Shown: positions 1 through 64,000 of the stretch, piece by piece
How the letters are laid out: each line of letters starts with the position of its first letter
How positions within the stretch are numbered: position 1 is the first letter of the stretch
Source of the DNA: Tenacibaculum aquimarinum
Lineage (GTDB): Bacteria > Bacteroidota > Bacteroidia > Flavobacteriales > Flavobacteriaceae
Reading direction: 5' to 3'
Length of the DNA: 64,000 nt
Assembly (NCBI RefSeq): GCF_022478115.1
Contig: NZ_JAKGSC010000003.1
Coordinates: forward strand, 248,001-312,000
Program-made: the position numbers and the translations under genes
Notes under the pieces: generated by a model
Told to the model about the DNA's origin: nothing
The model's input: only the letters and a program-made list of their open reading frames with translations
Database searches by the model: none

Positions 1-539
1 AATTCACAGTTCGGCATTTCCGGTTCCAATTCCTCAACGATTTTATGATTCTTAAAGATTGTCCAGTTCCCATAAAGAGAGATTTGCTTAAGATTTTTAA
101 GATTCGCGAGTTCTTTAGGTAAGGATTTTATTAGATTATAATCCAATTCAAGGTACTCTAATTTCTCAAGAGTCAAAAGTTCAGCCGTTATATTGTCGAT
201 GTAATTATAGTCCAATACTGTTCCTTTTTTTCGGTCAAGATGCAGATATCCACCTCCAACGTTCTTTGCTAACTTATGAGTTGTACTATCCAAATCTTTT
301 TTTGGTCTCCAACCAAATAATAAGACACGAAGATTTTTAAATTCCGAAATCTCTTTTGGTATTTCTTTAAGATTTTGGCCACCTAAATCAAGTATTTCAA
401 CTTCGTTTGGATTTTCAAGAGCAACTTCCAGTTCTGTGAATACTTTCAAATCTTTCAAGTCTCCTTTTTTCCATTGCTGGTTGGTTTGAGAAAAACTCAA
501 AGTTGGAATTATTAAAAGAATTATAATTAGTCGATTCAT
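1..539 (-). CDS. Leucine-rich repeat exported protein, 3' end cut by window edge
   Basis: An open frame on the minus strand starts at the ATG at 537-539 and runs off the left edge without a stop (179 codons seen). The protein begins MNRLIIILLIIPTLSFSQ, a clear signal peptide ending in the SFSQ cleavage pattern common in flavobacterial exported proteins. Further on there are leucine-rich repeat units, such as LEYLELDYNLIKSLPKELAN followed by LKNLKQISLYGN, and an earlier unit VEILDLGGQNLKEIPKEISE. LRR proteins of this kind usually act in binding outside the cell; the ligand cannot be told. The start codon lies 11 bases from a hairpin repeat (551-617) that also precedes an unrelated lipoprotein gene near 33198. 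The C-terminus is not visible, so a sorting domain cannot be ruled in or out. Confidence 0.8.
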   Translation of the reverse strand, partial: MNRLIIILLIIPTLSFSQTNQQWKKGDLKDLKVFTELEVALENPNEVEILDLGGQNLKEIPKEISEFKNLRVLLFGWRPKKDLDSTTHKLAKNVGGGYLHLDRKKGTVLDYNYIDNITAELLTLEKLEYLELDYNLIKSLPKELANLKNLKQISLYGNWTIFKNHKIVEELEPEMPNCE

Positions 540-545
540 TTCAAA

Positions 546-617
546 TGTTTGCTAACTTAAATGATATGTCGAGTTTTAATTCTATATATCAGGAGTTAGC
601 GAAGTTACCCAAAAATA
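546..617 (-). repeat. Structured repeat A, copy 1 (immediately upstream of LRR gene)
   Basis: Two nested inverted repeats form a hairpin. The outer stem is GCTAACT at 551-557 with AGTTAGC at 594-600. The inner stem is TGATATGT at 562-569 with ATATATCA at 584-591. The loop contains the octamer ATTAAAAC (minus strand). The 23 bases at 595-617, read on the minus strand, are identical to 33105-33127 in front of another exported-protein gene, and begin with TATTTTTG, a possible -7 promoter box. It could be a regulatory leader or a mobile-cassette boundary. Confidence 0.7.
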
Positions 618-642
618 AGTTTAGAATCAAACCAAATTTAAA

Positions 643-682
643 TCATAAAAAATCCCAAACGAAAGTTTGGGATTTTTTATGA
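643..682 (-). terminator. Bidirectional intrinsic terminator after guaD
   Basis: A perfect stem, AAAAAATCCCAAAC with GTTTGGGATTTTTT, encloses a GAAA tetraloop, with A/T tails on both sides. It lies just past the guanine deaminase stop codon (684) and can also stop plus-strand transcription. Confidence 0.85.
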
Positions 683-683
683 T

Positions 684-1163
684 TTAATATTCAATTTTAT
701 CATTTTTTTCACTCCATTTCTGGAAAGGTTCTAAAGCAATATCTCGTCCAATTTGCTCAAACGGAATGCTACGTTTTTCGTAAGGTAACGGAATTTCTTT
801 GTAAATAAACTCGTCATCAAATCCAATATCTGCAGCGTCTTGTTGGTTACTTCCGTAAAAAACTTTGTCTGGTCTTGCCCAGTAAATTGCACCCAAACAC
901 ATTGGGCAAGGCTCGCAAGAAGTATATACAATACAACCATCTAATTGAAAAGAGCCTAAGTTTGTACAGGCATCTCTAATTGCTGTAACTTCTGCATGTG
1001 CAGTTGGGTCGTTTGTAGAGGTTACTTTATTATTTCCTCTACCCACAATTTCTCCATCTTTTACTACGATGCAACCAAAAGGTCCTCCTTCATTGTTGCT
1101 CATTCCTTTTAAAGCTGCTTTTACAGCTTCACTCATAAATTCTTCATGTGTATTCATCTTCAT
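684..1163 (-). CDS. guaD: Guanine deaminase (CDA-fold nucleoside/base deaminase)
   Basis: Predicted to hydrolyse guanine to xanthine and ammonia in purine salvage, in the cytoplasm. From the ATG at 1163 the protein has 159 residues. It carries the zinc-deaminase motifs HAE at 56-58 and PCPMC at 85-89. The stretches NDPTAHAEVTAIRDAC, YTSCEPCPMCLGAIYWARP and DDEFIYKEI follow the Bacillus GuaD pattern closely, including the C-terminal ending in Glu-Tyr, which separates this group from tRNA adenosine deaminase TadA. A longer frame back to 1205 exists, but its extra residues (MQLFFSLNNNYNKT) look like untranslated leader; ATG 1157 is a further option. It stands alone, 79 bases downstream of the fumC stop, with a terminator on each side. 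Confidence 0.9.
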   Translation of the reverse strand: MKMNTHEEFMSEAVKAALKGMSNNEGGPFGCIVVKDGEIVGRGNNKVTSTNDPTAHAEVTAIRDACTNLGSFQLDGCIVYTSCEPCPMCLGAIYWARPDKVFYGSNQQDAADIGFDDEFIYKEIPLPYEKRSIPFEQIGRDIALEPFQKWSEKNDKIEY

Positions 1164-1190
1164 TGTCTTATTATAGTTATTATTTAAGCT

Positions 1191-1223
1191 AAAAAAAAGC
1201 TGCAAAATAAATTACAGCTTTTT
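1191..1223 (-). terminator. Terminator after fumC
   Basis: The stem AAAAAGCTG/CAGCTTTTT has an A-rich loop. Read on the minus strand it ends in a run of eight T. It lies 20 bases beyond the fumC stop codon. Confidence 0.65.
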
Positions 1224-1242
1224 AAATTTATTTATTGTTTTT

Positions 1243-2643
1243 TTATTTCAAGCCACTTGTCATGTCGGCAGGTTTTACCCATTCGTCATATTCAGCTTCA
1301 GTAACGTACCCTAAACGAACCGCTTCTGTTTTTAAAGTTGTTCCGTTTGCATGTGCTGTATTTGCAATTTCAGCCGCTTTATAATAACCAATTTTAGTAT
1401 TTAAAGCCGTAACTAACATTAAAGAATTGTTTACCAATTCTGTAATTCTACCATGATTTGGTTCAATACCAGCAGCACAATTTTCATCAAAAGATTTACA
1501 AGCATCTCCAATTAATTGAGCAGATTGTAACACGTTTGCCGCCATCATTGGTTTAAAAACGTTTAATTCGTAATGACCTTGCGTTCCACCAACAGTTACA
1601 GCAACATCGTTACCCATAACTTGTGCGCAAACCATTGTTATTGCTTCTGCTTGCGTAGGATTTACTTTTCCTGGCATAATAGAAGAACCTGGCTCGTTTG
1701 CAGGAATAATTAATTCTCCAATTCCAGATCTTGGACCAGAAGCCATCATTCTAATATCGTTTGCAATTTTATTTAAAGAAACTGCAAGTTGTTTTAAAGC
1801 TCCATGAGTTTCTACTAACGCATCGTGTGCTGCTAATGCTTCAAATTTGTTTTCTGCTGTAATAAAAGGTAAGCCTGTAAACTCAGCAATATATTTTGCT
1901 ACTAAAACATCGTAACCAGCTGGTGTATTTAAACCTGTACCAACAGCGGTTCCACCTAAAGCTAATTGAGATAAATGTTCAAGTGAATTATTTAAAGATT
2001 TTAATCCGAAGTTTAATTGCGCTACGTAACCAGAAAATTCTTGACCAAGGGTAAGTGGAGTAGCATCCATTAAATGCGTTCTACCAATTTTTACAACGTC
2101 TTTAAAGGCTTCAGATTTTGCTTTTAAAGTATTGCGTAATTGCTCAACTCCAGGAATTGTAGTTTCTATAATTTTTTTATAGGCAGCAATGTGCATTCCT
2201 GTAGGAAATGTATCGTTAGATGATTGCGATTTGTTTACGTCGTCATTTGGTTGAATGGTTTTATCTCCTTCACCAATTACTTTTCCTGCAATTTCATGTG
2301 CTCTGTTTGCAATAACTTCGTTTACATTCATGTTAGATTGCGTTCCAGAACCAGTTTGCCAAATTACTAAAGGAAACTGATTATCATGTTTACCTGCTAA
2401 AATCTCATCACAAACCTGTGCAATTAAATCGCGCTTTTCAGTTGCTAAAACACCTAATTCTGCATTTGTATAAGCCGCAGCTTTTTTAAGATAAGCAAAA
2501 CCATAAACTACCTCTAAAGGCATAGAACCCGCAGGTCCAATTTTAAAGTTGTTACGAGAACGTTCTGTTTGCGCTCCCCAATATTTATCTGCAGGAACTT
2601 CAACATTTCCCATAGTGTCTTTTTCAATTCTAAATTTAGTCAT
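1243..2643 (-). CDS. fumC: Fumarate hydratase, class II
   Basis: Interconverts fumarate and malate in the TCA cycle; an iron-independent homotetramer of the cytosol. The 466-residue length is normal for class II fumarases. The signature loop [11 protein letters not shown] lies near residues 317-327, with the upstream motifs [14 protein letters not shown] and [11 protein letters not shown] in the expected order and [20 protein letters not shown] in between. The ATG at 2641-2643 gives a start at the usual [21 protein letters not shown] (TAATTTTG on the minus strand) at 2681-2688 is a reasonable -7 box, though no good -33 box lies 19 bases further. It is monocistronic, with a hairpin terminator at 1191-1223. 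Confidence 0.97.
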
Positions 2644-2730
2644 GTTATATGATTTAAAAAGGCTAATTATTAACGAATACCAAAATTACAAATTTTGAAA
2701 GTTTTGAGTAGCGATTTTTACTAGATTTTA

Positions 2731-2761
2731 TTGGTTGAAAGGAAAAATAGTTTTAATTTCG
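2731..2761 (+). promoter_or_regulatory. Bacteroidota-type promoter of the small membrane-protein gene
   Basis: TTG at 2731-2733 and TAATTTCG at 2754-2761 (one mismatch to TAnnTTTG) are separated by 20 bases, and lie 28 bases ahead of the ATG at 2790. Confidence 0.45.
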
Positions 2762-2789
2762 CGTTATAACAATTATTAATAAGAAAGAA

Positions 2790-2963
2790 ATGTTAGATTT
2801 TTCAGAATTTTCAGGTTTAGTTTTATTCATGTTTATTTTTACAGCTGGTTTTTGGTTGTTAATATTCTTATTAACATTTGTAGTTCCTTACTGGATTGGT
2901 GGTACAATTTGGGAAAACTGGAAACTTAAAAAAGAAGCAAAAAAAGCTGCAGAAGGTAAGTAG
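2790..2963 (+). CDS. Small single-pass membrane protein, 57 residues
   Basis: A short open frame from ATG 2790 to TAG 2961-2963. It encodes a protein starting MLDFSEFSGLVLFMFIFTAG, with a hydrophobic segment of about 26 residues (roughly 9-33), then PYWIGGTIWENWKLKKEAKK and a charged C-terminus ending AAEGK. The layout suggests an inner-membrane anchor with the basic tail in the cytoplasm. A promoter lies upstream and a terminator hairpin (2984-3019) follows directly, which supports a real gene rather than a chance frame. I do not recognise a family; the function is unknown. Confidence 0.7.
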   Translation: MLDFSEFSGLVLFMFIFTAGFWLLIFLLTFVVPYWIGGTIWENWKLKKEAKKAAEGK

Positions 2964-2983
2964 TCTTTTAAAACATATTTAAT

Positions 2984-3019
2984 TAAAAAAAGCTCGTTCG
3001 TTAGAATGGGCTTTTTTTG
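2984..3019 (+). terminator. Terminator after the small membrane-protein gene
   Basis: AAAAAAAGCTCGTTC and GAATGGGCTTTTTTT form an imperfect stem round CGTTA, with a T run, 20 bases past the stop codon at 2963. Confidence 0.7.
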
Positions 3020-3024
3020 CTTTT

Positions 3025-3134
3025 GGGCGTTACTTTATCCTGAAGGCGTTCAGGACCAAGTCGCGCTTTCCGTACTCGCTTTTTATTCATACTTCATAAA
3101 AGAGCTCAAACAAAACTGCAATCGCTAACGCGGG
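3025..3134 (+). repeat. Dispersed repeat R, copy 1
   Basis: Begins GGGCGTTA and ends CTAACGCGGG, so the termini GCGTTA and TAACGC are inverted repeats. It contains an inner hairpin CCTGAA/TTCAGG, the block AGTCGCGCTTTCCG, a second hairpin CTTTT/AAAAG around TTCATA, and the block CTGCAATCGCTAACGC. The same order of blocks appears at 3283-3364 (reverse), 7991-8109 and 36004-36084. It starts six bases beyond a terminator. The 2964-3370 gap contains no gene that I can support. Confidence 0.75.
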
Positions 3135-3195
3135 CGTATTTATTTTGGATTTTGTTTTTCGATCGAATTTAGGCTTTTTAACTATTTCTTTATGG

Positions 3196-3215
3196 ATTCC
3201 TGCTTTCGCAGGAAT
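3196..3215. repeat. Short palindrome ATTCCTG-CAGGAAT
   Basis: A 7-base perfect stem with the loop CTTTCG, followed by GAC. Its sense resembles the short repeat units with TCATTCC ends seen between genes in many bacteria. A related hairpin with ATTCCCGC arms is at 54544-54587. Confidence 0.5.
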
Positions 3216-3231
3216 GACAGTGGCGTAAAAG

Positions 3232-3267
3232 AAAAAACTCGTTCAAGAAATTGAACGAGTTTTTTTA
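3232..3267 (-). terminator. Terminator for the TonB receptor gene (bidirectional)
   Basis: A perfect 14-base stem AAACTCGTTCAA/TTGAACGAGTTT with a GAAA tetraloop, A run on one side and T run on the other. It lies past repeat R copy 2, about 100 bases from the receptor stop codon. Confidence 0.85.
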
Positions 3268-3282
3268 TGAGTTCGAGTAAGT

Positions 3283-3364
3283 GCGTTAGGGATTGAAGCA
3301 TTTGTTTGAGCTCTTTTTTCTTTTTTAGAAAAAAAGCGAGTGCGTAAAGCCCGCTCGAACGCCC
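3283..3364 (-). repeat. Dispersed repeat R, copy 2 (reverse orientation)
   Basis: Reverse complement of the R pattern: begins GCGTTAGGGATTGAAGC and ends CGCTCGAACGCCC, with an internal CTTTTTTCTTTTTTAGAAAAAAAG hairpin region. It starts six bases from the receptor stop codon at 3371, so it would lie in the 3' untranslated part of that mRNA. Confidence 0.75.
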
Positions 3365-3370
3365 TAAATA

Positions 3371-5809
3371 TTATCCATTAAATTCATCTCCGCCACCATC
3401 TTGGTCGCCACCACCTCCTTGTGGACGTTCTTTCTTTTTCTTTTGGTTGAATCTATACGTAAAACTTAAGGATATTTGACGAACTCTCCATTGAAAAGTT
3501 TGGTCTGTAAAAGTGGCTGTATTGTTTTCTAAGTTTTCATTATAAGAATTGCTTATTCTTTTTCTTGAATTAAATAAGTCGCTTACGTTTAAAACTAACG
3601 ATGCTTTTTCATTAAAAATATCTTTGCTAAAGGCTAAATTTGCAGATAACATTCCTTCTCTTTCTCCTTGAGCATCTGCTTGTGGTCCACGATACATTAC
3701 ACGTGTTTGCCATTGTATTTCCGCAGGCAAGTTTACAGTAGCATTAAAACGAGCAAACCAACTGCTATTATCTACTTCATTCAAATTAGTGGAAATTTGT
3801 GTACCGTCTGCAGCAGTGTAAGTATAGTTAAAAGCATCTGTGTTAAACTTAAAGTAGTTAAAACTACCCGATAATTTTACTGTTTTAGACGGATTAAAAT
3901 TGGCGGTAAATTCCATTCCGTAACGGTTTTGATCCGTTAAATTAACAGGTTGACGGATAAATACATTGGTACCATTTCTTTCTTCAATAGTAGAAACGAA
4001 CTGCATAATATCTGTAGAATGTTGATAATAGATAGACGCACCTAAATTGAATTTTCTAATTCTTGTGGTATAACCTAAATCGTAAGAGTTAGTAAATGTT
4101 GGATCTAAATCTGGATTTCCTTTATAAATATTAGTTGCAGAACTTTGACTTTCAAACGGACTTAAATGACGGCTTCGAGGTCTTCTTAATCTACGACTAT
4201 ATCCTAGCGTTAAGTTATCATTATCGCTTAATTCGTAGCCTAAATTAAAAGTTGGAAACCATTCTGTATAGTTTTTCTCAGAGGTTTCATTATTTGTTAA
4301 TAGATTGATGTCGATGTCTGTAATTTCTGCTCTCAATCCTAATAAGTAAGAGAGTTTATCTATTTTGCTACCATATTGTCCGTAAAACGCATAGATGTTT
4401 TGTGTAAAATCCAATTCGTTAGATTGGTTGCTATTATCTGGTTCTACTACAAAATTTGAGGTTGTGTTTTCTAATGTTGATTTGTGTCCAAACTCAAACT
4501 GACTTTCTTTACCAACTGGTAATATATAATCTATTTGTATTAGTTTTTCTTCTTGTTTTGTAACCTGTGTAGTGTTAGAGGTAATAATATCATCTGTATA
4601 AATATCTGCTAATTCATCTTCTTCACTATCTTGATATTGTAGGTCAATGGTTAATTTTTCACCACTATCACTTATGTTATTGGTGTAGTTTATAGAATAT
4701 TGATAGCTGTTATCTTTTTCAATTTCGTTTTCTATACGCGTATTACTATCAGTAATTACTTTGTTGGCATCAAACTCTGTTGTAACGTTTGTTGCTAAAT
4801 CATCACCATTAGAATTTTTATATACAAACATTCCTGTGATTGAGCTATTTTTGTTTAGATAATATTCTAAACCTAAAGAACCGTTGTAGTTTTTGTTCTT
4901 TCTGTCAAAAGTTCTGTTTTCATCACGATAATCAGTAATTACATCGTTTTCATAATTGGTAAAATAACTTTGTGAGTTTCCAGGTCCTTTTCTGTAAGAA
5001 TATCCTAAATTAGTAAATAAATTTATTTTTTTAGTTCTATAATTTAAGCTTGGTGAAATTCTTAACATATCTGGATTTCCTACTGTTACGTTTACCGAGC
5101 CATTAAAACCTGTTACTTTTCCTTTTCTAAGGATAATGTTTAAAATCCCTGCAGTTCCTTCGGCGTCATAACGCGCAGAAGGAGAGGTAATAACTTCTAC
5201 TTTTTCAATTGCATCTGCAGGTAAATTACGCAAAGCATCTGTACCATTTAGTCCTGCTAAAGCAGATGGTTTTCCATCAATTAAAATACGTACATTTTCG
5301 TTGCCTCTAAGGCTTACAGCACCTTCTGTATCTACATTTACCGAGGGTACATTGTCTAAAACGTCTGAAGCGCTTCCACCTTTTACCGTCATATCTTTAC
5401 CAACGTTGTAAATCTTTTTGTCTAATCTTATTTCAACAGTAGATTTTTCTGCAATAATTTCTACTTCATCTAAAGTTTCTGCGTCTTCAGAAAGAGAAAT
5501 TGTTCCTATATTTTTATTTGAAGTTAAATCTTGAGTTCCTAATTTTTTTGTTTTAAAACCAATAAACTCTGCTTTTACGGCATAGTTTCCTTGAGGAACA
5601 GTAATGCTAAAATTACCTTGCATATCTGTAATTCCTCCGCTAACTCTTTTTGTTTTTAGATTGGTTAAAACAATGGTTGCGTATTCTAAAGGTTGTTTTG
5701 TAACTGTTTCTATTACTTTTCCTGAAATTGAAGCAGTAGAAGATTTAGGTTTTTGAGCTAACATTGTTAAGCTAAACAAGCAAGCAATAAATAGTGTTAT
5801 TTTTTTCAT
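3371..5809 (-). CDS. TonB-dependent receptor with carboxypeptidase-regulatory-like domain
   Basis: An 812-residue outer-membrane beta-barrel receptor for energised uptake of an unknown ligand. Domains in order: signal peptide (1-18, ending MLAQ); a CarboxypepD_reg-like beta sandwich (about 28-110, ISGKVIETVTKQPLEYATI); a plug domain (about 125-230) with SLRGNENVRILIDGKP and VEVITSPSARYDAEGTAGIL; then the barrel, with many alternating aromatic strands, ending in WRVRQISLSFTYRF near residue 785. A final tail, KKKKERPQ then GGGGDQDGGGDEFNG, follows the last strand and is unusual in being basic then glycine/acid-rich. There is no SusD partner next door, so a glycan role is not supported; this type belongs to the outer-membrane barrel family of stand-alone receptors. 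A CAAAAATA at 5847-5854 gives a possible -7 box. Confidence 0.9.
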   Translation of the reverse strand: MKKITLFIACLFSLTMLAQKPKSSTASISGKVIETVTKQPLEYATIVLTNLKTKRVSGGITDMQGNFSITVPQGNYAVKAEFIGFKTKKLGTQDLTSNKNIGTISLSEDAETLDEVEIIAEKSTVEIRLDKKIYNVGKDMTVKGGSASDVLDNVPSVNVDTEGAVSLRGNENVRILIDGKPSALAGLNGTDALRNLPADAIEKVEVITSPSARYDAEGTAGILNIILRKGKVTGFNGSVNVTVGNPDMLRISPSLNYRTKKINLFTNLGYSYRKGPGNSQSYFTNYENDVITDYRDENRTFDRKNKNYNGSLGLEYYLNKNSSITGMFVYKNSNGDDLATNVTTEFDANKVITDSNTRIENEIEKDNSYQYSINYTNNISDSGEKLTIDLQYQDSEEDELADIYTDDIITSNTTQVTKQEEKLIQIDYILPVGKESQFEFGHKSTLENTTSNFVVEPDNSNQSNELDFTQNIYAFYGQYGSKIDKLSYLLGLRAEITDIDINLLTNNETSEKNYTEWFPTFNLGYELSDNDNLTLGYSRRLRRPRSRHLSPFESQSSATNIYKGNPDLDPTFTNSYDLGYTTRIRKFNLGASIYYQHSTDIMQFVSTIEERNGTNVFIRQPVNLTDQNRYGMEFTANFNPSKTVKLSGSFNYFKFNTDAFNYTYTAADGTQISTNLNEVDNSSWFARFNATVNLPAEIQWQTRVMYRGPQADAQGEREGMLSANLAFSKDIFNEKASLVLNVSDLFNSRKRISNSYNENLENNTATFTDQTFQWRVRQISLSFTYRFNQKKKKERPQGGGGDQDGGGDEFNG

Positions 5810-5905
5810 TGTAAAATAGTTGATATAGTATCTAATTTAGACTTTGCAAAAATACGATAGTTTAAAGGTTAAGTGTTAAAGCTGTGTTAAAGGCTTGTTA
5901 AAAGA

Positions 5906-5932
5906 AAAAGCCCTCAAAAATGAGGGCTTTTA
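5906..5932 (-). terminator. Terminator after yidC
   Basis: The stem AAAAGCCCTC/GAGGGCTTTT has an AAAAAT loop and lies 28 bases beyond the yidC stop codon at 5960. Confidence 0.85.
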
Positions 5933-5959
5933 AATAGTTAATTAATAAGTGTTTATTAC

Positions 5960-7843
5960 TTATTTTTTCTTTCCTTTTTGTGCAGCTTGTTGTTCTTGAG
6001 CTTGCTTCATTGCATCATCTAAACGTTGTCTAAATTTGCTTTTTGCTTTTGCAGGCTTCTTTTTGTTTTCTTCAATTTGTGCATGAATTTTATCTTCATC
6101 AATTACAAAGTTTTTAATAACTAACATTATAATTATAGTTAATAAGTTAGAAATAAAGTAATACAAACTTAAAGAACTTGCGTAGTTGTTAAAGAAGAAT
6201 AACATCATAATAGGAGAGAAGTAAATCATATACTTCATCATCTTGCTCATATCTGGCATTCCTTCTTGTGTTGGCGCTTGCATGTTTGCTTGCTGGCTTT
6301 GGTTCATCTTCATGTAAAAGAAGATTGCAACAGAAGCTAAAATTGGAAATAAACTTACGTGATCTCCATAAAAAGGAATCTCAAAAGGAAGTTTAAAAAC
6401 AGTATCATAAGAAGATAAGTCATTTGCCCATAAAAAGTTCTTTTGACGTAAATCTATATTTGTTGGGAAGAACTTAAATAAAGCAAAGAATATTGGCATT
6501 TGTAACAATGCAGGTATACAACCAGACATCATACTTACACCAGCTTTACGTTGAACCGCCATTGTTTCTTGCTGACGTTTCATTGTGTTTTCTTTACCAG
6601 GATATTTTTCGTTTAATGCCTGTAATTCTGGCCTAATAACCTTCATTTTAGCACTTGATAAATACGATTTGTAAACTAATGGAGACATTAGTATTCTAAC
6701 AACAACAGTCATTAAAATAATAAGCAATCCGTAGCTTCCAATAAAACCTTTTAAGAAGTTAAATACAGGATAGAAAACAGTTCTGTTTAAGAATCCGAAA
6801 ATTCCCCAACCTAAATCTGCTGTTTCATCTAAATTAGTTCCTTCATATTTTTTTAATAAATTATAACCACTTGGTCCGTAAAACCATTTCATGTTATAAT
6901 TTAACTCTCCACCACTTAAAGCTAATGGCGTTTTTAATTCGTATTTTTTAGTAAAAACAGTATCAATTTCTGCATTTAAAACTAAATCTGTAGACGTAAC
7001 AGTAGCGTTGTTAAATGGTTTGTCTGTTAGTAAATTAGACGTAAAAAAGTGTTGTTTAAAAGCAACCCAATCAACATCGTTTGCAATTTCTGAATTACCA
7101 GGACTTAAATATTCTACTTCATCATCCGTTTTATAGTAGAACCAAGAATACATTGTATTCTCTGTTTTCATACTTTTTTCATGACGATAACCATTTAAAG
7201 ACCAATCTAAATTAATAGTATTAGAAGCGTTTATAACATCGCTTAAACCAATAGAACGGATAGAGAAATCTACCATATATTCGTTTGGTTTCATTTCATA
7301 TCTATACTCTAAATACTTGCTATCTGAAACCTTTAGTTTCATAGAAAGCACTTGATTATCTCCGTTTTTAGTTAAAGTTGGTTCAAAAAATAAACCAGCA
7401 GTATTTAAAATTCTGTTATCAGTTGTACCAAAGTTAATGTTAAACGAAGCATTTTTATCTTTAACCATATATAATGGTAAAGAATCATAAGTTTTATAGT
7501 TTTTAATAAGTGCTTCGGTAATTTGTCCACCTTTATTATCAATCGTAAGTTTTACTAACTCATTTTCTAAAACGCTAGTTCCGTTTTTTCCAGAAATTGC
7601 ACTTTTTGCAAAAGCACCTAATTTATTTTGAGCAGCAACTTGTTGTAAAGAATCACTTAAAACAACTGTACTTTCAGTAAGTGAATTTTGAGTTGTAGTT
7701 GCAATAGAATCTGCAACAATTTCTGTGTTAGTTGTGGTTTCTGGTGTAACTTCTGGTTTATTGGTACTCATCCACCAATACATTATTCCACCTAATAAAA
7801 GCATTCCTATAAAGGAAGTGTAATCAAATTTTTTTTGTTCCAT
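5960..7843 (-). CDS. yidC: Membrane protein insertase YidC
   Basis: Inserts and folds inner-membrane proteins, alone or with SecYEG. The protein is 627 residues: a first membrane segment at about 12-27 (FIGMLLLGGIMYWW), a large periplasmic beta domain (about 60-350), and the conserved five-segment core from about 365 on, with LMTVVVRILMSPLVYKSYLS, SMMSGCIPALLQMPIFFALF and a LSLYYFISNLLTIIIM segment. The C-terminus is lysine-rich (KKPAKAKSKFRQRL and QKGKKK), fitting ribosome contact. It lies downstream of pyrG on the same strand but is separated by a 274-base gap with a strong hairpin, so it probably has its own promoter; CAAATGTA at 7898-7905 (TACATTTG on the minus strand) is a candidate -7 box. 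Confidence 0.96.
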   Translation of the reverse strand: MEQKKFDYTSFIGMLLLGGIMYWWMSTNKPEVTPETTTNTEIVADSIATTTQNSLTESTVVLSDSLQQVAAQNKLGAFAKSAISGKNGTSVLENELVKLTIDNKGGQITEALIKNYKTYDSLPLYMVKDKNASFNINFGTTDNRILNTAGLFFEPTLTKNGDNQVLSMKLKVSDSKYLEYRYEMKPNEYMVDFSIRSIGLSDVINASNTINLDWSLNGYRHEKSMKTENTMYSWFYYKTDDEVEYLSPGNSEIANDVDWVAFKQHFFTSNLLTDKPFNNATVTSTDLVLNAEIDTVFTKKYELKTPLALSGGELNYNMKWFYGPSGYNLLKKYEGTNLDETADLGWGIFGFLNRTVFYPVFNFLKGFIGSYGLLIILMTVVVRILMSPLVYKSYLSSAKMKVIRPELQALNEKYPGKENTMKRQQETMAVQRKAGVSMMSGCIPALLQMPIFFALFKFFPTNIDLRQKNFLWANDLSSYDTVFKLPFEIPFYGDHVSLFPILASVAIFFYMKMNQSQQANMQAPTQEGMPDMSKMMKYMIYFSPIMMLFFFNNYASSLSLYYFISNLLTIIIMLVIKNFVIDEDKIHAQIEENKKKPAKAKSKFRQRLDDAMKQAQEQQAAQKGKKK

Positions 7844-7990
7844 CTTAAATGTGTGTCAACTTGTCATTTTCTAAAAACTACTTCTAGAAAAACGCGACAA
7901 ATGTAGCAAAACTATGTTTGTTTTTAGTCTTTTTACTACTATTAATTAATGATACTTATATAGGTCAAAAGCTATACCGAATTTTAATTT

Positions 7991-8109
7991 GGGCGTTACC
8001 AACAAAAAAAGCAATGTTTTTAAAAACATTGCTTTTTTTGTTCGTCGCGGTTTCCGCTATATCTTTTTGCGAAAAGCAAAAAGGATGCCGCTGCAATCGC
8101 TAACGCGGG
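7991..8109 (+). repeat. Dispersed repeat R, copy 3, enclosing the pyrG terminator
   Basis: Begins GGGCGTTACC and ends CTAACGCGGG. Between the GGGCGTTACC block and the GTCGCGGTTTCCGCT block, where copy 1 has a small CCTGAA/TTCAGG hairpin, this copy has a long perfect hairpin (8004-8039) that serves as terminator for pyrG. A second hairpin CTTTTTGC/GCAAAAAG follows, then GGATGCCGCTGCAATCGC. The orientation is opposite to pyrG and yidC. Confidence 0.75.
8004..8039 (-). terminator. Terminator for pyrG, inside repeat R copy 3
   Basis: AAAAAAAGCAATGTTTTT and the matching AAAAACATTGCTTTTTTT form a perfect long stem with almost no loop. It lies 79 bases beyond the pyrG stop. Confidence 0.8.
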
Positions 8110-8117
8110 TTTATTTA

Positions 8118-9815
<1,698 letters not shown>

Positions 9816-9837
9816 TTAAAAAAAATATAAATTAGCA

Positions 9838-9868
9838 TTTGTCAGAAAAAAAAACAGTTGTATATTTG
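9838..9868 (+). promoter_or_regulatory. Promoter of rpmH
   Basis: TTTG at 9838-9841, a 19-base spacer, and TATATTTG at 9861-9868. The ATG follows 72 bases later. This is a full match to the Bacteroidota -33/-7 consensus. Confidence 0.75.
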
Positions 9869-9940
9869 CAAACGCTTTTAGCAGACGGAATTTCTAAAAA
9901 GCAAAAACAAAGTTTAAAGAAGATATTAAAAACATAGATA

Positions 9941-10102
9941 ATGCCAAAAAGAACTTACCAGCCATCGAAAAGAAAGAGAAGAAACAAACACGGTTTCCGC
10001 GAAAGAATGGCTTCTGCTAATGGTAGAAAAGTATTAGCTCGTAGAAGAGCAAAAGGAAGAAAGAAAATTTCTGTTTCTTCAGAAGCAAGACCAAAAAGAT
10101 AA
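9941..10102 (+). CDS. rpmH: 50S ribosomal protein L34
   Basis: A 53-residue, strongly basic protein of the large ribosomal subunit. It starts [20 protein letters not shown] and continues [20 protein letters not shown], the universal L34 pattern; the C-terminus [13 protein letters not shown] is slightly longer than in Escherichia coli, as usual in Bacteroidota. It has its own strong promoter upstream and a terminator immediately after the stop codon. rnpA is not beside it, unlike the common bacterial arrangement; carB follows instead. An antisense open frame over this region is a shadow. Confidence 0.97.
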
Positions 10103-10125
10103 TGATTAACAATTGTTAATAATTT

Positions 10126-10162
10126 AAAGGCGTTACTATTTAATAGTATCGCCTTTTTTTTT
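10126..10162 (+). terminator. Terminator after rpmH
   Basis: AAAGGCGTTACTATT and AGTATCGCCTTT pair around TTAAT with a following run of T, 23 bases past the rpmH stop. Confidence 0.85.
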
Positions 10163-10218
10163 AACTTTTTTTTTATTTTTATCACCAATAACAACAACAA
10201 CACAACAAGAATTTTAAA

Positions 10219-13074
10219 ATGCCTAAACAACAAGACCTTAAATCAGTTTTAATCATTGGATCTGGACCAATAGTAATTGGTCAAGCATGTGAATTTGATT
10301 ATTCTGGATCACAATCTTTACGTTCTTTACGTGAAGATGGAATTGAAACTATTCTTATCAATTCTAACCCTGCAACTATTATGACAGACCCTTCAATGGC
10401 TGATCATATTTATTTGTTACCGTTAACAACAAAATCAATCATTCAAATTTTAAAAGAACACCCACAAATTGATGCAGTTTTACCAACAATGGGTGGTCAA
10501 ACAGCATTAAATTTATGTATTGAGGCTGATGATAAAGGAATTTGGAAAGATTTTGATGTAAAATTAATTGGTGTTGATATTGATGCAATTAATGTTACCG
10601 AAGATAGAGAACAGTTTAGAGAATTGATGATTAAAATTGGAGTGCCAATGGCGCCTCAAGCAACAGCAACATCATTCTTAAAAGGTAAAGAAATTGCACA
10701 AGAATTTGGGTTTCCATTAGTAATTAGGTCTTCTTATACGTTAGGTGGAGCGGGAGCTTCAATAGTGTATGATCCAAAAGATTTTGACGAATTATTAAGC
10801 AGAGGTTTAGAAGCATCGCCAATCCACGAAGTGATGATTGATAAAGCGATGATGGGCTGGAAAGAATACGAATTAGAATTACTACGTGATAAAAATGATA
10901 ACGTAGTAATTATTTGTTCTATCGAAAATATGGATCCAATGGGAATTCATACTGGAGATTCTATTACAGTTGCGCCAGCAATGACACTTTCTGATAAAAC
11001 CTATCAGAAAATGCGTGATATGGCAATTCATATGATGCGTTCTATTGGAGATTTTGAAGGTGGATGTAACGTACAGTTTGCAGTTTCGCCAGATGAAAAG
11101 GAAGATATTATTGCTATTGAAATTAATCCACGTGTATCTCGTTCTTCCGCTTTAGCGAGTAAAGCAACAGGTTATCCTATTGCAAAAGTGGCTACAAAAT
11201 TAGCAATTGGTTATACTTTAGATGAATTAGAAAACGGAATTACAAAATCTACTTCAGCTTTATTTGAGCCAACATTAGATTATGTAATTGTAAAAATACC
11301 ACGTTGGAATTTTGATAAATTTGAAGGTTCAGACAGAACTTTAGGTTTACAAATGAAAGCCGTTGGAGAGGTTATGGGAATTGGACGTTCGTTCCAAGAA
11401 GCGCTTCACAAAGCAACACAATCTTTAGAAATTAAAAGAAATGGTTTAGGTGCAGACGGAAAAGGCTACACAGATTACAACCAAATTATAGATAAATTAA
11501 CCAATGCAAGTTGGGATCGTGTTTTTGCAATTTATGATGCAATTGCAATGGGAATTCCATTAAGCAAGATTTATGATATCACAAAAATTGACATGTGGTA
11601 TTTAAAACAATATGAAGAGTTATTTCAACTAGAAAAAGAAATTTCTACGTATACAATTGATACTCTTGATAGAGATTTATTGTTAGAGGCTAAGCAAAAA
11701 GGTTATGGAGATAGGCAAATAGCACACATGCTAAAATGTTTAGAAAGCGAAGTTTATACAAAAAGAGAAGAATTAAAAGTTCAACGTGTATTTAAATTAG
11801 TTGATACTTGTGCGGCAGAATTTAAAGCAAAAACACCTTATTATTATTCAACTTTCGAAAACGAAATTGAAACCGAAGACGGACAAATTACCATTGCAAA
11901 CGAAAGTGTTGTAACAGATAAAAAGAAAATTATCGTTTTAGGTTCTGGACCTAATAGAATTGGACAAGGAATTGAGTTCGATTATTGTTGTGTGCATGGA
12001 GTTTTAGCTGCTGCAGAATGTGGTTACGAAACAATTATGATTAACTGTAATCCAGAAACGGTTTCTACAGATTTTGATACAGCAGATAAATTATACTTCG
12101 AACCTGTTTTTTGGGAACATATTTATGACATTATTCGTCATGAAAAACCAGAAGGTGTAATTGTACAATTAGGTGGACAAACAGCCTTAAAATTAGCTGA
12201 AAAATTAACTAGTTACGGAATTAAAATTATTGGAACTTCTTTTGAAGCTTTAGATATTGCTGAAGATAGAGGAAGATTCTCTGCAATGTTACAAGAAAAT
12301 AAAATTCCTTATCCAGAATTCGGAATTGCAGAAACAGCAGATGAAGCCTTGGTTTTAGCTGATCAATTAGATTTCCCTATTTTGGTTCGTCCTTCTTATG
12401 TTTTAGGAGGTCAAGGAATGAAAATTGTTATCAATAAAGAAGAATTAATTAAGCATGTAGTAGATTTATTAGGCAGAATGCCTGGTAATAAACTATTGTT
12501 AGATCATTATTTAGATGGCGCAATAGAAGCAGAAGCAGATGCAATTTGTGATGCTGATGGAAATGTATACATTATTGGTATAATGGAACATATTGAGCCT
12601 TGTGGAATACATTCTGGAGATTCTAATGCAACATTACCAGCATTTAATTTAGGAGAATTTGTTTTACAACAGATAAAAGATCATACACATACAATTGCAA
12701 GAGAATTAAAAACTGTTGGTTTAATAAACATTCAGTTTGCAATAAAAGACGATATCGTTTATATTATTGAAGCAAACCCAAGAGCATCTAGAACAGTACC
12801 TTTTATAGCAAAAGCTTATAAAGAGCCATATGTTAATTACGCAACCAAAGTAATGTTAGGAGAGAAGAAGGTAACCGACTTCGATTTTAATCCACAATTA
12901 GAAGGTTTTGCAATTAAGCAACCAGTATTCTCATTTAACAAGTTTCCGAATGTAAACAAGAAACTTGGACCAGAAATGAAATCGACTGGAGAAAGCATTT
13001 TGTTTATCGATAGTTTAAAAGACGATCAGTTTTACGATTTATACTCACGTAGAAAAATGTATTTGAGTAAGTAA
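10219..13074 (+). CDS. carB: Carbamoyl phosphate synthase, large subunit (short form)
   Basis: Makes carbamoyl phosphate from bicarbonate, ammonia from CarA, and two ATP, for pyrimidine and arginine synthesis. The 951 residues contain two homologous ATP-grasp halves, the first with VLIIGSGPIVIGQACEFDYS and EINPRVSRSSALASKATGYP, the second with IIVLGSGPNRIGQGIEFDYC near residue 574 and EANPRASRTVPFIAKAYKEP. The chain ends soon after the second half (SRRKMYLSK), whereas the enterobacterial enzyme has about 1070 residues with a C-terminal regulatory domain of about 140. That domain is absent here, so UMP/ornithine control through it is not expected. carA is not in this window. A terminator follows at 13095-13122. 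Confidence 0.96.
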   Translation: MPKQQDLKSVLIIGSGPIVIGQACEFDYSGSQSLRSLREDGIETILINSNPATIMTDPSMADHIYLLPLTTKSIIQILKEHPQIDAVLPTMGGQTALNLCIEADDKGIWKDFDVKLIGVDIDAINVTEDREQFRELMIKIGVPMAPQATATSFLKGKEIAQEFGFPLVIRSSYTLGGAGASIVYDPKDFDELLSRGLEASPIHEVMIDKAMMGWKEYELELLRDKNDNVVIICSIENMDPMGIHTGDSITVAPAMTLSDKTYQKMRDMAIHMMRSIGDFEGGCNVQFAVSPDEKEDIIAIEINPRVSRSSALASKATGYPIAKVATKLAIGYTLDELENGITKSTSALFEPTLDYVIVKIPRWNFDKFEGSDRTLGLQMKAVGEVMGIGRSFQEALHKATQSLEIKRNGLGADGKGYTDYNQIIDKLTNASWDRVFAIYDAIAMGIPLSKIYDITKIDMWYLKQYEELFQLEKEISTYTIDTLDRDLLLEAKQKGYGDRQIAHMLKCLESEVYTKREELKVQRVFKLVDTCAAEFKAKTPYYYSTFENEIETEDGQITIANESVVTDKKKIIVLGSGPNRIGQGIEFDYCCVHGVLAAAECGYETIMINCNPETVSTDFDTADKLYFEPVFWEHIYDIIRHEKPEGVIVQLGGQTALKLAEKLTSYGIKIIGTSFEALDIAEDRGRFSAMLQENKIPYPEFGIAETADEALVLADQLDFPILVRPSYVLGGQGMKIVINKEELIKHVVDLLGRMPGNKLLLDHYLDGAIEAEADAICDADGNVYIIGIMEHIEPCGIHSGDSNATLPAFNLGEFVLQQIKDHTHTIARELKTVGLINIQFAIKDDIVYIIEANPRASRTVPFIAKAYKEPYVNYATKVMLGEKKVTDFDFNPQLEGFAIKQPVFSFNKFPNVNKKLGPEMKSTGESILFIDSLKDDQFYDLYSRRKMYLSK

Positions 13075-13094
13075 ATACTTAAAATTTTATATCT

Positions 13095-13122
13095 AAAGCA
13101 CCCATTTTTGGGTGCTTTTTTA
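13095..13122 (+). terminator. Terminator after carB
   Basis: AAAGCACCC and GGGTGCTTT pair around ATTTTT, followed by T-rich sequence, 20 bases past the stop codon. Confidence 0.85.
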
Positions 13123-13218
13123 TTTTTAATATAATAATATAGAGACATTTAAGTTTATAAATGATTTTTTCCTATATTTAGTAATCTTAAAGCAATACAA
13201 CTAACATAAAATTTTAAA

Positions 13219-14223
13219 ATGAATAAAATAATCACTTTTGGCGAAGTATTAATGCGTTTGTCTCCTAGAGGAAATAAAAAGTTTATACAATCTAATTTAT
13301 TAGAATTTTATTTTGGTGGAACAGAGCTAAATGTTGGAGTTTCTATTGCTAATTTTGGAGAAAAAGTAAGACATGTTAGTTGTGTTTCTGATGATTTTAT
13401 TGGAGATACAGCAGTTTCTTATATCAATAAATTTGGAGTTAGTACTTCTTCTATAGTGTATTCTAAAAGACCTTTAGGTGTTTATTTTTTAGAAGTTGGT
13501 GCTGTAATGAGACCAAGTTCTATTTCTTATAATAGATCGCATTCTTCTTTTTCAGAAATTACCCCTGAAATGATAGACTGGGAAAAGGCTTTAAAAAAAG
13601 GAAAGTGGTTTCATTGGACAGGTATTACACCTGCTTTATGTAGAGGAAGTTATGAAACGCTAAAAGAAGGTTTAATTTTAGCTAAAAAGAAAGGAATAAC
13701 AATATCTGCAGATCCTACGTATAGAAGTGGTTTATGGAAATATGGTGAAGACCCAAAAGAAGTTTTAACAGAATTACTAAATTATTCTACCATTTTTATT
13801 GGAGGAGTTTATGAGATGAATGAAGTTTTGGGTACAAACTTTACATATACAAATGAAGATTTTATTGAAGCAAGTAAAATGCTAATTGAAAAATTTCCTT
13901 CAATTGAAAAAGTTTTTGATAAAGTAAGGACAGCTATAAATGCTTCTTGGCATAAAATAAGAGCAAGAATGTGGAACGGTGTTGAGTTTAAAGAGACTGA
14001 AGACCTAGAAATAACACATATTGTAGATAGAATTGGTACTGGAGATGCTTTTGCTGGAGGATTAATTTATGCGTTACAACATTATGACGATTTTAAATCT
14101 TTACAGTTTGGTAATGCAGCTTGTGCATTAAAGCACACGTATGAAGGAGATGTAAATTATGCAACAGTTGATGAAGTAATGGGCTTGCTAGGAGGTAATA
14201 CTTCTGCGCGTGTTAATCGTTAG
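13219..14223 (+). CDS. kdgK: 2-dehydro-3-deoxygluconokinase (PfkB family sugar kinase)
   Basis: A 334-residue PfkB-fold kinase predicted to phosphorylate 2-keto-3-deoxygluconate, an intermediate of uronate and pectin/alginate breakdown. Visible marks are the N-terminal GEVLMRLSPRG with the substrate lid GGTELNVGVSIANFG, and the C-terminal signature DRIGTGDAFAGG with the catalytic Asp at residue 276. The overall sequence fits the flavobacterial KdgK group, whose members often sit beside kdgA, but here no aldolase or transporter is adjacent, so the exact substrate is an inference. A TATATTTA at 13173-13180 could be the -7 box. It is monocistronic with a strong terminator. Confidence 0.8.
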   Translation: MNKIITFGEVLMRLSPRGNKKFIQSNLLEFYFGGTELNVGVSIANFGEKVRHVSCVSDDFIGDTAVSYINKFGVSTSSIVYSKRPLGVYFLEVGAVMRPSSISYNRSHSSFSEITPEMIDWEKALKKGKWFHWTGITPALCRGSYETLKEGLILAKKKGITISADPTYRSGLWKYGEDPKEVLTELLNYSTIFIGGVYEMNEVLGTNFTYTNEDFIEASKMLIEKFPSIEKVFDKVRTAINASWHKIRARMWNGVEFKETEDLEITHIVDRIGTGDAFAGGLIYALQHYDDFKSLQFGNAACALKHTYEGDVNYATVDEVMGLLGGNTSARVNR

Positions 14224-14253
14224 CATATAAAAGAGTTTTAAACTTTATATAAT

Positions 14254-14296
14254 AAAAAAAGCATCCAATTTATTTTGAAATTGGATGCTTTTTTTT
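14254..14296 (+). terminator. Terminator after kdgK
   Basis: AAAAAAGCATCCAATTT and AAATTGGATGCTTTTTT form a long near-perfect stem with a T run. Confidence 0.88.
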
Positions 14297-14300
14297 GATG

Positions 14301-14363
14301 TTTCGCTAACTTACGCTGATATGTGTCGTTTTAATGACTTATATCAGTCGTTAGCGAAGTTCG
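14301..14363 (-). repeat. Structured repeat A, copy 2 (no gene attached)
   Basis: The outer stem TTCGCTAAC (14302-14310) pairs with GTTAGCGAA (14350-14358), nine bases, and the inner stem CTGATAT (14316-14322) with ATATCAG (14341-14347). The loop carries ATTAAAAC on the minus strand, as in copies 1 and 3. Unlike those copies it has no open frame after it: it is wedged between the kdgK terminator and the thioesterase gene. Confidence 0.7.
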
Positions 14364-14428
14364 TGTTTTTTTATTAAAAAGTAAAGAGGTAAAACATTGT
14401 TTATAATCAACAATTAAGCATAGATACT

Positions 14429-14980
14429 TTAATTAAGTTCTAATTTAGAATTACTACTTTCTAATAAAGGTAAATATTCATCAATTTTAAAAGTATCGCT
14501 GCTAAAACGAGAAGTTCTCTTTTTAGCCTGTTCTTGCCTTCTAATACTTCTGGCAAAACGTCTTACTTCATTTTTATTGGTTAAAATAATTCCAGGAACT
14601 GGGGCGCTTTTTCCGTTTTCATCTTTAGCAACCATTGTAAAATAAGAAGAATTACAATGCTTTTTTATTCCAGTTTGTATGTTTTCAGACTCTACACGTA
14701 AACCAACAACCATAGAGGTTCTTCCTGTAAAATTGATGGAAGCTTTCATGGTTACTAACTCGCCAACTTCAATCGGATTTAAAAAATCGACCTTATTTAC
14801 AGAAGCAGTAACACAATAGTTTCCAGAATGCTTAGAAGCACAAGCAAATGCAATTTGATCCATTAGGTTTAAAATATGTCCTCCATGAATTTTACCACTA
14901 AAATTAGAATGTGATGGTAACATCAATTCAGAAATACTTAATTGCGACTCTGCTATGTTTTTAAATTTTCTATTCATCAT
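14429..14980 (-). CDS. Acyl-CoA thioesterase, hotdog fold
   Basis: A 183-residue cytosolic protein predicted to hydrolyse acyl-CoA esters. The hotdog signature is seen in FSGKIHGGHILNLMDQIAFA (about residues 28-47), where the Asp in LMDQ corresponds to the catalytic acid of the YciA/BFIT-type thioesterases, followed by KVDFLNPIEVGELV and GRTSMVVGLRVESENIQTG. The C-terminal 45 residues are charged and probably disordered (RRFARSIRRQEQAKKR). It overlaps the gene upstream by 11 bases, so the two are probably translated from one mRNA. The acyl chain specificity cannot be read from the sequence. Confidence 0.85.
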   Translation of the reverse strand: MMNRKFKNIAESQLSISELMLPSHSNFSGKIHGGHILNLMDQIAFACASKHSGNYCVTASVNKVDFLNPIEVGELVTMKASINFTGRTSMVVGLRVESENIQTGIKKHCNSSYFTMVAKDENGKSAPVPGIILTNKNEVRRFARSIRRQEQAKKRTSRFSSDTFKIDEYLPLLESSNSKLELN

Positions 14981-15350
14981 TTTTAATGCCTCTAAAATGT
15001 GGTGATTCTTCTTGTTCTACTTTGGTTACAAAATACTTTGTGTCTCCCAACCAAAAGAAAGTGCCAAAACGCTCTATATATGTTACTTTAACGTAACCGC
15101 CTTGATATTTTTGTAAATTATCAATTACTTCAACTTTATTATCTTCAACCGAAAAAGAAAAAATTTGTGCGCCAGAAATTCCCTGACTTATTTCTCCTTC
15201 CCACGTTTTTACAGCAACACCTCTGTTACTAATTTTTATCAATTCGCCAGATCTAACACCTTCGCTATAAGGAATGTAATAGATAAATGCATAATATAAA
15301 CCAGCCATTATAATGATGGTAGTAATAATGATTGCTAATATTTTTTTCAT
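14970..15350 (-). CDS. Conserved membrane-anchored protein of unknown function
   Basis: A 126-residue protein with one N-terminal membrane segment (about residues 4-27, LAIIITTIIIMAGLYYAFIY), then a small beta-rich region with the motifs YSEGVRSGELIKISNRG, AVKTWEGEISQG and VTYIERFGTFFWLGDTKYFV. I recognise this as a type widespread in flavobacteria, next to thioesterase genes, but without a known function. Its 3' end overlaps the thioesterase gene by 11 bases. A CAAAAGTA at 15388-15395 (TACTTTTG on the minus strand) is a possible -7 box, back to back with the promoter of the following plus-strand gene. Confidence 0.75.
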   Translation of the reverse strand: MKKILAIIITTIIIMAGLYYAFIYYIPYSEGVRSGELIKISNRGVAVKTWEGEISQGISGAQIFSFSVEDNKVEVIDNLQKYQGGYVKVTYIERFGTFFWLGDTKYFVTKVEQEESPHFRGIKNDE

Positions 15351-15411
15351 TGAATTTTAAATTTCCGTTGCTATTAGTGAATAACAACAAAAGTAACATT
15401 AATATTTAGAC

Positions 15412-15441
15412 TTGTAAAGTAAATGGAAAGTGTTAAGTTTG
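15412..15441 (+). promoter_or_regulatory. Promoter of the GlmU-like gene
   Basis: TTG at 15412-15414, 19 bases, and TAAGTTTG at 15434-15441. It lies within an upstream extension of the open frame, which shows that translation starts at the later ATG (15465). Confidence 0.65.
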
Positions 15442-15464
15442 TATATCTTCAAAAAAGCATAAAA

Positions 15465-16637
15465 ATGAATTATATTTTATTTGATGGTGATGTTAGAAAC
15501 TCACTATTACCATTTACATACACAAAACCAGTTGCCGATATACGTGTTGGTATTTTAACAATTAGAGAAAAGTGGGAAAAGCACTTGGGTTTAACCACAA
15601 CTACAATTACGGAGGAATATTTAGAAGCTAAATATCCGATGGTTGAAATGGAAGAAAATATATTGTTAAATGCATCTTTTTTACCAACTAAAGAATTGGT
15701 AATAATGGTTAAAAACCTGTCTAAAAATGAGGCGATTTTTAAAGGTGAAGATGTAATTGCTTTTTATTCTGAAGAAAACCAAGAAGTAAATTTTGAAGAT
15801 TTTAAACATATAGAGTTTGAAGAAGATTTATTGCAAATAAAAAATACTTGGGATATTTTTTCGCTGAATGATAAAGCAATTCGTGCCGATTTTGATTTTA
15901 TTACCGAAGGAAGAAAATCAGAGCCAATACCAAATGGAGTAAATTGTATTAATAAAGAAGACATTTTTATTGAAGAAGGAGCAAAACTAACTTTTGCAAC
16001 TTTAAACGCTACAAATGGACCAATTTATATTGGAGAAAATGCTGAAGTAATGGAAGGTGTAGTTGTACGTGGAGCATTAGCAATGTGTAACGATTCAGTT
16101 TTAAAATTAGGAGCAAAAGTTTATGGAGCAACAACTTTAGGACCATTTTGTAAAGTTGGTGGAGAAGTAAATAATTCTGTTTTAATGGGCTTTTCTAATA
16201 AAGGACACGATGGTTTTTTAGGAAACTCAGTAATTGGAGAATGGTGTAATTTAGGCGCAGACACAAACAATTCTAACTTAAAAAATAATTATGCTGAGGT
16301 AAAATTATGGAGTTATGAAAAAGGAGGTTTTGCAAAAACTGGTTTACAGTTTTGTGGATTAATGATGGGAGATCACTCTAAATGCGGAATCAATACCATG
16401 TTTAATACAGGAACAGTAATTGGGGTTTCAGCTAACATTTTTGGTAGTGGATTTCCAAGAAATTTTGTTCCTTCTTATAGTTGGGGTGGAGCTTCTGGTT
16501 TTACAGAATACAAAACCAATAAAGTTTTTGAGGTTGCAAAAGTTGTAATGAGTAGAAGAAATATAGTTTTTGATGAAAAAGAACAAGCTATTTTAGAACA
16601 TGTCTTTGAGGAAACGAAACAGTATAGAAATTATTAA
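15465..16637 (+). CDS. GlmU-family sugar nucleotidyltransferase-like protein
   Basis: A 390-residue protein beginning MNYILFDGDVRNSLLPFTYT. The N-terminal half is a degenerate nucleotidyltransferase-like region (KPVADIRVGILTIREKWEKH), and the C-terminal half is a left-handed beta helix with hexapeptide-like repeats, such as GPIYIGENAEVMEGVVVRG and GPFCKVGGEVNNSVLMGFSN. It belongs to the group annotated as GlmU family in Bacteroidota, thought to be a sugar-1-phosphate nucleotidyltransferase or acetyltransferase; the canonical GlmU N-terminal GxGT loop is not seen, so the activity is unproven. An upstream frame start at 15423 overlaps the promoter and is rejected. Confidence 0.85.
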   Translation: MNYILFDGDVRNSLLPFTYTKPVADIRVGILTIREKWEKHLGLTTTTITEEYLEAKYPMVEMEENILLNASFLPTKELVIMVKNLSKNEAIFKGEDVIAFYSEENQEVNFEDFKHIEFEEDLLQIKNTWDIFSLNDKAIRADFDFITEGRKSEPIPNGVNCINKEDIFIEEGAKLTFATLNATNGPIYIGENAEVMEGVVVRGALAMCNDSVLKLGAKVYGATTLGPFCKVGGEVNNSVLMGFSNKGHDGFLGNSVIGEWCNLGADTNNSNLKNNYAEVKLWSYEKGGFAKTGLQFCGLMMGDHSKCGINTMFNTGTVIGVSANIFGSGFPRNFVPSYSWGGASGFTEYKTNKVFEVAKVVMSRRNIVFDEKEQAILEHVFEETKQYRNY

Positions 16638-16640
16638 ATA

Positions 16641-16670
16641 AAAAAAGCCAGCAAACTGCTGGCTTTTTTT
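16641..16670. terminator. Bidirectional terminator between convergent genes
   Basis: AAAAAAGCCAGCA and TGCTGGCTTTTTT pair round AAC. It serves the GlmU-like gene from the left and the minus-strand gene ending at 16669 from the right, with which it overlaps by two bases. Confidence 0.88.
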
Positions 16671-18195
16671 ATTTAGCACTTAAAAAAGAGAAATTATAAC
16701 TTACTCCAAAATTTAAAAAAGCACTGCTTAAGCCATTTCCTTTAGCCTTTACATAACCAGCTGCTCCACGAAGATTTAAGTTGTCACTAATTTCAAAGTT
16801 AAGACCAACACTTGGTTTTATTATTAAACCTTCTCCTGTACTAATTCCGCCACCACCAGCTGCACCAGCAAGTATTTGTCCAAAAGCAGTAATTTTATCG
16901 TTTAAAAAGGTGTTAGATTGTGCTCCTAAACCAACTAAACCTTCAGCATATGCGCCAGCATCACCAAAGTTAGCAAATGAAGTTTGTCCGGCTCCATAAA
17001 GGTATTTATTTAAGAAAAAGTTAGCTTGAAAAGAAATTTGATACATGTTTTGTTCAAAACCACCATTTCTTTTAGCATTTATATAAAAGTCTTCTTTTAC
17101 TATCGTTTCTATTCCTTTAAATTTACCTTTTGTAAGTTTTTTTCCATTTGAATTAATACCGTCTTTTCTAACATAATATTTCAATCCTGCTCCATAAGTT
17201 AAAGCGCTAAAAGTACCACTTGGCTTTACAGTGTAACCAACGTTAGCTGCAATAAAAAAGTTGTCATAAATCTTTTGTTCAATAGAAACATCAGGATATA
17301 CTAAAAAACCACCATGTGTGTCTACACCGCCGCCGCCGCTTGCACCAAAACCGAGTTTTGCTAATATATTTGTTCTATTTCTATTCATCCAAAATTGATA
17401 ACCACCACCAATAAATACATCCATATAACCAGCAGGAATACCACTGTAAGCACCATCTGCTCTTACAAAAACAAACATATTATTGGTAATGTAAGAATTC
17501 AGCTCAAAACCGGCCAATCTAATTGTTCTTCCCTTAATAGAGGTTCCTCCAGTAAATTGTGAATCTCCTTTTGCTTTTAAATTATTAGCATGAACTAATA
17601 TTGATATTTTACTTGCTTTTTGATTCCATTCAGTTGGTTTTAAATCATCAACAGAAAAACTGTTTTCTCGGTTTTTAAATGAAGCATAGTCGAAATTAAT
17701 TGGTACTTGTACACCAACATTTAATTGATGTTCTTTTATACTTCCGCCATCAAAAAAGTTGATGTAACTCCATCCTCCAGTAATAGAAAAATCATTGAAA
17801 TTATAGCCAATGTTTGCATGCGGTAAAACAAAAGCGCCGCCACCATCTGCAGCACTTGCGCCACCGCCACCGCCTAAATGAACTCCAATATCTGTAAAAA
17901 TGTTTTCATTAAAATTGTGTTTGTAACCAGCATTTACACCTAAGGTAAATAAACCGCCGCGTCTACCGCTTACACTTCCGTAAAGACCAATTCCTGTATA
18001 AAAATTATTGAAATCTAAATTATAATGAATTCCAGTGAAACCCATGTTTTTTTCAGGTTGTCCAAGATTATCTGTCATGTTTACTGATAAATAATCTAAT
18101 TGAAAATATCCTTTTTGAGTTTTCTTTTCAGGAGTTTTTTGAGAGTTTATTTGCTGAAAACTAATCAATAAAATTAAAGCTAATAGTTTTTTCAT
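16669..18195 (-). CDS. Predicted outer-membrane barrel-like protein with three glycine-rich repeats
   Basis: A 508-residue protein with a signal peptide (1-19, ending INSQ). It has many alternating hydrophobic strands and ends in FGVSYNFSFLSAK, as in outer-membrane beta barrels. Three internal units share a pattern of a Gly-run, a short polar stretch, a Pro and a following strand: near residues 105-132 (HLGGGGGASAADGGG), 280-312 (FGASGGGGVDTHGGF) and 443-475 (AGAAGGGGISTGEG). Each is followed by a segment like DNFFIAANVGY or DNLNLRGAAGY. I do not recognise a family. The three copies suggest an ancestral repeat. It is three genes away from no obvious partner; the 7-base gap to the oxidoreductase gene suggests co-transcription. 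Confidence 0.6.
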   Translation of the reverse strand: MKKLLALILLISFQQINSQKTPEKKTQKGYFQLDYLSVNMTDNLGQPEKNMGFTGIHYNLDFNNFYTGIGLYGSVSGRRGGLFTLGVNAGYKHNFNENIFTDIGVHLGGGGGASAADGGGAFVLPHANIGYNFNDFSITGGWSYINFFDGGSIKEHQLNVGVQVPINFDYASFKNRENSFSVDDLKPTEWNQKASKISILVHANNLKAKGDSQFTGGTSIKGRTIRLAGFELNSYITNNMFVFVRADGAYSGIPAGYMDVFIGGGYQFWMNRNRTNILAKLGFGASGGGGVDTHGGFLVYPDVSIEQKIYDNFFIAANVGYTVKPSGTFSALTYGAGLKYYVRKDGINSNGKKLTKGKFKGIETIVKEDFYINAKRNGGFEQNMYQISFQANFFLNKYLYGAGQTSFANFGDAGAYAEGLVGLGAQSNTFLNDKITAFGQILAGAAGGGGISTGEGLIIKPSVGLNFEISDNLNLRGAAGYVKAKGNGLSSAFLNFGVSYNFSFLSAK

Positions 18196-18202
18196 TTTTA
18201 AT

Positions 18203-20494
18203 TTATGCTTTTTGTACAGTAATAATTACTGTTTTTGATGCTGGAGTATGACTTAATTTAGCCTTACTTTTTATTGGAACTAATACGTTTGCTTCAGGAA
18301 AATAAGTAGCTGTACATTGTTTTGGTATGTCATAAGGAATTACTAAAAAACCTTTGGCTACACGTTTTTCATCTTGAAAATGACTCACTAAATCAACTTT
18401 ATCTAATTTTTTTAATTGCTGATTTTTCATATCATCTTTATTCATAAAGATAATTCTTCGTTCGTTTAAAACACCACGATATCTATCATCTAAACCATAA
18501 ATTGTGGTGTTGTATTGATCGTGAGTTCTAATAGTCATCATCATAAACTGATTTTCTTTCAAATCAATATCAGACGGTTTATTAACGGTGAAATTAGCTT
18601 TTCCTGTTAAAGTAGGAGAGAAGTTGTTTTCCCTTGCGTTGTTAGGTAAATAGAATCCACCTTTAATTCGAACTCTTTTATTGTAATTATCAAATCCAGG
18701 AATTGTAGCTTCAATTTTATCACGAATTAAATCGTAATTAGCAATTAATTTACTCCATTCAACTTTAGAGTTTTTAAGCGTAGCTTCAGCAATACCTGCA
18801 ACAATAGCAGGTTCACTTAATAAATGCTCAGAAAGTGGATTTAAATGTCCGTTAGATTGATGTACAACGCCCATGGAGTTCTCAACAGTTACAAACTGTT
18901 CTCCAGTTTCTTGGTTGTCTTTTTCTGATCGCCCTAAGCAAGGTAAAATCAATGCTTGTTTACCATGAATTAAATGACTTCGATTTAGTTTTGTTGAAAC
19001 TTGAACCGTTAAATTACAGTTTTGTAATGCTTCCGCAGTAAATTCTGTATCTGGAGTTGCTGAGATAAAATTCCCGCCCATTCCTACAAAAACTTTCCCT
19101 TCTTTTTTGTGCATTGCTTCAATTGCAGAAACTACATCAAAACCATTTTTTCTGGGTGCTTTAAATGAAAATTCTTTCTCTAAACTATCTAAAAAAGCAG
19201 GTTTTGGTTTCTCCCAAATACCCATAGTTCTATCTCCTTGAACATTAGAATGCCCGCGTACCGGACAAGTTCCTGCTCCTTTTTTACCAATACTTCCTTT
19301 TAACAATAGAAGATTTACAACTTCACGAATATTATCGACAGCATTTTTGTGTTGCGTTAAACCCATTGCCCAACAAATAATAATTTTGTCATTATTGATG
19401 ATGAGTTCGGTTGCTTCTTCAATTTGAGTTAATGAAAGGCCAGTTTGCGGTACTAATTCTTCAATAGAATACGTGTCTAATTCAGAAAGAAATTCTTCTA
19501 AACCTTGTGTTTTTTCTTTTATAAATTGATGATTGAAAACACCGCCTTTTTCTTCTTCGCGAGTTTTTATCAACTTTAAAATTATTTTTAAAAGTGCAAC
19601 ATCTCCGTTAATTTTTACTTGTAAAAATAAATCGGTTAATTGTTGCCCTTTACCAATCCATTTTAATGGATTTTGCGGATCATTATAACGCATTAAACCA
19701 ACTTCTGGAAGCGGATTTATCGTCATTATTTTTCCACCATGTTTTTTTGTTTCACTTAATGCAGTTAGCATTCTTGGATGATTTGTTCCAGGGTTTTGTC
19801 CCATAACAATTACCAAATCAGCATGATTAAAATCATCTAAAGTAACCGAGCCTTTTCCAATTCCTAAAGTTTCAGAAAGTGCAACACCACTACTTTCGTG
19901 GCACATGTTAGAGCAATCAGGTAAATTATTTGTTCCAAATTGACGCACAAAAAGTTGATATAAAAATGCGGCTTCATTACTGGTTCTTCCTGAAGTATAA
20001 AAAATTGCTTCGTCTGGAGAAGTTAAAGAATTTAGTTCTTTTCCGATAAGACTAAATGCATCATTCCACGAAATTTCCTCATAATTATCAGAACCTTCTT
20101 TTAAGTACATCGGATGTGTAATTCTTCCACTTTTACCAATTTCATAATCAGACCAAGTAGACATTTCTTGTACAGAATGTGTTGCGAAAAATAGTGGAGA
20201 AACTCTGTTTTTTGTAGCTTCTTCTGCTATTGCTTTTGCACCATTCTCACAATATTCAGCTAAGAAAGCACGTTTTTCATCTGGATCTGGCCAAGCGCAA
20301 CCTGGGCAATCAAAACCATCAATTTGGTTAATTTTTGATAACAACTCAATTCCTTTTGCAAAACCAACTTCTTTGGTTACATGAGTAATTGCAGATTTTA
20401 TAGCTTTTACACCAACTGCTGATTTTGGAATCTCAGTAAGTGCTATACCAGTTAGTTTTTCTGGCGGTTGTGCGTGTATTTTTTTATCGCTCAT
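18203..20494 (-). CDS. FdhF/YdeP-family molybdopterin oxidoreductase
   Basis: A 763-residue molybdenum-bis-MGD enzyme of the DMSO reductase superfamily, in the formate-dehydrogenase-like YdeP branch. Visible: FDCPGCAWPDP near residues 61-71, EISWNDAFSLIGKEL, AIFYTSGRTSNEAAFLYQLF, and DCSNMCHESSGV, where Cys198 lines up with the Mo-ligating Cys/Sec of formate dehydrogenases. MGQNPGTNHPRML and CPVRGHSNVQGDRTMGIWEKP complete the cofactor-binding sites, and QYNTTIYGLDDRYRG the C-terminal cap. The N-terminal 4Fe-4S motif of classical enzymes appears incomplete, as in YdeP. It overlaps fdhD by 11 bases. There is no Tat signal, so it is probably cytosolic. The substrate is unknown; formate is possible but unproven. 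Confidence 0.88.
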   Translation of the reverse strand: MSDKKIHAQPPEKLTGIALTEIPKSAVGVKAIKSAITHVTKEVGFAKGIELLSKINQIDGFDCPGCAWPDPDEKRAFLAEYCENGAKAIAEEATKNRVSPLFFATHSVQEMSTWSDYEIGKSGRITHPMYLKEGSDNYEEISWNDAFSLIGKELNSLTSPDEAIFYTSGRTSNEAAFLYQLFVRQFGTNNLPDCSNMCHESSGVALSETLGIGKGSVTLDDFNHADLVIVMGQNPGTNHPRMLTALSETKKHGGKIMTINPLPEVGLMRYNDPQNPLKWIGKGQQLTDLFLQVKINGDVALLKIILKLIKTREEEKGGVFNHQFIKEKTQGLEEFLSELDTYSIEELVPQTGLSLTQIEEATELIINNDKIIICWAMGLTQHKNAVDNIREVVNLLLLKGSIGKKGAGTCPVRGHSNVQGDRTMGIWEKPKPAFLDSLEKEFSFKAPRKNGFDVVSAIEAMHKKEGKVFVGMGGNFISATPDTEFTAEALQNCNLTVQVSTKLNRSHLIHGKQALILPCLGRSEKDNQETGEQFVTVENSMGVVHQSNGHLNPLSEHLLSEPAIVAGIAEATLKNSKVEWSKLIANYDLIRDKIEATIPGFDNYNKRVRIKGGFYLPNNARENNFSPTLTGKANFTVNKPSDIDLKENQFMMMTIRTHDQYNTTIYGLDDRYRGVLNERRIIFMNKDDMKNQQLKKLDKVDLVSHFQDEKRVAKGFLVIPYDIPKQCTATYFPEANVLVPIKSKAKLSHTPASKTVIITVQKA

Positions 20495-21284
20495 ATTGTA
20501 TATATTGAGGATTTGAATAGATTGTCATTTTATCGTTTCTACTAAAGCCAATTAGGCAAATTCCGAACTCTTTTGCAAAATCAACCGCTAAACTTGAACA
20601 AGCCGAAACTGCAACAATAATCGGTATTTTTGCAAAAAATGCTTTGGAAACAATTTCATACGAAACTCTACCGCTTACTAATAGTATTTTAGCTTCGTTT
20701 AATTTGTTATTCAATAATAAATCTCCAATTGATTTGTCTACTGCGTTATGCCGACCAATATCTTCTTTTATAGAAAGAAGTTCTTTGTTTTTATTGAATA
20801 TTGCTGCTGCATGACTTCCTCCAGAGAAATGAAATGCTTCTTGTAATTCTTTCATTTTTAGAAACATTTGCTTAATTTCTGTTTGAAAGAATGAAGTTGT
20901 ATTCGCTAATTTATTTCCAGAAACTTCAATGTCTGAAAGCTCTTTTTTTCCACAGATTCCACAAGAAGAAACTGATAATAAAGTTCTTTTGTTTAGATAT
21001 CCTTTTCCTAATTTTTCCTTCGGAATACTAACATTAATTATGGTTGAAAAATCTTCCTTTTCTTCTATAATTTCAGTTGAAAACGATTCTTTGTTTTTAT
21101 AAATATCTTCAGCAAAAAGCAAGCCTCTAATTAATTCAATATCGTTATTGGGAGTTCGCATAACAACTGTATAAGCTTCGTTGTTGATGTTAATTTGTAA
21201 CGGAGCTTCAATAACAAGAGTATCATCGATTTTTGATGCTTCTTGAGCATTAATTTTTATAGCTTGATAAGTGGTTGTTTGCAT
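20484..21284 (-). CDS. fdhD: Formate dehydrogenase accessory sulfurtransferase FdhD
   Basis: Passes sulfur to the molybdenum cofactor of the neighbouring oxidoreductase, making the enzyme active. From ATG 21284 it has 266 residues. The conserved Cys-Gly-Ile-Cys-Gly stretch (SVSSCGICGKKEL, near 108-112) holds the sulfur-carrying cysteines; FSGGSHAAAIF and KEDIGRHNAVDKSIG are further family motifs, and LVSGRVSYEIVSKAFFAKIP is the C-terminal block. A TTG nine bases upstream (21293) could also be read as a start but is part of a TACCTTTG -7 box, so the ATG is preferred. The 11-base overlap with the oxidoreductase gene shows the two form one operon. Confidence 0.93.
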   Translation of the reverse strand: MQTTTYQAIKINAQEASKIDDTLVIEAPLQININNEAYTVVMRTPNNDIELIRGLLFAEDIYKNKESFSTEIIEEKEDFSTIINVSIPKEKLGKGYLNKRTLLSVSSCGICGKKELSDIEVSGNKLANTTSFFQTEIKQMFLKMKELQEAFHFSGGSHAAAIFNKNKELLSIKEDIGRHNAVDKSIGDLLLNNKLNEAKILLVSGRVSYEIVSKAFFAKIPIIVAVSACSSLAVDFAKEFGICLIGFSRNDKMTIYSNPQYIQYER

Positions 21285-21290
21285 CTTTTT

Positions 21291-21298
21291 CAAAGGTA
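21291..21298 (-). promoter_or_regulatory. Possible -7 box of fdhD
   Basis: TACCTTTG on the minus strand fits TAnnTTTG, but no TTG lies 19 bases upstream. It ends six bases before the ATG, which would leave almost no leader. Confidence 0.35.
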
Positions 21299-21337
21299 AG
21301 AAAGTATTTGCAATACTACTTCTCAGAAAAGAAAAAG

Positions 21338-22507
21338 CTACTTGTTTTTAGTAGTTTCGATAACTATTAATTTGTTATTTAAATCTTTTGTAAAGAAAAG
21401 ATACTTTTCACCGCCATCTTTAATCTTGGTTTCTTTTCTAATTTCTGCTACTGTTTTTGGGAAGTTTCTTACAGTAATATTCGCTTTTTGAAGTTTTTTT
21501 AATTGCTTTTTATCATATGATGAAATAGTAAGAATCTTAAAAACTCTTCCAGGAAACTCTTCTAATTTTCCAGAAGTATATAAATGTGAATGTTGATGAA
21601 GTTTTTTTACGTTTAGTTTACTTGTAATTTGATTAAATCCGCCCGATTTTAATATTGCTGAATTGGGTTCGTATAAATAGGTGAGTGGCTCTGAATATTC
21701 GGGATCATTATTTTGATATAATTCAAAATTAAATAATTGATTGCTGTTTTTCTGAAGATTGATTGTTTTAATACTTATTGAATCTGTGTAGCCTTTTTCT
21801 AATAAGAATAATACTTCTTTTACTTCATTTTTTAAAGCAACAACATGAATTTCTTTTACAAATTTTAATTCATTAATTCCGCTTGTTATGTCTAACATTG
21901 GCGAATTTTTGAGTAAAATGGTATCTGTTTTTGTAAATAGAAAATCTATGTTTTTAGGAACATTTGGTAAGCAATCATTCAGTAAAAAAACTTTTCCTTT
22001 TACATCGTTTCTACGAGAAGGATCAATGTAAATACAGTCGAATTTTTGAGTTGATTGTTCCAGAAACTCGAATCCGTCAGAAGCAATTGTTTGTATGTTT
22101 TTTATTTGAAGTTGCTTGTAATTGTGTGTAACAATTTCTGATAATTCGACATTGATTTCAGCATGAATTACATTCTTAAAAGTTTTAGAAAAGTAGTAAC
22201 AATCTACACCAAAACCGCCAGTAATATCAATTAAATTTTCGCCAGAAACTAAGCTCGATTTATAACGCGCAGTTTCTTCGGAAGACGTTTGTTCAATACT
22301 AATTTTTGGTGGATAAAAAATGTTTTCTGTTGTAAACCAATTAGGTAGTTTGTTTTTAGATTTTTGTTTACTAACTATTTGATTAGACAATTTTTGAATT
22401 GAAATACCTTTAAATGGACTCCCTTTTAAAATCAGCTTTGTAATGTCTGAGTTTAAGTTGTCATTTATAAAATTTTGAACATCAGTATGTAAAATATGTA
22501 TGTCCAA
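21338..22507 (-). CDS. Class I SAM-dependent methyltransferase, THUMP-like
   Basis: A 389-residue protein with a Rossmann methyltransferase core: motif I in LIDITGGFGVDCYYFSK (about 89-105) and the catalytic-site motif YIDPSRRNDVKGKVF (about 164-178), the DPxRR form typical of this group in Bacteroidota. A C-terminal region resembling a THUMP-like domain (SGKLEEFPGRVFKILTISSY, VRNFPKTVAEIRKETKIKDG) suggests that RNA is the substrate. The target base is unknown. It lies one base after the stop of the gene upstream, so it is probably the last gene of the long minus-strand run that starts with dinB. Confidence 0.85.
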   Translation of the reverse strand: MDIHILHTDVQNFINDNLNSDITKLILKGSPFKGISIQKLSNQIVSKQKSKNKLPNWFTTENIFYPPKISIEQTSSEETARYKSSLVSGENLIDITGGFGVDCYYFSKTFKNVIHAEINVELSEIVTHNYKQLQIKNIQTIASDGFEFLEQSTQKFDCIYIDPSRRNDVKGKVFLLNDCLPNVPKNIDFLFTKTDTILLKNSPMLDITSGINELKFVKEIHVVALKNEVKEVLFLLEKGYTDSISIKTINLQKNSNQLFNFELYQNNDPEYSEPLTYLYEPNSAILKSGGFNQITSKLNVKKLHQHSHLYTSGKLEEFPGRVFKILTISSYDKKQLKKLQKANITVRNFPKTVAEIRKETKIKDGGEKYLFFTKDLNNKLIVIETTKNK

Positions 22508-22508
22508 A

Positions 22509-23798
22509 TTAGTTGTAACCTTTAACAGTTCCCATGCTTAATTTACCGCCATTTCCAAAAGAATGATTTGTTGGTAATAATGCTCCGCTTTCGGTTGTAA
22601 TCCAATCTTCCCAAGTTGCTGGCATACCTTCAGTATTTCCTTTTTGAACTCGGCTTTTTAGATACATTAAATAGCTTTTAGGGACGTTATTTTCATCTAA
22701 CAACCAAACATAAGAATCTCCAGGTGTAGAACCTCCAGTTGTGTATGTTACTCTTAAAGCTTGTTTGTTATCTATGTTTTCTGTTGTTCTAATTATTCCG
22801 TCTTCGAATAATTTATGTGGAGCTACTAACCAAAAAGAATCGTTGTTAAAAAGGCTTTCAGCTTTTTTAATAGTTTCTGTATTTTTTGAAGAAGAATTTT
22901 TATCATTAAAAAACACGGCGCTTTTTTCTAAATTATTTGGATGTAAAATAACTTTAGTTGTATCCCAAGAAACTTCAACAATATGATTTTTCTTGTCCCA
23001 TTTATAATTTCTACGACCAGCAAAACTCCACTCAATAGTATTTGTTTTTTTGTAGGCTTCGTGGTTTATCGCTTTTAATATTTCATTCGCTAAATTATCT
23101 GCATTTGGGTTAGAAGCTTTAACTTCTCCCATATTTAACTCCATTCCAAATAAAGAAAGTGTATGTTTTGTAGGTAATTTAAAACCAGCTTCTGTTGTTT
23201 TCCAATCAGACCAAGTGGCAGAAACGCCACCAATCGGAATAATTTTTGTCCACATTTTATAATCTGTAGGAAAACCATTTTCGTCTAAAATCCATAAATA
23301 TGAATCTCCTGGAGTTGTTCCTCCAGAAGTATAGGTAACCATTAAGGCATCTTTATCGTTGTGTTTTACTAAACTGCGTTCAACTCCGTTGTCAAAAACT
23401 TTGTGTGGCGCAACTAGCCAAAAAGAATCGTTGTTAAAAAAGTCAGTAGCTGTTTTTATAAGTGCTGGATTATTTACTTCTTTTCCATCAATAAAAACTT
23501 TGTTTTTATCTGGGTTTTTAAAAAATAATTCTACCCAATTATTATCCCAAGAAACGCTAACCCTTTCTTGTTGTTTGTACCATTTGTAATTATGTACACC
23601 TCTAAAAGACCATTCAATAACTTCAGTGTTTTTAAAAGCTTCGTTATTAATTGCGCTTAACATTTTGGTAGCTAAAGCATCTGCTTCAACTCCTTGTTTT
23701 CCTTCAGGAAGTTTTTCATTATTAACAACATAATAAATACCAACAAAGGCAATTAATAAAACTAATAGTAATAAAATAAATTTGAAAAAATTCTTCAT
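22509..23798 (-). CDS. Membrane-anchored protein with a tandemly duplicated domain
   Basis: A 429-residue protein with one N-terminal membrane segment (about 5-26, FILLLLVLLIAFVGIYYVV). The rest consists of two copies of about 190 residues. Both contain the string FNNDSFWLVAPHK, then G(T/S)TPGDSY(L/V)W(I/L)LDEN and an ATWxDWxTTE block; the second copy starts near residue 230. Each opens with an IEWSF(R/A)Gx(H/R)NYKW motif. The copies have diverged to roughly half identity, so the duplication is old. I do not recognise the function; the even spacing and the WLV motifs look like a lipid- or ligand-binding fold of LolA/LppX type, but this is only a guess. Confidence 0.7.
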   Translation of the reverse strand: MKNFFKFILLLLVLLIAFVGIYYVVNNEKLPEGKQGVEADALATKMLSAINNEAFKNTEVIEWSFRGVHNYKWYKQQERVSVSWDNNWVELFFKNPDKNKVFIDGKEVNNPALIKTATDFFNNDSFWLVAPHKVFDNGVERSLVKHNDKDALMVTYTSGGTTPGDSYLWILDENGFPTDYKMWTKIIPIGGVSATWSDWKTTEAGFKLPTKHTLSLFGMELNMGEVKASNPNADNLANEILKAINHEAYKKTNTIEWSFAGRRNYKWDKKNHIVEVSWDTTKVILHPNNLEKSAVFFNDKNSSSKNTETIKKAESLFNNDSFWLVAPHKLFEDGIIRTTENIDNKQALRVTYTTGGSTPGDSYVWLLDENNVPKSYLMYLKSRVQKGNTEGMPATWEDWITTESGALLPTNHSFGNGGKLSMGTVKGYN

Positions 23799-23844
23799 GA
23801 TTGATTATTTAGATTGCAAAAATATCAATAATTTGAAGATATTG

Positions 23845-24504
23845 TTACTTGTTTTTTTCGTAATAATCTAAAACATGTTGTGGAATTCCCATTTCTTCTG
23901 GCTTTCCTTTGTCTGAAATAGGATATTCTGCTACTTGTTTAATTGGCACAATTCCTGCCCAAATTGGCAAAGCGTAATCTTCAGGTTCGTCTGCAACGCC
24001 AGTATCTCTAACTTTTGCAGAAGCAGTTTCAATAGTAAACTCAACTACTAAAGTTCTGTCTAATTCTTTTTGATACATTGGTCGAAGAGAATCCCAATGA
24101 TTTGGCATCATTTGATTGACAATCCATTTTAGAGTTGCTGTTTTTTCTTCGTCTTTTTCAATCTTATTTAAACTACCAAAAAGTGTAACTGAACGATAAT
24201 TTACTGAATGATGTAAGCCAGAACGCGCTAAAACCAATCCGTCTAAATGCATTACAGTTATTGAAGTTTCTTCGCTTTCTAGAATTGAGAGTAACATTCT
24301 GTTTGCAGTGGAACCGTGAATGTAAATTTTGTCGTCTCTTCTTGTGTACGCCATTGGAATGGTAATTGGTTTTCCGTCGTAGATGTAACCAACATAACAT
24401 AAAAAACCAGCATCTAAAATGGTGTTTATTTTCTCAACATCATAGGTTGCTCTGTTTTGACCGCGTTTTACTCTGTTCAATTTAGACTTTTCGTATTCTT
24501 TCAT
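23845..24504 (-). CDS. Pyridoxamine 5'-phosphate oxidase-family flavin-binding protein
   Basis: A 219-residue split-barrel protein. KINTILDAGFLCYVGYIYDGKPITIPMAYTRR (residue blocks about 25-56) and IYIHGSTANRMLLSILESEE are the FMN-contact strands seen in the NimA/PNPOx-like family. It is not PdxH itself: it lacks the PdxH C-terminal WGGYR-type ending. Family members reduce nitro groups or bind heme or flavin. It lies two bases from the GNAT gene upstream and belongs to the cluster divergent from the MocR regulator, so a function in amine or vitamin B6 chemistry is plausible but unproven. Confidence 0.8.
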   Translation of the reverse strand: MKEYEKSKLNRVKRGQNRATYDVEKINTILDAGFLCYVGYIYDGKPITIPMAYTRRDDKIYIHGSTANRMLLSILESEETSITVMHLDGLVLARSGLHHSVNYRSVTLFGSLNKIEKDEEKTATLKWIVNQMMPNHWDSLRPMYQKELDRTLVVEFTIETASAKVRDTGVADEPEDYALPIWAGIVPIKQVAEYPISDKGKPEEMGIPQHVLDYYEKNK

Positions 24505-24506
24505 CT

Positions 24507-25022
24507 TTATAATTCTTTAGCAAATATTAAGTTTTCATAATTAGTTTCACCAACATAAAAATCGATACTTCCAATTTGATTAAAACCGTACCTTTTATAA
24601 AATTTAATTCCTTTTGTATTTTTGTAATATGCCGTTAGCCAGATATTTTTATAGTTTAAGTCCGTTGCGGTTTTTAATATGATATCTTGCATTTGAGAAC
24701 CTATTTTTAATGCTAAAAAATCATTCAAAATATATAAACGCTGTAATTTGCAAGTTTTTTTATCTTTTAAATCATGGTGGTTTACATCTAAACAAAGTTT
24801 AGCAAAACCAATTGGTAATTCATCCGAAAAAATAATCCAAAATAAATTTTCTTCATCATTTAATTCTTTTCTAATTTGAGAAACCGAATAATGTTTTTTG
24901 TAGAAATCTAATAAGTTTTGTTTGTCCTCTATATAATCTCCATGAGATTCTGTGTAGGTAATTCTACCTAATAAAGCAATGTGTGTTGCATCATTTTCTG
25001 TGGCTCTTCTTATTGTTATCAT
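24507..25022 (-). CDS. GNAT family N-acetyltransferase
   Basis: A 171-residue acetyltransferase of the GNAT superfamily, with the acetyl-CoA site region in CKLQRLYILNDFLALKIGSQ (about 91-110; here the usual RxxGxG/A is degenerate, ALKIGSQ) and the C-terminal YYKNTKGIKFYKRYGFNQIG strand-helix. The substrate is unknown. It is preceded by the DUF1272 gene with a three-base gap and followed by the flavin-binding gene with a two-base gap, so it is almost certainly part of one operon. Confidence 0.85.
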   Translation of the reverse strand: MITIRRATENDATHIALLGRITYTESHGDYIEDKQNLLDFYKKHYSVSQIRKELNDEENLFWIIFSDELPIGFAKLCLDVNHHDLKDKKTCKLQRLYILNDFLALKIGSQMQDIILKTATDLNYKNIWLTAYYKNTKGIKFYKRYGFNQIGSIDFYVGETNYENLIFAKEL

Positions 25023-25025
25023 AAA

Positions 25026-25316
25026 TCACCTGTTTTTTGGTAGTATATTTTTGTATTCTTCGGAATTTAGTTTCGCTTTTTTTAAATCTTTTGGTTTAAA
25101 AATTCTGGTTTCTGAAGCTGGATATTTTTCAATCATTTTTGAAGGTCTAATTGGTCTTTCAATAAAATTACCGGAACAACTTGGGCAAACATTATCAAAA
25201 AGATCTGTTGCGCAAGTTTTACAATAGGTACATTCAAAAGAGCAAATCATTGCTTCGGTTGAAGTGTTTGGTAAATCTTTATTACAATGTTCGCAATTAG
25301 GCCTAATTTCTAGCAT
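25026..25316 (-). CDS. DUF1272 small zinc-ribbon-like protein
   Basis: A 96-residue protein starting MLEIRPNCEHCNKDLPNTST. Four Cys pairs are visible: CEHC near residue 8, CSFEC near 25, CKTC near 32 and CPSC near 46. This pattern with the following NFIERPIRP matches DUF1272, a family of small presumed zinc-binding proteins. The start codon overlaps the stop of dinB by one base (TAATG), which shows translational coupling. The function is unknown; it is often found with GNAT and MocR genes. Confidence 0.85.
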   Translation of the reverse strand: MLEIRPNCEHCNKDLPNTSTEAMICSFECTYCKTCATDLFDNVCPSCSGNFIERPIRPSKMIEKYPASETRIFKPKDLKKAKLNSEEYKNILPKNR

Positions 25317-25834
25317 TATAAATAGCGTTCTTTAATAACGTTAATATGCCAAATGCTGTGTCCTAATAATAAGAAAGCACAAGCTCTTGCAGACATTGGT
25401 GAACCACTTGCCGTTCCCATATTTTTTAAGTTTTCTTCAGAAATACTATTGATTAAGTTTATTGTATACAAACGTGTAATTGTAAATTCGTGCGTTAACG
25501 CTTCAATAGATTTGTTGTCTGCTCCAGAAGGCTCAATATATACATCTTGATCGTAACCAGGTAAAGGAGTTTTGTCTTTTCTGGCAATTCTTAATAAGCG
25601 ATGCATAAAAATACGTTCTGTATCAATAATATGTTGCAATACTTCTTTTATGCTCCATTTTTCTGGTTGATAACGGAATTCTAATTTCTCTTTTGGTACA
25701 GAAGAAAAGAAATCTATAACCATTTTTTTATCCTCTTCAAGAGCTGGAATTAATATTGTTTCATCAGAAACTGAATCAATGTATCTTGCGTAATATTCGT
25801 TATATTCAGTAGGCTGTAAATCTTGTTTTGTCAT
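25316..25834 (-). CDS. DinB-family (DfsB) four-helix protein
   Basis: A 172-residue protein of the DinB/YfiT fold. The typical metal-site histidines are visible: H in EVLQHIIDTERIFMHRLLRI (two) and in LLGHSIWHINVIKERYL at the C-terminus. These four-helix proteins bind a divalent metal and often act as thiol-dependent transferases. The start is taken at MTKQDLQPTE (ATG 25834); a longer frame to 25888 includes a low-complexity NNNK stretch and crosses the likely -7 box CAAAAATA at 25855-25862. First gene of the minus-strand run, divergent from the MocR regulator. Confidence 0.85.
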   Translation of the reverse strand: MTKQDLQPTEYNEYYARYIDSVSDETILIPALEEDKKMVIDFFSSVPKEKLEFRYQPEKWSIKEVLQHIIDTERIFMHRLLRIARKDKTPLPGYDQDVYIEPSGADNKSIEALTHEFTITRLYTINLINSISEENLKNMGTASGSPMSARACAFLLLGHSIWHINVIKERYL

Positions 25835-25918
25835 TTTGTTGTTGTTATATAGTTCAAAAATAATATATTTATGGATTGTTGTAATCATCCAGAATAAATA
25901 TAATTAATAGTCCAGTTT

Positions 25919-27397
25919 ATGTTTCCTTTTAAAACTAGTTTTACGTTAGATAGAAAAATATCGCAACCCTTGTACTTGCAATTATCCAATCAATTTATTC
26001 AATTGATAAAAGAACAAAAATTACCACCAAAAACCAAACTTCCAGGAAGTAGAACTTTGGCAGAACTGTTAAATATCCATAGAAAAACAGTTGTTGCTTG
26101 TTATGATGAATTACTTTTACAAGGTTGGGTAGAAAGTATTGCTAAAAAAGGAACTTTTGTACATAGTAATTTACCTTTATTGCATCAAACAGAATTTTCA
26201 AAATCGAATTTTACTTCAGAAAAGCAAAAAACAGGATTCTCTTTTTACAAAAGTAACGTGTTTAACTCTGTAAATTCTTTACAAAAAGAAGATGTAATAT
26301 ATTTAAATGATGGGGTTTCGGATCAAAGACTTACCCCAATTGAAGAAATTGCAAGAACGTATAGAAGAATTACAACCAAGAAAAATATTTTTAATCATTT
26401 AGGATATAATTCTGTTTACGGTAGCGATAAATTAAGAGAGGTTTTAGTTAATTATTTAAATGAAACCAGAGGTTTACAAACTGCAAAAGAAAATGTTTTA
26501 ATAACACGTGGAAGCCAAATGGGAATTTGGTTATCGTCTCAATTATTATTGAAAAAAGAAGATGTAATTGTTACAGGAGAAACAAATTATGCGTCTGCAA
26601 CAACAACATTTAAAAATCAACAAGCAATTTTAAAAACTGTTATGGTTGATGAAAACGGAATTGTTACTGAGAATATTGAAAGTATTTGCAAGCAGCAACA
26701 AATTAAGGCTGTTTATGTAACTTCTCATCACCATCATCCAACAACGGTAACTTTATCTGCGGAAAGAAGAATTCATTTATTAAACTTATCTAAACAATAT
26801 AATTTTGCAATTATTGAAGATGATTACGATTACGATTTTAATTACAATCACGCGCCAATTTTACCTTTAAAAAGTCATGATACAAACGGAAACGTAATTT
26901 ATATTGGTTCGGTTTGTAAAACAGTAGCACCAGTTTTTAGAGTTGGTTATTTAATTGCTTCTAAAGAGTTTGTGGATGAAGCTGCAAGTCGAAGAAAAAT
27001 TGTTGATAGGCAAGGTGATGAATTATTAGAATTAACTTTTGCAGATTTTATAAAATCGGGCGATTTAGACAGACATATTAGAAAAGTGATGAAGACTTAC
27101 AAGCAACGTAGAGATTTATTTTGCGATTTACTTTCTAAAGAATTAAGTAGTTTTTTTCAGTTTGAAAAACCTAAAGGAGGAATGGCGGTTTGGGCAATTT
27201 TAAACAAAAAATATTCTTGGAAACAAGTAGCTGAAGAAGCAAAAAAGCACCAATTAGAAATAGGGAATTATAAAAGATACGATGTACATAAAATTAATCA
27301 TAATGCGATTAGAATTGGTTTTGCAAGTTATACTGAAGAGGAAATTTACGAGTTAATATTTCGATTTAAAAAAACAATGTTTGCAATTAAAGAGTAG
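25919..27397 (+). CDS. MocR-type transcriptional regulator (GntR helix-turn-helix plus aminotransferase domain)
   Basis: A 492-residue regulator. The N-terminal winged helix (about 10-78) reads QPLYLQLSNQFIQLIKEQKL then GSRTLAELLNIHRKTVVACYDELLLQGW. The rest is a fold-type I PLP-dependent aminotransferase-like domain with the Schiff-base lysine in SVCKTVAPVFRVGY (about residue 335). MocR proteins sense PLP or amino compounds (PdxR, GabR and relatives) and control divergent neighbours. Here it is divergent from the DinB-DUF1272-GNAT-PNPOx-like operon, which is probably its target. It overlaps prmC convergently by 11 bases at its end. Confidence 0.9.
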   Translation: MFPFKTSFTLDRKISQPLYLQLSNQFIQLIKEQKLPPKTKLPGSRTLAELLNIHRKTVVACYDELLLQGWVESIAKKGTFVHSNLPLLHQTEFSKSNFTSEKQKTGFSFYKSNVFNSVNSLQKEDVIYLNDGVSDQRLTPIEEIARTYRRITTKKNIFNHLGYNSVYGSDKLREVLVNYLNETRGLQTAKENVLITRGSQMGIWLSSQLLLKKEDVIVTGETNYASATTTFKNQQAILKTVMVDENGIVTENIESICKQQQIKAVYVTSHHHHPTTVTLSAERRIHLLNLSKQYNFAIIEDDYDYDFNYNHAPILPLKSHDTNGNVIYIGSVCKTVAPVFRVGYLIASKEFVDEAASRRKIVDRQGDELLELTFADFIKSGDLDRHIRKVMKTYKQRRDLFCDLLSKELSSFFQFEKPKGGMAVWAILNKKYSWKQVAEEAKKHQLEIGNYKRYDVHKINHNAIRIGFASYTEEEIYELIFRFKKTMFAIKE

Positions 27398-28262
27398 CTT
27401 TAATCATTCTGTTGTTTCCTGAAAAATCTTTTTTGAGTTCTATGTTTTTAAAACCTTTTTTTGCTAACATATCAACCGTTTCTTTTCCTAAATATTGATT
27501 GATTTCAAAAAATAACAATCCATTTTTAGAAAGATGTAATTTTGCTAAATCGGCAATTTTATCATAAAAAATAAGCGGATTATTATCATCTACAAACAAT
27601 GCCAAATGTGGTTCGTTTTCTAAAACATTGTTTTTAATTTCTACCTTTTCTAGTTCTCTAACGTATGGCGGATTGGAAACAATAATATCGTAATTATTAG
27701 GTAAATCATCAGTTTTTAAAATATCAATTTCCATAAAATTAATATTAACTGAATTTAATTTAGCATTTTCTTTTGCAGTTTTTAAGGCTTCTTTAGAAAC
27801 ATCAATTGCAGAAACTGTAGCATTAGGTAAATTCTTTTTTAGAGAAATAGGAATACAGCCTGTTCCAGTTCCGATGTCAAGAATTGAGCTAGACTTCTCG
27901 TCTGCGCTCGAAGTGACATCTGATTTTAACTTTGTAGCTTCATCAATAATCCATTCCACCAATTCTTCTGTTTCTGGCCTTGGAATTAACGTGTTTTTAT
28001 TCACCAAAAAAGGCAATCCGTAAAATTCTGTGTTTCCTAAAATATACTGAATTGGTTCTTCGTTTTTTAACCTTTCAATAGCAGCATTAAAGTCAGTTAA
28101 AACTTCCGAAGAAATTATAAAATCAGCTTTTAAAACCGAGTCAATTCGTTGAAAATCTAAGTATTCTTCAATCAATAAAAAGAAAAAAGAATCTATTTCT
28201 GTTTGTGGATAGGTTGAAGATAATTGTTCTGAAAAGTTACTTTTAAAATCTTTTAAAGTCAT
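27387..28262 (-). CDS. prmC: Peptide chain release factor N5-glutamine methyltransferase
   Basis: Methylates the GGQ glutamine of release factors RF1 and RF2. It has 291 residues with the N-terminal helical RF-binding domain (PIQYILGNTEFYGLPFLVNK at about 70-89, TLIPRPETEELVEWII at 91-106), motif I in ILDIGTGTGCIPIS (127-140), and the catalytic NPPY motif in IIVSNPPYVRELEK. Between the two domains a stretch at about 114-126 (SDVTSSADEKSSS) is not usual; its DNA at 27891-27919 is an inverted-repeat unit of intergenic-repeat type (see findings). It is probably functional, as the linker is in frame and ahead of motif I. Confidence 0.93.
   Translation of the reverse strand: MTLKDFKSNFSEQLSSTYPQTEIDSFFFLLIEEYLDFQRIDSVLKADFIISSEVLTDFNAAIERLKNEEPIQYILGNTEFYGLPFLVNKNTLIPRPETEELVEWIIDEATKLKSDVTSSADEKSSSILDIGTGTGCIPISLKKNLPNATVSAIDVSKEALKTAKENAKLNSVNINFMEIDILKTDDLPNNYDIIVSNPPYVRELEKVEIKNNVLENEPHLALFVDDNNPLIFYDKIADLAKLHLSKNGLLFFEINQYLGKETVDMLAKKGFKNIELKKDFSGNNRMIKATL
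27891..27919 (-). repeat. Intergenic-type palindromic repeat inside prmC
   Basis: On the minus strand, TGTCACTTCGAGCGCAGACG followed by AGAAGTCT. ACTTC and GAAGT are complementary arms. The form is that of the GTCATTTCGAGCGAAGTCGAGAAATC-type short repeats seen between genes in many Bacteroidota (recalled, not searched). It encodes the SDVTSSADEKSSS linker in frame. Confidence 0.5.
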
Positions 28263-28308
28263 AAACTAGGTCTTGTTTCTTGCCTCTTTACTCTTGTTTC
28301 AATAAAAA

Positions 28309-28800
28309 CTACAATTCTTTTATCATCCAAACATTACAAGAATAGTGTCCGGTGTTTCCCATTGGTTTGTCTAAATTGATAAAACCATTTTTTTTATATA
28401 AAGCCCTCGCAGCATCCATATAAGGCATGGTTTCTAAGTAGCAATGCGTATAATTTAGCACTTTTGCTTTTTCCAAACATTTAGTAATTAACTTACTTCC
28501 CAAACCTTTTCCTCTTGTTATGGGTAAGAAATACATTTTTTGAAGCTCACAAGTTTCACCTTCAAAATTATCTAAAAGTGCAATTCCTACACCGCCAACA
28601 ATTTTGTTTTTATGTTCAATTACAAAATAACTTGAACGTGGTTTTTGGTAGTTTTCAAACATTTTGTCGGTTGCTTTGTCTTCATACGCTGTACCAATTT
28701 TTGGTGCGCCAAATTCAACCAAAACACTACGAATTACATTTGCAATTTCTGGGTTATCTTTCTGTTGAATTTCTCTAATAATAAAATCTTCGGTTGTCAT
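28309..28800 (-). CDS. GNAT family N-acetyltransferase
   Basis: A 163-residue acetyltransferase. The CoA pyrophosphate loop is seen in YFLPITRGKGLGSKLITKCL (about residues 90-109; RGKGLG matches RxxGxG/A), and HCYLETMPYMDAARALYKKN carries the acceptor side. The substrate cannot be told. It is the closest minus-strand neighbour upstream of prmC, with a 46-base gap. Confidence 0.87.
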   Translation of the reverse strand: MTTEDFIIREIQQKDNPEIANVIRSVLVEFGAPKIGTAYEDKATDKMFENYQKPRSSYFVIEHKNKIVGGVGIALLDNFEGETCELQKMYFLPITRGKGLGSKLITKCLEKAKVLNYTHCYLETMPYMDAARALYKKNGFINLDKPMGNTGHYSCNVWMIKEL

Positions 28801-28855
28801 TCCAATATACTATTTTTGCAGGAACAAGTTACATTAAATTTTAAAATATCAATAT

Positions 28856-29320
28856 ATGAAACGCATACTAATTTTGTGTTTACTTACTGTATTAATTACG
28901 AGTTGTTCTGTAAGTAAAAAACCTGTTTTTGTAAAGGTAGATGATGTTAAATTAGTGTCTTTTAAGTCAGATACAATACGTTTAGCGGCAAAAGCGTACT
29001 TTAAAAACCCTAATGATGTTGGTGGAAAAATTTCTACAGATGAAATTAAAGTTTTTATAAACGGAACAGAATTAGCACAAGTTTCTTCAGAGGAATTTAA
29101 AGTGCCAGCAAGAGAAGATTTTGCAATTCCGTTGAATGTTGTAATACCATCAAAAAGAGTTTTTGAAAATAACAAAAATGGTATTTTAGGAGGTTTATTG
29201 AATTCAATATTAAATCAGAATTTAAAAGTGCAATTTAAAGGCGATTTAAAGTATAAAGTTTTTGGTTTTTCAAGAGTTTATACAATTGATAAAACGGAAG
29301 AAGTTAAAATTAAATTATAA
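28856..29320 (+). CDS. LEA type 2-family lipoprotein
   Basis: A 154-residue lipoprotein: the signal MKRILILCLLTVLITSCS ends in the lipobox ITSC with the modified Cys at residue 17. The mature part is a single immunoglobulin-like beta sandwich of the LEA14/WHy type (VKLVSFKSDTIRLAAKAYFK then NPNDVGGKISTDEIKVFING). It would stand on the periplasmic face of a membrane. A possible -7 box TATTTTTG is at 28811-28818. Its TAA stop (29318-29320) is in the same frame as ribD and the ribD start is three bases later, so the two are coupled. Confidence 0.8.
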   Translation: MKRILILCLLTVLITSCSVSKKPVFVKVDDVKLVSFKSDTIRLAAKAYFKNPNDVGGKISTDEIKVFINGTELAQVSSEEFKVPAREDFAIPLNVVIPSKRVFENNKNGILGGLLNSILNQNLKVQFKGDLKYKVFGFSRVYTIDKTEEVKIKL

Positions 29321-29323
29321 GCT

Positions 29324-30367
29324 ATTACTAACGAATTATACATAAAACGTTGTTTACAACTTGCTAAAAACGGAATTGGAAATACACGTCCAAATCCGTC
29401 AGTTGGTGCTGTAATTGTTCACGATAATAAAATTATTGGAGAAGGTTTTACTTCAGCCTACGGCGGAAATCACGCGGAAGTAAATGCTTTAAATTCTGTT
29501 GAAAATAAAGAGTTATTAAAGGATTCTACAATTTATGTTACGCTAGAGCCTTGCTCACATTTTGGTAAAACGCCGCCTTGTGCCGATTTAATTGTAAAAC
29601 ATAAAATACCCAATGTTGTAATTGGTTGTGTGGACACAAATAGTTTGGTTGCTGGAAAAGGAATTGAACGACTAGAAAATGCCAGAATTAACGTTACAGT
29701 AGGTGTTTTAGAAACGGAATGTTTAGAACATCACAAACGATTTTTTACAGTTCAGAATACAAAACGACCGTATATTATTTTAAAATGGGCGCAAACAAAA
29801 GATGGTTTTATTGCTCCGATTTCTAAAGATGAACAAAAACCAGTTTGGATTTCTAACCAATATTCACAACAATTAGTGCATAAATGGAGAAGTGAAGAAC
29901 ACGCAATTTTAGTAGGAACAAATACGGTTGTTGCAGATAATCCTAAATTGAATGTAAGAAGTTGGTCAGGAAATAATCCTGTAAGAGTTGTGTTAGATGC
30001 AAATTGTCGTTTAGATAAAAATGTTAATGTTTTTGACGGAAGTGTTGAAACTTTAGTTCTTGTTGATTCCAGAAACAAGAAACAAGAAATAAGACAAAAC
30101 TTGATTTTTGAGCAAATTGACTTTTCTGAAAATATAGCAAATCAAATTTGCGAAGTTTTACAAAAACACAAAATTCAGTCAGTAATTATTGAAGGAGGTT
30201 CTCAAACTTTACAAACCTTTATTGATGAAAATATCTGGGATGAAGCGCGTGTTTTTACAAGTGAAGTTTCTTTTGAAAGTGGAGTAGTTGCACCGCAATT
30301 TTCAGCCAACGTTTTTTCTGAAGAAAAAATAAAAAACGACTCATTAAGAATATATAGAAATGATTAA
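29324..30367 (+). CDS. ribD: Bifunctional riboflavin biosynthesis deaminase/reductase, ATT start
   Basis: Deaminates and reduces the pyrimidine intermediate after GTP cyclohydrolase II in riboflavin synthesis. The frame is open from the TAA at 29318-29320 to 30367, giving 347 residues if read from ATT 29324. The deaminase domain (1-145) has the zinc ligands intact: HAE at 50-52, then PCSH with Cys77 and PPC with Cys86. The reductase domain follows (RPYIILKWAQTKDGFIAPIS, GTNTVVADNPKLNVRSW). No ATG, GTG or TTG precedes the zinc site: the first in-frame usual start is GTG 29630, which would remove the whole zinc site. ITNELYIKRCLQLAKNG matches the usual N-terminus of the family (M..YIKRCLQLAKNG). 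It overlaps the HAD gene by eight bases. Confidence 0.88.
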   Translation: MTNELYIKRCLQLAKNGIGNTRPNPSVGAVIVHDNKIIGEGFTSAYGGNHAEVNALNSVENKELLKDSTIYVTLEPCSHFGKTPPCADLIVKHKIPNVVIGCVDTNSLVAGKGIERLENARINVTVGVLETECLEHHKRFFTVQNTKRPYIILKWAQTKDGFIAPISKDEQKPVWISNQYSQQLVHKWRSEEHAILVGTNTVVADNPKLNVRSWSGNNPVRVVLDANCRLDKNVNVFDGSVETLVLVDSRNKKQEIRQNLIFEQIDFSENIANQICEVLQKHKIQSVIIEGGSQTLQTFIDENIWDEARVFTSEVSFESGVVAPQFSANVFSEEKIKNDSLRIYRND

Positions 30368-30965
30368 AAATATAGTTTTCGATTTTGGTGATATATTTAT
30401 CAATTTAGACAAACAAGGAACTTACAAAGAGTTAGCAAAATTAGGTGTTACACAGATTTCTGAAAAGATGATTGCTGTATATCATCAATATGAAAAAGGG
30501 TTGATTTCTACGGATGAATTTGTTGGTTTTTATCACAAAGAATTCAATATAAATAAAGACGATTTAATTAGAAGTTGGAATGCTATTTTGTTAGATTTTC
30601 CGAAGGAAAGATTAGCGTTTTTAAAAGAACTTGCAGCAAGTGAAAAATATAGATTATTCTTATTAAGCAATACAAACGAGTTGCATATTTCTTGGATTCA
30701 AGAAGATTGGGGAATGGAATTGTACAACGAGTTTAAAAACTGTTTTGAGCAGTTTTATTTGTCGCACGAAATCAATTTTAGAAAACCAGATTCTGAGATT
30801 TATCAATTTGTATTGGATCAAAATAATTTGGTTGCAAGTGAAACTCTTTTTGTTGACGATTTAAAGGAAAATACTGAAGCAGCAAAAGAAGTAGGTTTAC
30901 AAGTTTGGAATTTAATTCCTGGCGAAGAAGATGTAACAGAATTATTCACAAAAAAAGAATTTTAG
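30360..30965 (+). CDS. HAD-superfamily hydrolase (YihX-like)
   Basis: A 201-residue hydrolase. Motif I is IKNIVFDFGDIFINLD, where the nucleophile is the Asp in FDFGD; the common second Asp (DxD) is replaced by Gly, as in the FDFGxVL(I) branch that includes YihX phosphatases. Motif II is FLLSNTNELH, motif III is in EINFRKPDSEIYQF, and motif IV in LFVDDLKENTEAAKEVG. It overlaps ribD by eight bases and is followed two bases later by the transporter start, so it may supply the phosphatase step of riboflavin synthesis; this is only an inference from position. Confidence 0.88.
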   Translation: MIKNIVFDFGDIFINLDKQGTYKELAKLGVTQISEKMIAVYHQYEKGLISTDEFVGFYHKEFNINKDDLIRSWNAILLDFPKERLAFLKELAASEKYRLFLLSNTNELHISWIQEDWGMELYNEFKNCFEQFYLSHEINFRKPDSEIYQFVLDQNNLVASETLFVDDLKENTEAAKEVGLQVWNLIPGEEDVTELFTKKEF

Positions 30966-30967
30966 AT

Positions 30968-31831
30968 TTGATTTATCTTGTTTTAAGTATACTAATTTCT
31001 AGTTTACTATTTGTAATTTTTAAATTGTTTGATGTGTTTAAAGTCAACACGTTACAAGCAATTGTTGTAAATTATATAATTGCATTTTCTTTTGGAATTT
31101 TTACATCAGATATTTCAATGTCTGTTGCAGAAGTGCCAAAACAACCTTGGTTTATAGGCGCGTTTTGTTTGGGATTTTTATTTATTTCCATCTTTAATGT
31201 AATGGGAATTACAGCGCAAAAAAACGGATTGTCAGTTGCATCAGTAGCAGGTAAAATGTCTGTGATAATTCCAATTATATTCGGAATTATAGTGTACAAT
31301 GAAAGTGTTGGAGTTGTAAAAGTTGTTGGAATTTTATTGGCATTAATTGCGGTGTATTTATCATCTGCAAAAAACGATAATTCTCCAGTGAAATTTAAGA
31401 ATTTACTTTTCCCTTTATTACTTTTTGTAGGTTCTGGAGTTTTAGACACCGCTTTAAAATATGTAGAAACTAATTCAGTTTCAGAAAATAATGTTCCGTT
31501 ATTTTTAGCAACCATTTTTGGCTGTGCATTTGTATTAGGAAGTCTCTTAATTGTTATTCAAGTTGTACGTGGAAAATTAAAATTCCAATGGAAAAACGTT
31601 TTAGGCGGAATTGCACTTGGAATTCCGAATTACTATTCAATGGAATTCTTGTTAAAAGCCTTTAAAACAGATATAGAAAGCTCAACGTTATTCACCATAA
31701 ATAACGTGGGAATTGTAATTTTAACAACCGTTTTTGCATTGTTATTCTTTCAGGAAAAACTAATAAAAAAGAATTGGGTTGGTATTTCATTAGCTGTAAT
31801 TAGCATAATTTTAGTAACTTTTGGTTCATAA
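30968..31831 (+). CDS. EamA/DMT-family membrane transporter, TTG start
   Basis: About 287 residues with roughly ten hydrophobic segments in two halves, the drug/metabolite transporter fold, for example IYLVLSILISSLLFVIFKLF at the start and WVGISLAVISIILVTFG at the end. The frame is open upstream to 30905, but the extension (EFNSWRRRCNRIIHKKR) is charged and lies in the HAD gene; the TTG at 30968, three bases after the HAD stop, gives the normal membrane start. The substrate is unknown. It is followed three bases after its stop by yigZ. Confidence 0.8.
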   Translation: MIYLVLSILISSLLFVIFKLFDVFKVNTLQAIVVNYIIAFSFGIFTSDISMSVAEVPKQPWFIGAFCLGFLFISIFNVMGITAQKNGLSVASVAGKMSVIIPIIFGIIVYNESVGVVKVVGILLALIAVYLSSAKNDNSPVKFKNLLFPLLLFVGSGVLDTALKYVETNSVSENNVPLFLATIFGCAFVLGSLLIVIQVVRGKLKFQWKNVLGGIALGIPNYYSMEFLLKAFKTDIESSTLFTINNVGIVILTTVFALLFFQEKLIKKNWVGISLAVISIILVTFGS

Positions 31832-31834
31832 ATT

Positions 31835-32446
31835 ATGGAAGAAAAAGATACGTATAAAACAATTACTTCAGCTTCAGAAGAAACACTGTTTAAAGATAGA
31901 AACAGTAAGTTTTTTGGCTATGCGTTTCCTGTTTTTAATGAAGATGATGTTAAAGAATCTTTAGAAATCTTAAAAAAGAAGCATCATTCTGCACGTCATT
32001 TTTGTTATGCTTGGCAATTTGGAGTTGAGAAAATCCGTTTTAGAGCAAATGACGATGGAGAACCAAGTAATTCTGCAGGAATGCCAATTTATGGGCAAAT
32101 TCAGTCTTTTGATGTAACCAATGTTTTAGTAGTTTCTGTGCGTTATTTTGGCGGGACAAAATTAGGCGTTGGCGGACTGATAAATGCCTACAGAACTTCT
32201 GCACAAATAACTTTAGAAGCTTCTAATATTATTGAAAAAACCATAGATATTCAATACAAACTTACTTTTGAATACGATATGATGAACAAAGTACAACGTG
32301 TTGTAAAGGAAAGAAACTTAAATATTACAGCTCAAAAATTAGAAATGAATTGTGAGTATACAATTTCAGTAAGAAAAAAAGACGCACAAACAATTTTTGA
32401 TATTTTCAACAATTTATTTAAAGTTGAAATTAAAGAATTAGACTAA
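31835..32446 (+). CDS. YigZ/IMPACT family protein
   Basis: A 203-residue protein of the UPF0029 (Impact, N-terminal) type. SKFFGYAFPVFNEDDVKESL then HHSARHFCYAW, the central DDGEPSNSAGMPI and VSVRYFGGTKLGVGGLINAY are hallmark strings of this family, followed by a C-terminal DUF1949-type ferredoxin-like domain (about 130-203). The bacterial role is not settled; eukaryotic members regulate translation through Gcn1. It ends the compact LEA2-ribD-HAD-EamA-yigZ run, whose members overlap or lie within four bases. Confidence 0.9.
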   Translation: MEEKDTYKTITSASEETLFKDRNSKFFGYAFPVFNEDDVKESLEILKKKHHSARHFCYAWQFGVEKIRFRANDDGEPSNSAGMPIYGQIQSFDVTNVLVVSVRYFGGTKLGVGGLINAYRTSAQITLEASNIIEKTIDIQYKLTFEYDMMNKVQRVVKERNLNITAQKLEMNCEYTISVRKKDAQTIFDIFNNLFKVEIKELD

Positions 32447-32527
32447 TATTTAGTTGTTTCTAAGAGAAAATTTCTCGAACTTCGCTACAATTGTAAAATT
32501 TTGTTCAACAATACTTTAAAGAGAAAA

Positions 32528-33037
32528 ATGAAAAACTATATCCTGTTAATTTTAGTGTTATTTTTAGCTGTTAGTTGTACTGATAAAAAAGAAATTAGTT
32601 CTATTAATCCGGAGAACTGGTTAAAAAGAAAAATTGATATCAGTAAAAATGACTCGTTAGAATACGGGAAGTCTTATTTGTCTATTTACTCTCAAATTTA
32701 TAGTATTTCAGAACATAAAAGACACAATTTAACAGCAACAGCTAGTTTAAGAAATACTAGCGATACAGATACAATTTATCTTTTAAAAGCAAAATATTAC
32801 GATACACACGGCGCAGTTCTTAGAACGTATTTTGATTTTCCTATTTATTTAGCGCCAATGGAAACTACCGAAATAATAATAGACGAATCTGATGTTGAAG
32901 GAGGAACAGGTTCTAACTTTATTTTTGAATGGAAAATTCCAAAAGGTGCTTCAGAACCTTTGTTTGAAGGAATAATGAACTCAACAATGGGGCAACAAGG
33001 ACTTTCTTTTACTACACATGCTAAACGAATTAAGTAG
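32528..33037 (+). CDS. DUF3124 lipoprotein
   Basis: A 169-residue lipoprotein starting MKNYILLILVLFLAVSCTDK, lipobox AVSC with Cys17. The mature part follows DUF3124: YLSIYSQIYSISEHKRHNLT, TASLRNTSDTDTIYLLKAKY, APMETTEIIIDESDVEGGTG and QQGLSFTTHAKRI. The family is of unknown function. The frame is open back to TTG 32501, but the ATG at 32528 gives the proper lipoprotein signal. The 13-base palindrome GAGAAAATTTCTC is at 32464-32476, just upstream. It begins 81 bases after yigZ, so may be a separate unit. Confidence 0.85.
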   Translation: MKNYILLILVLFLAVSCTDKKEISSINPENWLKRKIDISKNDSLEYGKSYLSIYSQIYSISEHKRHNLTATASLRNTSDTDTIYLLKAKYYDTHGAVLRTYFDFPIYLAPMETTEIIIDESDVEGGTGSNFIFEWKIPKGASEPLFEGIMNSTMGQQGLSFTTHAKRIK

Positions 33038-33104
33038 TTTTTTTGAGAATTTATCTTAAGTGGAAGTTAAGGAGTTGTAGTGAAACTTAGTTTGACTCTA
33101 AACA

Positions 33105-33182
33105 TATTTTTGGGTAACTTCGCTAACGTTGAATATCCACAATTAAAACAATGGATATTCTTTTACATTACCTGCAAGCTGA
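33105..33182 (+). repeat. Structured repeat A, copy 3 (immediately upstream of lipoprotein gene)
   Basis: The first 23 bases (33105-33127) are identical to the reverse complement of 595-617. The inner stem is GAATATCCA (33131-33139) with TGGATATTC (33152-33160), nine bases. The loop holds ATTAAAAC (33142-33149). GGTAA (33113-33117) with TTACC (33168-33172) makes an outer stem, and CTGCAAGCTG follows just before the gene. The -7-like box TATTTTTG is at 33105-33112. The gene begins at 33198. Confidence 0.7.
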
Positions 33183-33197
33183 AAAAAAACATTGAGA

Positions 33198-33776
33198 ATG
33201 ACAAAAAACATTACACTTCTGATTTTAATTTTCATTATCTCAAGTTGCTCTGCGCAAGAAAATTTAAAAGACTTTTATTATCCATTTTCAAATAAAACAG
33301 AAACCAAAGTTTATAAATACGTGGATAAAAACGACTCGACAAAAATTGAGTATTGGAAAGTGACATCAAATCCGAAAACAAATGAATTGAAAACAGTTTC
33401 TTACGATTCTGACTTTAATATTTATAACATGTTTGACGAGATTATAACAGAAAATGGAGCTGAATTAACAGCTTACTCTGACTTCGAAATGAATGATAAA
33501 GAAGAAAGAAAAGAAATCAAAGCAAAGGTAATTGACAAAGACGTTTACAAATGGAATGGAGATAAAGAGTACATATATTCTGTTAAATATATAAATAAAT
33601 ATGGTCGCTTCGATTTTAAAAAGAAAAGAGCGGAATCTGGAATTGAAAATATTACTGTAAATGGAAAGGAATATGAAGCTGTGAAATATAGAGACGACTA
33701 TATGATTTTAGCACTAGACCACGATGTTGAGCAAAGATTTTATCAAGATACATTTTATGTAAAAGCCAGCAGGTAA
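33198..33776 (+). CDS. Lipoprotein of unknown function, bracketed by structured repeats
   Basis: A 192-residue lipoprotein: MTKNITLLILIFIISSCSAQ has the lipobox ISSC with Cys17. The remainder is rich in Lys, Glu, Asp and Tyr (NKTETKVYKYVDKNDSTKIE, WKVTSNPKTNELKTVSYDSD) with no domain I recognise. It stands alone on its strand, unlike the packed genes around it, between repeat A copy 3 and hairpin B, in the gap between the DUF3124 gene and the rpsA promoter. TTG 33192 is an alternative start but ATG 33198 gives the better signal. The context suggests an accessory gene, possibly acquired. Confidence 0.75.
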   Translation: MTKNITLLILIFIISSCSAQENLKDFYYPFSNKTETKVYKYVDKNDSTKIEYWKVTSNPKTNELKTVSYDSDFNIYNMFDEIITENGAELTAYSDFEMNDKEERKEIKAKVIDKDVYKWNGDKEYIYSVKYINKYGRFDFKKKRAESGIENITVNGKEYEAVKYRDDYMILALDHDVEQRFYQDTFYVKASR

Positions 33777-33897
33777 CACTGTATATAATTTATTGCTTGG
33801 TTCTAGTCTACTTACGAAAATCCTCGTGGATTTTCTATTCGGTTTTTATTTACTAAATAAGTTGCGTAACCAAGCAACAGAGCATACACAAACCCTT
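33777..33897. repeat. Long imperfect hairpin B at the 3' end of the lipoprotein gene
   Basis: TTGCTTGGTT (33793-33802) pairs with AACCAAGCAA (33868-33877), ten bases. ACTTA (33810-33814) pairs with TAAGT (33858-33862). The internal hairpin GAAAATCC (33816-33823) pairs with GGATTTTC (33828-33835) round a TCGT loop. Outside the ten-base stem the arms stay partly complementary (GTATATAAT against GCATACACA). It begins at the stop codon of the lipoprotein gene. The 33777-34095 gap otherwise holds only the rpsA promoter and leader. Confidence 0.75.
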
Positions 33898-33943
33898 CAA
33901 CAAGCCTTCATTTTTAGACATTAACAAACTCCTTAAAAATCAA

Positions 33944-33973
33944 TTGTTTATTTAATAAAATTTCGTACATTTG
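33944..33973 (+). promoter_or_regulatory. Promoter of rpsA
   Basis: TTG at 33944-33946, 19 bases, TACATTTG at 33966-33973. The leader of about 115 bases before the ATG (34096) is long for this genome and could hold an autoregulatory site, but I cannot identify one. Confidence 0.75.
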
Positions 33974-34095
33974 CACTCCTTTTTACGAGAGCAGATTTGT
34001 AAAAGGAATTTATAAAACAAGAACAAGTTTAATATCTCTTAGAGTTAATATCGTTAAAAATCTGATTAACAACAAGATACAAAGTTAATTTCAGG

Positions 34096-35901
34096 ATGTC
34101 TGAAGAAACAAAAAACACTACTGAAGAAGTAGTAACTACACCAGAAGCAGTTCAAGAAACTGTAAACCCAGCACAATTTTTAGCAACATTTAACTGGCAT
34201 AAATACGAAGAAGGTATTGATGAGGTTGATGAATCTAAATTAGCAGAATTCGAAAAAGCGTTAGAAGGAACTGTAGGTTTCGTAAACGAACGTGATGTAA
34301 TCGAAGGAACTGTAACAAGAATTACTGAGCGTGATGCAATTATTGACATCAACTCTAAGTCAGAAGGAGTTATTTCTTTAAACGAATTCCGTTACAACCA
34401 AGGTTTAGCTGTTGGAGATAAAGTAGAAGTATTAGTTGACAAAAGAGAAGATGCAACTGGTCAATTAGTATTATCTCACAAAAAAGCTCGTGTAATTAAA
34501 GCATGGGATAGAGTAAACAACGCACACGAAACAGGAGAAATTGTTAACGGTTTTGTTAAGTGTCGTACAAGAGGAGGTATGATTGTAGATGTATTCGGTA
34601 TCGAAGCATTCTTACCAGGATCTCAAATTGATGTTAAGCCAATTAGAGATTACGATCAGTATGTAGAAAAAACTATGGAATTCAAAGTTGTAAAAATCAA
34701 CCACGAATTTAAAAACGTAGTAGTATCTCATAAAGCTCTTATTGAAGCAGATTTAGAAGATCAAAAGAAAGAAATCATTGGCCAATTAGAAAAAGGACAA
34801 GTATTAGAAGGTGTTGTAAAAAACATTACTTCTTATGGTGTGTTCGTAGATTTAGGTGGTGTAGATGGTTTAGTTCACATTACAGATTTATCTTGGTCAA
34901 GAATTAACCACCCGAACGAGGTTGTTGAGTTAGATCAAAAATTAAACGTTGTAATCTTAGATTTCGATGACAACAAATCTAGAATCCAATTAGGATTAAA
35001 ACAATTATCAGCACATCCTTGGGAAGCTTTAAATACTGACTTAAAAGTTGGAGATAAAGTAAACGGAGAAGTAGTTGTAATTGCAGATTACGGTGCATTC
35101 GTAGAAATAGAAGAAGGTGTTGAAGGATTAATTCACGTATCAGAAATGTCTTGGTCTACGCACTTACGTTCAGCTCAAGATTTCGTAAAAGTTGGAGATA
35201 AAGTAGAAGCGCAAGTTTTAACTTTAGACCGTGAAGACCGTAAAATGTCTTTAGGTATGAAACAATTACACCCAGATCCATGGACAGATATTACATCTAA
35301 ATATCCAGTAGGTTCTACACACACAGGTATTGTACGTAACTATACAAACTTTGGTGTATTCGTAGAAATGGAAGAAGGTATAGACGGTTTAGTTTATATT
35401 TCTGATTTATCTTGGACTAAGAAAATTAAGCATCCATCAGATTTCGTATCTGTAGGAGACAAATTAGAAGTTCAAGTATTAGAATTAGACGTAGAAAACA
35501 GAAAATTAAACTTAGGTCATAAGCAAACACAAGACAATCCTTGGGATGGTCATGAAGCTACTTATGCTTTAGATTCTGTACACGCAGGAACAATTAAAGA
35601 TAAGAATGATAAAGGCGCAACTGTAACATTTGCAGATGGTGTAGAAGCATTCGTTCCAGGACGTTTATTAGAAAAAGAAGACGGAAGTAAATTAGGAAAA
35701 GGAGATTCTGCAGATTTCAAAATTATTGAATTCAGTAAAGAATACCGTAGAATAGTTGCTTCTCATACAGCTTTATTCAAAGAAGAAGAAAAGAGAAACA
35801 TCAAAGCTGCTGCTAAGAAAGCTGCAGACGTTGAAAAAACAACTCTTGGAGACATCGGTGGATTGGCTGAGTTAAAGAAGAAAATGGATTCTAAGAACTA
35901 A
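34096..35901 (+). CDS. rpsA: 30S ribosomal protein S1
   Basis: Binds mRNA on the small ribosomal subunit and helps initiation. It has 601 residues, with an acidic N-terminal tail (SEETKNTTEEVVTTPEAVQE) and a series of S1 (OB-fold) repeats; clear examples begin at about residues 70, 145, 235, 320 and 405, as in GQVLEGVVKNITSYGVFVDL then GGVDGLVHITDLSWSRINHP, and the last is degenerate near 500. This length is usual in Bacteroidota. In this phylum start sites lack Shine-Dalgarno sequences, so S1 may matter more. It is monocistronic with promoter and terminator. Confidence 0.96.
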   Translation: MSEETKNTTEEVVTTPEAVQETVNPAQFLATFNWHKYEEGIDEVDESKLAEFEKALEGTVGFVNERDVIEGTVTRITERDAIIDINSKSEGVISLNEFRYNQGLAVGDKVEVLVDKREDATGQLVLSHKKARVIKAWDRVNNAHETGEIVNGFVKCRTRGGMIVDVFGIEAFLPGSQIDVKPIRDYDQYVEKTMEFKVVKINHEFKNVVVSHKALIEADLEDQKKEIIGQLEKGQVLEGVVKNITSYGVFVDLGGVDGLVHITDLSWSRINHPNEVVELDQKLNVVILDFDDNKSRIQLGLKQLSAHPWEALNTDLKVGDKVNGEVVVIADYGAFVEIEEGVEGLIHVSEMSWSTHLRSAQDFVKVGDKVEAQVLTLDREDRKMSLGMKQLHPDPWTDITSKYPVGSTHTGIVRNYTNFGVFVEMEEGIDGLVYISDLSWTKKIKHPSDFVSVGDKLEVQVLELDVENRKLNLGHKQTQDNPWDGHEATYALDSVHAGTIKDKNDKGATVTFADGVEAFVPGRLLEKEDGSKLGKGDSADFKIIEFSKEYRRIVASHTALFKEEEKRNIKAAAKKAADVEKTTLGDIGGLAELKKKMDSKN

Positions 35902-35925
35902 TATTCTTACTACCATAAATTACAG

Positions 35926-35956
35926 AAAGCCGTTACGTAAGTAGCGGCTTTTTTTT
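35926..35956 (+). terminator. Terminator after rpsA
   Basis: AAAGCCGTTAC and GTAGCGGCTTT pair around GTAA, then T run. Confidence 0.87.
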
Positions 35957-36003
35957 GTTCTGAACTTGTTTCATAATCTTATGATTTTATATTTTTTTTA
36001 CTT

Positions 36004-36084
36004 GGGCGTTCCCTTTCAGGTCGCGCTTTTCGCTGTATCTTTTATTCATTCTTCATAAAAGGATGCCGCTACAATCCCTAACGC
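36004..36084 (+). repeat. Dispersed repeat R, copy 4
   Basis: Begins GGGCGTTCCC, contains TTCAGGTCGCGCTTTTCGCT, then ATCTTTTATTC and the partner CATAAAAGGAT (hairpin), then GCCGCTACAATCCCTAACGC. The ends GGGCGTT and TAACGC are complementary. It follows the rpsA terminator by 48 bases, in the same orientation as rpsA. Confidence 0.75.
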
Positions 36085-36190
36085 AACTACTTGCTAACAA
36101 AAAGTAATTTTTCTTTTGTCTTTTCTCTTTAATCTTTTATCTAATTCGTATTTTTACACTCAAACAAATTGTAAAAAGTAAATTAAAGAA

Positions 36191-37582
36191 ATGACATTAA
36201 TAAAATCTATATCAGGAATAAGAGGAACAATTGGAGGAAATATTGGAGATAATTTAACACCAATAGATGCCGTAAAATTTGCATCCGCTTACGGAACCTT
36301 TATCAAAAATAACAATCCTAAGAAAGATAAAATAAAAATTATTATTGGTAGAGATGCACGTATTTCTGGTAAAATGATAAGTTCTTTAGTAGCAAATACA
36401 TTGGTAGGTTTGGGAATTGATGTTGTAGATTTAGGATTATCAACAACACCAACAGTAGAAGTTGCTGTACCGTTAGAAAAAGCCGATGGAGGAATCATTT
36501 TAACAGCATCGCACAACCCAAAACAATGGAATGCGTTAAAGTTATTAAATGAAAAAGGAGAGTTTTTAAATGGAGAAGACGGAGCAAAGATTTTAGAAAT
36601 TGCAGAAAGCGATAACCTAACATTTGCAGAAGTAGACGATTTAGGAACGTATAAGAAGAATAAGAAGTACTTAAAAAAACATATAAAAGAAGTTTTAAAG
36701 TTAGATTTAGTTGATGTAAAAGCAATTAAAAAAGCAAACTTTAAAGTTGTAGTTGATGGTGTAAACTCTACTGGAGGAATCTTTATTCCAGCTTTATTAA
36801 AAAAGTTAAACGTAGAATGTGTTGAGTTATATTGTGAGCCAAACGGACAGTTTCCTCACAACCCAGAACCATTAAAAGAAAACTTAACCGATATTGCTGA
36901 ATTGGTAGTTAAAGAAAAAGCTGATTTAGGAATTGTTGTAGATCCAGACGTAGATAGATTAGCGTTAATCTCAGAAGATGGTTCTATGTTTGGAGAAGAA
37001 TACACACTAGTTGCTTGTGCAGATTACGTTTTAGGACGTTTAGGAGGCGGAAACACAGTTTCTAACCTTTCATCTTCAAGAGCGCTTAGAGATGTTACAG
37101 AAAAGCACGGAGGAACCTATACAGCTTCAGCAGTTGGAGAAGTAAACGTGGTAATTAAAATGAAAGAAACAAACACCGTAATTGGTGGAGAAGGAAATGG
37201 AGGAATTATTTATCCAGCTTCTCACTACGGAAGAGATTCTTTAGTTGGTGTAGCGTTGTTTTTATCGCATTTAGCACACAAGAAAATGTCTTGTAAAGAA
37301 TTAAGAGATTCGTATCCAAGTTACTTTATGAGTAAAAATAAGATTCAATTAACACCACAAATAAATGTTGATGAAATCTTAGAAACAATGGCTTCAACAT
37401 ATAAAAATGAAGATGTAAACACTATAGATGGTGTAAAAATTGATTTTGCAGAAGAATGGATTCATTTAAGAAAATCGAATACAGAGCCAATTATTAGAAT
37501 TTATACAGAAGCTAAAAGTCAGCAAAAAGCAGACGATTTAGCGGTGCGTTTTATCAAAGAAATAGAAGAAATTATTAAGTAA
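36191..37582 (+). CDS. glmM: Phosphoglucosamine mutase
   Basis: Converts glucosamine-6-phosphate to glucosamine-1-phosphate for peptidoglycan and lipopolysaccharide. It has 463 residues. The phosphoserine loop is LTASHNPKQWNALK (near residue 100-113), the Mg site is VVDPDVDRLALIS (near 253-265), the substrate loop GGEGNGGIIYPASHYGRDS (about 335-353) and the C-terminal phosphate loop RKSNTEPIIRIYTEA. The substrate specificity between phosphoglucomutase and phosphoglucosamine mutase is set by these loops and fits the shorter GlmM-like group of Bacteroidota. The class V aminotransferase gene follows 39 bases later. Confidence 0.88.
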   Translation: MTLIKSISGIRGTIGGNIGDNLTPIDAVKFASAYGTFIKNNNPKKDKIKIIIGRDARISGKMISSLVANTLVGLGIDVVDLGLSTTPTVEVAVPLEKADGGIILTASHNPKQWNALKLLNEKGEFLNGEDGAKILEIAESDNLTFAEVDDLGTYKKNKKYLKKHIKEVLKLDLVDVKAIKKANFKVVVDGVNSTGGIFIPALLKKLNVECVELYCEPNGQFPHNPEPLKENLTDIAELVVKEKADLGIVVDPDVDRLALISEDGSMFGEEYTLVACADYVLGRLGGGNTVSNLSSSRALRDVTEKHGGTYTASAVGEVNVVIKMKETNTVIGGEGNGGIIYPASHYGRDSLVGVALFLSHLAHKKMSCKELRDSYPSYFMSKNKIQLTPQINVDEILETMASTYKNEDVNTIDGVKIDFAEEWIHLRKSNTEPIIRIYTEAKSQQKADDLAVRFIKEIEEIIK

Positions 37583-37621
37583 AAGTACTTCTTAGTAAAG
37601 TAGTATAATTCGTTGTTTATT

Positions 37622-39091
37622 ATGAGTAATTTAGAACAGTATTTTCAGCAATTTAGAAAGCATATTATTGGTAAAGACCAAACATTTATGTCTCCTTATG
37701 GTGAACAAAAAATTATATATTGTGATTGGACTGCAAGTGGAAGATTGTACAGACCAATAGAAGAAAAGTTAATAAATGATTTAGGTCCTTTTGTAGCAAA
37801 TACTCATACAGAAACTTCTACTACAGGTGCAGCAATGACATTGGCGTACCATGAAGCTAGAAATATTATTAAACGTCATGTAAATGCTTCTAAAAATGAT
37901 ATTCTTATTACTGAAGGAAGTGGAATGACAGGTGTTGTAAATAAGTTTCAACGAATTTTAGGATTAAAAATTTCTGAAAATTTAAAAGAAAATACTATTG
38001 TTCCTGAAAAGAAAAAACCAGTAGTTTTTGTTAGCCACATGGAACACCATTCTAATCAGACTTCATGGTTAGAAACTATAGCAGATGTTGTAGTTGTTCC
38101 TTGTAATAAAGCAGGTTTAGTTTGTTTGCAAATGTTTGAAGAAACAATAATTAAATATAAAGATAGACCAATAAAAATTGCTTCAATAAGTGGAGGTTCT
38201 AATGTAACAGGAATTAAAACAAATCACCATAAAGTTGCAGCCTTAATTCATAAATATGGCGGATTGTGTTTTGTAGATTTTGCGTGTTCAGCACCATATA
38301 TCGATATAGATATGCATCCAGAAAATGAAGATGAATATTTAGATGCAGTTCTATTTTCTCCTCATAAATTTTTAGGAGGACCTGGAAGTTCGGGGGTTTT
38401 AATTTTTAATAAGAAACTATACAAAAACATGATTCCTGATAACCCAGGAGGAGGAACTGTTAGTTATACAAATCCTTGGGGACAACATGATTATTTTGAT
38501 GATGTAGAAACTAGAGAAGATGGTGGAACTCCTGCTTTTTTACAAACCATAAAAATTGCATTAAGTATTCAGTTGAAAGATAAAATGGGAACTGAAAACA
38601 TTAAAAAGCGAGAAGATGAAATAAACGAGCAATTATTTGCTGTTTTAGAAAGTTTGGAAGGTGTACATATTTTAGCGCCCAATAATAAAGATAGATTGAG
38701 TATTTTTTCTTTTTATTTCGAAAAATATCATTTCAATTTAGTTGTTAAATTGTTAAATGATAGGTTTGGAATACAAACACGTGGTGGTTGTTCTTGTGCA
38801 GGAACTTATGGGCATTTCTTATTAAATGTAAATCAAGAAACATCTAATAGAATTAAAGGAGAAATTTTAGAAGGTTGTAATACTGAAAAACCAGGTTGGA
38901 TTCGCCTTTCAATTCATCCAACAATTACAAATGAAGAAATTAACTTTATCTGTGATTCCTTAAGAATTCTTAATGAAAATATAGCAGATTGGTCTAAGGA
39001 TTATAAATACGACATGCAGAAAAATGACTATGTTCACATTTCAGCAAAACCAATAGAAAAGAAATTAGTAGAAAACTGGTTTTCAGTTTAA
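37622..39091 (+). CDS. Class V-fold PLP-dependent aminotransferase/desulfurase-like enzyme
   Basis: A 489-residue enzyme of the aminotransferase class V type, larger than usual cysteine desulfurases. Visible: IYCDWTASGRLYRPIEEKLI near 30, NTHTETSTTGAAMTLAYHEA, the His of SHMEHHSNQTSWLE, the PLP phosphate/ring Asp in FVDFACSAPYIDIDM, and the lysine in FSPHKFLGGPGSSGVLIF. A C-terminal GGCSCAGTYGHFLL stretch resembles the sulfur-accepting cysteine of desulfurases, which hints at a desulfurase or lyase activity, but the substrate is unknown. TTG 37613 gives three extra residues; ATG 37622 is chosen. Confidence 0.85.
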   Translation: MSNLEQYFQQFRKHIIGKDQTFMSPYGEQKIIYCDWTASGRLYRPIEEKLINDLGPFVANTHTETSTTGAAMTLAYHEARNIIKRHVNASKNDILITEGSGMTGVVNKFQRILGLKISENLKENTIVPEKKKPVVFVSHMEHHSNQTSWLETIADVVVVPCNKAGLVCLQMFEETIIKYKDRPIKIASISGGSNVTGIKTNHHKVAALIHKYGGLCFVDFACSAPYIDIDMHPENEDEYLDAVLFSPHKFLGGPGSSGVLIFNKKLYKNMIPDNPGGGTVSYTNPWGQHDYFDDVETREDGGTPAFLQTIKIALSIQLKDKMGTENIKKREDEINEQLFAVLESLEGVHILAPNNKDRLSIFSFYFEKYHFNLVVKLLNDRFGIQTRGGCSCAGTYGHFLLNVNQETSNRIKGEILEGCNTEKPGWIRLSIHPTITNEEINFICDSLRILNENIADWSKDYKYDMQKNDYVHISAKPIEKKLVENWFSV

Positions 39092-39993
39092 GCTTTCTTT
39101 CTAAGTTTTAACCATTCATCATATTTGCCTTTATGCTTGAATCTCTTATGAGACCAAAGATAAAACTCGGGCTGTTTTACAATATGATCTTCCGTTATTT
39201 TAAGGTATTTTTCAGTTAAATCATAATCTTTAAAATCGTTTGGAGATGCTGTTATTAATTGTAAATCAGAAGTGTAATGCCCTCTTTTAATTTTAGTTGT
39301 ATTAATATTTACAACAGCAAGATTAAATTTTTTGGCTATAGTTTCTGCGCCAGTATGTACAGGAACAAAATTATTTAAAAATGTAGCCCAATGTCTTGTT
39401 TTAATTGGCATAGGAGATTGGTCGCTAAGCAACATATATAAACTTTGTTGTTTGGTTTTAAATCGCTCCTGAAGCTTGCTATTGAATAATCCTGTAGGGC
39501 AACCATTATAACCAAACCTAATTCTAGAATTATAAATTACTTTCTCAAAATATTTATTCTGAATTTTTGTGTAAGCTCCTAAGCAGCTAATGTCCACAAA
39601 TAAAGGCAGACCAAAAGCCCATTCCCAATTTGCTTGGTGTGAACCTACTAAAGCAATATTTTTACCTTCTTTAGTTAATTTATCAATAATTTCGATATTG
39701 GTATACTGATATCTTTTCTTTATTTCTTTTTCAGAAATTGAAAAGGATTTTATGCTTTCAAATATTAAATCTGTAAAATGTTGGAAGAATTTTTTAGAAA
39801 TGCTTTTAAGTTCTTTTTCACTTTTATCAGGAAAGGCAGCTTGTATGTTGCTATAAACTACTTTTTTTCTATAGCCTACTATGTAATATAGAATAAAGAA
39901 AGAGATGTTAGATTTTAGATACAAAATTGGCATTGGTAACCTTGAGGTAATCCATATTATAGGATATACAATTGCGAAAATTAAAAGTTTCAT
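39088..39993 (-). CDS. LpxL-family lysophospholipid/lipid A acyltransferase
   Basis: A 301-residue protein with an N-terminal hydrophobic anchor (LLIFAIVYPIIWITSRLPMP) and the acyltransferase motif GSHQANWEWAFGLPLFVD near residues 116-133, corresponding to HxxNWE of the LpxL/LpxM family. SLYMLLSDQSPMPIKTRHWA and FVPVHTGAETIAKKF are the further conserved blocks. It probably adds a secondary acyl chain to lipid A at the inner membrane. It ends four bases inside the class V enzyme gene (convergent). Confidence 0.88.
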   Translation of the reverse strand: MKLLIFAIVYPIIWITSRLPMPILYLKSNISFFILYYIVGYRKKVVYSNIQAAFPDKSEKELKSISKKFFQHFTDLIFESIKSFSISEKEIKKRYQYTNIEIIDKLTKEGKNIALVGSHQANWEWAFGLPLFVDISCLGAYTKIQNKYFEKVIYNSRIRFGYNGCPTGLFNSKLQERFKTKQQSLYMLLSDQSPMPIKTRHWATFLNNFVPVHTGAETIAKKFNLAVVNINTTKIKRGHYTSDLQLITASPNDFKDYDLTEKYLKITEDHIVKQPEFYLWSHKRFKHKGKYDEWLKLRKKA

Positions 39994-40092
39994 AGAGTTG
40001 TTTGCTTACTACAAATATCTAACATTTCTATAAATTAACATATTCTAATACAAATTAATAATTTTGCGTAAATTTACCCGAATTTTTAACGA

Positions 40093-40734
40093 ATGAATCA
40101 AGTAGTTTTATTAATAATTATTGCAACAGTTTTATTCTCCTACAAAGGATTTAACGATTTTTCTTTTTTTGATAAATATAAATTTCAAGTAGGTAAAATA
40201 CTAGGAGGAGATAAAATAAGAATGTTAACATCTGGATTTTTACATGCAGATTGGATGCATTTAGGTTTCAATATGTATGCTTTATATTTATTTGGAGGTA
40301 TTGTAATTAATAATTTAGGAAATACAAGTTTCTTAATTATCTATTTTGGTAGTTTACTTATAGCAAGTATGTATTCTTTACATTATCATAAAAAAGAACC
40401 CTATTACAGTGCAATTGGAGCTTCTGGTGCAGTTTCTGGAATCGTCTATTCTGCAATAATGCTGTATCCAGATATGGAACTAATTATGTTTCCTTTGCCA
40501 ATACCGATTCCGGGATATATTTTTGGAGTAGGGTATTTATTATATTCAATCTATGGAATGAAAAAACAGCTAGGAAATGTTGGTCATTCAGCTCACTTAG
40601 GAGGAGCAATGGGAGGTTTTATTCTTACCATTGTGTTATTTCCTCAAATAATTTCAATAAACAAAACAATGATACTTTTATTAGCAGTTCCAATTATTGG
40701 CTTATTGCTTTTTGGTAGTAAATTAAAAAAATAG
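40093..40734 (+). CDS. Rhomboid family intramembrane serine protease
   Basis: A 213-residue, six-segment membrane protein. The catalytic serine is in IGASGAVSGIVY (about residues 112-123) and the catalytic histidine in VGHSAHLGGAMGG (about 163-175). FLHADWMHLGFNMYALYLFG is the typical L1/TM2 region. It cleaves proteins within the membrane; the substrates are unknown. TAATTTTG at 40059-40066 is a possible -7 box. The O-antigen ligase gene follows after 13 bases. Confidence 0.92.
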   Translation: MNQVVLLIIIATVLFSYKGFNDFSFFDKYKFQVGKILGGDKIRMLTSGFLHADWMHLGFNMYALYLFGGIVINNLGNTSFLIIYFGSLLIASMYSLHYHKKEPYYSAIGASGAVSGIVYSAIMLYPDMELIMFPLPIPIPGYIFGVGYLLYSIYGMKKQLGNVGHSAHLGGAMGGFILTIVLFPQIISINKTMILLLAVPIIGLLLFGSKLKK

Positions 40735-40747
40735 ATAAAGAAAAAAG

Positions 40748-43171
40748 ATGGACAAAACTCAAAACACTTCCCTAATATCAAAGATTATATTGCTACTATA
40801 TTTAGTTGTAGGTTTATCTCCAAAAGTAGTAGAAATAGAATACGAAGGTTTTCAATGGTTATACTTTTCTGTGTTAAATATAATATCATTAGGTTTTATT
40901 TATTCTCAAAAAGATGTTTTAAAGCCTTTTAATGTTGGTAAAAGTACCAAACAGTTTTTTTTAATATTCTTTTTGTTTTTTATTGCTTCACTTGTATCTA
41001 TTTTTCAAGCTACAATTGTCAGTGAAAGTTTGGTGCATATTGCCAGGTTGTTTAATGTAATTGTTGCAACTTTTGTAGTGTTTACTTTAGTTAAAAGTAA
41101 CCCCAAAGACTTTTTTGAATTTGTTTGTAAAATATGTGTGGTTTTATTGGCTTATCATTCTATAGTTACTCTAGAACATTATTTAGGTAATTATAATAAG
41201 CCTAGAAATAGAGAGTTATTTAAAACATTTTTATATTATTATGGAAATGTAAATATATTTACTGCAAGTTTAATTGTTAAACTTCCCTTTGCTATTTACT
41301 TATACTTTAAGAGTAATAGTAAAATTTGGAAAATGTTAAGTGGTATTGTAGTTTTTACAACTACGCTGTCATTAATTTTTGTAGGATCTAGAGCTGCGTT
41401 ATTATCTATGGTTTTAATTTTTGGAATAACATTTTTAACTTATTTATTATCTGTTTCTTCTAAAGAGAATAAAAAGCTGAAAATTGGAAACTTAACTTAT
41501 TTAATATTAGTTCCGTTGATTGCATTGTTTTTAATGATGAATGTAAATAGAATTGATAAAAATAAAATGAATTCTTTTGCTTTAGCTACAACTTATAGCT
41601 CTAATGATTATAAAAAATTAGATAGATTTATAGCAAAATACCCTAAAAGTGATGTAACAACAGTTGTAGTTAAGAAGGATCAAGATGATTTTTTAACCAA
41701 ACTAATAAAAGTTACGGGACGTTATAATATATGGAATTCTGCAATTGTAATTTTTAAAGAGAATCCATTTTTAGGAATTGGTTATGGAAATTATAAAATT
41801 TATCCTCATAAAAACTATTTTTTAAAGAAACAAAGTAGTGGAGGTACCTTTGGTAAACCTATTAGGGTTCATAATGATTTTTTTGAAAAGTTTGTCGAAA
41901 TAGGAATAATTGGAGGAATACTTTATTTAATGCTTTTCATATTTATTTTAAAACAATTAATATCTAAATTTAAAAGTGAAAATAAGGAAATAGTGTTGTT
42001 TTTACTACTTTCAGGGTTGGCTTATACTATTGATGCGTTTTTTAATTTCCCACTAGAAAGAGCTCCTGTACAGTTGTTTTTTGTACTGGTTTCTGGGTTT
42101 GCTCTAGCATTAACAAATTCAAACAAAGAAGAGAAAGAAGCTTCTAGTATAACAAGTATTCTTTTTGTTCCTATTGTGTTAGTATCAATAATAACTATTT
42201 TTTCTAATTATCTAGTTTTTAAAGCTTATAGTATTAATACAGCTATTAAGAATGAAAAAGTTTTAAAGAAAAGAGGAGATTATGAGTTCACTTTTTCTGA
42301 AATGAATGGTTTAATAAAAGAATATCCAACTTTAGATCAAGATGGTATAAAAATGAAATACTATTTAGCTACCTATGCTGCAAAAGAACAAAAGTATGAC
42401 ACTGCCCTTGAGATATTAACTCAAGCTTCCAGTTTAAATGTCCATGATTTTTTAATAAAAAAGCAAAAAGCAGAAATCTTTTTAAAGGGGCTAAAACAAT
42501 TAGATAGTTCTGAACATTACTTTAAGGAAGTTTTTAATTCTTATCCATCTTACAAGTTTAACTATACAATGTTGAAAAATATATATAAAGGAAAAAAGGA
42601 TACTGTAAATTTCGAAAAATTAATGAATAAGTATACTTCAGTTAATAAGATTGATGCAGTAGCATGGATAAATAAAACTGATTATTTTTACAAGAAAAAT
42701 AAAGATTTAAAAGCTGCAATAGAAACTTTAGATACTGCTATATCTTATAGGAAAACTTTAAATTTGCTTGAAGCTAAACAAAAATTACAGAAGCACAAAA
42801 ACGTAAATAGTTATATTAAAAAAGCTGAAACAAAAAAACTTTATGATGAAGTAATTGCTTATTACAATAAGGGTAAGTTTACTGAAGCTAAAACTCTTCT
42901 TTTGAAAATGCTTAAAAATAATCCTAATGATCATTTTGCAGTTCTTTATATAGGTATTATGGAGTTAAGCTTAAAGAACTACGAGTCGTCAGTAAAGTAC
43001 TTAACAGAGTCTATAGATAAAAACATATTTAAAGACGGTAAGGCTGAGTATTGTAGGGCTTTGAGTTATGAAAAATTAGGTCAAAAAGAAAAAGCAAAAG
43101 CAGATTATAGAGCTGCAAGAGCTAAGAAGTTTCCGCAAGCAATGAGTTTGCCAGAATCAAAATATAAATAA
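40748..43171 (+). CDS. O-antigen ligase family protein with TPR C-terminus
   Basis: An 807-residue protein. The first 490 residues have about twelve hydrophobic segments with the Wzy_C/ligase core FGKPIRVHNDFFEKFVEIGI and an extracellular loop after GRYNIWNSAIVIFKENPFLG. The C-terminal 300 residues are a soluble helical region of tetratricopeptide type (EQKYDTALEILTQASSLNVH, GKFTEAKTLLLKMLKNNPND, LKNYESSVKYLTESIDKNIF). Such proteins join or polymerise surface glycans on the outer leaflet of the inner membrane. No other glycan genes are close by, so the glycan is unknown. Confidence 0.87.
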   Translation: MDKTQNTSLISKIILLLYLVVGLSPKVVEIEYEGFQWLYFSVLNIISLGFIYSQKDVLKPFNVGKSTKQFFLIFFLFFIASLVSIFQATIVSESLVHIARLFNVIVATFVVFTLVKSNPKDFFEFVCKICVVLLAYHSIVTLEHYLGNYNKPRNRELFKTFLYYYGNVNIFTASLIVKLPFAIYLYFKSNSKIWKMLSGIVVFTTTLSLIFVGSRAALLSMVLIFGITFLTYLLSVSSKENKKLKIGNLTYLILVPLIALFLMMNVNRIDKNKMNSFALATTYSSNDYKKLDRFIAKYPKSDVTTVVVKKDQDDFLTKLIKVTGRYNIWNSAIVIFKENPFLGIGYGNYKIYPHKNYFLKKQSSGGTFGKPIRVHNDFFEKFVEIGIIGGILYLMLFIFILKQLISKFKSENKEIVLFLLLSGLAYTIDAFFNFPLERAPVQLFFVLVSGFALALTNSNKEEKEASSITSILFVPIVLVSIITIFSNYLVFKAYSINTAIKNEKVLKKRGDYEFTFSEMNGLIKEYPTLDQDGIKMKYYLATYAAKEQKYDTALEILTQASSLNVHDFLIKKQKAEIFLKGLKQLDSSEHYFKEVFNSYPSYKFNYTMLKNIYKGKKDTVNFEKLMNKYTSVNKIDAVAWINKTDYFYKKNKDLKAAIETLDTAISYRKTLNLLEAKQKLQKHKNVNSYIKKAETKKLYDEVIAYYNKGKFTEAKTLLLKMLKNNPNDHFAVLYIGIMELSLKNYESSVKYLTESIDKNIFKDGKAEYCRALSYEKLGQKEKAKADYRAARAKKFPQAMSLPESKYK

Positions 43172-43175
43172 AAAC

Positions 43176-43210
43176 AAAAATCCGAAACCATTTAGTTTCG
43201 GATTTTTTTT
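43176..43210. terminator. Bidirectional terminator between O-antigen ligase gene and tRNA-Gly
   Basis: AAATCCGAAAC and GTTTCGGATTT pair round CATTTA, with A and T runs on both sides. Confidence 0.87.
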
Positions 43211-43211
43211 G

Positions 43212-43284
43212 AGCGAAAGACCAGGTTCGAACTGGCGACATTCAGCTTGGAAGGCTGACGCTCTACCAACTGAGCTACTTTCGC
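43212..43284 (-). tRNA. tRNA-Gly (anticodon TCC)
   Basis: A 73-base cloverleaf on the minus strand: acceptor GCGAAAG/CTTTCGC, D arm GCTC...GAGC, anticodon arm TCAGC-CTTCCAA-GCTGA, so the anticodon is TCC, and T arm GCCAG-TTCGAAC-CTGGT. CCA is not encoded. A full promoter lies 14 bases upstream. Confidence 0.95.
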
Positions 43285-43297
43285 GGGTAAAGAGCTG

Positions 43298-43327
43298 CAA
43301 ATATAAGACCTATTTTTAGTTATGCAA
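43298..43327 (-). promoter_or_regulatory. Promoter of tRNA-Gly
   Basis: Minus strand TTG (43325-43327), 19 bases, TATATTTG (43298-43305), 13 bases before the tRNA 5' end. Confidence 0.75.
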
Positions 43328-43345
43328 CCTTTTTTTAGAAAAAAA

Positions 43346-43792
43346 TTAATAAAATTTATTGTCTTCCCTCAACACTTTTAAAAAATGAAATCCATATATA
43401 TTATAACCTTCATTATAATAAAACTTATGAGATTGATTATTAACTACATACGTGTTTAATTCAATTGCTTCACAACCTTTGGCAATTACATGAGTATTAA
43501 TCCAATTAAAAAATTGCTTTCCTAATTTTTGCCCTCTATAAGCTTCGTCAATTACAACATGGTCTGGCTCTGCACTTTTTCCAATATAATGTCTTGTTGA
43601 ATACCATAAACCAGAAATGCCTATTAAATCACCGTTTAAATACATTCCTATGCATTCATAATTAGTTAGTGAAGCCATTTCTTTAACACGTTCTTCTAAA
43701 ATATGCTTAGGTGTTTTAGTATTCAATTTTTGTAAAAGAGGAATTATTTTTAATATGTCTTTTGGAGCTATAGTTTGTATTTGAATACTCAT
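43346..43792 (-). CDS. GNAT family N-acetyltransferase
   Basis: 148 residues from MSIQIQTIAPKDILKIIPLL. The CoA loop is in DEAYRGQKLGKQFFNWINTH (RGQKLG matches RxxGxG/A), and NQSHKFYYNEGYNIYGFHFL is the C-terminal strand-helix pair. GISGLWYSTRHYIGKSAEPD precedes. The longer frame to 43849 overlaps the divergent gene and is rejected. The substrate is unknown. Confidence 0.85.
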   Translation of the reverse strand: MSIQIQTIAPKDILKIIPLLQKLNTKTPKHILEERVKEMASLTNYECIGMYLNGDLIGISGLWYSTRHYIGKSAEPDHVVIDEAYRGQKLGKQFFNWINTHVIAKGCEAIELNTYVVNNQSHKFYYNEGYNIYGFHFLKVLREDNKFY

Positions 43793-43859
43793 GGAAATAT
43801 TTTTTGTAAATATATTGTTTGTATATTTCCTAACCAATAGAAAAGACAACGAGATAAAA

Positions 43860-44294
43860 ATGATAAAAAATATTTCTGCAGAAGAAACATATGCTATAAG
43901 AAAATCAGTTTTAAGAGAAGGTGTTGACTTGCCTTTTAAGTTTGATGGTGATTTTAATAAAGAAACCTTTCATTTGGGGGCTTTTAAAAATATTAAATTA
44001 GTAGGAATTGCTTCATTGATGAAAACTGAAAGTAATTTGTTATCATATAAGAAGCAGTATCAATTAAGAGGAATGGCAACTATAAATGATGTAAGAGGTT
44101 TAGGTTATGGTTCTAAAATTATTGATGAAGTAATTTTACAATTAAAAATGATGAATATCGAGTGTGTTTGGTGTAATGCTAGAGAAATTGCAATCGATTT
44201 TTATATTAAAAAAGGGTTTAGTATTATTGGTAATCCTTTTACAATTAGTCAAATTGGGAAGCATTTTGTCATGTATAAAAAAATCCCGAATTAA
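43860..44294 (+). CDS. GNAT family N-acetyltransferase
   Basis: 144 residues from MIKNISAEETYAIRKSVLRE. The CoA-binding loop is VRGLGYGSKIIDEVILQLKM, and INIECVWCNAREIAIDFYIKK-like residues form the acceptor side (ECVWCNAREIAIDFYIKKGF). It is divergent from the other GNAT gene, with 67 bases between the starts, and the pair is flanked by two tRNA genes. A longer frame to 43791 covers the divergent promoter region and is not used. The two GNATs are not close copies of each other. Confidence 0.85.
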   Translation: MIKNISAEETYAIRKSVLREGVDLPFKFDGDFNKETFHLGAFKNIKLVGIASLMKTESNLLSYKKQYQLRGMATINDVRGLGYGSKIIDEVILQLKMMNIECVWCNAREIAIDFYIKKGFSIIGNPFTISQIGKHFVMYKKIPN

Positions 44295-44308
44295 AATTCG
44301 GGATTTTG
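44276..44308. terminator. Bidirectional terminator between GNAT gene and tRNA-Met
   Basis: AAATCCCGAAT and ATTCGGGATTT pair round TAAA, with flanking A and T runs. The left arm overlaps the last codons of the GNAT gene. Confidence 0.8.
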
Positions 44309-44382
44309 TAGCGAAGACGGGATTTGAACCCGTGACCTCAGGGTTATGAATCCTGCGCTCTAACCAACTGAGCTACCTCGCC
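44309..44382 (-). tRNA. tRNA-Met (anticodon CAT), probably elongator
   Basis: A 74-base cloverleaf: acceptor GGCGAGG with CTTCGCT (two G-U pairs), D arm GCTC...GAGC, anticodon arm CAGGA-TTCATAA-CCCTG, T arm ACGGG-TTCAAAT-CCCGT. The anticodon is CAT. The 1-72 position pairs G-U rather than the C/A mismatch of initiators, so elongator Met is the best call; a lysidine-modified Ile tRNA is possible but less likely. Confidence 0.92.
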
Positions 44383-44394
44383 TGATTGCGGGTG

Positions 44395-44424
44395 CAAATA
44401 TAATTGAATTTTACTCTTTAACAA
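44395..44424 (-). promoter_or_regulatory. Promoter of tRNA-Met
   Basis: Minus strand TTG (44422-44424), 19 bases, TATATTTG (44395-44402), 12 bases before the tRNA. Confidence 0.75.
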
Positions 44425-44489
44425 GGTATGTGCTTAATTTTTTTTAAAAAGAATTAATACTTATCTTGACGGCCAAACAAACAGCTAAT

Positions 44490-44870
44490 ATGAGTAAAAT
44501 TAAATACGATTTAGAAATCCCAATACATGCATCGCCCAGTATGCTGTATCAATATATTTCTTCACCTTCTAATTTAGAGGAATGGTTTGCAGATAAAGTA
44601 AACGCAAGAGGTAAGGTGGTTACTTTTGAATGGGATGGAACAGAGGAACAAGCAGAGATTGTAACAAAAAAATCAGGAGAACGAATTAGATTTAAATGGC
44701 TCGAAAGTGAAGATGATGAAAGCTATTTTGAAATTAAAATTCAGGTAGATGCACTTACTAAAGACGTATCGTTAATAGTTACAGATTTTGCTGAAGAAGA
44801 TGAAGTGGAAGAATCGAAACAACTTTGGGGAAATCAAATTGAAGAATTAAGACATACAATTGGAGCTTAA
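44490..44870 (+). CDS. START/AHSA1-like domain protein
   Basis: 126 residues from MSKIKYDLEIPIHASPSMLY. The helix-grip fold of the SRPBCC superfamily is indicated by LEIPIHASPSMLYQYISSPS, NLEEWFADKV, VTFEWDGTEEQAEIV, IRFKWLESEDD and a final helical LWGNQIEELRHTIG. It is the short START-like version typical of Bacteroidota, with unknown ligand. A TTG start at 44466 would add eight unconvincing residues. A terminator follows. Confidence 0.85.
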   Translation: MSKIKYDLEIPIHASPSMLYQYISSPSNLEEWFADKVNARGKVVTFEWDGTEEQAEIVTKKSGERIRFKWLESEDDESYFEIKIQVDALTKDVSLIVTDFAEEDEVEESKQLWGNQIEELRHTIGA

Positions 44871-44892
44871 AATTCATCAAAATAAATAAGTT

Positions 44893-44919
44893 AAACTCGG
44901 CAATTTGTCGAGTTTTTTT
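44893..44919 (+). terminator. Terminator after the START-like gene
   Basis: AAACTCGGCAA and TCGAGTTT pair round TTTG (one mismatch), then T run. Confidence 0.75.
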
Positions 44920-44944
44920 GTGTCTATTTCTAATTGAAATATAC

Positions 44945-44952
44945 TAACTTTG
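44945..44952 (+). promoter_or_regulatory. -7 box of the class IV aminotransferase gene
   Basis: TAACTTTG 20 bases ahead of the ATG (44972). A TTG at 44918-44920 is 24 bases upstream, longer than the usual spacer. Confidence 0.45.
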
Positions 44953-44971
44953 CACTGTAAAATTTTATTGA

Positions 44972-45805
44972 ATGATTAATTATAACGGAGACTTATCTCA
45001 AACTGAAAATGTAAATATTTCTATTGAAAATAGAGGGTTTAAGTATGGAGATGCTATTTTTGAAACCATTAAAATAAATAACGGAAGAGTAGTTTTTTTT
45101 GAAGACCATTATTTTCGTTTAATGGCTTCAATGAGAATGTTAAGAATGAAAATTCCAATGCATTTTACATTAGAGTTTCTTGAGCAAGAAATTTTAAAAA
45201 CTGTTGCTACACAAGATAAAGCAAATTCTTTTAGAGCACGTCTAACCGTATATAGGAAAGACGGAGGTTTATACACGCCAAATACAAATGAAGTTGATTT
45301 TTTAATTGAGGTTTCAGCCAACACTTTTCAAACTAAAGAATCGTATTCGATTGATTTATATAAAGATTTTTATAATTTTTCTGGGCTTTTATCAACCATA
45401 AAAACAAATAATAGAATGGTAAATACACTTGCAAGTATTTATGCTTCTGAAAATGATTTTGATAATTGTGTTTTATTAAATGAACGCAAAGGTGTTGTGG
45501 AAGTTACAAACGGAAATATTTTTATTATTAAAGGGAAAACAATTAAAACACCAGCAATAACTGAAGGTTGTATTAAAGGAATTGTTAGAAAAAAGGTAAT
45601 TGAGATTATTGAAAAGCATCCAGATTTTAATATTGAAGAAACTGTTATTTCTCCTTTTGAAATTCAAAAAGCAGATGAAGTTTTTATAACCAATGCAATA
45701 GTTGGTATTCAACCTGTAACTAAATATAGAAAGAAAGAGTTTTCTGTAGCAGTAAGCTCTAAGCTTCAAAGTAGCTTAAAATTACTAGAAATTACAGGGA
45801 AGTAG
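44972..45805 (+). CDS. Aminotransferase class IV (BCAT/DAAT/ADCL-like)
   Basis: 277 residues of the class IV PLP fold: ENRGFKYGDAIFETIKINNG (about 20-39), FFEDHYFRLMASMRMLRMKI, RARLTVYRKDGG, the PLP lysine in LLSTIKTNNRMVNTLAS (about 135-151), and the phosphate-cup strings GVVEVTNGNIFIIKG and PAITEGCIKGIVR. The family holds D-alanine and branched-chain aminotransferases and aminodeoxychorismate lyase; the sequence does not settle the choice. It is isolated from folate or branched-chain genes. Confidence 0.9.
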   Translation: MINYNGDLSQTENVNISIENRGFKYGDAIFETIKINNGRVVFFEDHYFRLMASMRMLRMKIPMHFTLEFLEQEILKTVATQDKANSFRARLTVYRKDGGLYTPNTNEVDFLIEVSANTFQTKESYSIDLYKDFYNFSGLLSTIKTNNRMVNTLASIYASENDFDNCVLLNERKGVVEVTNGNIFIIKGKTIKTPAITEGCIKGIVRKKVIEIIEKHPDFNIEETVISPFEIQKADEVFITNAIVGIQPVTKYRKKEFSVAVSSKLQSSLKLLEITGK

Positions 45806-45809
45806 TTAT

Positions 45810-46367
45810 TTAATTTAGGTTAATATCACTCGGTGCATTTGCCCAGAGTTTATACTTGCCACCTTTTTGAAGTAATTTGTTTTTCCATATAGTTTCATTG
45901 TCTGTTGCAAAGATATTAGGAAAATCATTTTCAGAAATAAACCAAGAATTGGTTGTTAATTCATCATTTAATTGATTGGCTCCCCAACCAGAATAACCTA
46001 AGAAAAAACGAATCTCATTACTTTTTATTAATTTATTAATCAATAAAGTTTTTAAAGACTCAAAATTACCTCCCCAATAAATGCCATTAGCAACTTCTAT
46101 GCTATTAGGAATTAAATCTGGAACATTGTGTACAAAATATAAATTATCTTGTTCTACAGGGCCGCCTTGAAATACTGTAAAATTACAATCTATTTCAGGA
46201 ATTAAATCGTTAACAGTATAAGGTAAAGGTCTATTTAAAATAAAACCAACAGTATTTTTATCTGTATGTTCAGTAAGAAGCACAATAGATCTTTTAAACG
46301 AATTATCGTTTAAAATAGAAGGCTCGGCAATTAATAATCTTCCTTTTGTTGGTTTTAGGGTAGTCAT
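45810..46367 (-). CDS. YqgE/AlgH family protein
   Basis: A 185-residue protein with the family pattern PTKGRLLIAEPSILNDNSFK then RSIVLLTEHT near the N-terminus, GFILNRPLPYTVNDL, QGGPVEQDNLYFVHNVPDLI and FFLGYSGWGANQLNDEL. The function is not established; in gammaproteobacteria it is often beside ruvX. It converges on the aminotransferase gene with four bases between them, and its start lies beyond the HU terminator. Confidence 0.95.
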   Translation of the reverse strand: MTTLKPTKGRLLIAEPSILNDNSFKRSIVLLTEHTDKNTVGFILNRPLPYTVNDLIPEIDCNFTVFQGGPVEQDNLYFVHNVPDLIPNSIEVANGIYWGGNFESLKTLLINKLIKSNEIRFFLGYSGWGANQLNDELTTNSWFISENDFPNIFATDNETIWKNKLLQKGGKYKLWANAPSDINLN

Positions 46368-46413
46368 ACACTTTTAAGTTATGATATATTAAAAGTAGTG
46401 ATTTTTAGCAAAT

Positions 46414-46446
46414 AAAAAAACTCTCTTAAAAATAAGAGAGCTTTTT
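46414..46446 (-). terminator. Terminator after HU gene
   Basis: AAAAACTCTCTTA and TAAGAGAGCTTTTT pair round AAAA, 24 bases past the HU stop. Confidence 0.85.
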
Positions 46447-46469
46447 ATATAAAAAAACTTTTAATTTTT

Positions 46470-46742
46470 TTAGTTTACAGCTTTAGATAAACCTGCACCA
46501 GCTTTAAATTTAGCTACGTTTTTAGCTTGAATTTGGATAGCTTTTCCAGTTTGTGGATTTCTTCCAGTTCTTGCAGCTCTTTTAGATACTGACCAAGTTC
46601 CCCATCCAACTAAAGATACTTTACCACCTTTTTTTAAAGTAGAAGTTACGTTATCTGTTAAAGAGTCTAAAGCAGCTTTAGCTGCAGCTTTTGAAATTCC
46701 TGCATCAGCAGCCATTGCATCAATTAATTCTGATTTGTTCAT
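46470..46742 (-). CDS. HU family DNA-binding protein
   Basis: A 90-residue nucleoid protein, [20 protein letters not shown] at the start, with the DNA-minor-groove arm in [20 protein letters not shown] (about 52-71) that carries the Pro-intercalating tip, and [10 protein letters not shown] before it. It bends and packs DNA as a dimer. Single gene with its own promoter and terminator; expression is probably high. Confidence 0.96.
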
Positions 46743-46795
46743 AATCTGAATGATTTTTTTTAAATTAATATTATATTTCGCTTTGTATAGCTCAA

Positions 46796-46825
46796 CAAAT
46801 ATAGCAGGAATAAGGGTTTGCGCAA
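46796..46825 (-). promoter_or_regulatory. Promoter of the HU gene
   Basis: On the minus strand TTG (46823-46825), 19 bases, TATATTTG (46796-46803), 53 bases before the ATG at 46742. Confidence 0.75.
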
Positions 46826-46929
46826 GTTTTCGCTCAAAAAAAAGGGTGTTTTGTTAATAAATGATACTAAATTGTTAATAACGAAAGCCAAAAAAGGTAA
46901 AATACGTCAATACCTTGCTATTGTTGGGC

Positions 46930-47874
46930 TTAAAGCATTTTAGAGTTTTCTGAAAAATGAAAGCCATTCAAAAGACTTCTTGAATCCATTTTTTTCTTTC
47001 CAGAAAGTTTAATCTCATCTATAATAAGGTATCCATTATTAACTGCAACTTTTAGTTCTTTTTTGGTTGTAATTAAAGTTCCAACTTCTAAAGAGTGAGT
47101 TTCTTCTTCCTTGCTTACAGCGTAAATCTTAGCGCTTATTTCTTCATTATTAGTATGTATTAATGTCCAAGCTGCTGGAAATGGGTTTAAACCGCGTATT
47201 TTGTTATAAATTACATCTAAAGGTAAAGACCAATCTATTCTGCAATTATGTGGATATAATTTTGGAGCAGATTTTTCTTCTAATTCAGGTTGCTTTGTTG
47301 TTTTTACTTCCTCATTTGCAATTAAATCTACAGTTTCAGAAACTAAACCAGCACCAAGATGCATTAATTTATCATGTAACTCTCCAACTGTTTCGTTATT
47401 TTTAATATCAATTCCCGATTGCAAAATAATTTCTCCCGTATCAATTTTATCATCAATAAAGAAAGTGGTAACACCTGTTTTTGTTTCTCCATTTATAATT
47501 GCCCAATGTATTGGCGCAGCACCTCGGTAATCTGGCAATAAAGAAGCGTGTAAATTAAATGTACCATATGCTGGCATGTTCCAAACAGTTTTTGGTAACA
47601 TTCTAAAAGCAACTACAATTTGTAAATTAGCATTTAATGCCTTTAATTCTTTTTGAAATTCTTCATTTTTTAAATTTTTAGGTTGAAGAATTGGTAAGTT
47701 TTGAGAGCGTGCGTATTTTTTTACTGCAGATTCATTTAATTTTCTTCCACGTCCGGCAGGTTTATCAACCGCAGTTATAACACCAACAACGTTGTATTTA
47801 TTTTCAACCAAATGTTGTAAAATAGTTACAGCAAAATCCGGTGTTCCCATAAACACAATGCGTATATCTCTCAT
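46930..47874 (-). CDS. fmt: Methionyl-tRNA formyltransferase
   Basis: Formylates initiator Met-tRNA. It has 314 residues. RIVFMGTPDFAVTILQHLVE opens the N-terminal Rossmann domain, with VDKPAGRGRKLNESAVKKYA as the tRNA acceptor loop region; the active-site HASLLPDYRGAAPIHWAIIN (His near 108) and TGVTTFFIDDKIDTGEIILQ follow, and a C-terminal beta-barrel domain ends at residue 314. 122 bases of 5' region separate it from recQ on the same strand (37-base gap 47875-47911), and it lies upstream of the HU gene. Confidence 0.96.
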   Translation of the reverse strand: MRDIRIVFMGTPDFAVTILQHLVENKYNVVGVITAVDKPAGRGRKLNESAVKKYARSQNLPILQPKNLKNEEFQKELKALNANLQIVVAFRMLPKTVWNMPAYGTFNLHASLLPDYRGAAPIHWAIINGETKTGVTTFFIDDKIDTGEIILQSGIDIKNNETVGELHDKLMHLGAGLVSETVDLIANEEVKTTKQPELEEKSAPKLYPHNCRIDWSLPLDVIYNKIRGLNPFPAAWTLIHTNNEEISAKIYAVSKEEETHSLEVGTLITTKKELKVAVNNGYLIIDEIKLSGKKKMDSRSLLNGFHFSENSKML

Positions 47875-47911
47875 TTTTATTAGTTTGAAGTTATCTTTTT
47901 TTAATTGCTGC

Positions 47912-49789
47912 TTATAGTTTGAAGAATTTATTTTGATTATTTAAACCAAGTTTTTCTTCGGATAAAAGCTGTCGCAAATGTACCAAAATGTCTTGTTCAT
48001 CTGCATCTAAAAATGTACATATTTCTTTTGAAGAAAGAAGTTTCTTTTCTGCAATTAAAATTAGAATTTCTTTTTCTGAAATAGTTGATTTTGTTTTTTG
48101 TGCTGCCAAACAAACATCACACATTTTACATTTAGCGGCTTTTTTTTCACCAAAATAGGAGAGTAGCTGAATATTTCTACAGATTGAATCGTTTTCAATA
48201 AATGCTACAATGTTTTCTGCTTTTTGCTTTTTCTGACTTAGAAATTGTGTTATTTCTCTTGAACGCCTATTTATTGTTCTGTCATCTTCTCTTGCTTGTA
48301 AGAACTTAACTTCTGAGTTATTTGTTGCTTGTTTGTAGGTAAGTAAACCTTCGGTTTCTAGGCGTTCTAAATTTGTAATTACTTGGTTGGAAGTTATACT
48401 TGCCTTTTTTGCTAAAATAAATTCGTTAATTTTAGTTTCTTGTTCAAACAAACCGCCATATGTTCTTAATAAGGTTTTTATAAACTGCTTGTCGGCTTTA
48501 TAGTTTAATATTCTTGAGCTGTTTACATTAAACTGCAAAGAAGATTTTTTAGCAAAATTAGTAGTAACTTCAATAATGCCATTATTAACTAAAAGTGTAA
48601 GAACTGTTGCAGCTTTTGATGGTGTAAATTTATATTTTTTACAAAATTCTAAAAAATTGAAATCGTAAATTGTTTCTAATAACTCTCCTTTTGCAATTTG
48701 AAAATGTTGGTATAACTTCTTGTGAATTTCTTTAACTTCTGTAAGCGATGGAAGCGACATTTCTGTTTGTTCCTTAAAAGCTCTAATGTCATTTGCATTT
48801 TTTAGTAAAACAGCAAAAGATTTTTTACCGTTTCTTCCTGCTCTTCCTGCTTCTTGTAGGTAGTTTTCTACACTATTCGGAAAATCATAATGGACAACTA
48901 CTTTAACATTGGCTTTGTCAATTCCCATTCCAAAAGCATTTGTTGCCACCATAATTGGCGTTTTTTCCGTCATCCAATTTTCAAAAGCAACCTCTTTTTC
49001 TATGTTAGATAAACCGCCGTTATAAAAACTACTTTTAAATCCGTTTGCATTTAAAAAACTAGAAATTTGTGCTGTCTTTTTTCTTGAATTTACATAAACA
49101 ATTGCTGGAGAAGTAGTTTTAGTAAAAATTTGTTTCAACCGATACAGTTTATCTTCAATTGTAAATATTTGATATGCTAAATTGTCTCTAAAAAATGATT
49201 TCTTAAAAATTGTAGTTGCTTCTAAATCCAAACTTTTAGAAATATCGTCTAAAACTTTTTTGGTTGCAGAAGCTGTTAAAGCAATAGTTGTAGCTTCTGG
49301 TTTTAATTCTCTTAGCTTATTAATGTTTCTGTAAGAAGGTCTAAAATCGTGGCCCCATTCAGAGATACAATGTGCTTCATCAATAGCAATTATAGAAACG
49401 TTTAATTCTTTTATTTTTTGTTGAATTAGAGCAGATTGTAAACGTTCTGGTGAAATATATAAGAATTTATAATTACCAAATTTTAAATTGTCAAAAATGG
49501 TAACAATTTCATCGGGTGTGCTTTTTGAAGGAATTGTGGTCGCTTTAATTCCGCGTTTTTGTAAACCTTCAACTTGATCTTGCATTAATGCAATAAGTGG
49601 AGAAATAACAATACAAATTCCATCTAAAATAACTCCAGGAACCTGAAAACAAACAGATTTTCCACCACCTGTTGGCAGTAAAGCAATGGTGTTTTTTTTT
49701 GCTAATACAGCATTTATTATTTCGGCTTGCGGTTCTCTAAAACTAGTGTGTTTCCAATATTTTTGTAGTATTTCTAAAGGAGAAATCAT
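47912..49789 (-). CDS. recQ: ATP-dependent DNA helicase RecQ
   Basis: A 625-residue 3'-5' helicase. Walker A is LLPTGGGKSVCFQVPG (about 37-52), the DEAH box is IAIDEAHCISEWGHDFRPSY (about 133-152), and the motif VI region is YLQEAGRAGRNGKKSFAVL. The zinc-binding RQC region has CRNIQLLSYFGEKKAAKCKM and CDVC (four Cys). The C-terminal HRDC domain of longer RecQ proteins is not obvious. It overlaps the P-loop ATPase gene by four bases, so the two are translated together. Confidence 0.95.
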   Translation of the reverse strand: MISPLEILQKYWKHTSFREPQAEIINAVLAKKNTIALLPTGGGKSVCFQVPGVILDGICIVISPLIALMQDQVEGLQKRGIKATTIPSKSTPDEIVTIFDNLKFGNYKFLYISPERLQSALIQQKIKELNVSIIAIDEAHCISEWGHDFRPSYRNINKLRELKPEATTIALTASATKKVLDDISKSLDLEATTIFKKSFFRDNLAYQIFTIEDKLYRLKQIFTKTTSPAIVYVNSRKKTAQISSFLNANGFKSSFYNGGLSNIEKEVAFENWMTEKTPIMVATNAFGMGIDKANVKVVVHYDFPNSVENYLQEAGRAGRNGKKSFAVLLKNANDIRAFKEQTEMSLPSLTEVKEIHKKLYQHFQIAKGELLETIYDFNFLEFCKKYKFTPSKAATVLTLLVNNGIIEVTTNFAKKSSLQFNVNSSRILNYKADKQFIKTLLRTYGGLFEQETKINEFILAKKASITSNQVITNLERLETEGLLTYKQATNNSEVKFLQAREDDRTINRRSREITQFLSQKKQKAENIVAFIENDSICRNIQLLSYFGEKKAAKCKMCDVCLAAQKTKSTISEKEILILIAEKKLLSSKEICTFLDADEQDILVHLRQLLSEEKLGLNNQNKFFKL

Positions 49790-50328
49790 ACTTTTAAATC
49801 CAAGTGATTCAAAATAAAATTTGTTCTGTCTTCAATACTTCCAAAAGGAACTTCAATTAACGTATAACCAATTTCTTCGTATGCATTTCTTAAGAAAATG
49901 TCTATTTCTTGAGACTGTTCAAAAGTTTCATATCTCTCATTATCAGAAGTGTATATGTTTTTCCAAGGAGGAAAAATAAAAAGTTTAGTATAATTGTACT
50001 CTTTACCTTTTTCTTTAAAATTTTCTGGATAATCAGTTTTAAAAAAATCCATATAAGCATAAACGTCTGGTATTCCTCTATCAAAAAACACGTGTTTCTG
50101 TTCGCTTTTATGAGCTTCTTCAAATTGCTGAATTCTTCCTTCTAACAATTTTTCGCTAAATAATAATGGTTGTGTTAAGAATAGTTGATCTATTCCTTCT
50201 TTTTGAGCTTTTAAGGTTACTTCTCTAGAAACTTCTTCCATACAAGAAAACCCTAAATTTTTCAATTCGTTTAACACTGTTGTTTTTCCAGTTCCTGGAC
50301 CTCCAATAAGAACAATTTTTTGTTGCAT
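49786..50328 (-). CDS. P-loop AAA-type ATPase (AAA_28-like)
   Basis: 180 residues with Walker A in IVLIGGPGTGKTTVLNELKN (about 5-24) and a Walker B-type HVFFDRGIPDVYAYMDFFKT (about 81-100). ERYETFEQSQEIDIFLRNAY and YTLIEVPFGSIEDRTNFI are typical for small nucleotide-kinase-like ATPases of this group. The substrate is unknown. It lies upstream of recQ, overlapping by four bases. Confidence 0.88.
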   Translation of the reverse strand: MQQKIVLIGGPGTGKTTVLNELKNLGFSCMEEVSREVTLKAQKEGIDQLFLTQPLLFSEKLLEGRIQQFEEAHKSEQKHVFFDRGIPDVYAYMDFFKTDYPENFKEKGKEYNYTKLFIFPPWKNIYTSDNERYETFEQSQEIDIFLRNAYEEIGYTLIEVPFGSIEDRTNFILNHLDLKV

Positions 50329-50371
50329 GTAGCAAATGTAAAATTTAAATGGTTAAAAATAATAAATAGTG

Positions 50372-50379
50372 TAATTTTG
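50372..50379 (+). promoter_or_regulatory. -7 box of the DUF493/isomerase transcription unit
   Basis: TAATTTTG, 36 bases ahead of the DUF493 ATG (50416). The -33 position has TGG rather than TTG. Confidence 0.4.
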
Positions 50380-50415
50380 TGGCTTATTATTTGTAAACAA
50401 TTTCAGAAAAGATTT

Positions 50416-50697
50416 ATGGAAGATAAAAAAGCATTTTATATAAAGCTAAAAGCACAGTTAGATGATACTACAGAATTTCCTGCAGATTACATGTACAAAT
50501 TTATTGTACCAACAGATGGAAATCAAGTGCAAGAAGTTGAGGATTTATTTGATGACTCTGGAGCAGTTATAAAAACAAAAAAATCTAAAACAGGAAAATA
50601 TTGTAGTGTTTCTATAGTTTTAAAGGTGGCAAGTTCCGATAAGGTTATATCTTATTACAAAAAAGCAGAAGGTATTAAAGGAATTATCTCATTATAG
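50416..50697 (+). CDS. DUF493 family protein (YbeD-like)
   Basis: 93 residues from MEDKKAFYIKLKAQLDDTTE. The pattern FPADYMYKFIVPTDGNQVQE and SKTGKYCSVSIVLKVASSDK, then VISYYKKAEGIKGIISL, matches the small ferredoxin-like DUF493 fold, possibly a regulatory domain. The longer open frame from 50320 crosses the -7 box and is rejected. It lies 14 bases before the isomerase operon and is probably co-transcribed with it. Confidence 0.88.
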   Translation: MEDKKAFYIKLKAQLDDTTEFPADYMYKFIVPTDGNQVQEVEDLFDDSGAVIKTKKSKTGKYCSVSIVLKVASSDKVISYYKKAEGIKGIISL

Positions 50698-50711
50698 TAA
50701 ATTTAAAAAAA

Positions 50712-52313
50712 ATGAAAAAAATAATATTTTTTATTAGTGTTTTTATAGGTTTCTCTGGGTTTTCTCAAAATGAAGAAATACTTTTTAGTATTGATAGAGA
50801 GAAAGTAACGGTTGAAGAATTTAAAAATGTTTACGAGAGAAATTTAGATTTAGTTGTAGATGAAGACTCTAAAAACATTGATAAATATTTAGATTTATAT
50901 GTAAATTATAAATTAAAAATAAAAGAAGCTTATGCTTTACAATTAGATACTTCTAGAAGTTATAAAAGAGAATTAGCTACTTATAAAAACCAATTAGCAG
51001 CTCCTTACTTGCAAGACAACGCAATGTTAGAAAAGTTAGTTGAAGAAGCTTATTTTAGAACTAAAAATGAAATTAAAGCAAAGCATATTTTGGTTCGTTT
51101 TTCAAAAGGCACAAAACCAAACGATACATTAAGTTACTTTAATAAAATAACTGCTTATAGAAATAGAATTATAGCTGGAGAAAGTTTTGAGAAAGTAGCG
51201 GCTGAAGTGTCTGAAGACCCGTCAGCAAAAAGAAATAATGGAAACTTAGGTTATTTTACCGCATTTAAAATGGTGTATCCGTTTGAAGATGCAGCTTACA
51301 AAACAAAGATTGGCGAAGTTTCGAAACCATTTAAAACTCGTTTTGGATATCATATTGTAAAAGTTGATGCCTTAAGACCATCTAAAGGAGAGTTTGAGGT
51401 TGCTCATATTTTAATAGATGAAAGATCAATTATAGGTAAAGCGCAAATTGATAGTGCTTACGCAAAGTTAAATAAGGGAGAAAGTTTTGAGAAACTAGCT
51501 AAGCTATATTCTACAGATAAAGGTTCTGCAGAAAGAGGTGGTAAATTACCTAAATTTGGAACAGGTAAAATGGTTGAGCAATTTGAAAATGAGGTTTTTA
51601 AACTTTCGGAAGTTAATTCTTATAGCAAACCATTTAAAACTAAATATGGTTGGCACATAGTTAAGTTGTTAAAAAAGCATCCGGTTCAATCTTTTGATAA
51701 GGCTAAAAAAAGCTTAACTAAAAAAATTAAGAGTAGTGGAAGATCACGATCTGATAATGGTACTATTGCTGCCAAAATAGCAAAAAACTATAACATAAAA
51801 ATTAACGATAACGCTTTAGCAATATTTAAAGAATCTGATAGAAGAGAGTTTCCAAAAGAAGAGTTACAAAGTGTTTTATTAACTATTAATGATAAAGAAA
51901 TAACACAAGAAACGTTTTCTTCTTACATAAAGCATCGTCGTCATTTATCTATTGATACATTGTTGAAGAACTTTAAAGACTCAGAAGTAATTCAATATTA
52001 TAAAGACCATTTAATTGATACAGAACCTGCTTATAAAAAAACATTAAAAGGGTACGAAGATGATTTATTATTGTTTGATTTAATGAAACAAAAAATTTGG
52101 GATAAAGCTGCTAAAGATACTCTTGGTTTAAAAGAGTTTTTTAATACTTCGACTAAGTTTAAAGGCCAGGATTTTTCTAAGAGTAAAGGAAAGGCAATGA
52201 GTGCTTATCAAGACTTTTTGGAAGATGATTGGATTGAAAAATTACATAAAAAGTCAAAAGTTAAAATTAATAAAAAAGCCCTTCGTAGGCTTAAACAACA
52301 ATACAATCAATAA
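50712..52313 (+). CDS. Periplasmic peptidyl-prolyl isomerase (double parvulin domain)
   Basis: 533 residues. Signal peptide 1-20 (FFISVFIGFSGFSQ), then an SurA-like N-terminal region, then two PpiC-type parvulin domains: IKAKHILVRFSKGTKPNDTL (about 115) ending FKTRFGYHIVKV, and VAHILIDERSIIGKAQIDSA (about 228) ending FKTKYGWHIVKL. The last 200 residues are helical and lysine-rich. It assists outer-membrane protein folding. It shares its last base with the start of the next gene (TAATGA overlap), showing coupling. Confidence 0.9.
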   Translation: MKKIIFFISVFIGFSGFSQNEEILFSIDREKVTVEEFKNVYERNLDLVVDEDSKNIDKYLDLYVNYKLKIKEAYALQLDTSRSYKRELATYKNQLAAPYLQDNAMLEKLVEEAYFRTKNEIKAKHILVRFSKGTKPNDTLSYFNKITAYRNRIIAGESFEKVAAEVSEDPSAKRNNGNLGYFTAFKMVYPFEDAAYKTKIGEVSKPFKTRFGYHIVKVDALRPSKGEFEVAHILIDERSIIGKAQIDSAYAKLNKGESFEKLAKLYSTDKGSAERGGKLPKFGTGKMVEQFENEVFKLSEVNSYSKPFKTKYGWHIVKLLKKHPVQSFDKAKKSLTKKIKSSGRSRSDNGTIAAKIAKNYNIKINDNALAIFKESDRREFPKEELQSVLLTINDKEITQETFSSYIKHRRHLSIDTLLKNFKDSEVIQYYKDHLIDTEPAYKKTLKGYEDDLLLFDLMKQKIWDKAAKDTLGLKEFFNTSTKFKGQDFSKSKGKAMSAYQDFLEDDWIEKLHKKSKVKINKKALRRLKQQYNQ

Positions 52314-53173
52314 TGAAAAAAACAGTTTACATAGTAATTTGCCTTGTGTTTTTGTCTTGTGATTATTTAGGTATTCAATCTAAAAAAGCAGAGGAAGTAG
52401 AAGCGCCAATTGCTTCTGTTTATAATGTAAACTTATATAAAAAAGATATTGAAAGTTTCTTGCCTAAAAATATTACAAAAGAAGATAGTGTTGTTTTGGT
52501 AAAAAGCTTCATAAACTCTTGGGCAAAGCAGCAATTATTTCTAAAGAAAGCAGAATTAAATGCTACCGAAGCAAATAATGAAAACATAAATTCTTTAGTA
52601 AGTAATTATAGAGAAAGCCTTTTTATAAACGAGTACAAAGAACGTTTAATAAAACAGGAGTTAGATACTTTAGTTTTAGAAGATGAAATTGAAGAGTTTT
52701 ATCTCAAAAATAAAGAAAATTTCAAGCTAAATGAAGAACTTATTCAGCTTAAATATCTTCATTTTGGTAGCGAGTTATTTGATAAGAAAGACATTGTAAA
52801 AAAGTTTAAATCTAGTAAAGAAGAAGATTTGGAAAGTTTAGAAAGTCAACGAATTAACTTTAAATCATCTAGATTAAGGGACAGTACTTGGTTGTCTTTA
52901 GATAATGTTTTGTTAAAAATACCACCATTTGCAAAAGAACCTAAAGAAAAACTGTTAAAAATATCCAAATTCATCCAAAAAGAAGACAGTTTAGATGTAT
53001 ATTTGGTCGCTGTAAAAAACGTTTTAAAAAGGAATGATTTAGCACCATTAAGCTATATTACTCCACAAATAAAACAATTAATTTTACACAAACGTAAATT
53101 AGAATTAATTAGAGAGATTGAAAAAACGCTGATAAATGATGCAATTCAAAACAAAAACTTTAAAGAATATTAA
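52313..53173 (+). CDS. SurA-like N-terminal domain lipoprotein (isomerase operon)
   Basis: A 286-residue lipoprotein: MKKTVYIVICLVFLSCDYLG has the lipobox LFLSC-type, Cys16. The rest has a PpiC-operon type layout: EAPIASVYNVNLYKKDIESF, a helical region (FINSWAKQQLFLKKAELNAT) and EEFYLKNKENFKLNEELIQL near the centre, as in the chaperone part of SurA but with no clear parvulin domain. It lies between two isomerase genes that overlap it on both sides (one base and 38 bases), so it is likely part of one folding machine. The function is inferred from position. Confidence 0.8.
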   Translation: MKKTVYIVICLVFLSCDYLGIQSKKAEEVEAPIASVYNVNLYKKDIESFLPKNITKEDSVVLVKSFINSWAKQQLFLKKAELNATEANNENINSLVSNYRESLFINEYKERLIKQELDTLVLEDEIEEFYLKNKENFKLNEELIQLKYLHFGSELFDKKDIVKKFKSSKEEDLESLESQRINFKSSRLRDSTWLSLDNVLLKIPPFAKEPKEKLLKISKFIQKEDSLDVYLVAVKNVLKRNDLAPLSYITPQIKQLILHKRKLELIREIEKTLINDAIQNKNFKEY

Positions 53174-54518
53174 ATTATTAACCTTATTATTTTTCTTCGG
53201 AATTATAGCTGTTAACGCTCAAAAAGTAAAAATTGACGGTGTAGCTGTAGTTGTAGGGAAAAATATTGTTTTAGATTCTGATATTGATAAATTTAAAGAA
53301 GAAGTTAAAGTAAGAAGTGAAGGTAAAATTGAGATTTCTGACTGTGAAATGTTAGAGGAATTAATGCAACAAAAATTATTAGCGCACCATGCAGTAATTG
53401 ATAGTGTTGTAGTAACAAAATCTCAAATTGATGATCGTGTTAATAGAAGTATTGGGTATTTTACACAAGAATATGGTAGTGAAGAAAAGATGATTAAAGC
53501 CTATGGTTTTAATAGTCTTACAGACATGAAAGAAGAATTAGGTCGCGTTCAGAAAGAAAACTTATTAATAAATGGAGAGCAAGAAAAACTAACGGAAAGT
53601 GTAGATATTACACCTGAAGAAGTACGTGTTTATTATAACGGTTTAAAAGAAAAGAACGAGCTTCCTGAGTTTCCTGCAGAAATAGAATTAGCACAATTAG
53701 TATTAAGAGCAGAACCAACTAAGGAAGAAACTGAAAGAGTAATAGCAAAGTTAAATCAAATAAAAAATCAAGTAGAAAAAGATGGAGCTTCTTTTAGATT
53801 AAAAGCCATTATAAATTCTACAGATCCTTCTGTTGCTAAAAACGGAGGTAATTTAGGTGTTATTACTAAAGAAACTCAATTTATTAAAGAGTTTAAAGAA
53901 GTTGCTTTCTCTTTAGATGAAGGGCAAATTTCTGAACCATTTAAGTCGATTTTTGGTTATCATATTATCTTATTACATAAAATTAAAGGTCAAGGAAGAG
54001 AGGTTTCTCATATTTTAATGCAACCAGAAATTTCTGATGATAAACTTTCAGAAACTAAAGCAGAAGTAGAGAAATTACGTAAAGAAATTTTAGAGAATAA
54101 AATTACGTTTGAAGAAGCTGTAAAAAAATACTCTGAAGATGATGAAACTAAGAACAATGGTGGTATTTTAATGAATCCTTATTCAGGAGAAACTACTTGG
54201 GAGTTAACACGTATGGATCCAGAATTATATGGAAGAGTTAATGATCTTAAAAAAGGAGAAATTACAGAGCCTTTTTATGATGAAACACGTGGAGGAGAAA
54301 AAATGTACAAAGTAATTTTAATGAGAAACAGAACCGATACGCATACCGCAGAATTGGTAAATGACTATGTTAAAGTACAGCAATTAGCCTTGGCTAAAAA
54401 GAAAGAAGAAACTATTGCAAAATGGTCTAAAGAGAAAATTAGCGACACATATATTAAACTAAATTCCGACTTTAAAAAATGTACATTTAAAAAAGATTGG
54501 AAAAAAGAAAATAAGTAA
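53136..54518 (+). CDS. SurA-like peptidyl-prolyl isomerase
   Basis: 460 residues with a signal peptide (about 1-30, LLTLLFFFGIIAVNAQ). The SurA N-terminal chaperone domain reads VKIDGVAVVVGKNIVLDSDI, and two parvulin domains follow (EFPAEIELAQLVLRAEPTKE with FKSIFGYHIILLHKI, and GREVSHILMQPEISDDKLSE with NGGILMNPYSGETTWELTRM). It overlaps the lipoprotein gene by 38 bases. It helps bring beta-barrel proteins to the BAM complex. The start may be at the second ATG (53139). MoxR follows after a hairpin at 54544-54587. Confidence 0.92.
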   Translation: MMQFKTKTLKNIKLLTLLFFFGIIAVNAQKVKIDGVAVVVGKNIVLDSDIDKFKEEVKVRSEGKIEISDCEMLEELMQQKLLAHHAVIDSVVVTKSQIDDRVNRSIGYFTQEYGSEEKMIKAYGFNSLTDMKEELGRVQKENLLINGEQEKLTESVDITPEEVRVYYNGLKEKNELPEFPAEIELAQLVLRAEPTKEETERVIAKLNQIKNQVEKDGASFRLKAIINSTDPSVAKNGGNLGVITKETQFIKEFKEVAFSLDEGQISEPFKSIFGYHIILLHKIKGQGREVSHILMQPEISDDKLSETKAEVEKLRKEILENKITFEEAVKKYSEDDETKNNGGILMNPYSGETTWELTRMDPELYGRVNDLKKGEITEPFYDETRGGEKMYKVILMRNRTDTHTAELVNDYVKVQQLALAKKKEETIAKWSKEKISDTYIKLNSDFKKCTFKKDWKKENK

Positions 54519-54543
54519 AAATAAATAAATTTACTATATTGTC

Positions 54544-54587
54544 ATTCCCGCTTTTAGTCTATCAAAAAAGATACACCAAGCGGGAAT
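54544..54587 (+). terminator. Hairpin after surA-like gene, ATTCCCGCTT arms
   Basis: ATTCCCGCTT (54544-54553) pairs with AAGCGGGAAT (54578-54587), with a second inner stem TATC/GATA. It follows the isomerase operon, so may stop or protect the mRNA; the arms and the GTC prefix resemble the 3196-3215 repeat. Confidence 0.55.
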
Positions 54588-54629
54588 TTCATTTTAATAA
54601 AATATCGAATTAGAAAATAAGATTAAGCT

Positions 54630-55583
54630 ATGTCAGATGTAACTGCGGTAAATAATTTAGTTGAAAAATACACACAATTAAAACAAGAAATTAGCAAAGT
54701 AATTATTGGACAAGATGAAGCAGTAAGCTTTACATTATTGTCAATATTTTGTGGAGGACATTCTTTGTTAATTGGAGTTCCTGGTTTGGCAAAAACATTA
54801 TTAGTAAACACAGTTTCTGATGCTTTAGGATTGGGTTTTAAACGTATACAGTTTACACCAGATTTAATGCCTTCAGATATTTTAGGTAGTGAAATTTTAG
54901 ATGAAAATCGTCAGTTTAAATTTATAAAAGGCCCAATTTTTTCTAATATTATTTTGGCTGATGAAATTAACAGAACACCTCCAAAAACACAAGCAGCGCT
55001 TTTAGAAGCTATGCAAGAGCGTTCTGTAACCGTTACAGGACATCATTATAAGTTAGATTTACCATTCTTTGTCTTGGCAACACAAAACCCAATTGAGCAA
55101 GAAGGAACGTATCCTTTACCAGAAGCGCAATTAGACCGTTTTATGTTTTCTATTAATTTAGAATATCCAACGTTTGAAGAAGAAGTGCAAGTTGTAAAAA
55201 GCACAACTTCTAATACACAAGCAAACGTAAATTCTTTGTTTTCTGCGGAAGAAATAGTGGCTATTCAAAAACTGATTAGAAAAGTTCCTGTAGCAGATAA
55301 TGTTGTAGAGTATGCGGTTAGATTAGTCGGTAAAACAAGACCAAAATCTGACCAAGCTACAGAATTGGTTAAAAAATATATTGATTGGGGAGCAGGACCA
55401 AGAGCTTCTCAAAACTTAATTTTAGCCGCAAAAGCACACGCTGTAATTAATAAAAAATATTCTCCAGATATTGAAGATGTGCAAGCGGTTGCTGTACCAA
55501 TTTTATCGCATAGAATTGTAAAAAACTACAAAGCAGAAGCAGAAGGAATTACCGTAAAACAGATTATTGAAAGTTTGTTTTAA
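54630..55583 (+). CDS. MoxR-family AAA ATPase
   Basis: A 317-residue AAA+ chaperone. Walker A is LIGVPGLAKTLLVNTVSDAL (about 47-66), Walker B is ILADEINRTPPKTQAALLEA (about 108-127), sensor 1 is VLATQNPIEQEGTYPLPEAQ (about 148-167) and sensor 2 is GAGPRASQNLIL. MoxR proteins often work with VWA-domain proteins in the envelope; none follows here, because the next gene (rsmD) is convergent and overlaps its end by four bases. Confidence 0.93.
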   Translation: MSDVTAVNNLVEKYTQLKQEISKVIIGQDEAVSFTLLSIFCGGHSLLIGVPGLAKTLLVNTVSDALGLGFKRIQFTPDLMPSDILGSEILDENRQFKFIKGPIFSNIILADEINRTPPKTQAALLEAMQERSVTVTGHHYKLDLPFFVLATQNPIEQEGTYPLPEAQLDRFMFSINLEYPTFEEEVQVVKSTTSNTQANVNSLFSAEEIVAIQKLIRKVPVADNVVEYAVRLVGKTRPKSDQATELVKKYIDWGAGPRASQNLILAAKAHAVINKKYSPDIEDVQAVAVPILSHRIVKNYKAEAEGITVKQIIESLF

Positions 55584-56116
55584 CCTTCAAAAAAACTAAA
55601 AACATTACCACCATAACGTTTCTCGTAACTAAATTTTGAGTGATCAGAAAGTTTGGTGTGTTTAGAGTGTTCTACAATTAACAAACCGTCTTCATTTAAA
55701 AGGTTTCTTTCGAAAACCGTATCTACAATTTTTAAGAATTGTTCGGTTTCAAAATCGTACGGTGGATCAGCGAATATAATATCGGCTGTAAGCGGTGTTT
55801 TGTCTAAAAACTTATACACGTCGCTTTTGTAAGTATTAATGTCTAAATCGAGCTCTTTTGAGGTTTCATTAATGTATTTAATACATGCAAAGTGTTTGTC
55901 AATGGCGTAAATTTCTTTAGAGCCACGAGAAGCAAATTCAAAACTAATGTTTCCTGTACCAGCAAATAAATCTATAATAGAAACAGCATCAAAATAATAG
56001 TTGTTGTTTATTATATTAAACAAGCTTTCCTTTGCCATATCTGTAGTTGGTCTTACAGGTAAGTTTTTTGGTGCCGTAAGTCTTCTTCCTTTATGTTTTC
56101 CTGATATTATTCTCAT
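55580..56116 (-). CDS. rsmD: 16S rRNA guanine-966 N2-methyltransferase
   Basis: A 178-residue methyltransferase. MRIISGKHKGRRLTAPKNLP is the family N-terminus, IIDLFAGTGNISFEFASRGS is motif I (about 46-65), and IIFADPPYDFETEQFLKIVD carries the catalytic DPPY (about 115-134). It modifies the 30S subunit late in assembly. The gene starts at the stop codon of DUF3822 upstream (one-base overlap), a pairing seen across Bacteroidota. Confidence 0.95.
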   Translation of the reverse strand: MRIISGKHKGRRLTAPKNLPVRPTTDMAKESLFNIINNNYYFDAVSIIDLFAGTGNISFEFASRGSKEIYAIDKHFACIKYINETSKELDLDINTYKSDVYKFLDKTPLTADIIFADPPYDFETEQFLKIVDTVFERNLLNEDGLLIVEHSKHTKLSDHSKFSYEKRYGGNVFSFFEG

Positions 56117-56949
56117 TAGTTTACTAAAATATAGTTTGAATGTGGTGAAAAATCGTCTTCGTCCTTAAAAAATGGATTTGTACTTTTTATAAAATCGATA
56201 TTACGAATGTAGTTGTAGGTAATTTTATAAATTTCTGATTCCTCTTCAATATCACCTAAAAAAGTTAATAGGAATTCATCTGGATTTAGCCCTATTTGTT
56301 CTGCTGTAAATAAAATATAATAGATAAAATCTTCTTTTGTATTAAAAGGGAAATTGTTGTAAAAAAGCAATTTGTTTTCTTGAAGAACAATAATATCTAT
56401 TTGATTTTTAGTTACATGAACAAAAAAATGTTTTTCACTTGTATTTTTTGTGTTTTCTACAAGTTTATCAATTAAAACTGTAGAATGGTGTTTGTATTCA
56501 AACTCTCCAAAATTTTGAAACACATAATTATTAATATTTACATAAGGTACGTAAACATTTTTAGCGTCCAATTGGACTACTTCATCAAAAGTAATAAAAT
56601 CGGTTGCTAATGTTTTTATATTGAAATTTAAATAGGTTGTAAGTTCCTCTTCATTAAAATATTTAGTAGGTACTAAAGTTGCTAAATTATTTTGATGAAT
56701 TACTTCAACTTCATTAAAATCGTGTTGTAACTCTGTGTCTGTAGAGAAAATGTGTTCAATTTTTTCTAACAAAACCTCAGGTGTGGCAAGTGTGTTTTTA
56801 AAAACATATTCAGAAAAATGAATAATTTCATTTGTTTCTGAATTAGAGATACAAAAAGAAAATCCATCCAAACTAAATTGGATGGATAGATTTCTTTTAT
56901 TAGTATTTATGCTTGTATGCTTACTTTTTTTCTGCACTTCCTTTGTCAT
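56116..56949 (-). CDS. DUF3822 family protein
   Basis: 277 residues from MTKEVQKKSKHTSINTNKRN. The blocks LSIQFSLDGFSFCISNSETN, LATLVPTKYFNEEELTTYLN and FHVTKNQIDIIVLQENKLLF (FHVTK-like VHVTKNQIDIIVLQENKLLF) follow the actin-like ATPase-fold look of DUF3822, a Bacteroidota family linked with rsmD. The function is unknown. A frame back to 56970 exists; the ATG at 56949 lies inside the end of the gene upstream (28-base overlap), showing coupling. Confidence 0.85.
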   Translation of the reverse strand: MTKEVQKKSKHTSINTNKRNLSIQFSLDGFSFCISNSETNEIIHFSEYVFKNTLATPEVLLEKIEHIFSTDTELQHDFNEVEVIHQNNLATLVPTKYFNEEELTTYLNFNIKTLATDFITFDEVVQLDAKNVYVPYVNINNYVFQNFGEFEYKHHSTVLIDKLVENTKNTSEKHFFVHVTKNQIDIIVLQENKLLFYNNFPFNTKEDFIYYILFTAEQIGLNPDEFLLTFLGDIEEESEIYKITYNYIRNIDFIKSTNPFFKDEDDFSPHSNYILVN

Positions 56950-57649
56950 AAGAAGGAGGCCAGTTACCACCAGTTGTAACTTCTTCTAAAGAACCAACTG
57001 TAACAAATTCTCCTTTAATTTGGTCTGTAGTATTAGCTTCTAATTCTTGTTTTACTAAAGAAATATCCATTCCTTTTAATATTGAAGCTTTGTCTATTTT
57101 AGCGATAAAAGCAGGTACTTCTAAACCAGCAATTTTTTCAACTTTACCAACTTCTAAAGAAAACTCTTTATCTGTTCCAGGTACTTTAAACATGTTTTTG
57201 TAATCTTTACCTTCAAAAGATTTTAATACAGGTTCAAAACCAATTGTATCTACAACTCTAAAAGATTTTTTTACAGATATACCACTACCAACTCTAACAT
57301 CTTTTTCAACGTTGTTAGTTTGTGTAATTGCTAATTTACCATTCTCAATAAAGGTAATTAATGCATTTTTATCTTTTGTAAAAGTTCCGTAAACCTCGTT
57401 GTACTTAACTTCAGCATCACGAACCATCTTTAAATTAGTAATTACTTTAGCGTAACGTACTTGTTTTTCTTTGGCAAATTTAATTGGCTTCATAATACCT
57501 TCGTAAATTTTAAAACCTAAAAAGATAGTTAATGCTAGTAATAATAAAGATACTAACCATCTCATTTTAAGAGGTACAAATTTAACAATTACAAATGCTA
57601 AAAGAAACGCAACTACAACAGCTGCCAAAATCATTAGAAATAATCCCAT
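56921..57649 (-). CDS. Membrane protein of unknown function
   Basis: 242 residues with two N-terminal membrane segments (about 3-24, LFLMILAAVVVAFLLAFVIV; and about 31-48, WLVSLLLLALTIFLGFKIYE), followed by a soluble part containing YAKVITNLKMVRDAEVKYNE (predicted coiled helix, as in pilin-like proteins) and NMFKVPGTDKEFSLEVGKVE. I do not recognise the family. It ends SAEKK after WPPSYDKG. It leads the rsmD operon: 56949-56921 overlap, then the rsmD start at 56116. Confidence 0.8.
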   Translation of the reverse strand: MGLFLMILAAVVVAFLLAFVIVKFVPLKMRWLVSLLLLALTIFLGFKIYEGIMKPIKFAKEKQVRYAKVITNLKMVRDAEVKYNEVYGTFTKDKNALITFIENGKLAITQTNNVEKDVRVGSGISVKKSFRVVDTIGFEPVLKSFEGKDYKNMFKVPGTDKEFSLEVGKVEKIAGLEVPAFIAKIDKASILKGMDISLVKQELEANTTDQIKGEFVTVGSLEEVTTGGNWPPSYDKGSAEKK

Positions 57650-57732
57650 TTTATATTTTGTTTTTTAATAGTGTTCTCGCAAATCTACAATTTTTTTTTT
57701 AGGATGAAAACTTTTATTTATAAATCAATATC

Positions 57733-57740
57733 TATATTTG
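57733..57740 (+). promoter_or_regulatory. Possible -7 box of the RecD-like gene
   Basis: TATATTTG ends four bases before the ATG at 57745. No TTG lies 19 bases upstream. If used, the mRNA would be nearly leaderless. Confidence 0.4.
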
Positions 57741-57744
57741 AAGT

Positions 57745-59169
57745 ATGATAAAATCATCTAAAGATTTATACCAAGAATTTCTTAAAAACTTTCCGCATTC
57801 GCCCACTATTAAACAGAATGAGCTTTTACGATTATTAGCAAATTTTACTTTTGAAAATAACAATAATGCGTTATTTTTATTAAAAGGATACGCTGGAACG
57901 GGAAAAACTACAACAATAAGTACTATTGTAAACAACTTATGGCGCGCAGAAAAGAAAGCTGTTTTGTTGGCGCCAACAGGTAGAGCTGCCAAAGTAATTT
58001 CTGTATATTCTAAAAAACAAGCCTTAACAATTCACAAGAAAATATACTTTCCTAAAAAACAAAGTAACGGTTCTGTAGCGTTTACATTACAAACAAATAA
58101 GCATACAAACACCTTATTTATTGTTGATGAAGCTTCAATGATTCCAGATAAATCTCAAAATGCAAATTTATTTGAAAACGATTCTTTATTAGCAGATTTA
58201 ATTTCGTACGTCTATTCTGGAAAAAACTGTAAACTTGTTTTTATTGGAGATACTGCACAATTACCACCAGTAAAGTTAGCTGTAAGTCCGGCTTTAGAAG
58301 CGTCTAAATTAGAATATCAATACGATAAGGAAGTAACAGAGATTGAGTTGGATGAGGTTATGAGACAGCATGAAAACTCTGGAATTTTAGCCAACGCAAC
58401 TACAATTCGTTTTTTATTACTGAATAATGCTACTCATTTTCAGTTCGATATAAATTTTCCTGATATTATTCGTTTAGAAGATGGTTACGATATTGAAGAT
58501 GCAATTACGTCTTGCTACGATGGTGTTATTGGAGTAGAAGACACTGCAATAATTGTTAGATCTAACAAGAGAGCCAATCAATATAATCAACAAATACGAT
58601 TACAGATACGTGGTCAAGAGAATGAAATTTCTACTGGAGATTATGTAATGGTTGTTAAAAATAATTATTATTGGTTAAAAGATTCTTCTTCCGCAGGTTT
58701 TATTGCAAATGGAGATATTTGTGAAGTTATGCGTATCAATTCAATTAAAGAATTATACGGATTTAAATTTGCTGAAGTAGAAGTAAGAATGATTGATTAT
58801 CCAGATATGAAACCATTTGAAACCGTTTTGTTATTAGATACATTAACAAGCGAAAGTCCATCTTTAACTTATGAGGAAAGTAATAAATTATACCAAGCTG
58901 TAAAAGAAGATTATGCGCATGAAAAATCTAAATACAAACAGTTTATGGCTATTAAAAAGAATAAGTTTTTTAATGCGTTACAAGTAAAATTCTCATATGC
59001 AATGACCTGTCATAAATCTCAAGGAGGACAATGGAATACCATTTTTATTGAACAACCTTATTTACCTGAAGGTCCAAGTATAGAATATTTAAGATGGTTA
59101 TACACAGCAATTACAAGAGCACAAGAAAAATTGTATTTAATAGGTTTTAAAGATGATTGTTTTGAGTAG
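57745..59169 (+). CDS. ATP-dependent RecD-like DNA helicase
   Basis: A 474-residue superfamily 1 helicase. Motif I is LLKGYAGTGKTTTISTIVNN (about 46-65), motif II is FIVDEASMIPDKSQ (about 129-142), motif III-like FIGDTAQLPPVKLAVSP (about 170-186), and the C-terminal UvrD_C_2 region is FSYAMTCHKSQGGQWNTIFI, ending with YTAITRAQEKLYLIGFK (motif VI). It is the short 1B type with no RecBC partner in the window. It is isolated downstream of the divergent rsmD operon. Confidence 0.9.
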   Translation: MIKSSKDLYQEFLKNFPHSPTIKQNELLRLLANFTFENNNNALFLLKGYAGTGKTTTISTIVNNLWRAEKKAVLLAPTGRAAKVISVYSKKQALTIHKKIYFPKKQSNGSVAFTLQTNKHTNTLFIVDEASMIPDKSQNANLFENDSLLADLISYVYSGKNCKLVFIGDTAQLPPVKLAVSPALEASKLEYQYDKEVTEIELDEVMRQHENSGILANATTIRFLLLNNATHFQFDINFPDIIRLEDGYDIEDAITSCYDGVIGVEDTAIIVRSNKRANQYNQQIRLQIRGQENEISTGDYVMVVKNNYYWLKDSSSAGFIANGDICEVMRINSIKELYGFKFAEVEVRMIDYPDMKPFETVLLLDTLTSESPSLTYEESNKLYQAVKEDYAHEKSKYKQFMAIKKNKFFNALQVKFSYAMTCHKSQGGQWNTIFIEQPYLPEGPSIEYLRWLYTAITRAQEKLYLIGFKDDCFE

Positions 59170-59353
59170 TAATAAAGTGCAATTTTGAAGGTTCGTTTAA
59201 CGTGTTTGTGTGCCAGTAATTTTAGGAGAAAAAACAGAACTAGCAAATGTGTAACTACCTTTTTAGGCAAACAATAGTAATCTTATATGTTAGATGTTTC
59301 CAGTAGTTTTTACTTTATACTTTCATTTTTTTATATTATTTCATGAAAAAAGA

Positions 59354-60472
59354 TTAATTACTTGAAAAAGCTGATTTAAAATTTGATTTATAATTTTTAA
59401 AATCATCTTTTGATTTTATTTCCTTAAAATCATCATTAGCAATGAATTTTAGATATAATTCAAAATCTTGAAGATTAATATTACCTCCAATTGGAGCTAT
59501 AAAATTACTTTTTTCATCAAGAAAAATTAAATGAGGGAAACTATTTATCCCAAAAGAATTAGCAAATTCGTAAAATGTTAATACTTGATCCCTATATTTT
59601 ATTTTTTTTTCTTTTTTTGAATTAAGAGTAGTAATAAAATTTACAGAATAATATTTCTTATTAAGATAATTTATAGCATCATTATTACTTAAGTTTTGTT
59701 TAATTAGCTTACTTACGTTATTTTTAAAATCTAAATAAATTAAAATCTTTTTTGGTTTATCGACTTGTAAATTTATTGCTTCTTCAAGACTTAACCATTT
59801 AATTTTTTCTGAAAAAACATTCTTGTTTTTTAATTTATCTCTATTGTTTATATCTGCATTTTTATAGTTATAGTAAATATTTTCAAGTTTTGAAATACTA
59901 TTTTGGGCTCTTTCTGATAATGGATATAACGTGTGTTTTGACCAATTTTTATTTTTCTCTTTAGCTTTTTTTAGTTCATTATTCCACTTGTTGACATAAT
60001 TATTATATTCTTTGCGATAAGTACCTGCTTTTTTACCCCAATAAATTGTTTTAGAAGCATAGTCATTATTTTCGCTAACTTTCCTATTAAAAGAATTTTT
60101 AATATAATCACAATTTCCATTTCCTGCTTGGCATATTTTTAGGGTTAGATCTATAGTTTTTAATGATCTTTGTGCGCTTTTATTTAAATCTCCATAATGT
60201 TTATTATTATATTTCGCAGTCTCTAAATTTTTATATAATTCAGTATTTTCAGGCTCAGTATATTTTTTTTTAAAAGCTTCTATAGGATTTTCTTCTGATG
60301 TTTCTTTTGATTCGCTTTTTATTAATTTTAAAGTAGAATTAAATTCATCCATATAGTTTAATTCTTTCATAACATGAATAAAATCAACTTCATCAATAGA
60401 TTTATTTAAAATTTGACTAAAAGAACTAAAGTTAAATAGGAAGATCGTAATTAAAGTTATATTTCGTTTCAT
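59354..60472 (-). CDS. Exported thioredoxin-fold protein without CXXC
   Basis: 372 residues with a signal peptide (1-19, FLFNFSSFSQ). The middle is helical and lysine/asparagine-rich (about 60-230), with a single pair of Cys (Cys near 115 and 119, KICQAGNGNC). From about 235 on there is a thioredoxin-like fold, KKILIYLDFKNNVSKLIKQN, where the WCxxC catalytic site is replaced, and FGINSFPHLIFLDEKSNFIA, which holds the cis-Pro. It is likely non-redox or uses other Cys. The sequence is more AT-rich and low-complexity than its neighbours. The preceding 184-base gap holds no gene that I can support. Confidence 0.7.
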   Translation of the reverse strand: MKRNITLITIFLFNFSSFSQILNKSIDEVDFIHVMKELNYMDEFNSTLKLIKSESKETSEENPIEAFKKKYTEPENTELYKNLETAKYNNKHYGDLNKSAQRSLKTIDLTLKICQAGNGNCDYIKNSFNRKVSENNDYASKTIYWGKKAGTYRKEYNNYVNKWNNELKKAKEKNKNWSKHTLYPLSERAQNSISKLENIYYNYKNADINNRDKLKNKNVFSEKIKWLSLEEAINLQVDKPKKILIYLDFKNNVSKLIKQNLSNNDAINYLNKKYYSVNFITTLNSKKEKKIKYRDQVLTFYEFANSFGINSFPHLIFLDEKSNFIAPIGGNINLQDFELYLKFIANDDFKEIKSKDDFKNYKSNFKSAFSSN

Positions 60473-60626
60473 TTTTTAATTTTAAAAATATTATTTTTTC
60501 TTTATTCTTTTCTTCATAAATAACAGTCAATGTTTTGAGAATATTCACAGTTTTAATTGTTAATATTCAACATTAAGCGAATTTAGTGTTTTTTTTTTGA
60601 GAGAAAGGTAAGTAAACTAAATAGGG

Positions 60627-61577
60627 TTACTTAAGCAGGTAATTAAGCTGAATTGTACCATACGTATTTCCACTCGTATATTTTAAACCTTCACTTTTTT
60701 TAGTTAGATAATTTACGATATAGCCAAAATTAAAACGATTTACAGTAAACTTATAACCAATTTCAAAACCGTACCTTAAATTAACTATTTCACCTGTAAC
60801 AGGATTGTTATCGGTAAAAATACTTCCTTCAAGGGTTGCGTCATAAAAGGCGTATGTAATAAACGGTTTTATAAAAAAGAAAGATTCTACTTCTCTTACA
60901 AAACTTGTGTTTTCATTATTTACAGACGTATTAAATGCAATAGAATTGATGATTTTTTGTAATGGTTCAAAACTTAAACGTGTATAAAAACCTGTAGTAA
61001 TATCTGTATAAACAGAACCCAATTTAGCATTGTTTATCCAAGTTATATCAAAATAATTGCTCTTATCAGCAACTAAATGTTTATTATAATCTGCTTGAAA
61101 ATTTATACCAAATGCATCCTTTATTTGATATTTCCATCCAATAGCTTCTTCAAAACCATACAAATCATGGATTGCTGTTTGTAATTCTCTACCAAACGCA
61201 GAAGGTCCAACAATACCTAATTGCACCGATGTTTTAAAAATAGTATTGCTTTTATAAGCTCTATTTATACCAAAACTACCAAATAAATACCCTGCAAAAG
61301 GCCTGTCGTGTTCATTAATATTATAAACTAGCGCTTTATAAGGCGTGTACATATGATGGCCTAACTGAAACTCAAATATTTTTTTTTCTATAGTTGATGA
61401 ATTATTTTTAGCTAAATATCTATACGTAAAAAACATACCATTTGTATAATAACGATCTCTATTTATAGAAGTGTATAGATCATTATCATTTATAAAACTA
61501 AATTCTTTAGCGTATTTTTCTTGAGAAAAAATGCTCATAGAAATAGTTATAAGCATGAATAAAATATTTTTTTTCAT
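60627..61577 (-). CDS. Lipid A deacylase LpxR-family outer-membrane protein
   Basis: 316 residues from MKKNILFMLITISMSIFSQE, a signal peptide, then FSFINDNDLYTSINRDRYYT with the NDND/DRYYTNG pattern, which in LpxR contains the active-site residues. A His-rich LGHHMYTPYKALVYNI and HDRPFAGYLFGSFGINRAYK follow, and the chain ends as a barrel (GNTYGTIQLNYLLK). LpxR removes the 3'-acyloxyacyl group of lipid A at the outer membrane. An LpxL-type acyltransferase (39088-39993) in the window is the matching biosynthetic activity. The frame back to 61601 is rejected because the signal peptide starts at 61577. Confidence 0.85.
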   Translation of the reverse strand: MKKNILFMLITISMSIFSQEKYAKEFSFINDNDLYTSINRDRYYTNGMFFTYRYLAKNNSSTIEKKIFEFQLGHHMYTPYKALVYNINEHDRPFAGYLFGSFGINRAYKSNTIFKTSVQLGIVGPSAFGRELQTAIHDLYGFEEAIGWKYQIKDAFGINFQADYNKHLVADKSNYFDITWINNAKLGSVYTDITTGFYTRLSFEPLQKIINSIAFNTSVNNENTSFVREVESFFFIKPFITYAFYDATLEGSIFTDNNPVTGEIVNLRYGFEIGYKFTVNRFNFGYIVNYLTKKSEGLKYTSGNTYGTIQLNYLLK

Positions 61578-61659
61578 GTTTACAAATATATATTTTATCA
61601 AGAAAATTTTATCGGTTTTGTCTTAAATATTGCTACATTAGTCGTTCTTATTTTTTAAA

Positions 61660-62517
61660 ATGAAAAAAACACCAAAACTTACTCAGCAAGATTTTAAAAG
61701 CGTTTCAACTAATGAAGAGCTAATAGCTTTAATTAAAGAAAAAAAGATTCCTTTTCAAAAAGTAGAAAAAACACTTGAATATGAAAGTGAATTGAAAAAA
61801 CTACAAATAGAGCTTGTAAAGTTACAACAATGGGTTTCTAAAACAAATAAGAGAGTTGCTGTAATTTTTGAAGGAAGAGATGCTGCAGGAAAAGGTGGAA
61901 ACATAAGGCGTTTTATGGAGCACTTAAATCCACGTTCTATGCGTTTGGTGGCTTTAAATAAACCTACGGAAGTAGAAAAAGGACAATGGTATTTTCAGCG
62001 TTACATAAAAGAATTACCAAACCCAGGAGAGGTAGTTTTTTTTGATAGAAGTTGGTATAATAGAGCGGTTGTAGAACCTGTTATGGGGTTTTGTACAGAG
62101 CAAGAATATAAAGAGTTTTTAGTACAAGTTCCAGAATTTGAACACATGTTGTATGAAGATGGAGTAGTGGTTATAAAGTTTTGGTTGTCAATATCTAAAG
62201 AAGAACAAGTAAAGAGGTTTGATGCAAGAAATGAGAACCCTTTAAAAAGATGGAAATTTAGTCCCGTAGATAAAAAAGGGCAGGAATTATGGGAAAGATA
62301 TACGCATTATAAAGAAGAAATGTTTAGTAAAACTCATACTACTTATTGTCCTTGGGTTATTATAAAAACAAATGATAAAAAAGAAGCTCGTTTAGAGGCT
62401 ATGCGTTATGTGCTTTCTAAATTTAATTATGAAGGTAAAGAAGGTGCGGCTACTACTTTAAACCCAGATCCTAATGTAGTAATGCGTTATTATCGTTCAA
62501 TACATCAATTAGATTAA
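61660..62517 (+). CDS. ppk2: Polyphosphate kinase 2 (first of a tandem pair)
   Basis: 285 residues, PPK2 family. Walker A: AVIFEGRDAAGKGGNIRRFM (Gly72-Gly80 core). Walker B: VVFFDRSWYNRAVVEPVMGF (Asp near 129). The lid FDARNENPLKRWKFSPVDKK follows. These enzymes transfer phosphate between polyphosphate and nucleotides. It is followed by a second homologue one base after its stop codon, so the pair arose by tandem duplication or by recruitment. Confidence 0.93.
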   Translation: MKKTPKLTQQDFKSVSTNEELIALIKEKKIPFQKVEKTLEYESELKKLQIELVKLQQWVSKTNKRVAVIFEGRDAAGKGGNIRRFMEHLNPRSMRLVALNKPTEVEKGQWYFQRYIKELPNPGEVVFFDRSWYNRAVVEPVMGFCTEQEYKEFLVQVPEFEHMLYEDGVVVIKFWLSISKEEQVKRFDARNENPLKRWKFSPVDKKGQELWERYTHYKEEMFSKTHTTYCPWVIIKTNDKKEARLEAMRYVLSKFNYEGKEGAATTLNPDPNVVMRYYRSIHQLD

Positions 62518-62518
62518 T

Positions 62519-63304
62519 ATGGAAAGAGAATTTACAGCAAAAGAAATAGAGAAACTTAATTCTACAAAAGGTTTAAAATCCGTTCTTTCTAAAGAGCCAT
62601 TAAATTATGAGCGTGCCATTAGGTATGTAAATTATGAGCAGAAATTAAAGAAGCTACAATTAGAGATTATTAAATTACAAACTTGGGCAATTAACAAAAA
62701 TGAGCGTATTATAGTAGTTTTTGAAGGAAGAGATGCTGCAGGAAAAGGTGGTGCTATTAGAAGGGTTACTGAAAGAATTAATCCTAGACATATGCGCATT
62801 GTTGCCTTACCAAAACCTAATGAAGATCAAAAAAGCCAATGGTATTTTCAACGTTATGTAGAGCAATTACCAAAAGCAGGAGAAATGGTTTTCTTTGATA
62901 GAAGTTGGTATAATAGAGCAGTAGTAGAACCTGTTATGGGGTTTTGTACGCAAGAAGAATATAACATTTTCATGAATCAGGTTAATGATTTTGAAAGAAT
63001 GATTTTAGAGTCAGGTATTCGCTTGGTTAAAATTTATATGTCTATTTCTAAAAAAGAGCAAGCAAAACGATTTTTAGATATTAAAAACAATCCATTAAAA
63101 CAATGGAAAATGACTCCTGTAGATGATAAAGCACAAGAACTTTGGGACGATTATACGGCTTACAAAAAGGCAATGTTTTCTAAAACAAATACAGCCGTTT
63201 CTCCTTGGAAAGTAATTAGAGCAAATCGTAAAACGGAAGCTAGAGTTAATGTAATAAATCACATTTTAAAAAGCATTCCTTACGATAAAAATACAGTTGT
63301 TTAA
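62519..63304 (+). CDS. ppk2: Polyphosphate kinase 2 (second of a tandem pair)
   Basis: 261 residues with Walker A VVFEGRDAAGKGGAIRRVTE (70-78 core) and Walker B VFFDRSWYNRAVVEPVMGFC, a string nearly identical to the first copy. The N-terminus is shorter by about 10 residues (EREFTAKEIEKLNSTKGLKS) and the lid is FLDIKNNPLKQWKMTPVDDK. The two copies may have different nucleotide preference or may act together; the sequence does not decide. The Smr gene follows after three bases. Confidence 0.93.
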   Translation: MEREFTAKEIEKLNSTKGLKSVLSKEPLNYERAIRYVNYEQKLKKLQLEIIKLQTWAINKNERIIVVFEGRDAAGKGGAIRRVTERINPRHMRIVALPKPNEDQKSQWYFQRYVEQLPKAGEMVFFDRSWYNRAVVEPVMGFCTQEEYNIFMNQVNDFERMILESGIRLVKIYMSISKKEQAKRFLDIKNNPLKQWKMTPVDDKAQELWDDYTAYKKAMFSKTNTAVSPWKVIRANRKTEARVNVINHILKSIPYDKNTVV

Positions 63305-63307
63305 ATA

Positions 63308-63835
63308 ATGCATTTACAAGTTGGTAATAAAGTAGCGGTTTTAGATGATGTTATAAGAGGTGTTGTTGTTGGTGTTTCAAATGATGATATTTCTATTGAA
63401 GCAGAAGGAATGACCTTTGTTTTTAAAGCATTTGAACTCGTTAAAATTGAAGAAGAACAATACGAATTGTCTAAATATTCTGATATTAATAATCAGTTAT
63501 TAAAGGAAAAGAACATTCCAAAGATAAAGAAAGTTTCTGCCTTCAAAAAAACGAAGAATAATACTGTAATGGAAGTAGATCTTCATATAGAAAAACTACT
63601 AAAAAATGCTAGAGGAATGGATAATTTCGACATTCTTAATTATCAAATAAAAACAGCAACTCACAAATTAGAATACTGTATTCAAAAGAGAATTCCCAGG
63701 TTAATATTTATTCATGGAGTAGGAGAAGGTGTTTTAAAAACAGAGTTACAATACTTGCTTAATAAATACCCTGTTCGTTATCAAGACGCTTCTTATAGAG
63801 AATATGGTTTAGGAGCAACGGAAGTTGTTATTTAG
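63308..63835 (+). CDS. Smr-domain protein (MutS2 C-terminus-like)
   Basis: 175 residues: an N-terminal beta domain (LQVGNKVAVLDDVIRGVVVG) and a C-terminal Smr domain (about 95-175) with EVDLHIEKLLKNARGMDNFD and FIHGVGEGVLKTELQYLLNK (the HGxGxG motif), typical of nicking or RNA-binding Smr proteins. Ends EYGLGATEVVI. It is three bases after the second PPK2 and is probably in the same operon. Confidence 0.88.
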   Translation: MHLQVGNKVAVLDDVIRGVVVGVSNDDISIEAEGMTFVFKAFELVKIEEEQYELSKYSDINNQLLKEKNIPKIKKVSAFKKTKNNTVMEVDLHIEKLLKNARGMDNFDILNYQIKTATHKLEYCIQKRIPRLIFIHGVGEGVLKTELQYLLNKYPVRYQDASYREYGLGATEVVI

Positions 63836-63838
63836 TCT

Positions 63839-63846
63839 TACTTTTG
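63839..63846 (+). promoter_or_regulatory. Possible -7 box of the cysteine desulfurase gene
   Basis: TACTTTTG ends four bases before the ATG at 63851. No clear -33 box was found at the expected distance. Confidence 0.35.
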
Positions 63847-63850
63847 CAGG

Positions 63851-64000
63851 ATGAAAACTATTTTTCTAGACAACGCATCAACAACTCCAATGTATTCAGA
63901 AGTTATTTCTGTAATGCAACAATCTATGCAAGAGAATTTTGGAAATCCATCTTCTACGCATCAGTTTGGGCGAAAAGCAAAATCATCTATAGAAAATGCG
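63851..64000 (+). CDS. Cysteine desulfurase (NifS/IscS family), 5' end, cut by window edge
   Basis: The first 50 residues are visible: MKTIFLDNASTTPMYSEVIS, then the block ending FGNPSSTHQFGRKAKSSIEN. LDNASTTP and the GNPSSTHxFGRKA motif are the hallmarks of the NifS/IscS PLP-dependent desulfurases that supply sulfur for iron-sulfur clusters. The PLP lysine and catalytic Cys are beyond the edge. Which of the NifS/IscS types it is cannot be told. Confidence 0.9.
   Translation, partial: MKTIFLDNASTTPMYSEVISVMQQSMQENFGNPSSTHQFGRKAKSSIENA

Follow-up and report, generated by a model that had tools for sequence, protein, structure and literature searches.

The window, a stretch of 64,000 nucleotides from Tenacibaculum aquimarinum, carries between a DUF3124 gene and rpsA a lipoprotein ORF of 192 amino acids, listed with a TTG start at 33192, and two hairpin elements, A in front of the gene and B behind it (Table 1). 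Direct reading of the sequence confirmed the ORF, both hairpins and the coordinates given for them in an earlier note on this DNA. The arms of A match exactly at nine of nine positions (GAATATCCA at 33131-33139 and TGGATATTC at 33152-33160), and matches within the same genome place the extent of the A family in the window at 33083 to about 33170. Hairpin B, as read directly from the sequence, combines an outer stem (TTGCTTGGTT at 33793-33802, AACCAAGCAA at 33868-33877) with an inner stem (GAAAATCC at 33816-33823, GGATTTTC at 33828-33835). The fold of B reaches -28.8 kcal/mol in comparison to -16.0 (SD 3.0) for shuffled sequences (z -4.27, with none of 200 shuffles as stable), and the fold of A alone is not unusual (z -1.34, with 24 of 200 shuffles as stable). 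In the window region only sub-threshold Rfam matches were found, none over the gathering score, and no Pfam family matched the lipoprotein over its cut-off. The Bacteroidota promoter consensus needs a spacing wider than 10 nt between its boxes. The TTTG and TATTTTTG boxes of A lie 10 nt apart, too close for this consensus, and no promoter is claimed for A. The promoter-like box proposed earlier was not confirmed.

Table 1. Features of the window, in order of position.
Feature	Position	Strand	Basis or remarks
Occupied copy of A (L299)	563..638	-	736-bp cassette off the low end of the window, ending ...CACG|TTAGCGAA
Empty copy of A	14319..14361	-	arms directly followed by ...GTAAG|TTAGCGAAA
Element A, forming the left part of a scattered acceptor site	33083..33167	+	R''-like TTCGCTAAC, covarying arms GAATAT/ATATTC, end ...TTTTACA|
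Gene cassette, 728 bp, TTACCTGC to the end of attC	33168..33895	+	R'' GCAGGTAAC is the reverse complement of the start; left edge is the end of the A family
Cassette start TTACCTGC	33168..33175	+	reverse complement of GCAGGTAA at 33769-33776
Lipoprotein gene, cassette cargo	33198..33776	+	ORF list; relatives in 13 of 166 genus genomes
Hairpin B, attC-type site	33769..33895	+	fold; match to model R1; covarying L box
Target-side flank past the right junction	33896..33907	+	reads TTCAACAAGCCT; an intact site would read TTAGCGAA
Copy of A, state unassigned	60538..60585	-	GTTAGCGA 459 nt downstream; no B-type attC found

Hairpin B has the organization of an attC-type site, namely R and L boxes within an imperfect hairpin whose stem covaries. 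Its R'' box (33769-33777) overlaps the stop codon of the lipoprotein ORF, which corrects the edge given earlier; L'' follows from 33780, and the other side of the hairpin contains L' (33884-33889) and a degenerate right core, CCC|TT. A covariance model, R1, was built on 32 B-type sites and matches the B of the window with 119.3 bits (4.4e-21). One pair in the L box is GC in 16, AU in 12 and GU in three of 32 sites, and both-side changes are seen in three of 10 consensus pairs. Canonical attC sites follow the consensus RYYYAAC in R'' and GTTRRRY in R'. The window departs from this consensus, with R'' reading AGGTAAC and the right core CCC|TT, and the members of arrays vary.

Should cassettes circularize and recombine at G|TT, each site would have to carry, ahead of its AAC, a sequence complementary to the start of its own cassette, a start that is found past the previous site. 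This rule was examined in arrays comprising 192 sites, of which R'' was recognizable in 155 (37 without) and GTT in 180, and pairs were dropped if R'' or GTT was missing or if the sites were more than 4 kb apart. Among the resulting 126 neighboring pairs, which are not all independent as they come from only four genus genomes and include some cassettes that are near copies, R'' complements the start of its own cassette at 98, 93, 95, 89, 93, 94 and 75% across seven positions, in comparison to 53, 38, 43, 35, 39, 33 and 34% for shuffled starts and 51, 43, 50, 42, 43, 32 and 36% for the start of the next cassette. The complementarity reaches 9-10 bases. For single sites in L004, L006 and L020, R'' is present and no cassette start was found within the short flank. 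In the window, R'' finds its complement TTACCTGC at 33168, which defines the cassette as 33168-33895, with TT as its first bases and C as its last, and in a circular form of the cassette this start would complete the attC. The ends had previously been described as not fitting the canonical attC consensus, which is correct for R'' (not RYYYAAC) but overlooks that the logic of attC sites is obeyed, with R'' complementing its own cassette start.

Sites of this type are widespread. A 151-base query around B found it in 34 of 36 genus genomes and in one of 23 genomes outside the genus, and the covariance model, applied across the Flavobacteriaceae as the earlier note had proposed, matched in 166 of 199 family genomes. 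In a sample of the phylum, the model matched in 31 of 198 genomes, namely 11 of 19 from the family and 20 of 179 others, as counted among the matches listed. Same-strand arrays are common in the fetched stretches of four genomes (G000, which is the window's own, G013, G016 and G021), with sites mostly 0.4-3 kb apart. The window's own genome has 54 model matches at E up to 0.01, and 24 of these (with 25 on contig C10) form a long same-strand array at C10:76064-100070 (L041, L042). A motif search of C10:76000-115000 found no integrase of the type described below. Within this array, at 84581-85060, lies a second DUF3124 gene, 40% identical to the first, suggesting that DUF3124 may itself travel as a cassette. 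In G013, an array of about 100 kb (C1:2954000-3055000, fetched in part, without its middle) contains attC sites that fall by score into two or more subfamilies and is headed by an integrase at 3055424-3056215. An attC-like family starting AACAATGTATAACCGCAATTACGG also recurs as a cassette end (L135, and the named loci L182, L193 and L200). In a phage collection, blastn with hairpin B gave no match; in Polaribacter phage P12002L, model R1 matched moderately at two places (55.3 and 52.7 bits) and more weakly at others, and in L358:31118-39244 of this phage one match of moderate score and several weak ones fall among methyltransferase genes or close to them. According to the accessible text of one study, attC sites, which may or may not be the R1 matches of P12002L, have been tried with IntI1 and one recombined (PMC9892861).

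The left edge of the window cassette coincides with the end of the A family. Element A has 17 matches in the window's own genome, and 19 distinct copies were found in the stretches of that genome that were examined (21 rows, with two copies seen twice). Within the genus it occurs in 46 of 97 genomes. Of 61 anchored copies from several genus genomes, 44 have arms that pair at six of six positions, in comparison to 3% in the control, and the arms occur in five sequence versions; copy number and covariation thus support A more strongly than its fold does. An empty copy has the layout TTCGCTAAC-nnn-arm-loop-arm-...|TTAGCGAA, from which it follows that its own outer boxes (TTCGCTAAC/GTTAGCGAA) pair and that A is itself a small hairpin. 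These outer boxes are near-constant among copies. While A sits outside arrays, it is structured like a short attC.

Three of the 19 copies are empty, and in nine a cassette interrupts the site exactly at N|TTAGCGA, so that |TTAGCGA directly follows the attC. In a tenth occupied copy, L290, the A box is a variant (TTAGCTAAC), the right half (GTTAGCTAA) matches it, and the cassette follows the R'' rule. Three further copies (that of the window, L046 and L293) are occupied with an altered right half, and three (L289, L296 and L300) were classed as neither empty nor occupied. In the 12 occupied copies that were measured, with L290 left out and the attC search confined to the strand of A, the inserts span 566-1252 bp in the orientation of A, and 10 contain a single ORF of at least 50 amino acids on the A strand. 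Four of 10 cargo proteins scanned have a Pfam match over its cut-off: Fib_succ_major, a leucine-rich repeat, DUF6090 and a glyoxalase. In the window copy, the right core reads C|TT where G|TT is expected and the right half of A is not TTAGCGAA. The CCC|TT right core is shared with L046. With C replacing G before TT and the right half of A absent, the window cassette may be stranded.

Comparison with a sister genome, G187, reveals some of these sites in the empty state. The two genomes are 99% identical at rpsA and 88-94% identical in blocks of the fetched stretch, and G187 is empty at two of the nine places where a cassette splits A in the window's genome. In the first of these clean pairs, a 593-bp insert (L043) corresponds to an uninterrupted site in G187 (L332); in the second, a 679-bp insert (L295) corresponds to an empty site (L320) that reads ACAG|TT, as opposed to ACA|TT at the left edge of the insert. 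The genomes also differ at a further five orthologous A sites (L288, L290, L297, L299 and L300), where the content of G187 is not clearly a cassette. At the window locus itself, G187 has DUF3124, part of A, an unrelated gene of 204 amino acids and rpsA, with neither the lipoprotein nor B, and its homology to the window picks up again at 33891. The comparison of the DUF3124-rpsA interval suggested earlier therefore found a different gene in a close relative, making the locus variable rather than a clean empty-site pair. This comparison was anchored on rpsA, as the DUF3124 orthologues gave no interval: the fetched flank of the 22 loci other than that of the window contained no rpsA. Among 30 rpsA loci, taken from 158 matching genomes, DUF3124 lies within the 1.5-kb flank only in G187 and in the window's own genome. 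G187 also has a small lipoprotein gene of 138 amino acids between UPF0029 and DUF3124 (L147:8352-8768) that is absent from the window, indicating that the interval neighboring the window locus is variable too.

The cargo is likewise not a fixed gene of the genus. The earlier note would have abandoned the cassette reading had the same lipoprotein stood at the same place in all relatives; relatives of the gene were found in only 13 of 166 genus genomes, including its own. The closest, at 84% (G118), is also carried on a cassette, whose start and R'' (GCAGGTAAC) are those of the window cassette and whose attC is of a different type; the gene stands behind ...CCG|TTACCTGCAAGCTGAAC. Four relatives at 34-35% lie within B-type arrays. 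The copy in G151 (77%) is preceded by CCAG|TT and has an attC-like stretch at its end, and its failure to follow the R'' rule ruled it out as a clear cassette. No B-type attC was found at the relatives in G181 and G103 (74%). As far as can be judged from these sequences, the lipoprotein cargo moves, and the window cassette belongs to a widespread cassette system of the Flavobacteriaceae.

Lone cassettes such as that of the window could instead be one-way strays from arrays, with A serving as a common intergenic repeat and chance-favored secondary target, similar to attG. In the accessible text of two sources, insertion of cassettes at genomic attG sites is described for IntI (PMC12901181; PMC11023631, citing Loot et al. 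2024), and the damaged right core of the window copy is what would be expected of a stranded cassette. However, nine cassettes break A at the same point, the near-constant outer boxes and covarying arms of A are unlike a bare target, and the 12 occupied copies that were measured look like single cassettes, leaving this explanation unlikely. Under the preferred explanation, the copies of A would be places of exchange rather than passive targets.

The candidate enzyme for this system is a XerA-like tyrosine recombinase of 380-400 amino acids. In many genomes, its gene is closely followed by a conserved attI-like site (for example, TATATTTGATTTGATATAACCAG|TT) and then by same-strand cassettes, an order conserved over many genera. 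One such integrase-attI-array unit is found on contig C5 of the window's own genome, and the window locus itself is a lone cassette. The attI-like motif TATAACnnGTT lies at most 110 nt from the integrase stop codon in 28 of 34 genus and family loci. Of 80 named loci, 66 contain the integrase gene by motif search, and 45 of these have the attI motif within 120 nt and 21 do not. An R'' for the first cassette follows within 3.5 kb in 24 of the 45 attI-bearing loci (at least two of them doubtful by eye), in comparison to 0.6 expected from shuffled hexamers; the other 21 gave none, in some cases owing to contig ends. The integrase has matches at E up to 1e-60 in 146 of 299 family genomes, where those below about 45% identity may be paralogues.

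The best family model for this enzyme is NF040815 (XerA type; 223.9 bits, cut-off 220), a family already named "site-specific tyrosine recombinase/integron integrase" by NCBI. Its score of 206.9 bits with TIGR02249 (IntI) falls under the cut-off of 265, and none of 78 genus genomes has an IntI over that cut-off; since this search scores matched stretches, the flavobacterial enzyme appears in it in two pieces. Alignment to VchIntIA (2a3v) skips the additional domain of IntI. Between GKGxKDR and HxLRH, the 20 flavobacterial rows (of 32) that allowed a measurement have 57-58 residues; the corresponding count is 99-101 in three IntI rows out of four and 53-66 in nine further Xer-like rows. In the accessible text of one paper, the IntI-specific additional domain near patch III is described as defining IntI integrases and as a requirement for integron recombination (PMC9668308). 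A small tree separates a flavobacterial clade (99/98) from an IntI clade (100/100), with the joins between clades unresolved and long branches meeting. The structure model of the integrase has a mean pLDDT of 80.6 and a pTM of only 0.53, and the best-matching structures are 4a8e and 5hxy, with archaeal Xer first and VchIntIA next. The first 85 or so residues (1-85 in P0001) form an N-terminal extension without a Pfam match, possibly a further DNA-binding domain.

It could be argued that a different enzyme, either of the XerC/XerD type or a phage or plasmid integrase acting in trans, moves the cassettes, with the XerA-like gene merely carried along next to attI, as the link between enzyme and sites is positional only and the recombinase falls outside the IntI clade of the small tree. 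Given the conserved order of integrase, attI and first cassette over many genera and the absence of a match over the IntI cut-off from all 78 genus genomes, this proposal appears quite improbable. Least credible is an ordinary locus, in which a lipoprotein gene has a leader hairpin and a terminator-like hairpin and strains differ by homologous recombination between repeats: both hairpins are intergenic, the fold of A alone is not significant, and Rfam and Pfam gave nothing over their thresholds, but exact junctions, the R'' rule in arrays and empty-site pairs are not expected from homologous recombination, and we give this account hardly any weight.

The segment 33168-33895 is thus very likely, on sequence grounds, to be a single integron-type cassette of a putative XerA-like-integrase system, inserted in a pre-existing acceptor A between DUF3124 and rpsA. 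The earlier interpretation is partly supported by this outcome: its mobile single-gene cassette, resembling that of an integron, agrees with the different gene that G187 has in the interval and with the presence of B across the Flavobacteriaceae, whereas its leader hairpin inside the cassette was misplaced, as A was present as an acceptor before the cassette and lies outside it.

The closest known counterpart is the sedentary chromosomal integron with its IntI, attI and attC array. Shared features are an integrase gene with an adjacent attI-like site, long same-strand arrays of attC-delimited cassettes, attC-type hairpins, the G|TT exchange point, and R''/R' complementarity that is restored in the circle. 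Unlike IntI, the flavobacterial integrase is without the additional domain and has an N-terminal extension, its gene reads in the direction of the cassettes, and the complementarity of R'' is long, at 9-10 bases. A single attC outside integrons is termed SALIN. Insertion of single cassettes at N|TT outside the array resembles attG insertion and SALIN, but here cassettes enter a structured element that occurs repeatedly and has empty copies, both in the window's own genome and in the sister genome. The array on C10, with 24 model matches between 76 and 100 kb and no such integrase found, resembles a CALIN (a cluster of attC sites without an integrase), though the same genome has its integrase-attI-array unit elsewhere, on C5. 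The best model and structures of the enzyme are those of XerA and archaeal Xer recombinases, from which it differs in adjoining attI and cassette arrays and in its extra N-terminal part. No description of Flavobacteriaceae integrons with such an integrase was found in the accessible literature, in which subscription journals and preprints are thinly covered, making this weak evidence.

In the mechanism we propose, the XerA-like integrase encoded beside the attI-like site would be the enzyme of the system, and its substrate would be folded single-stranded DNA. It would recognize the folded attC through the R''/R' and L''/L' boxes, join cassettes at N|TT, and deliver them to two kinds of place, the array that follows attI and, as single cassettes, the scattered A sites. 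By extension, though with considerably more reserve than for the window cassette itself, we favor a distributed integron in the Flavobacteriaceae, in which a XerA-type integrase without the IntI domain would serve both the attI array and scattered hairpin acceptors, so that single cassettes would be swapped in and out at about 20 positions on the chromosome, which may each provide a distinct expression context.

A widespread system with the site logic of integrons and no IntI domain would, if true, show that folded attC sites can be recombined by a further route, and it might account for the scarcity of Bacteroidetes integrons in IntI-based surveys. In the available portions of the literature, Bacteroidota are listed without detail among the phyla with integrons (PMC8618304). 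IntegronFinder 2.0 reports that its earlier study had yielded only In0 elements and adds a single complete integron, in Salinibacter ruber (PMC9024848). For the organisms themselves, scattered acceptor sites would make the insertion of cassettes outside arrays a regular part of the system.
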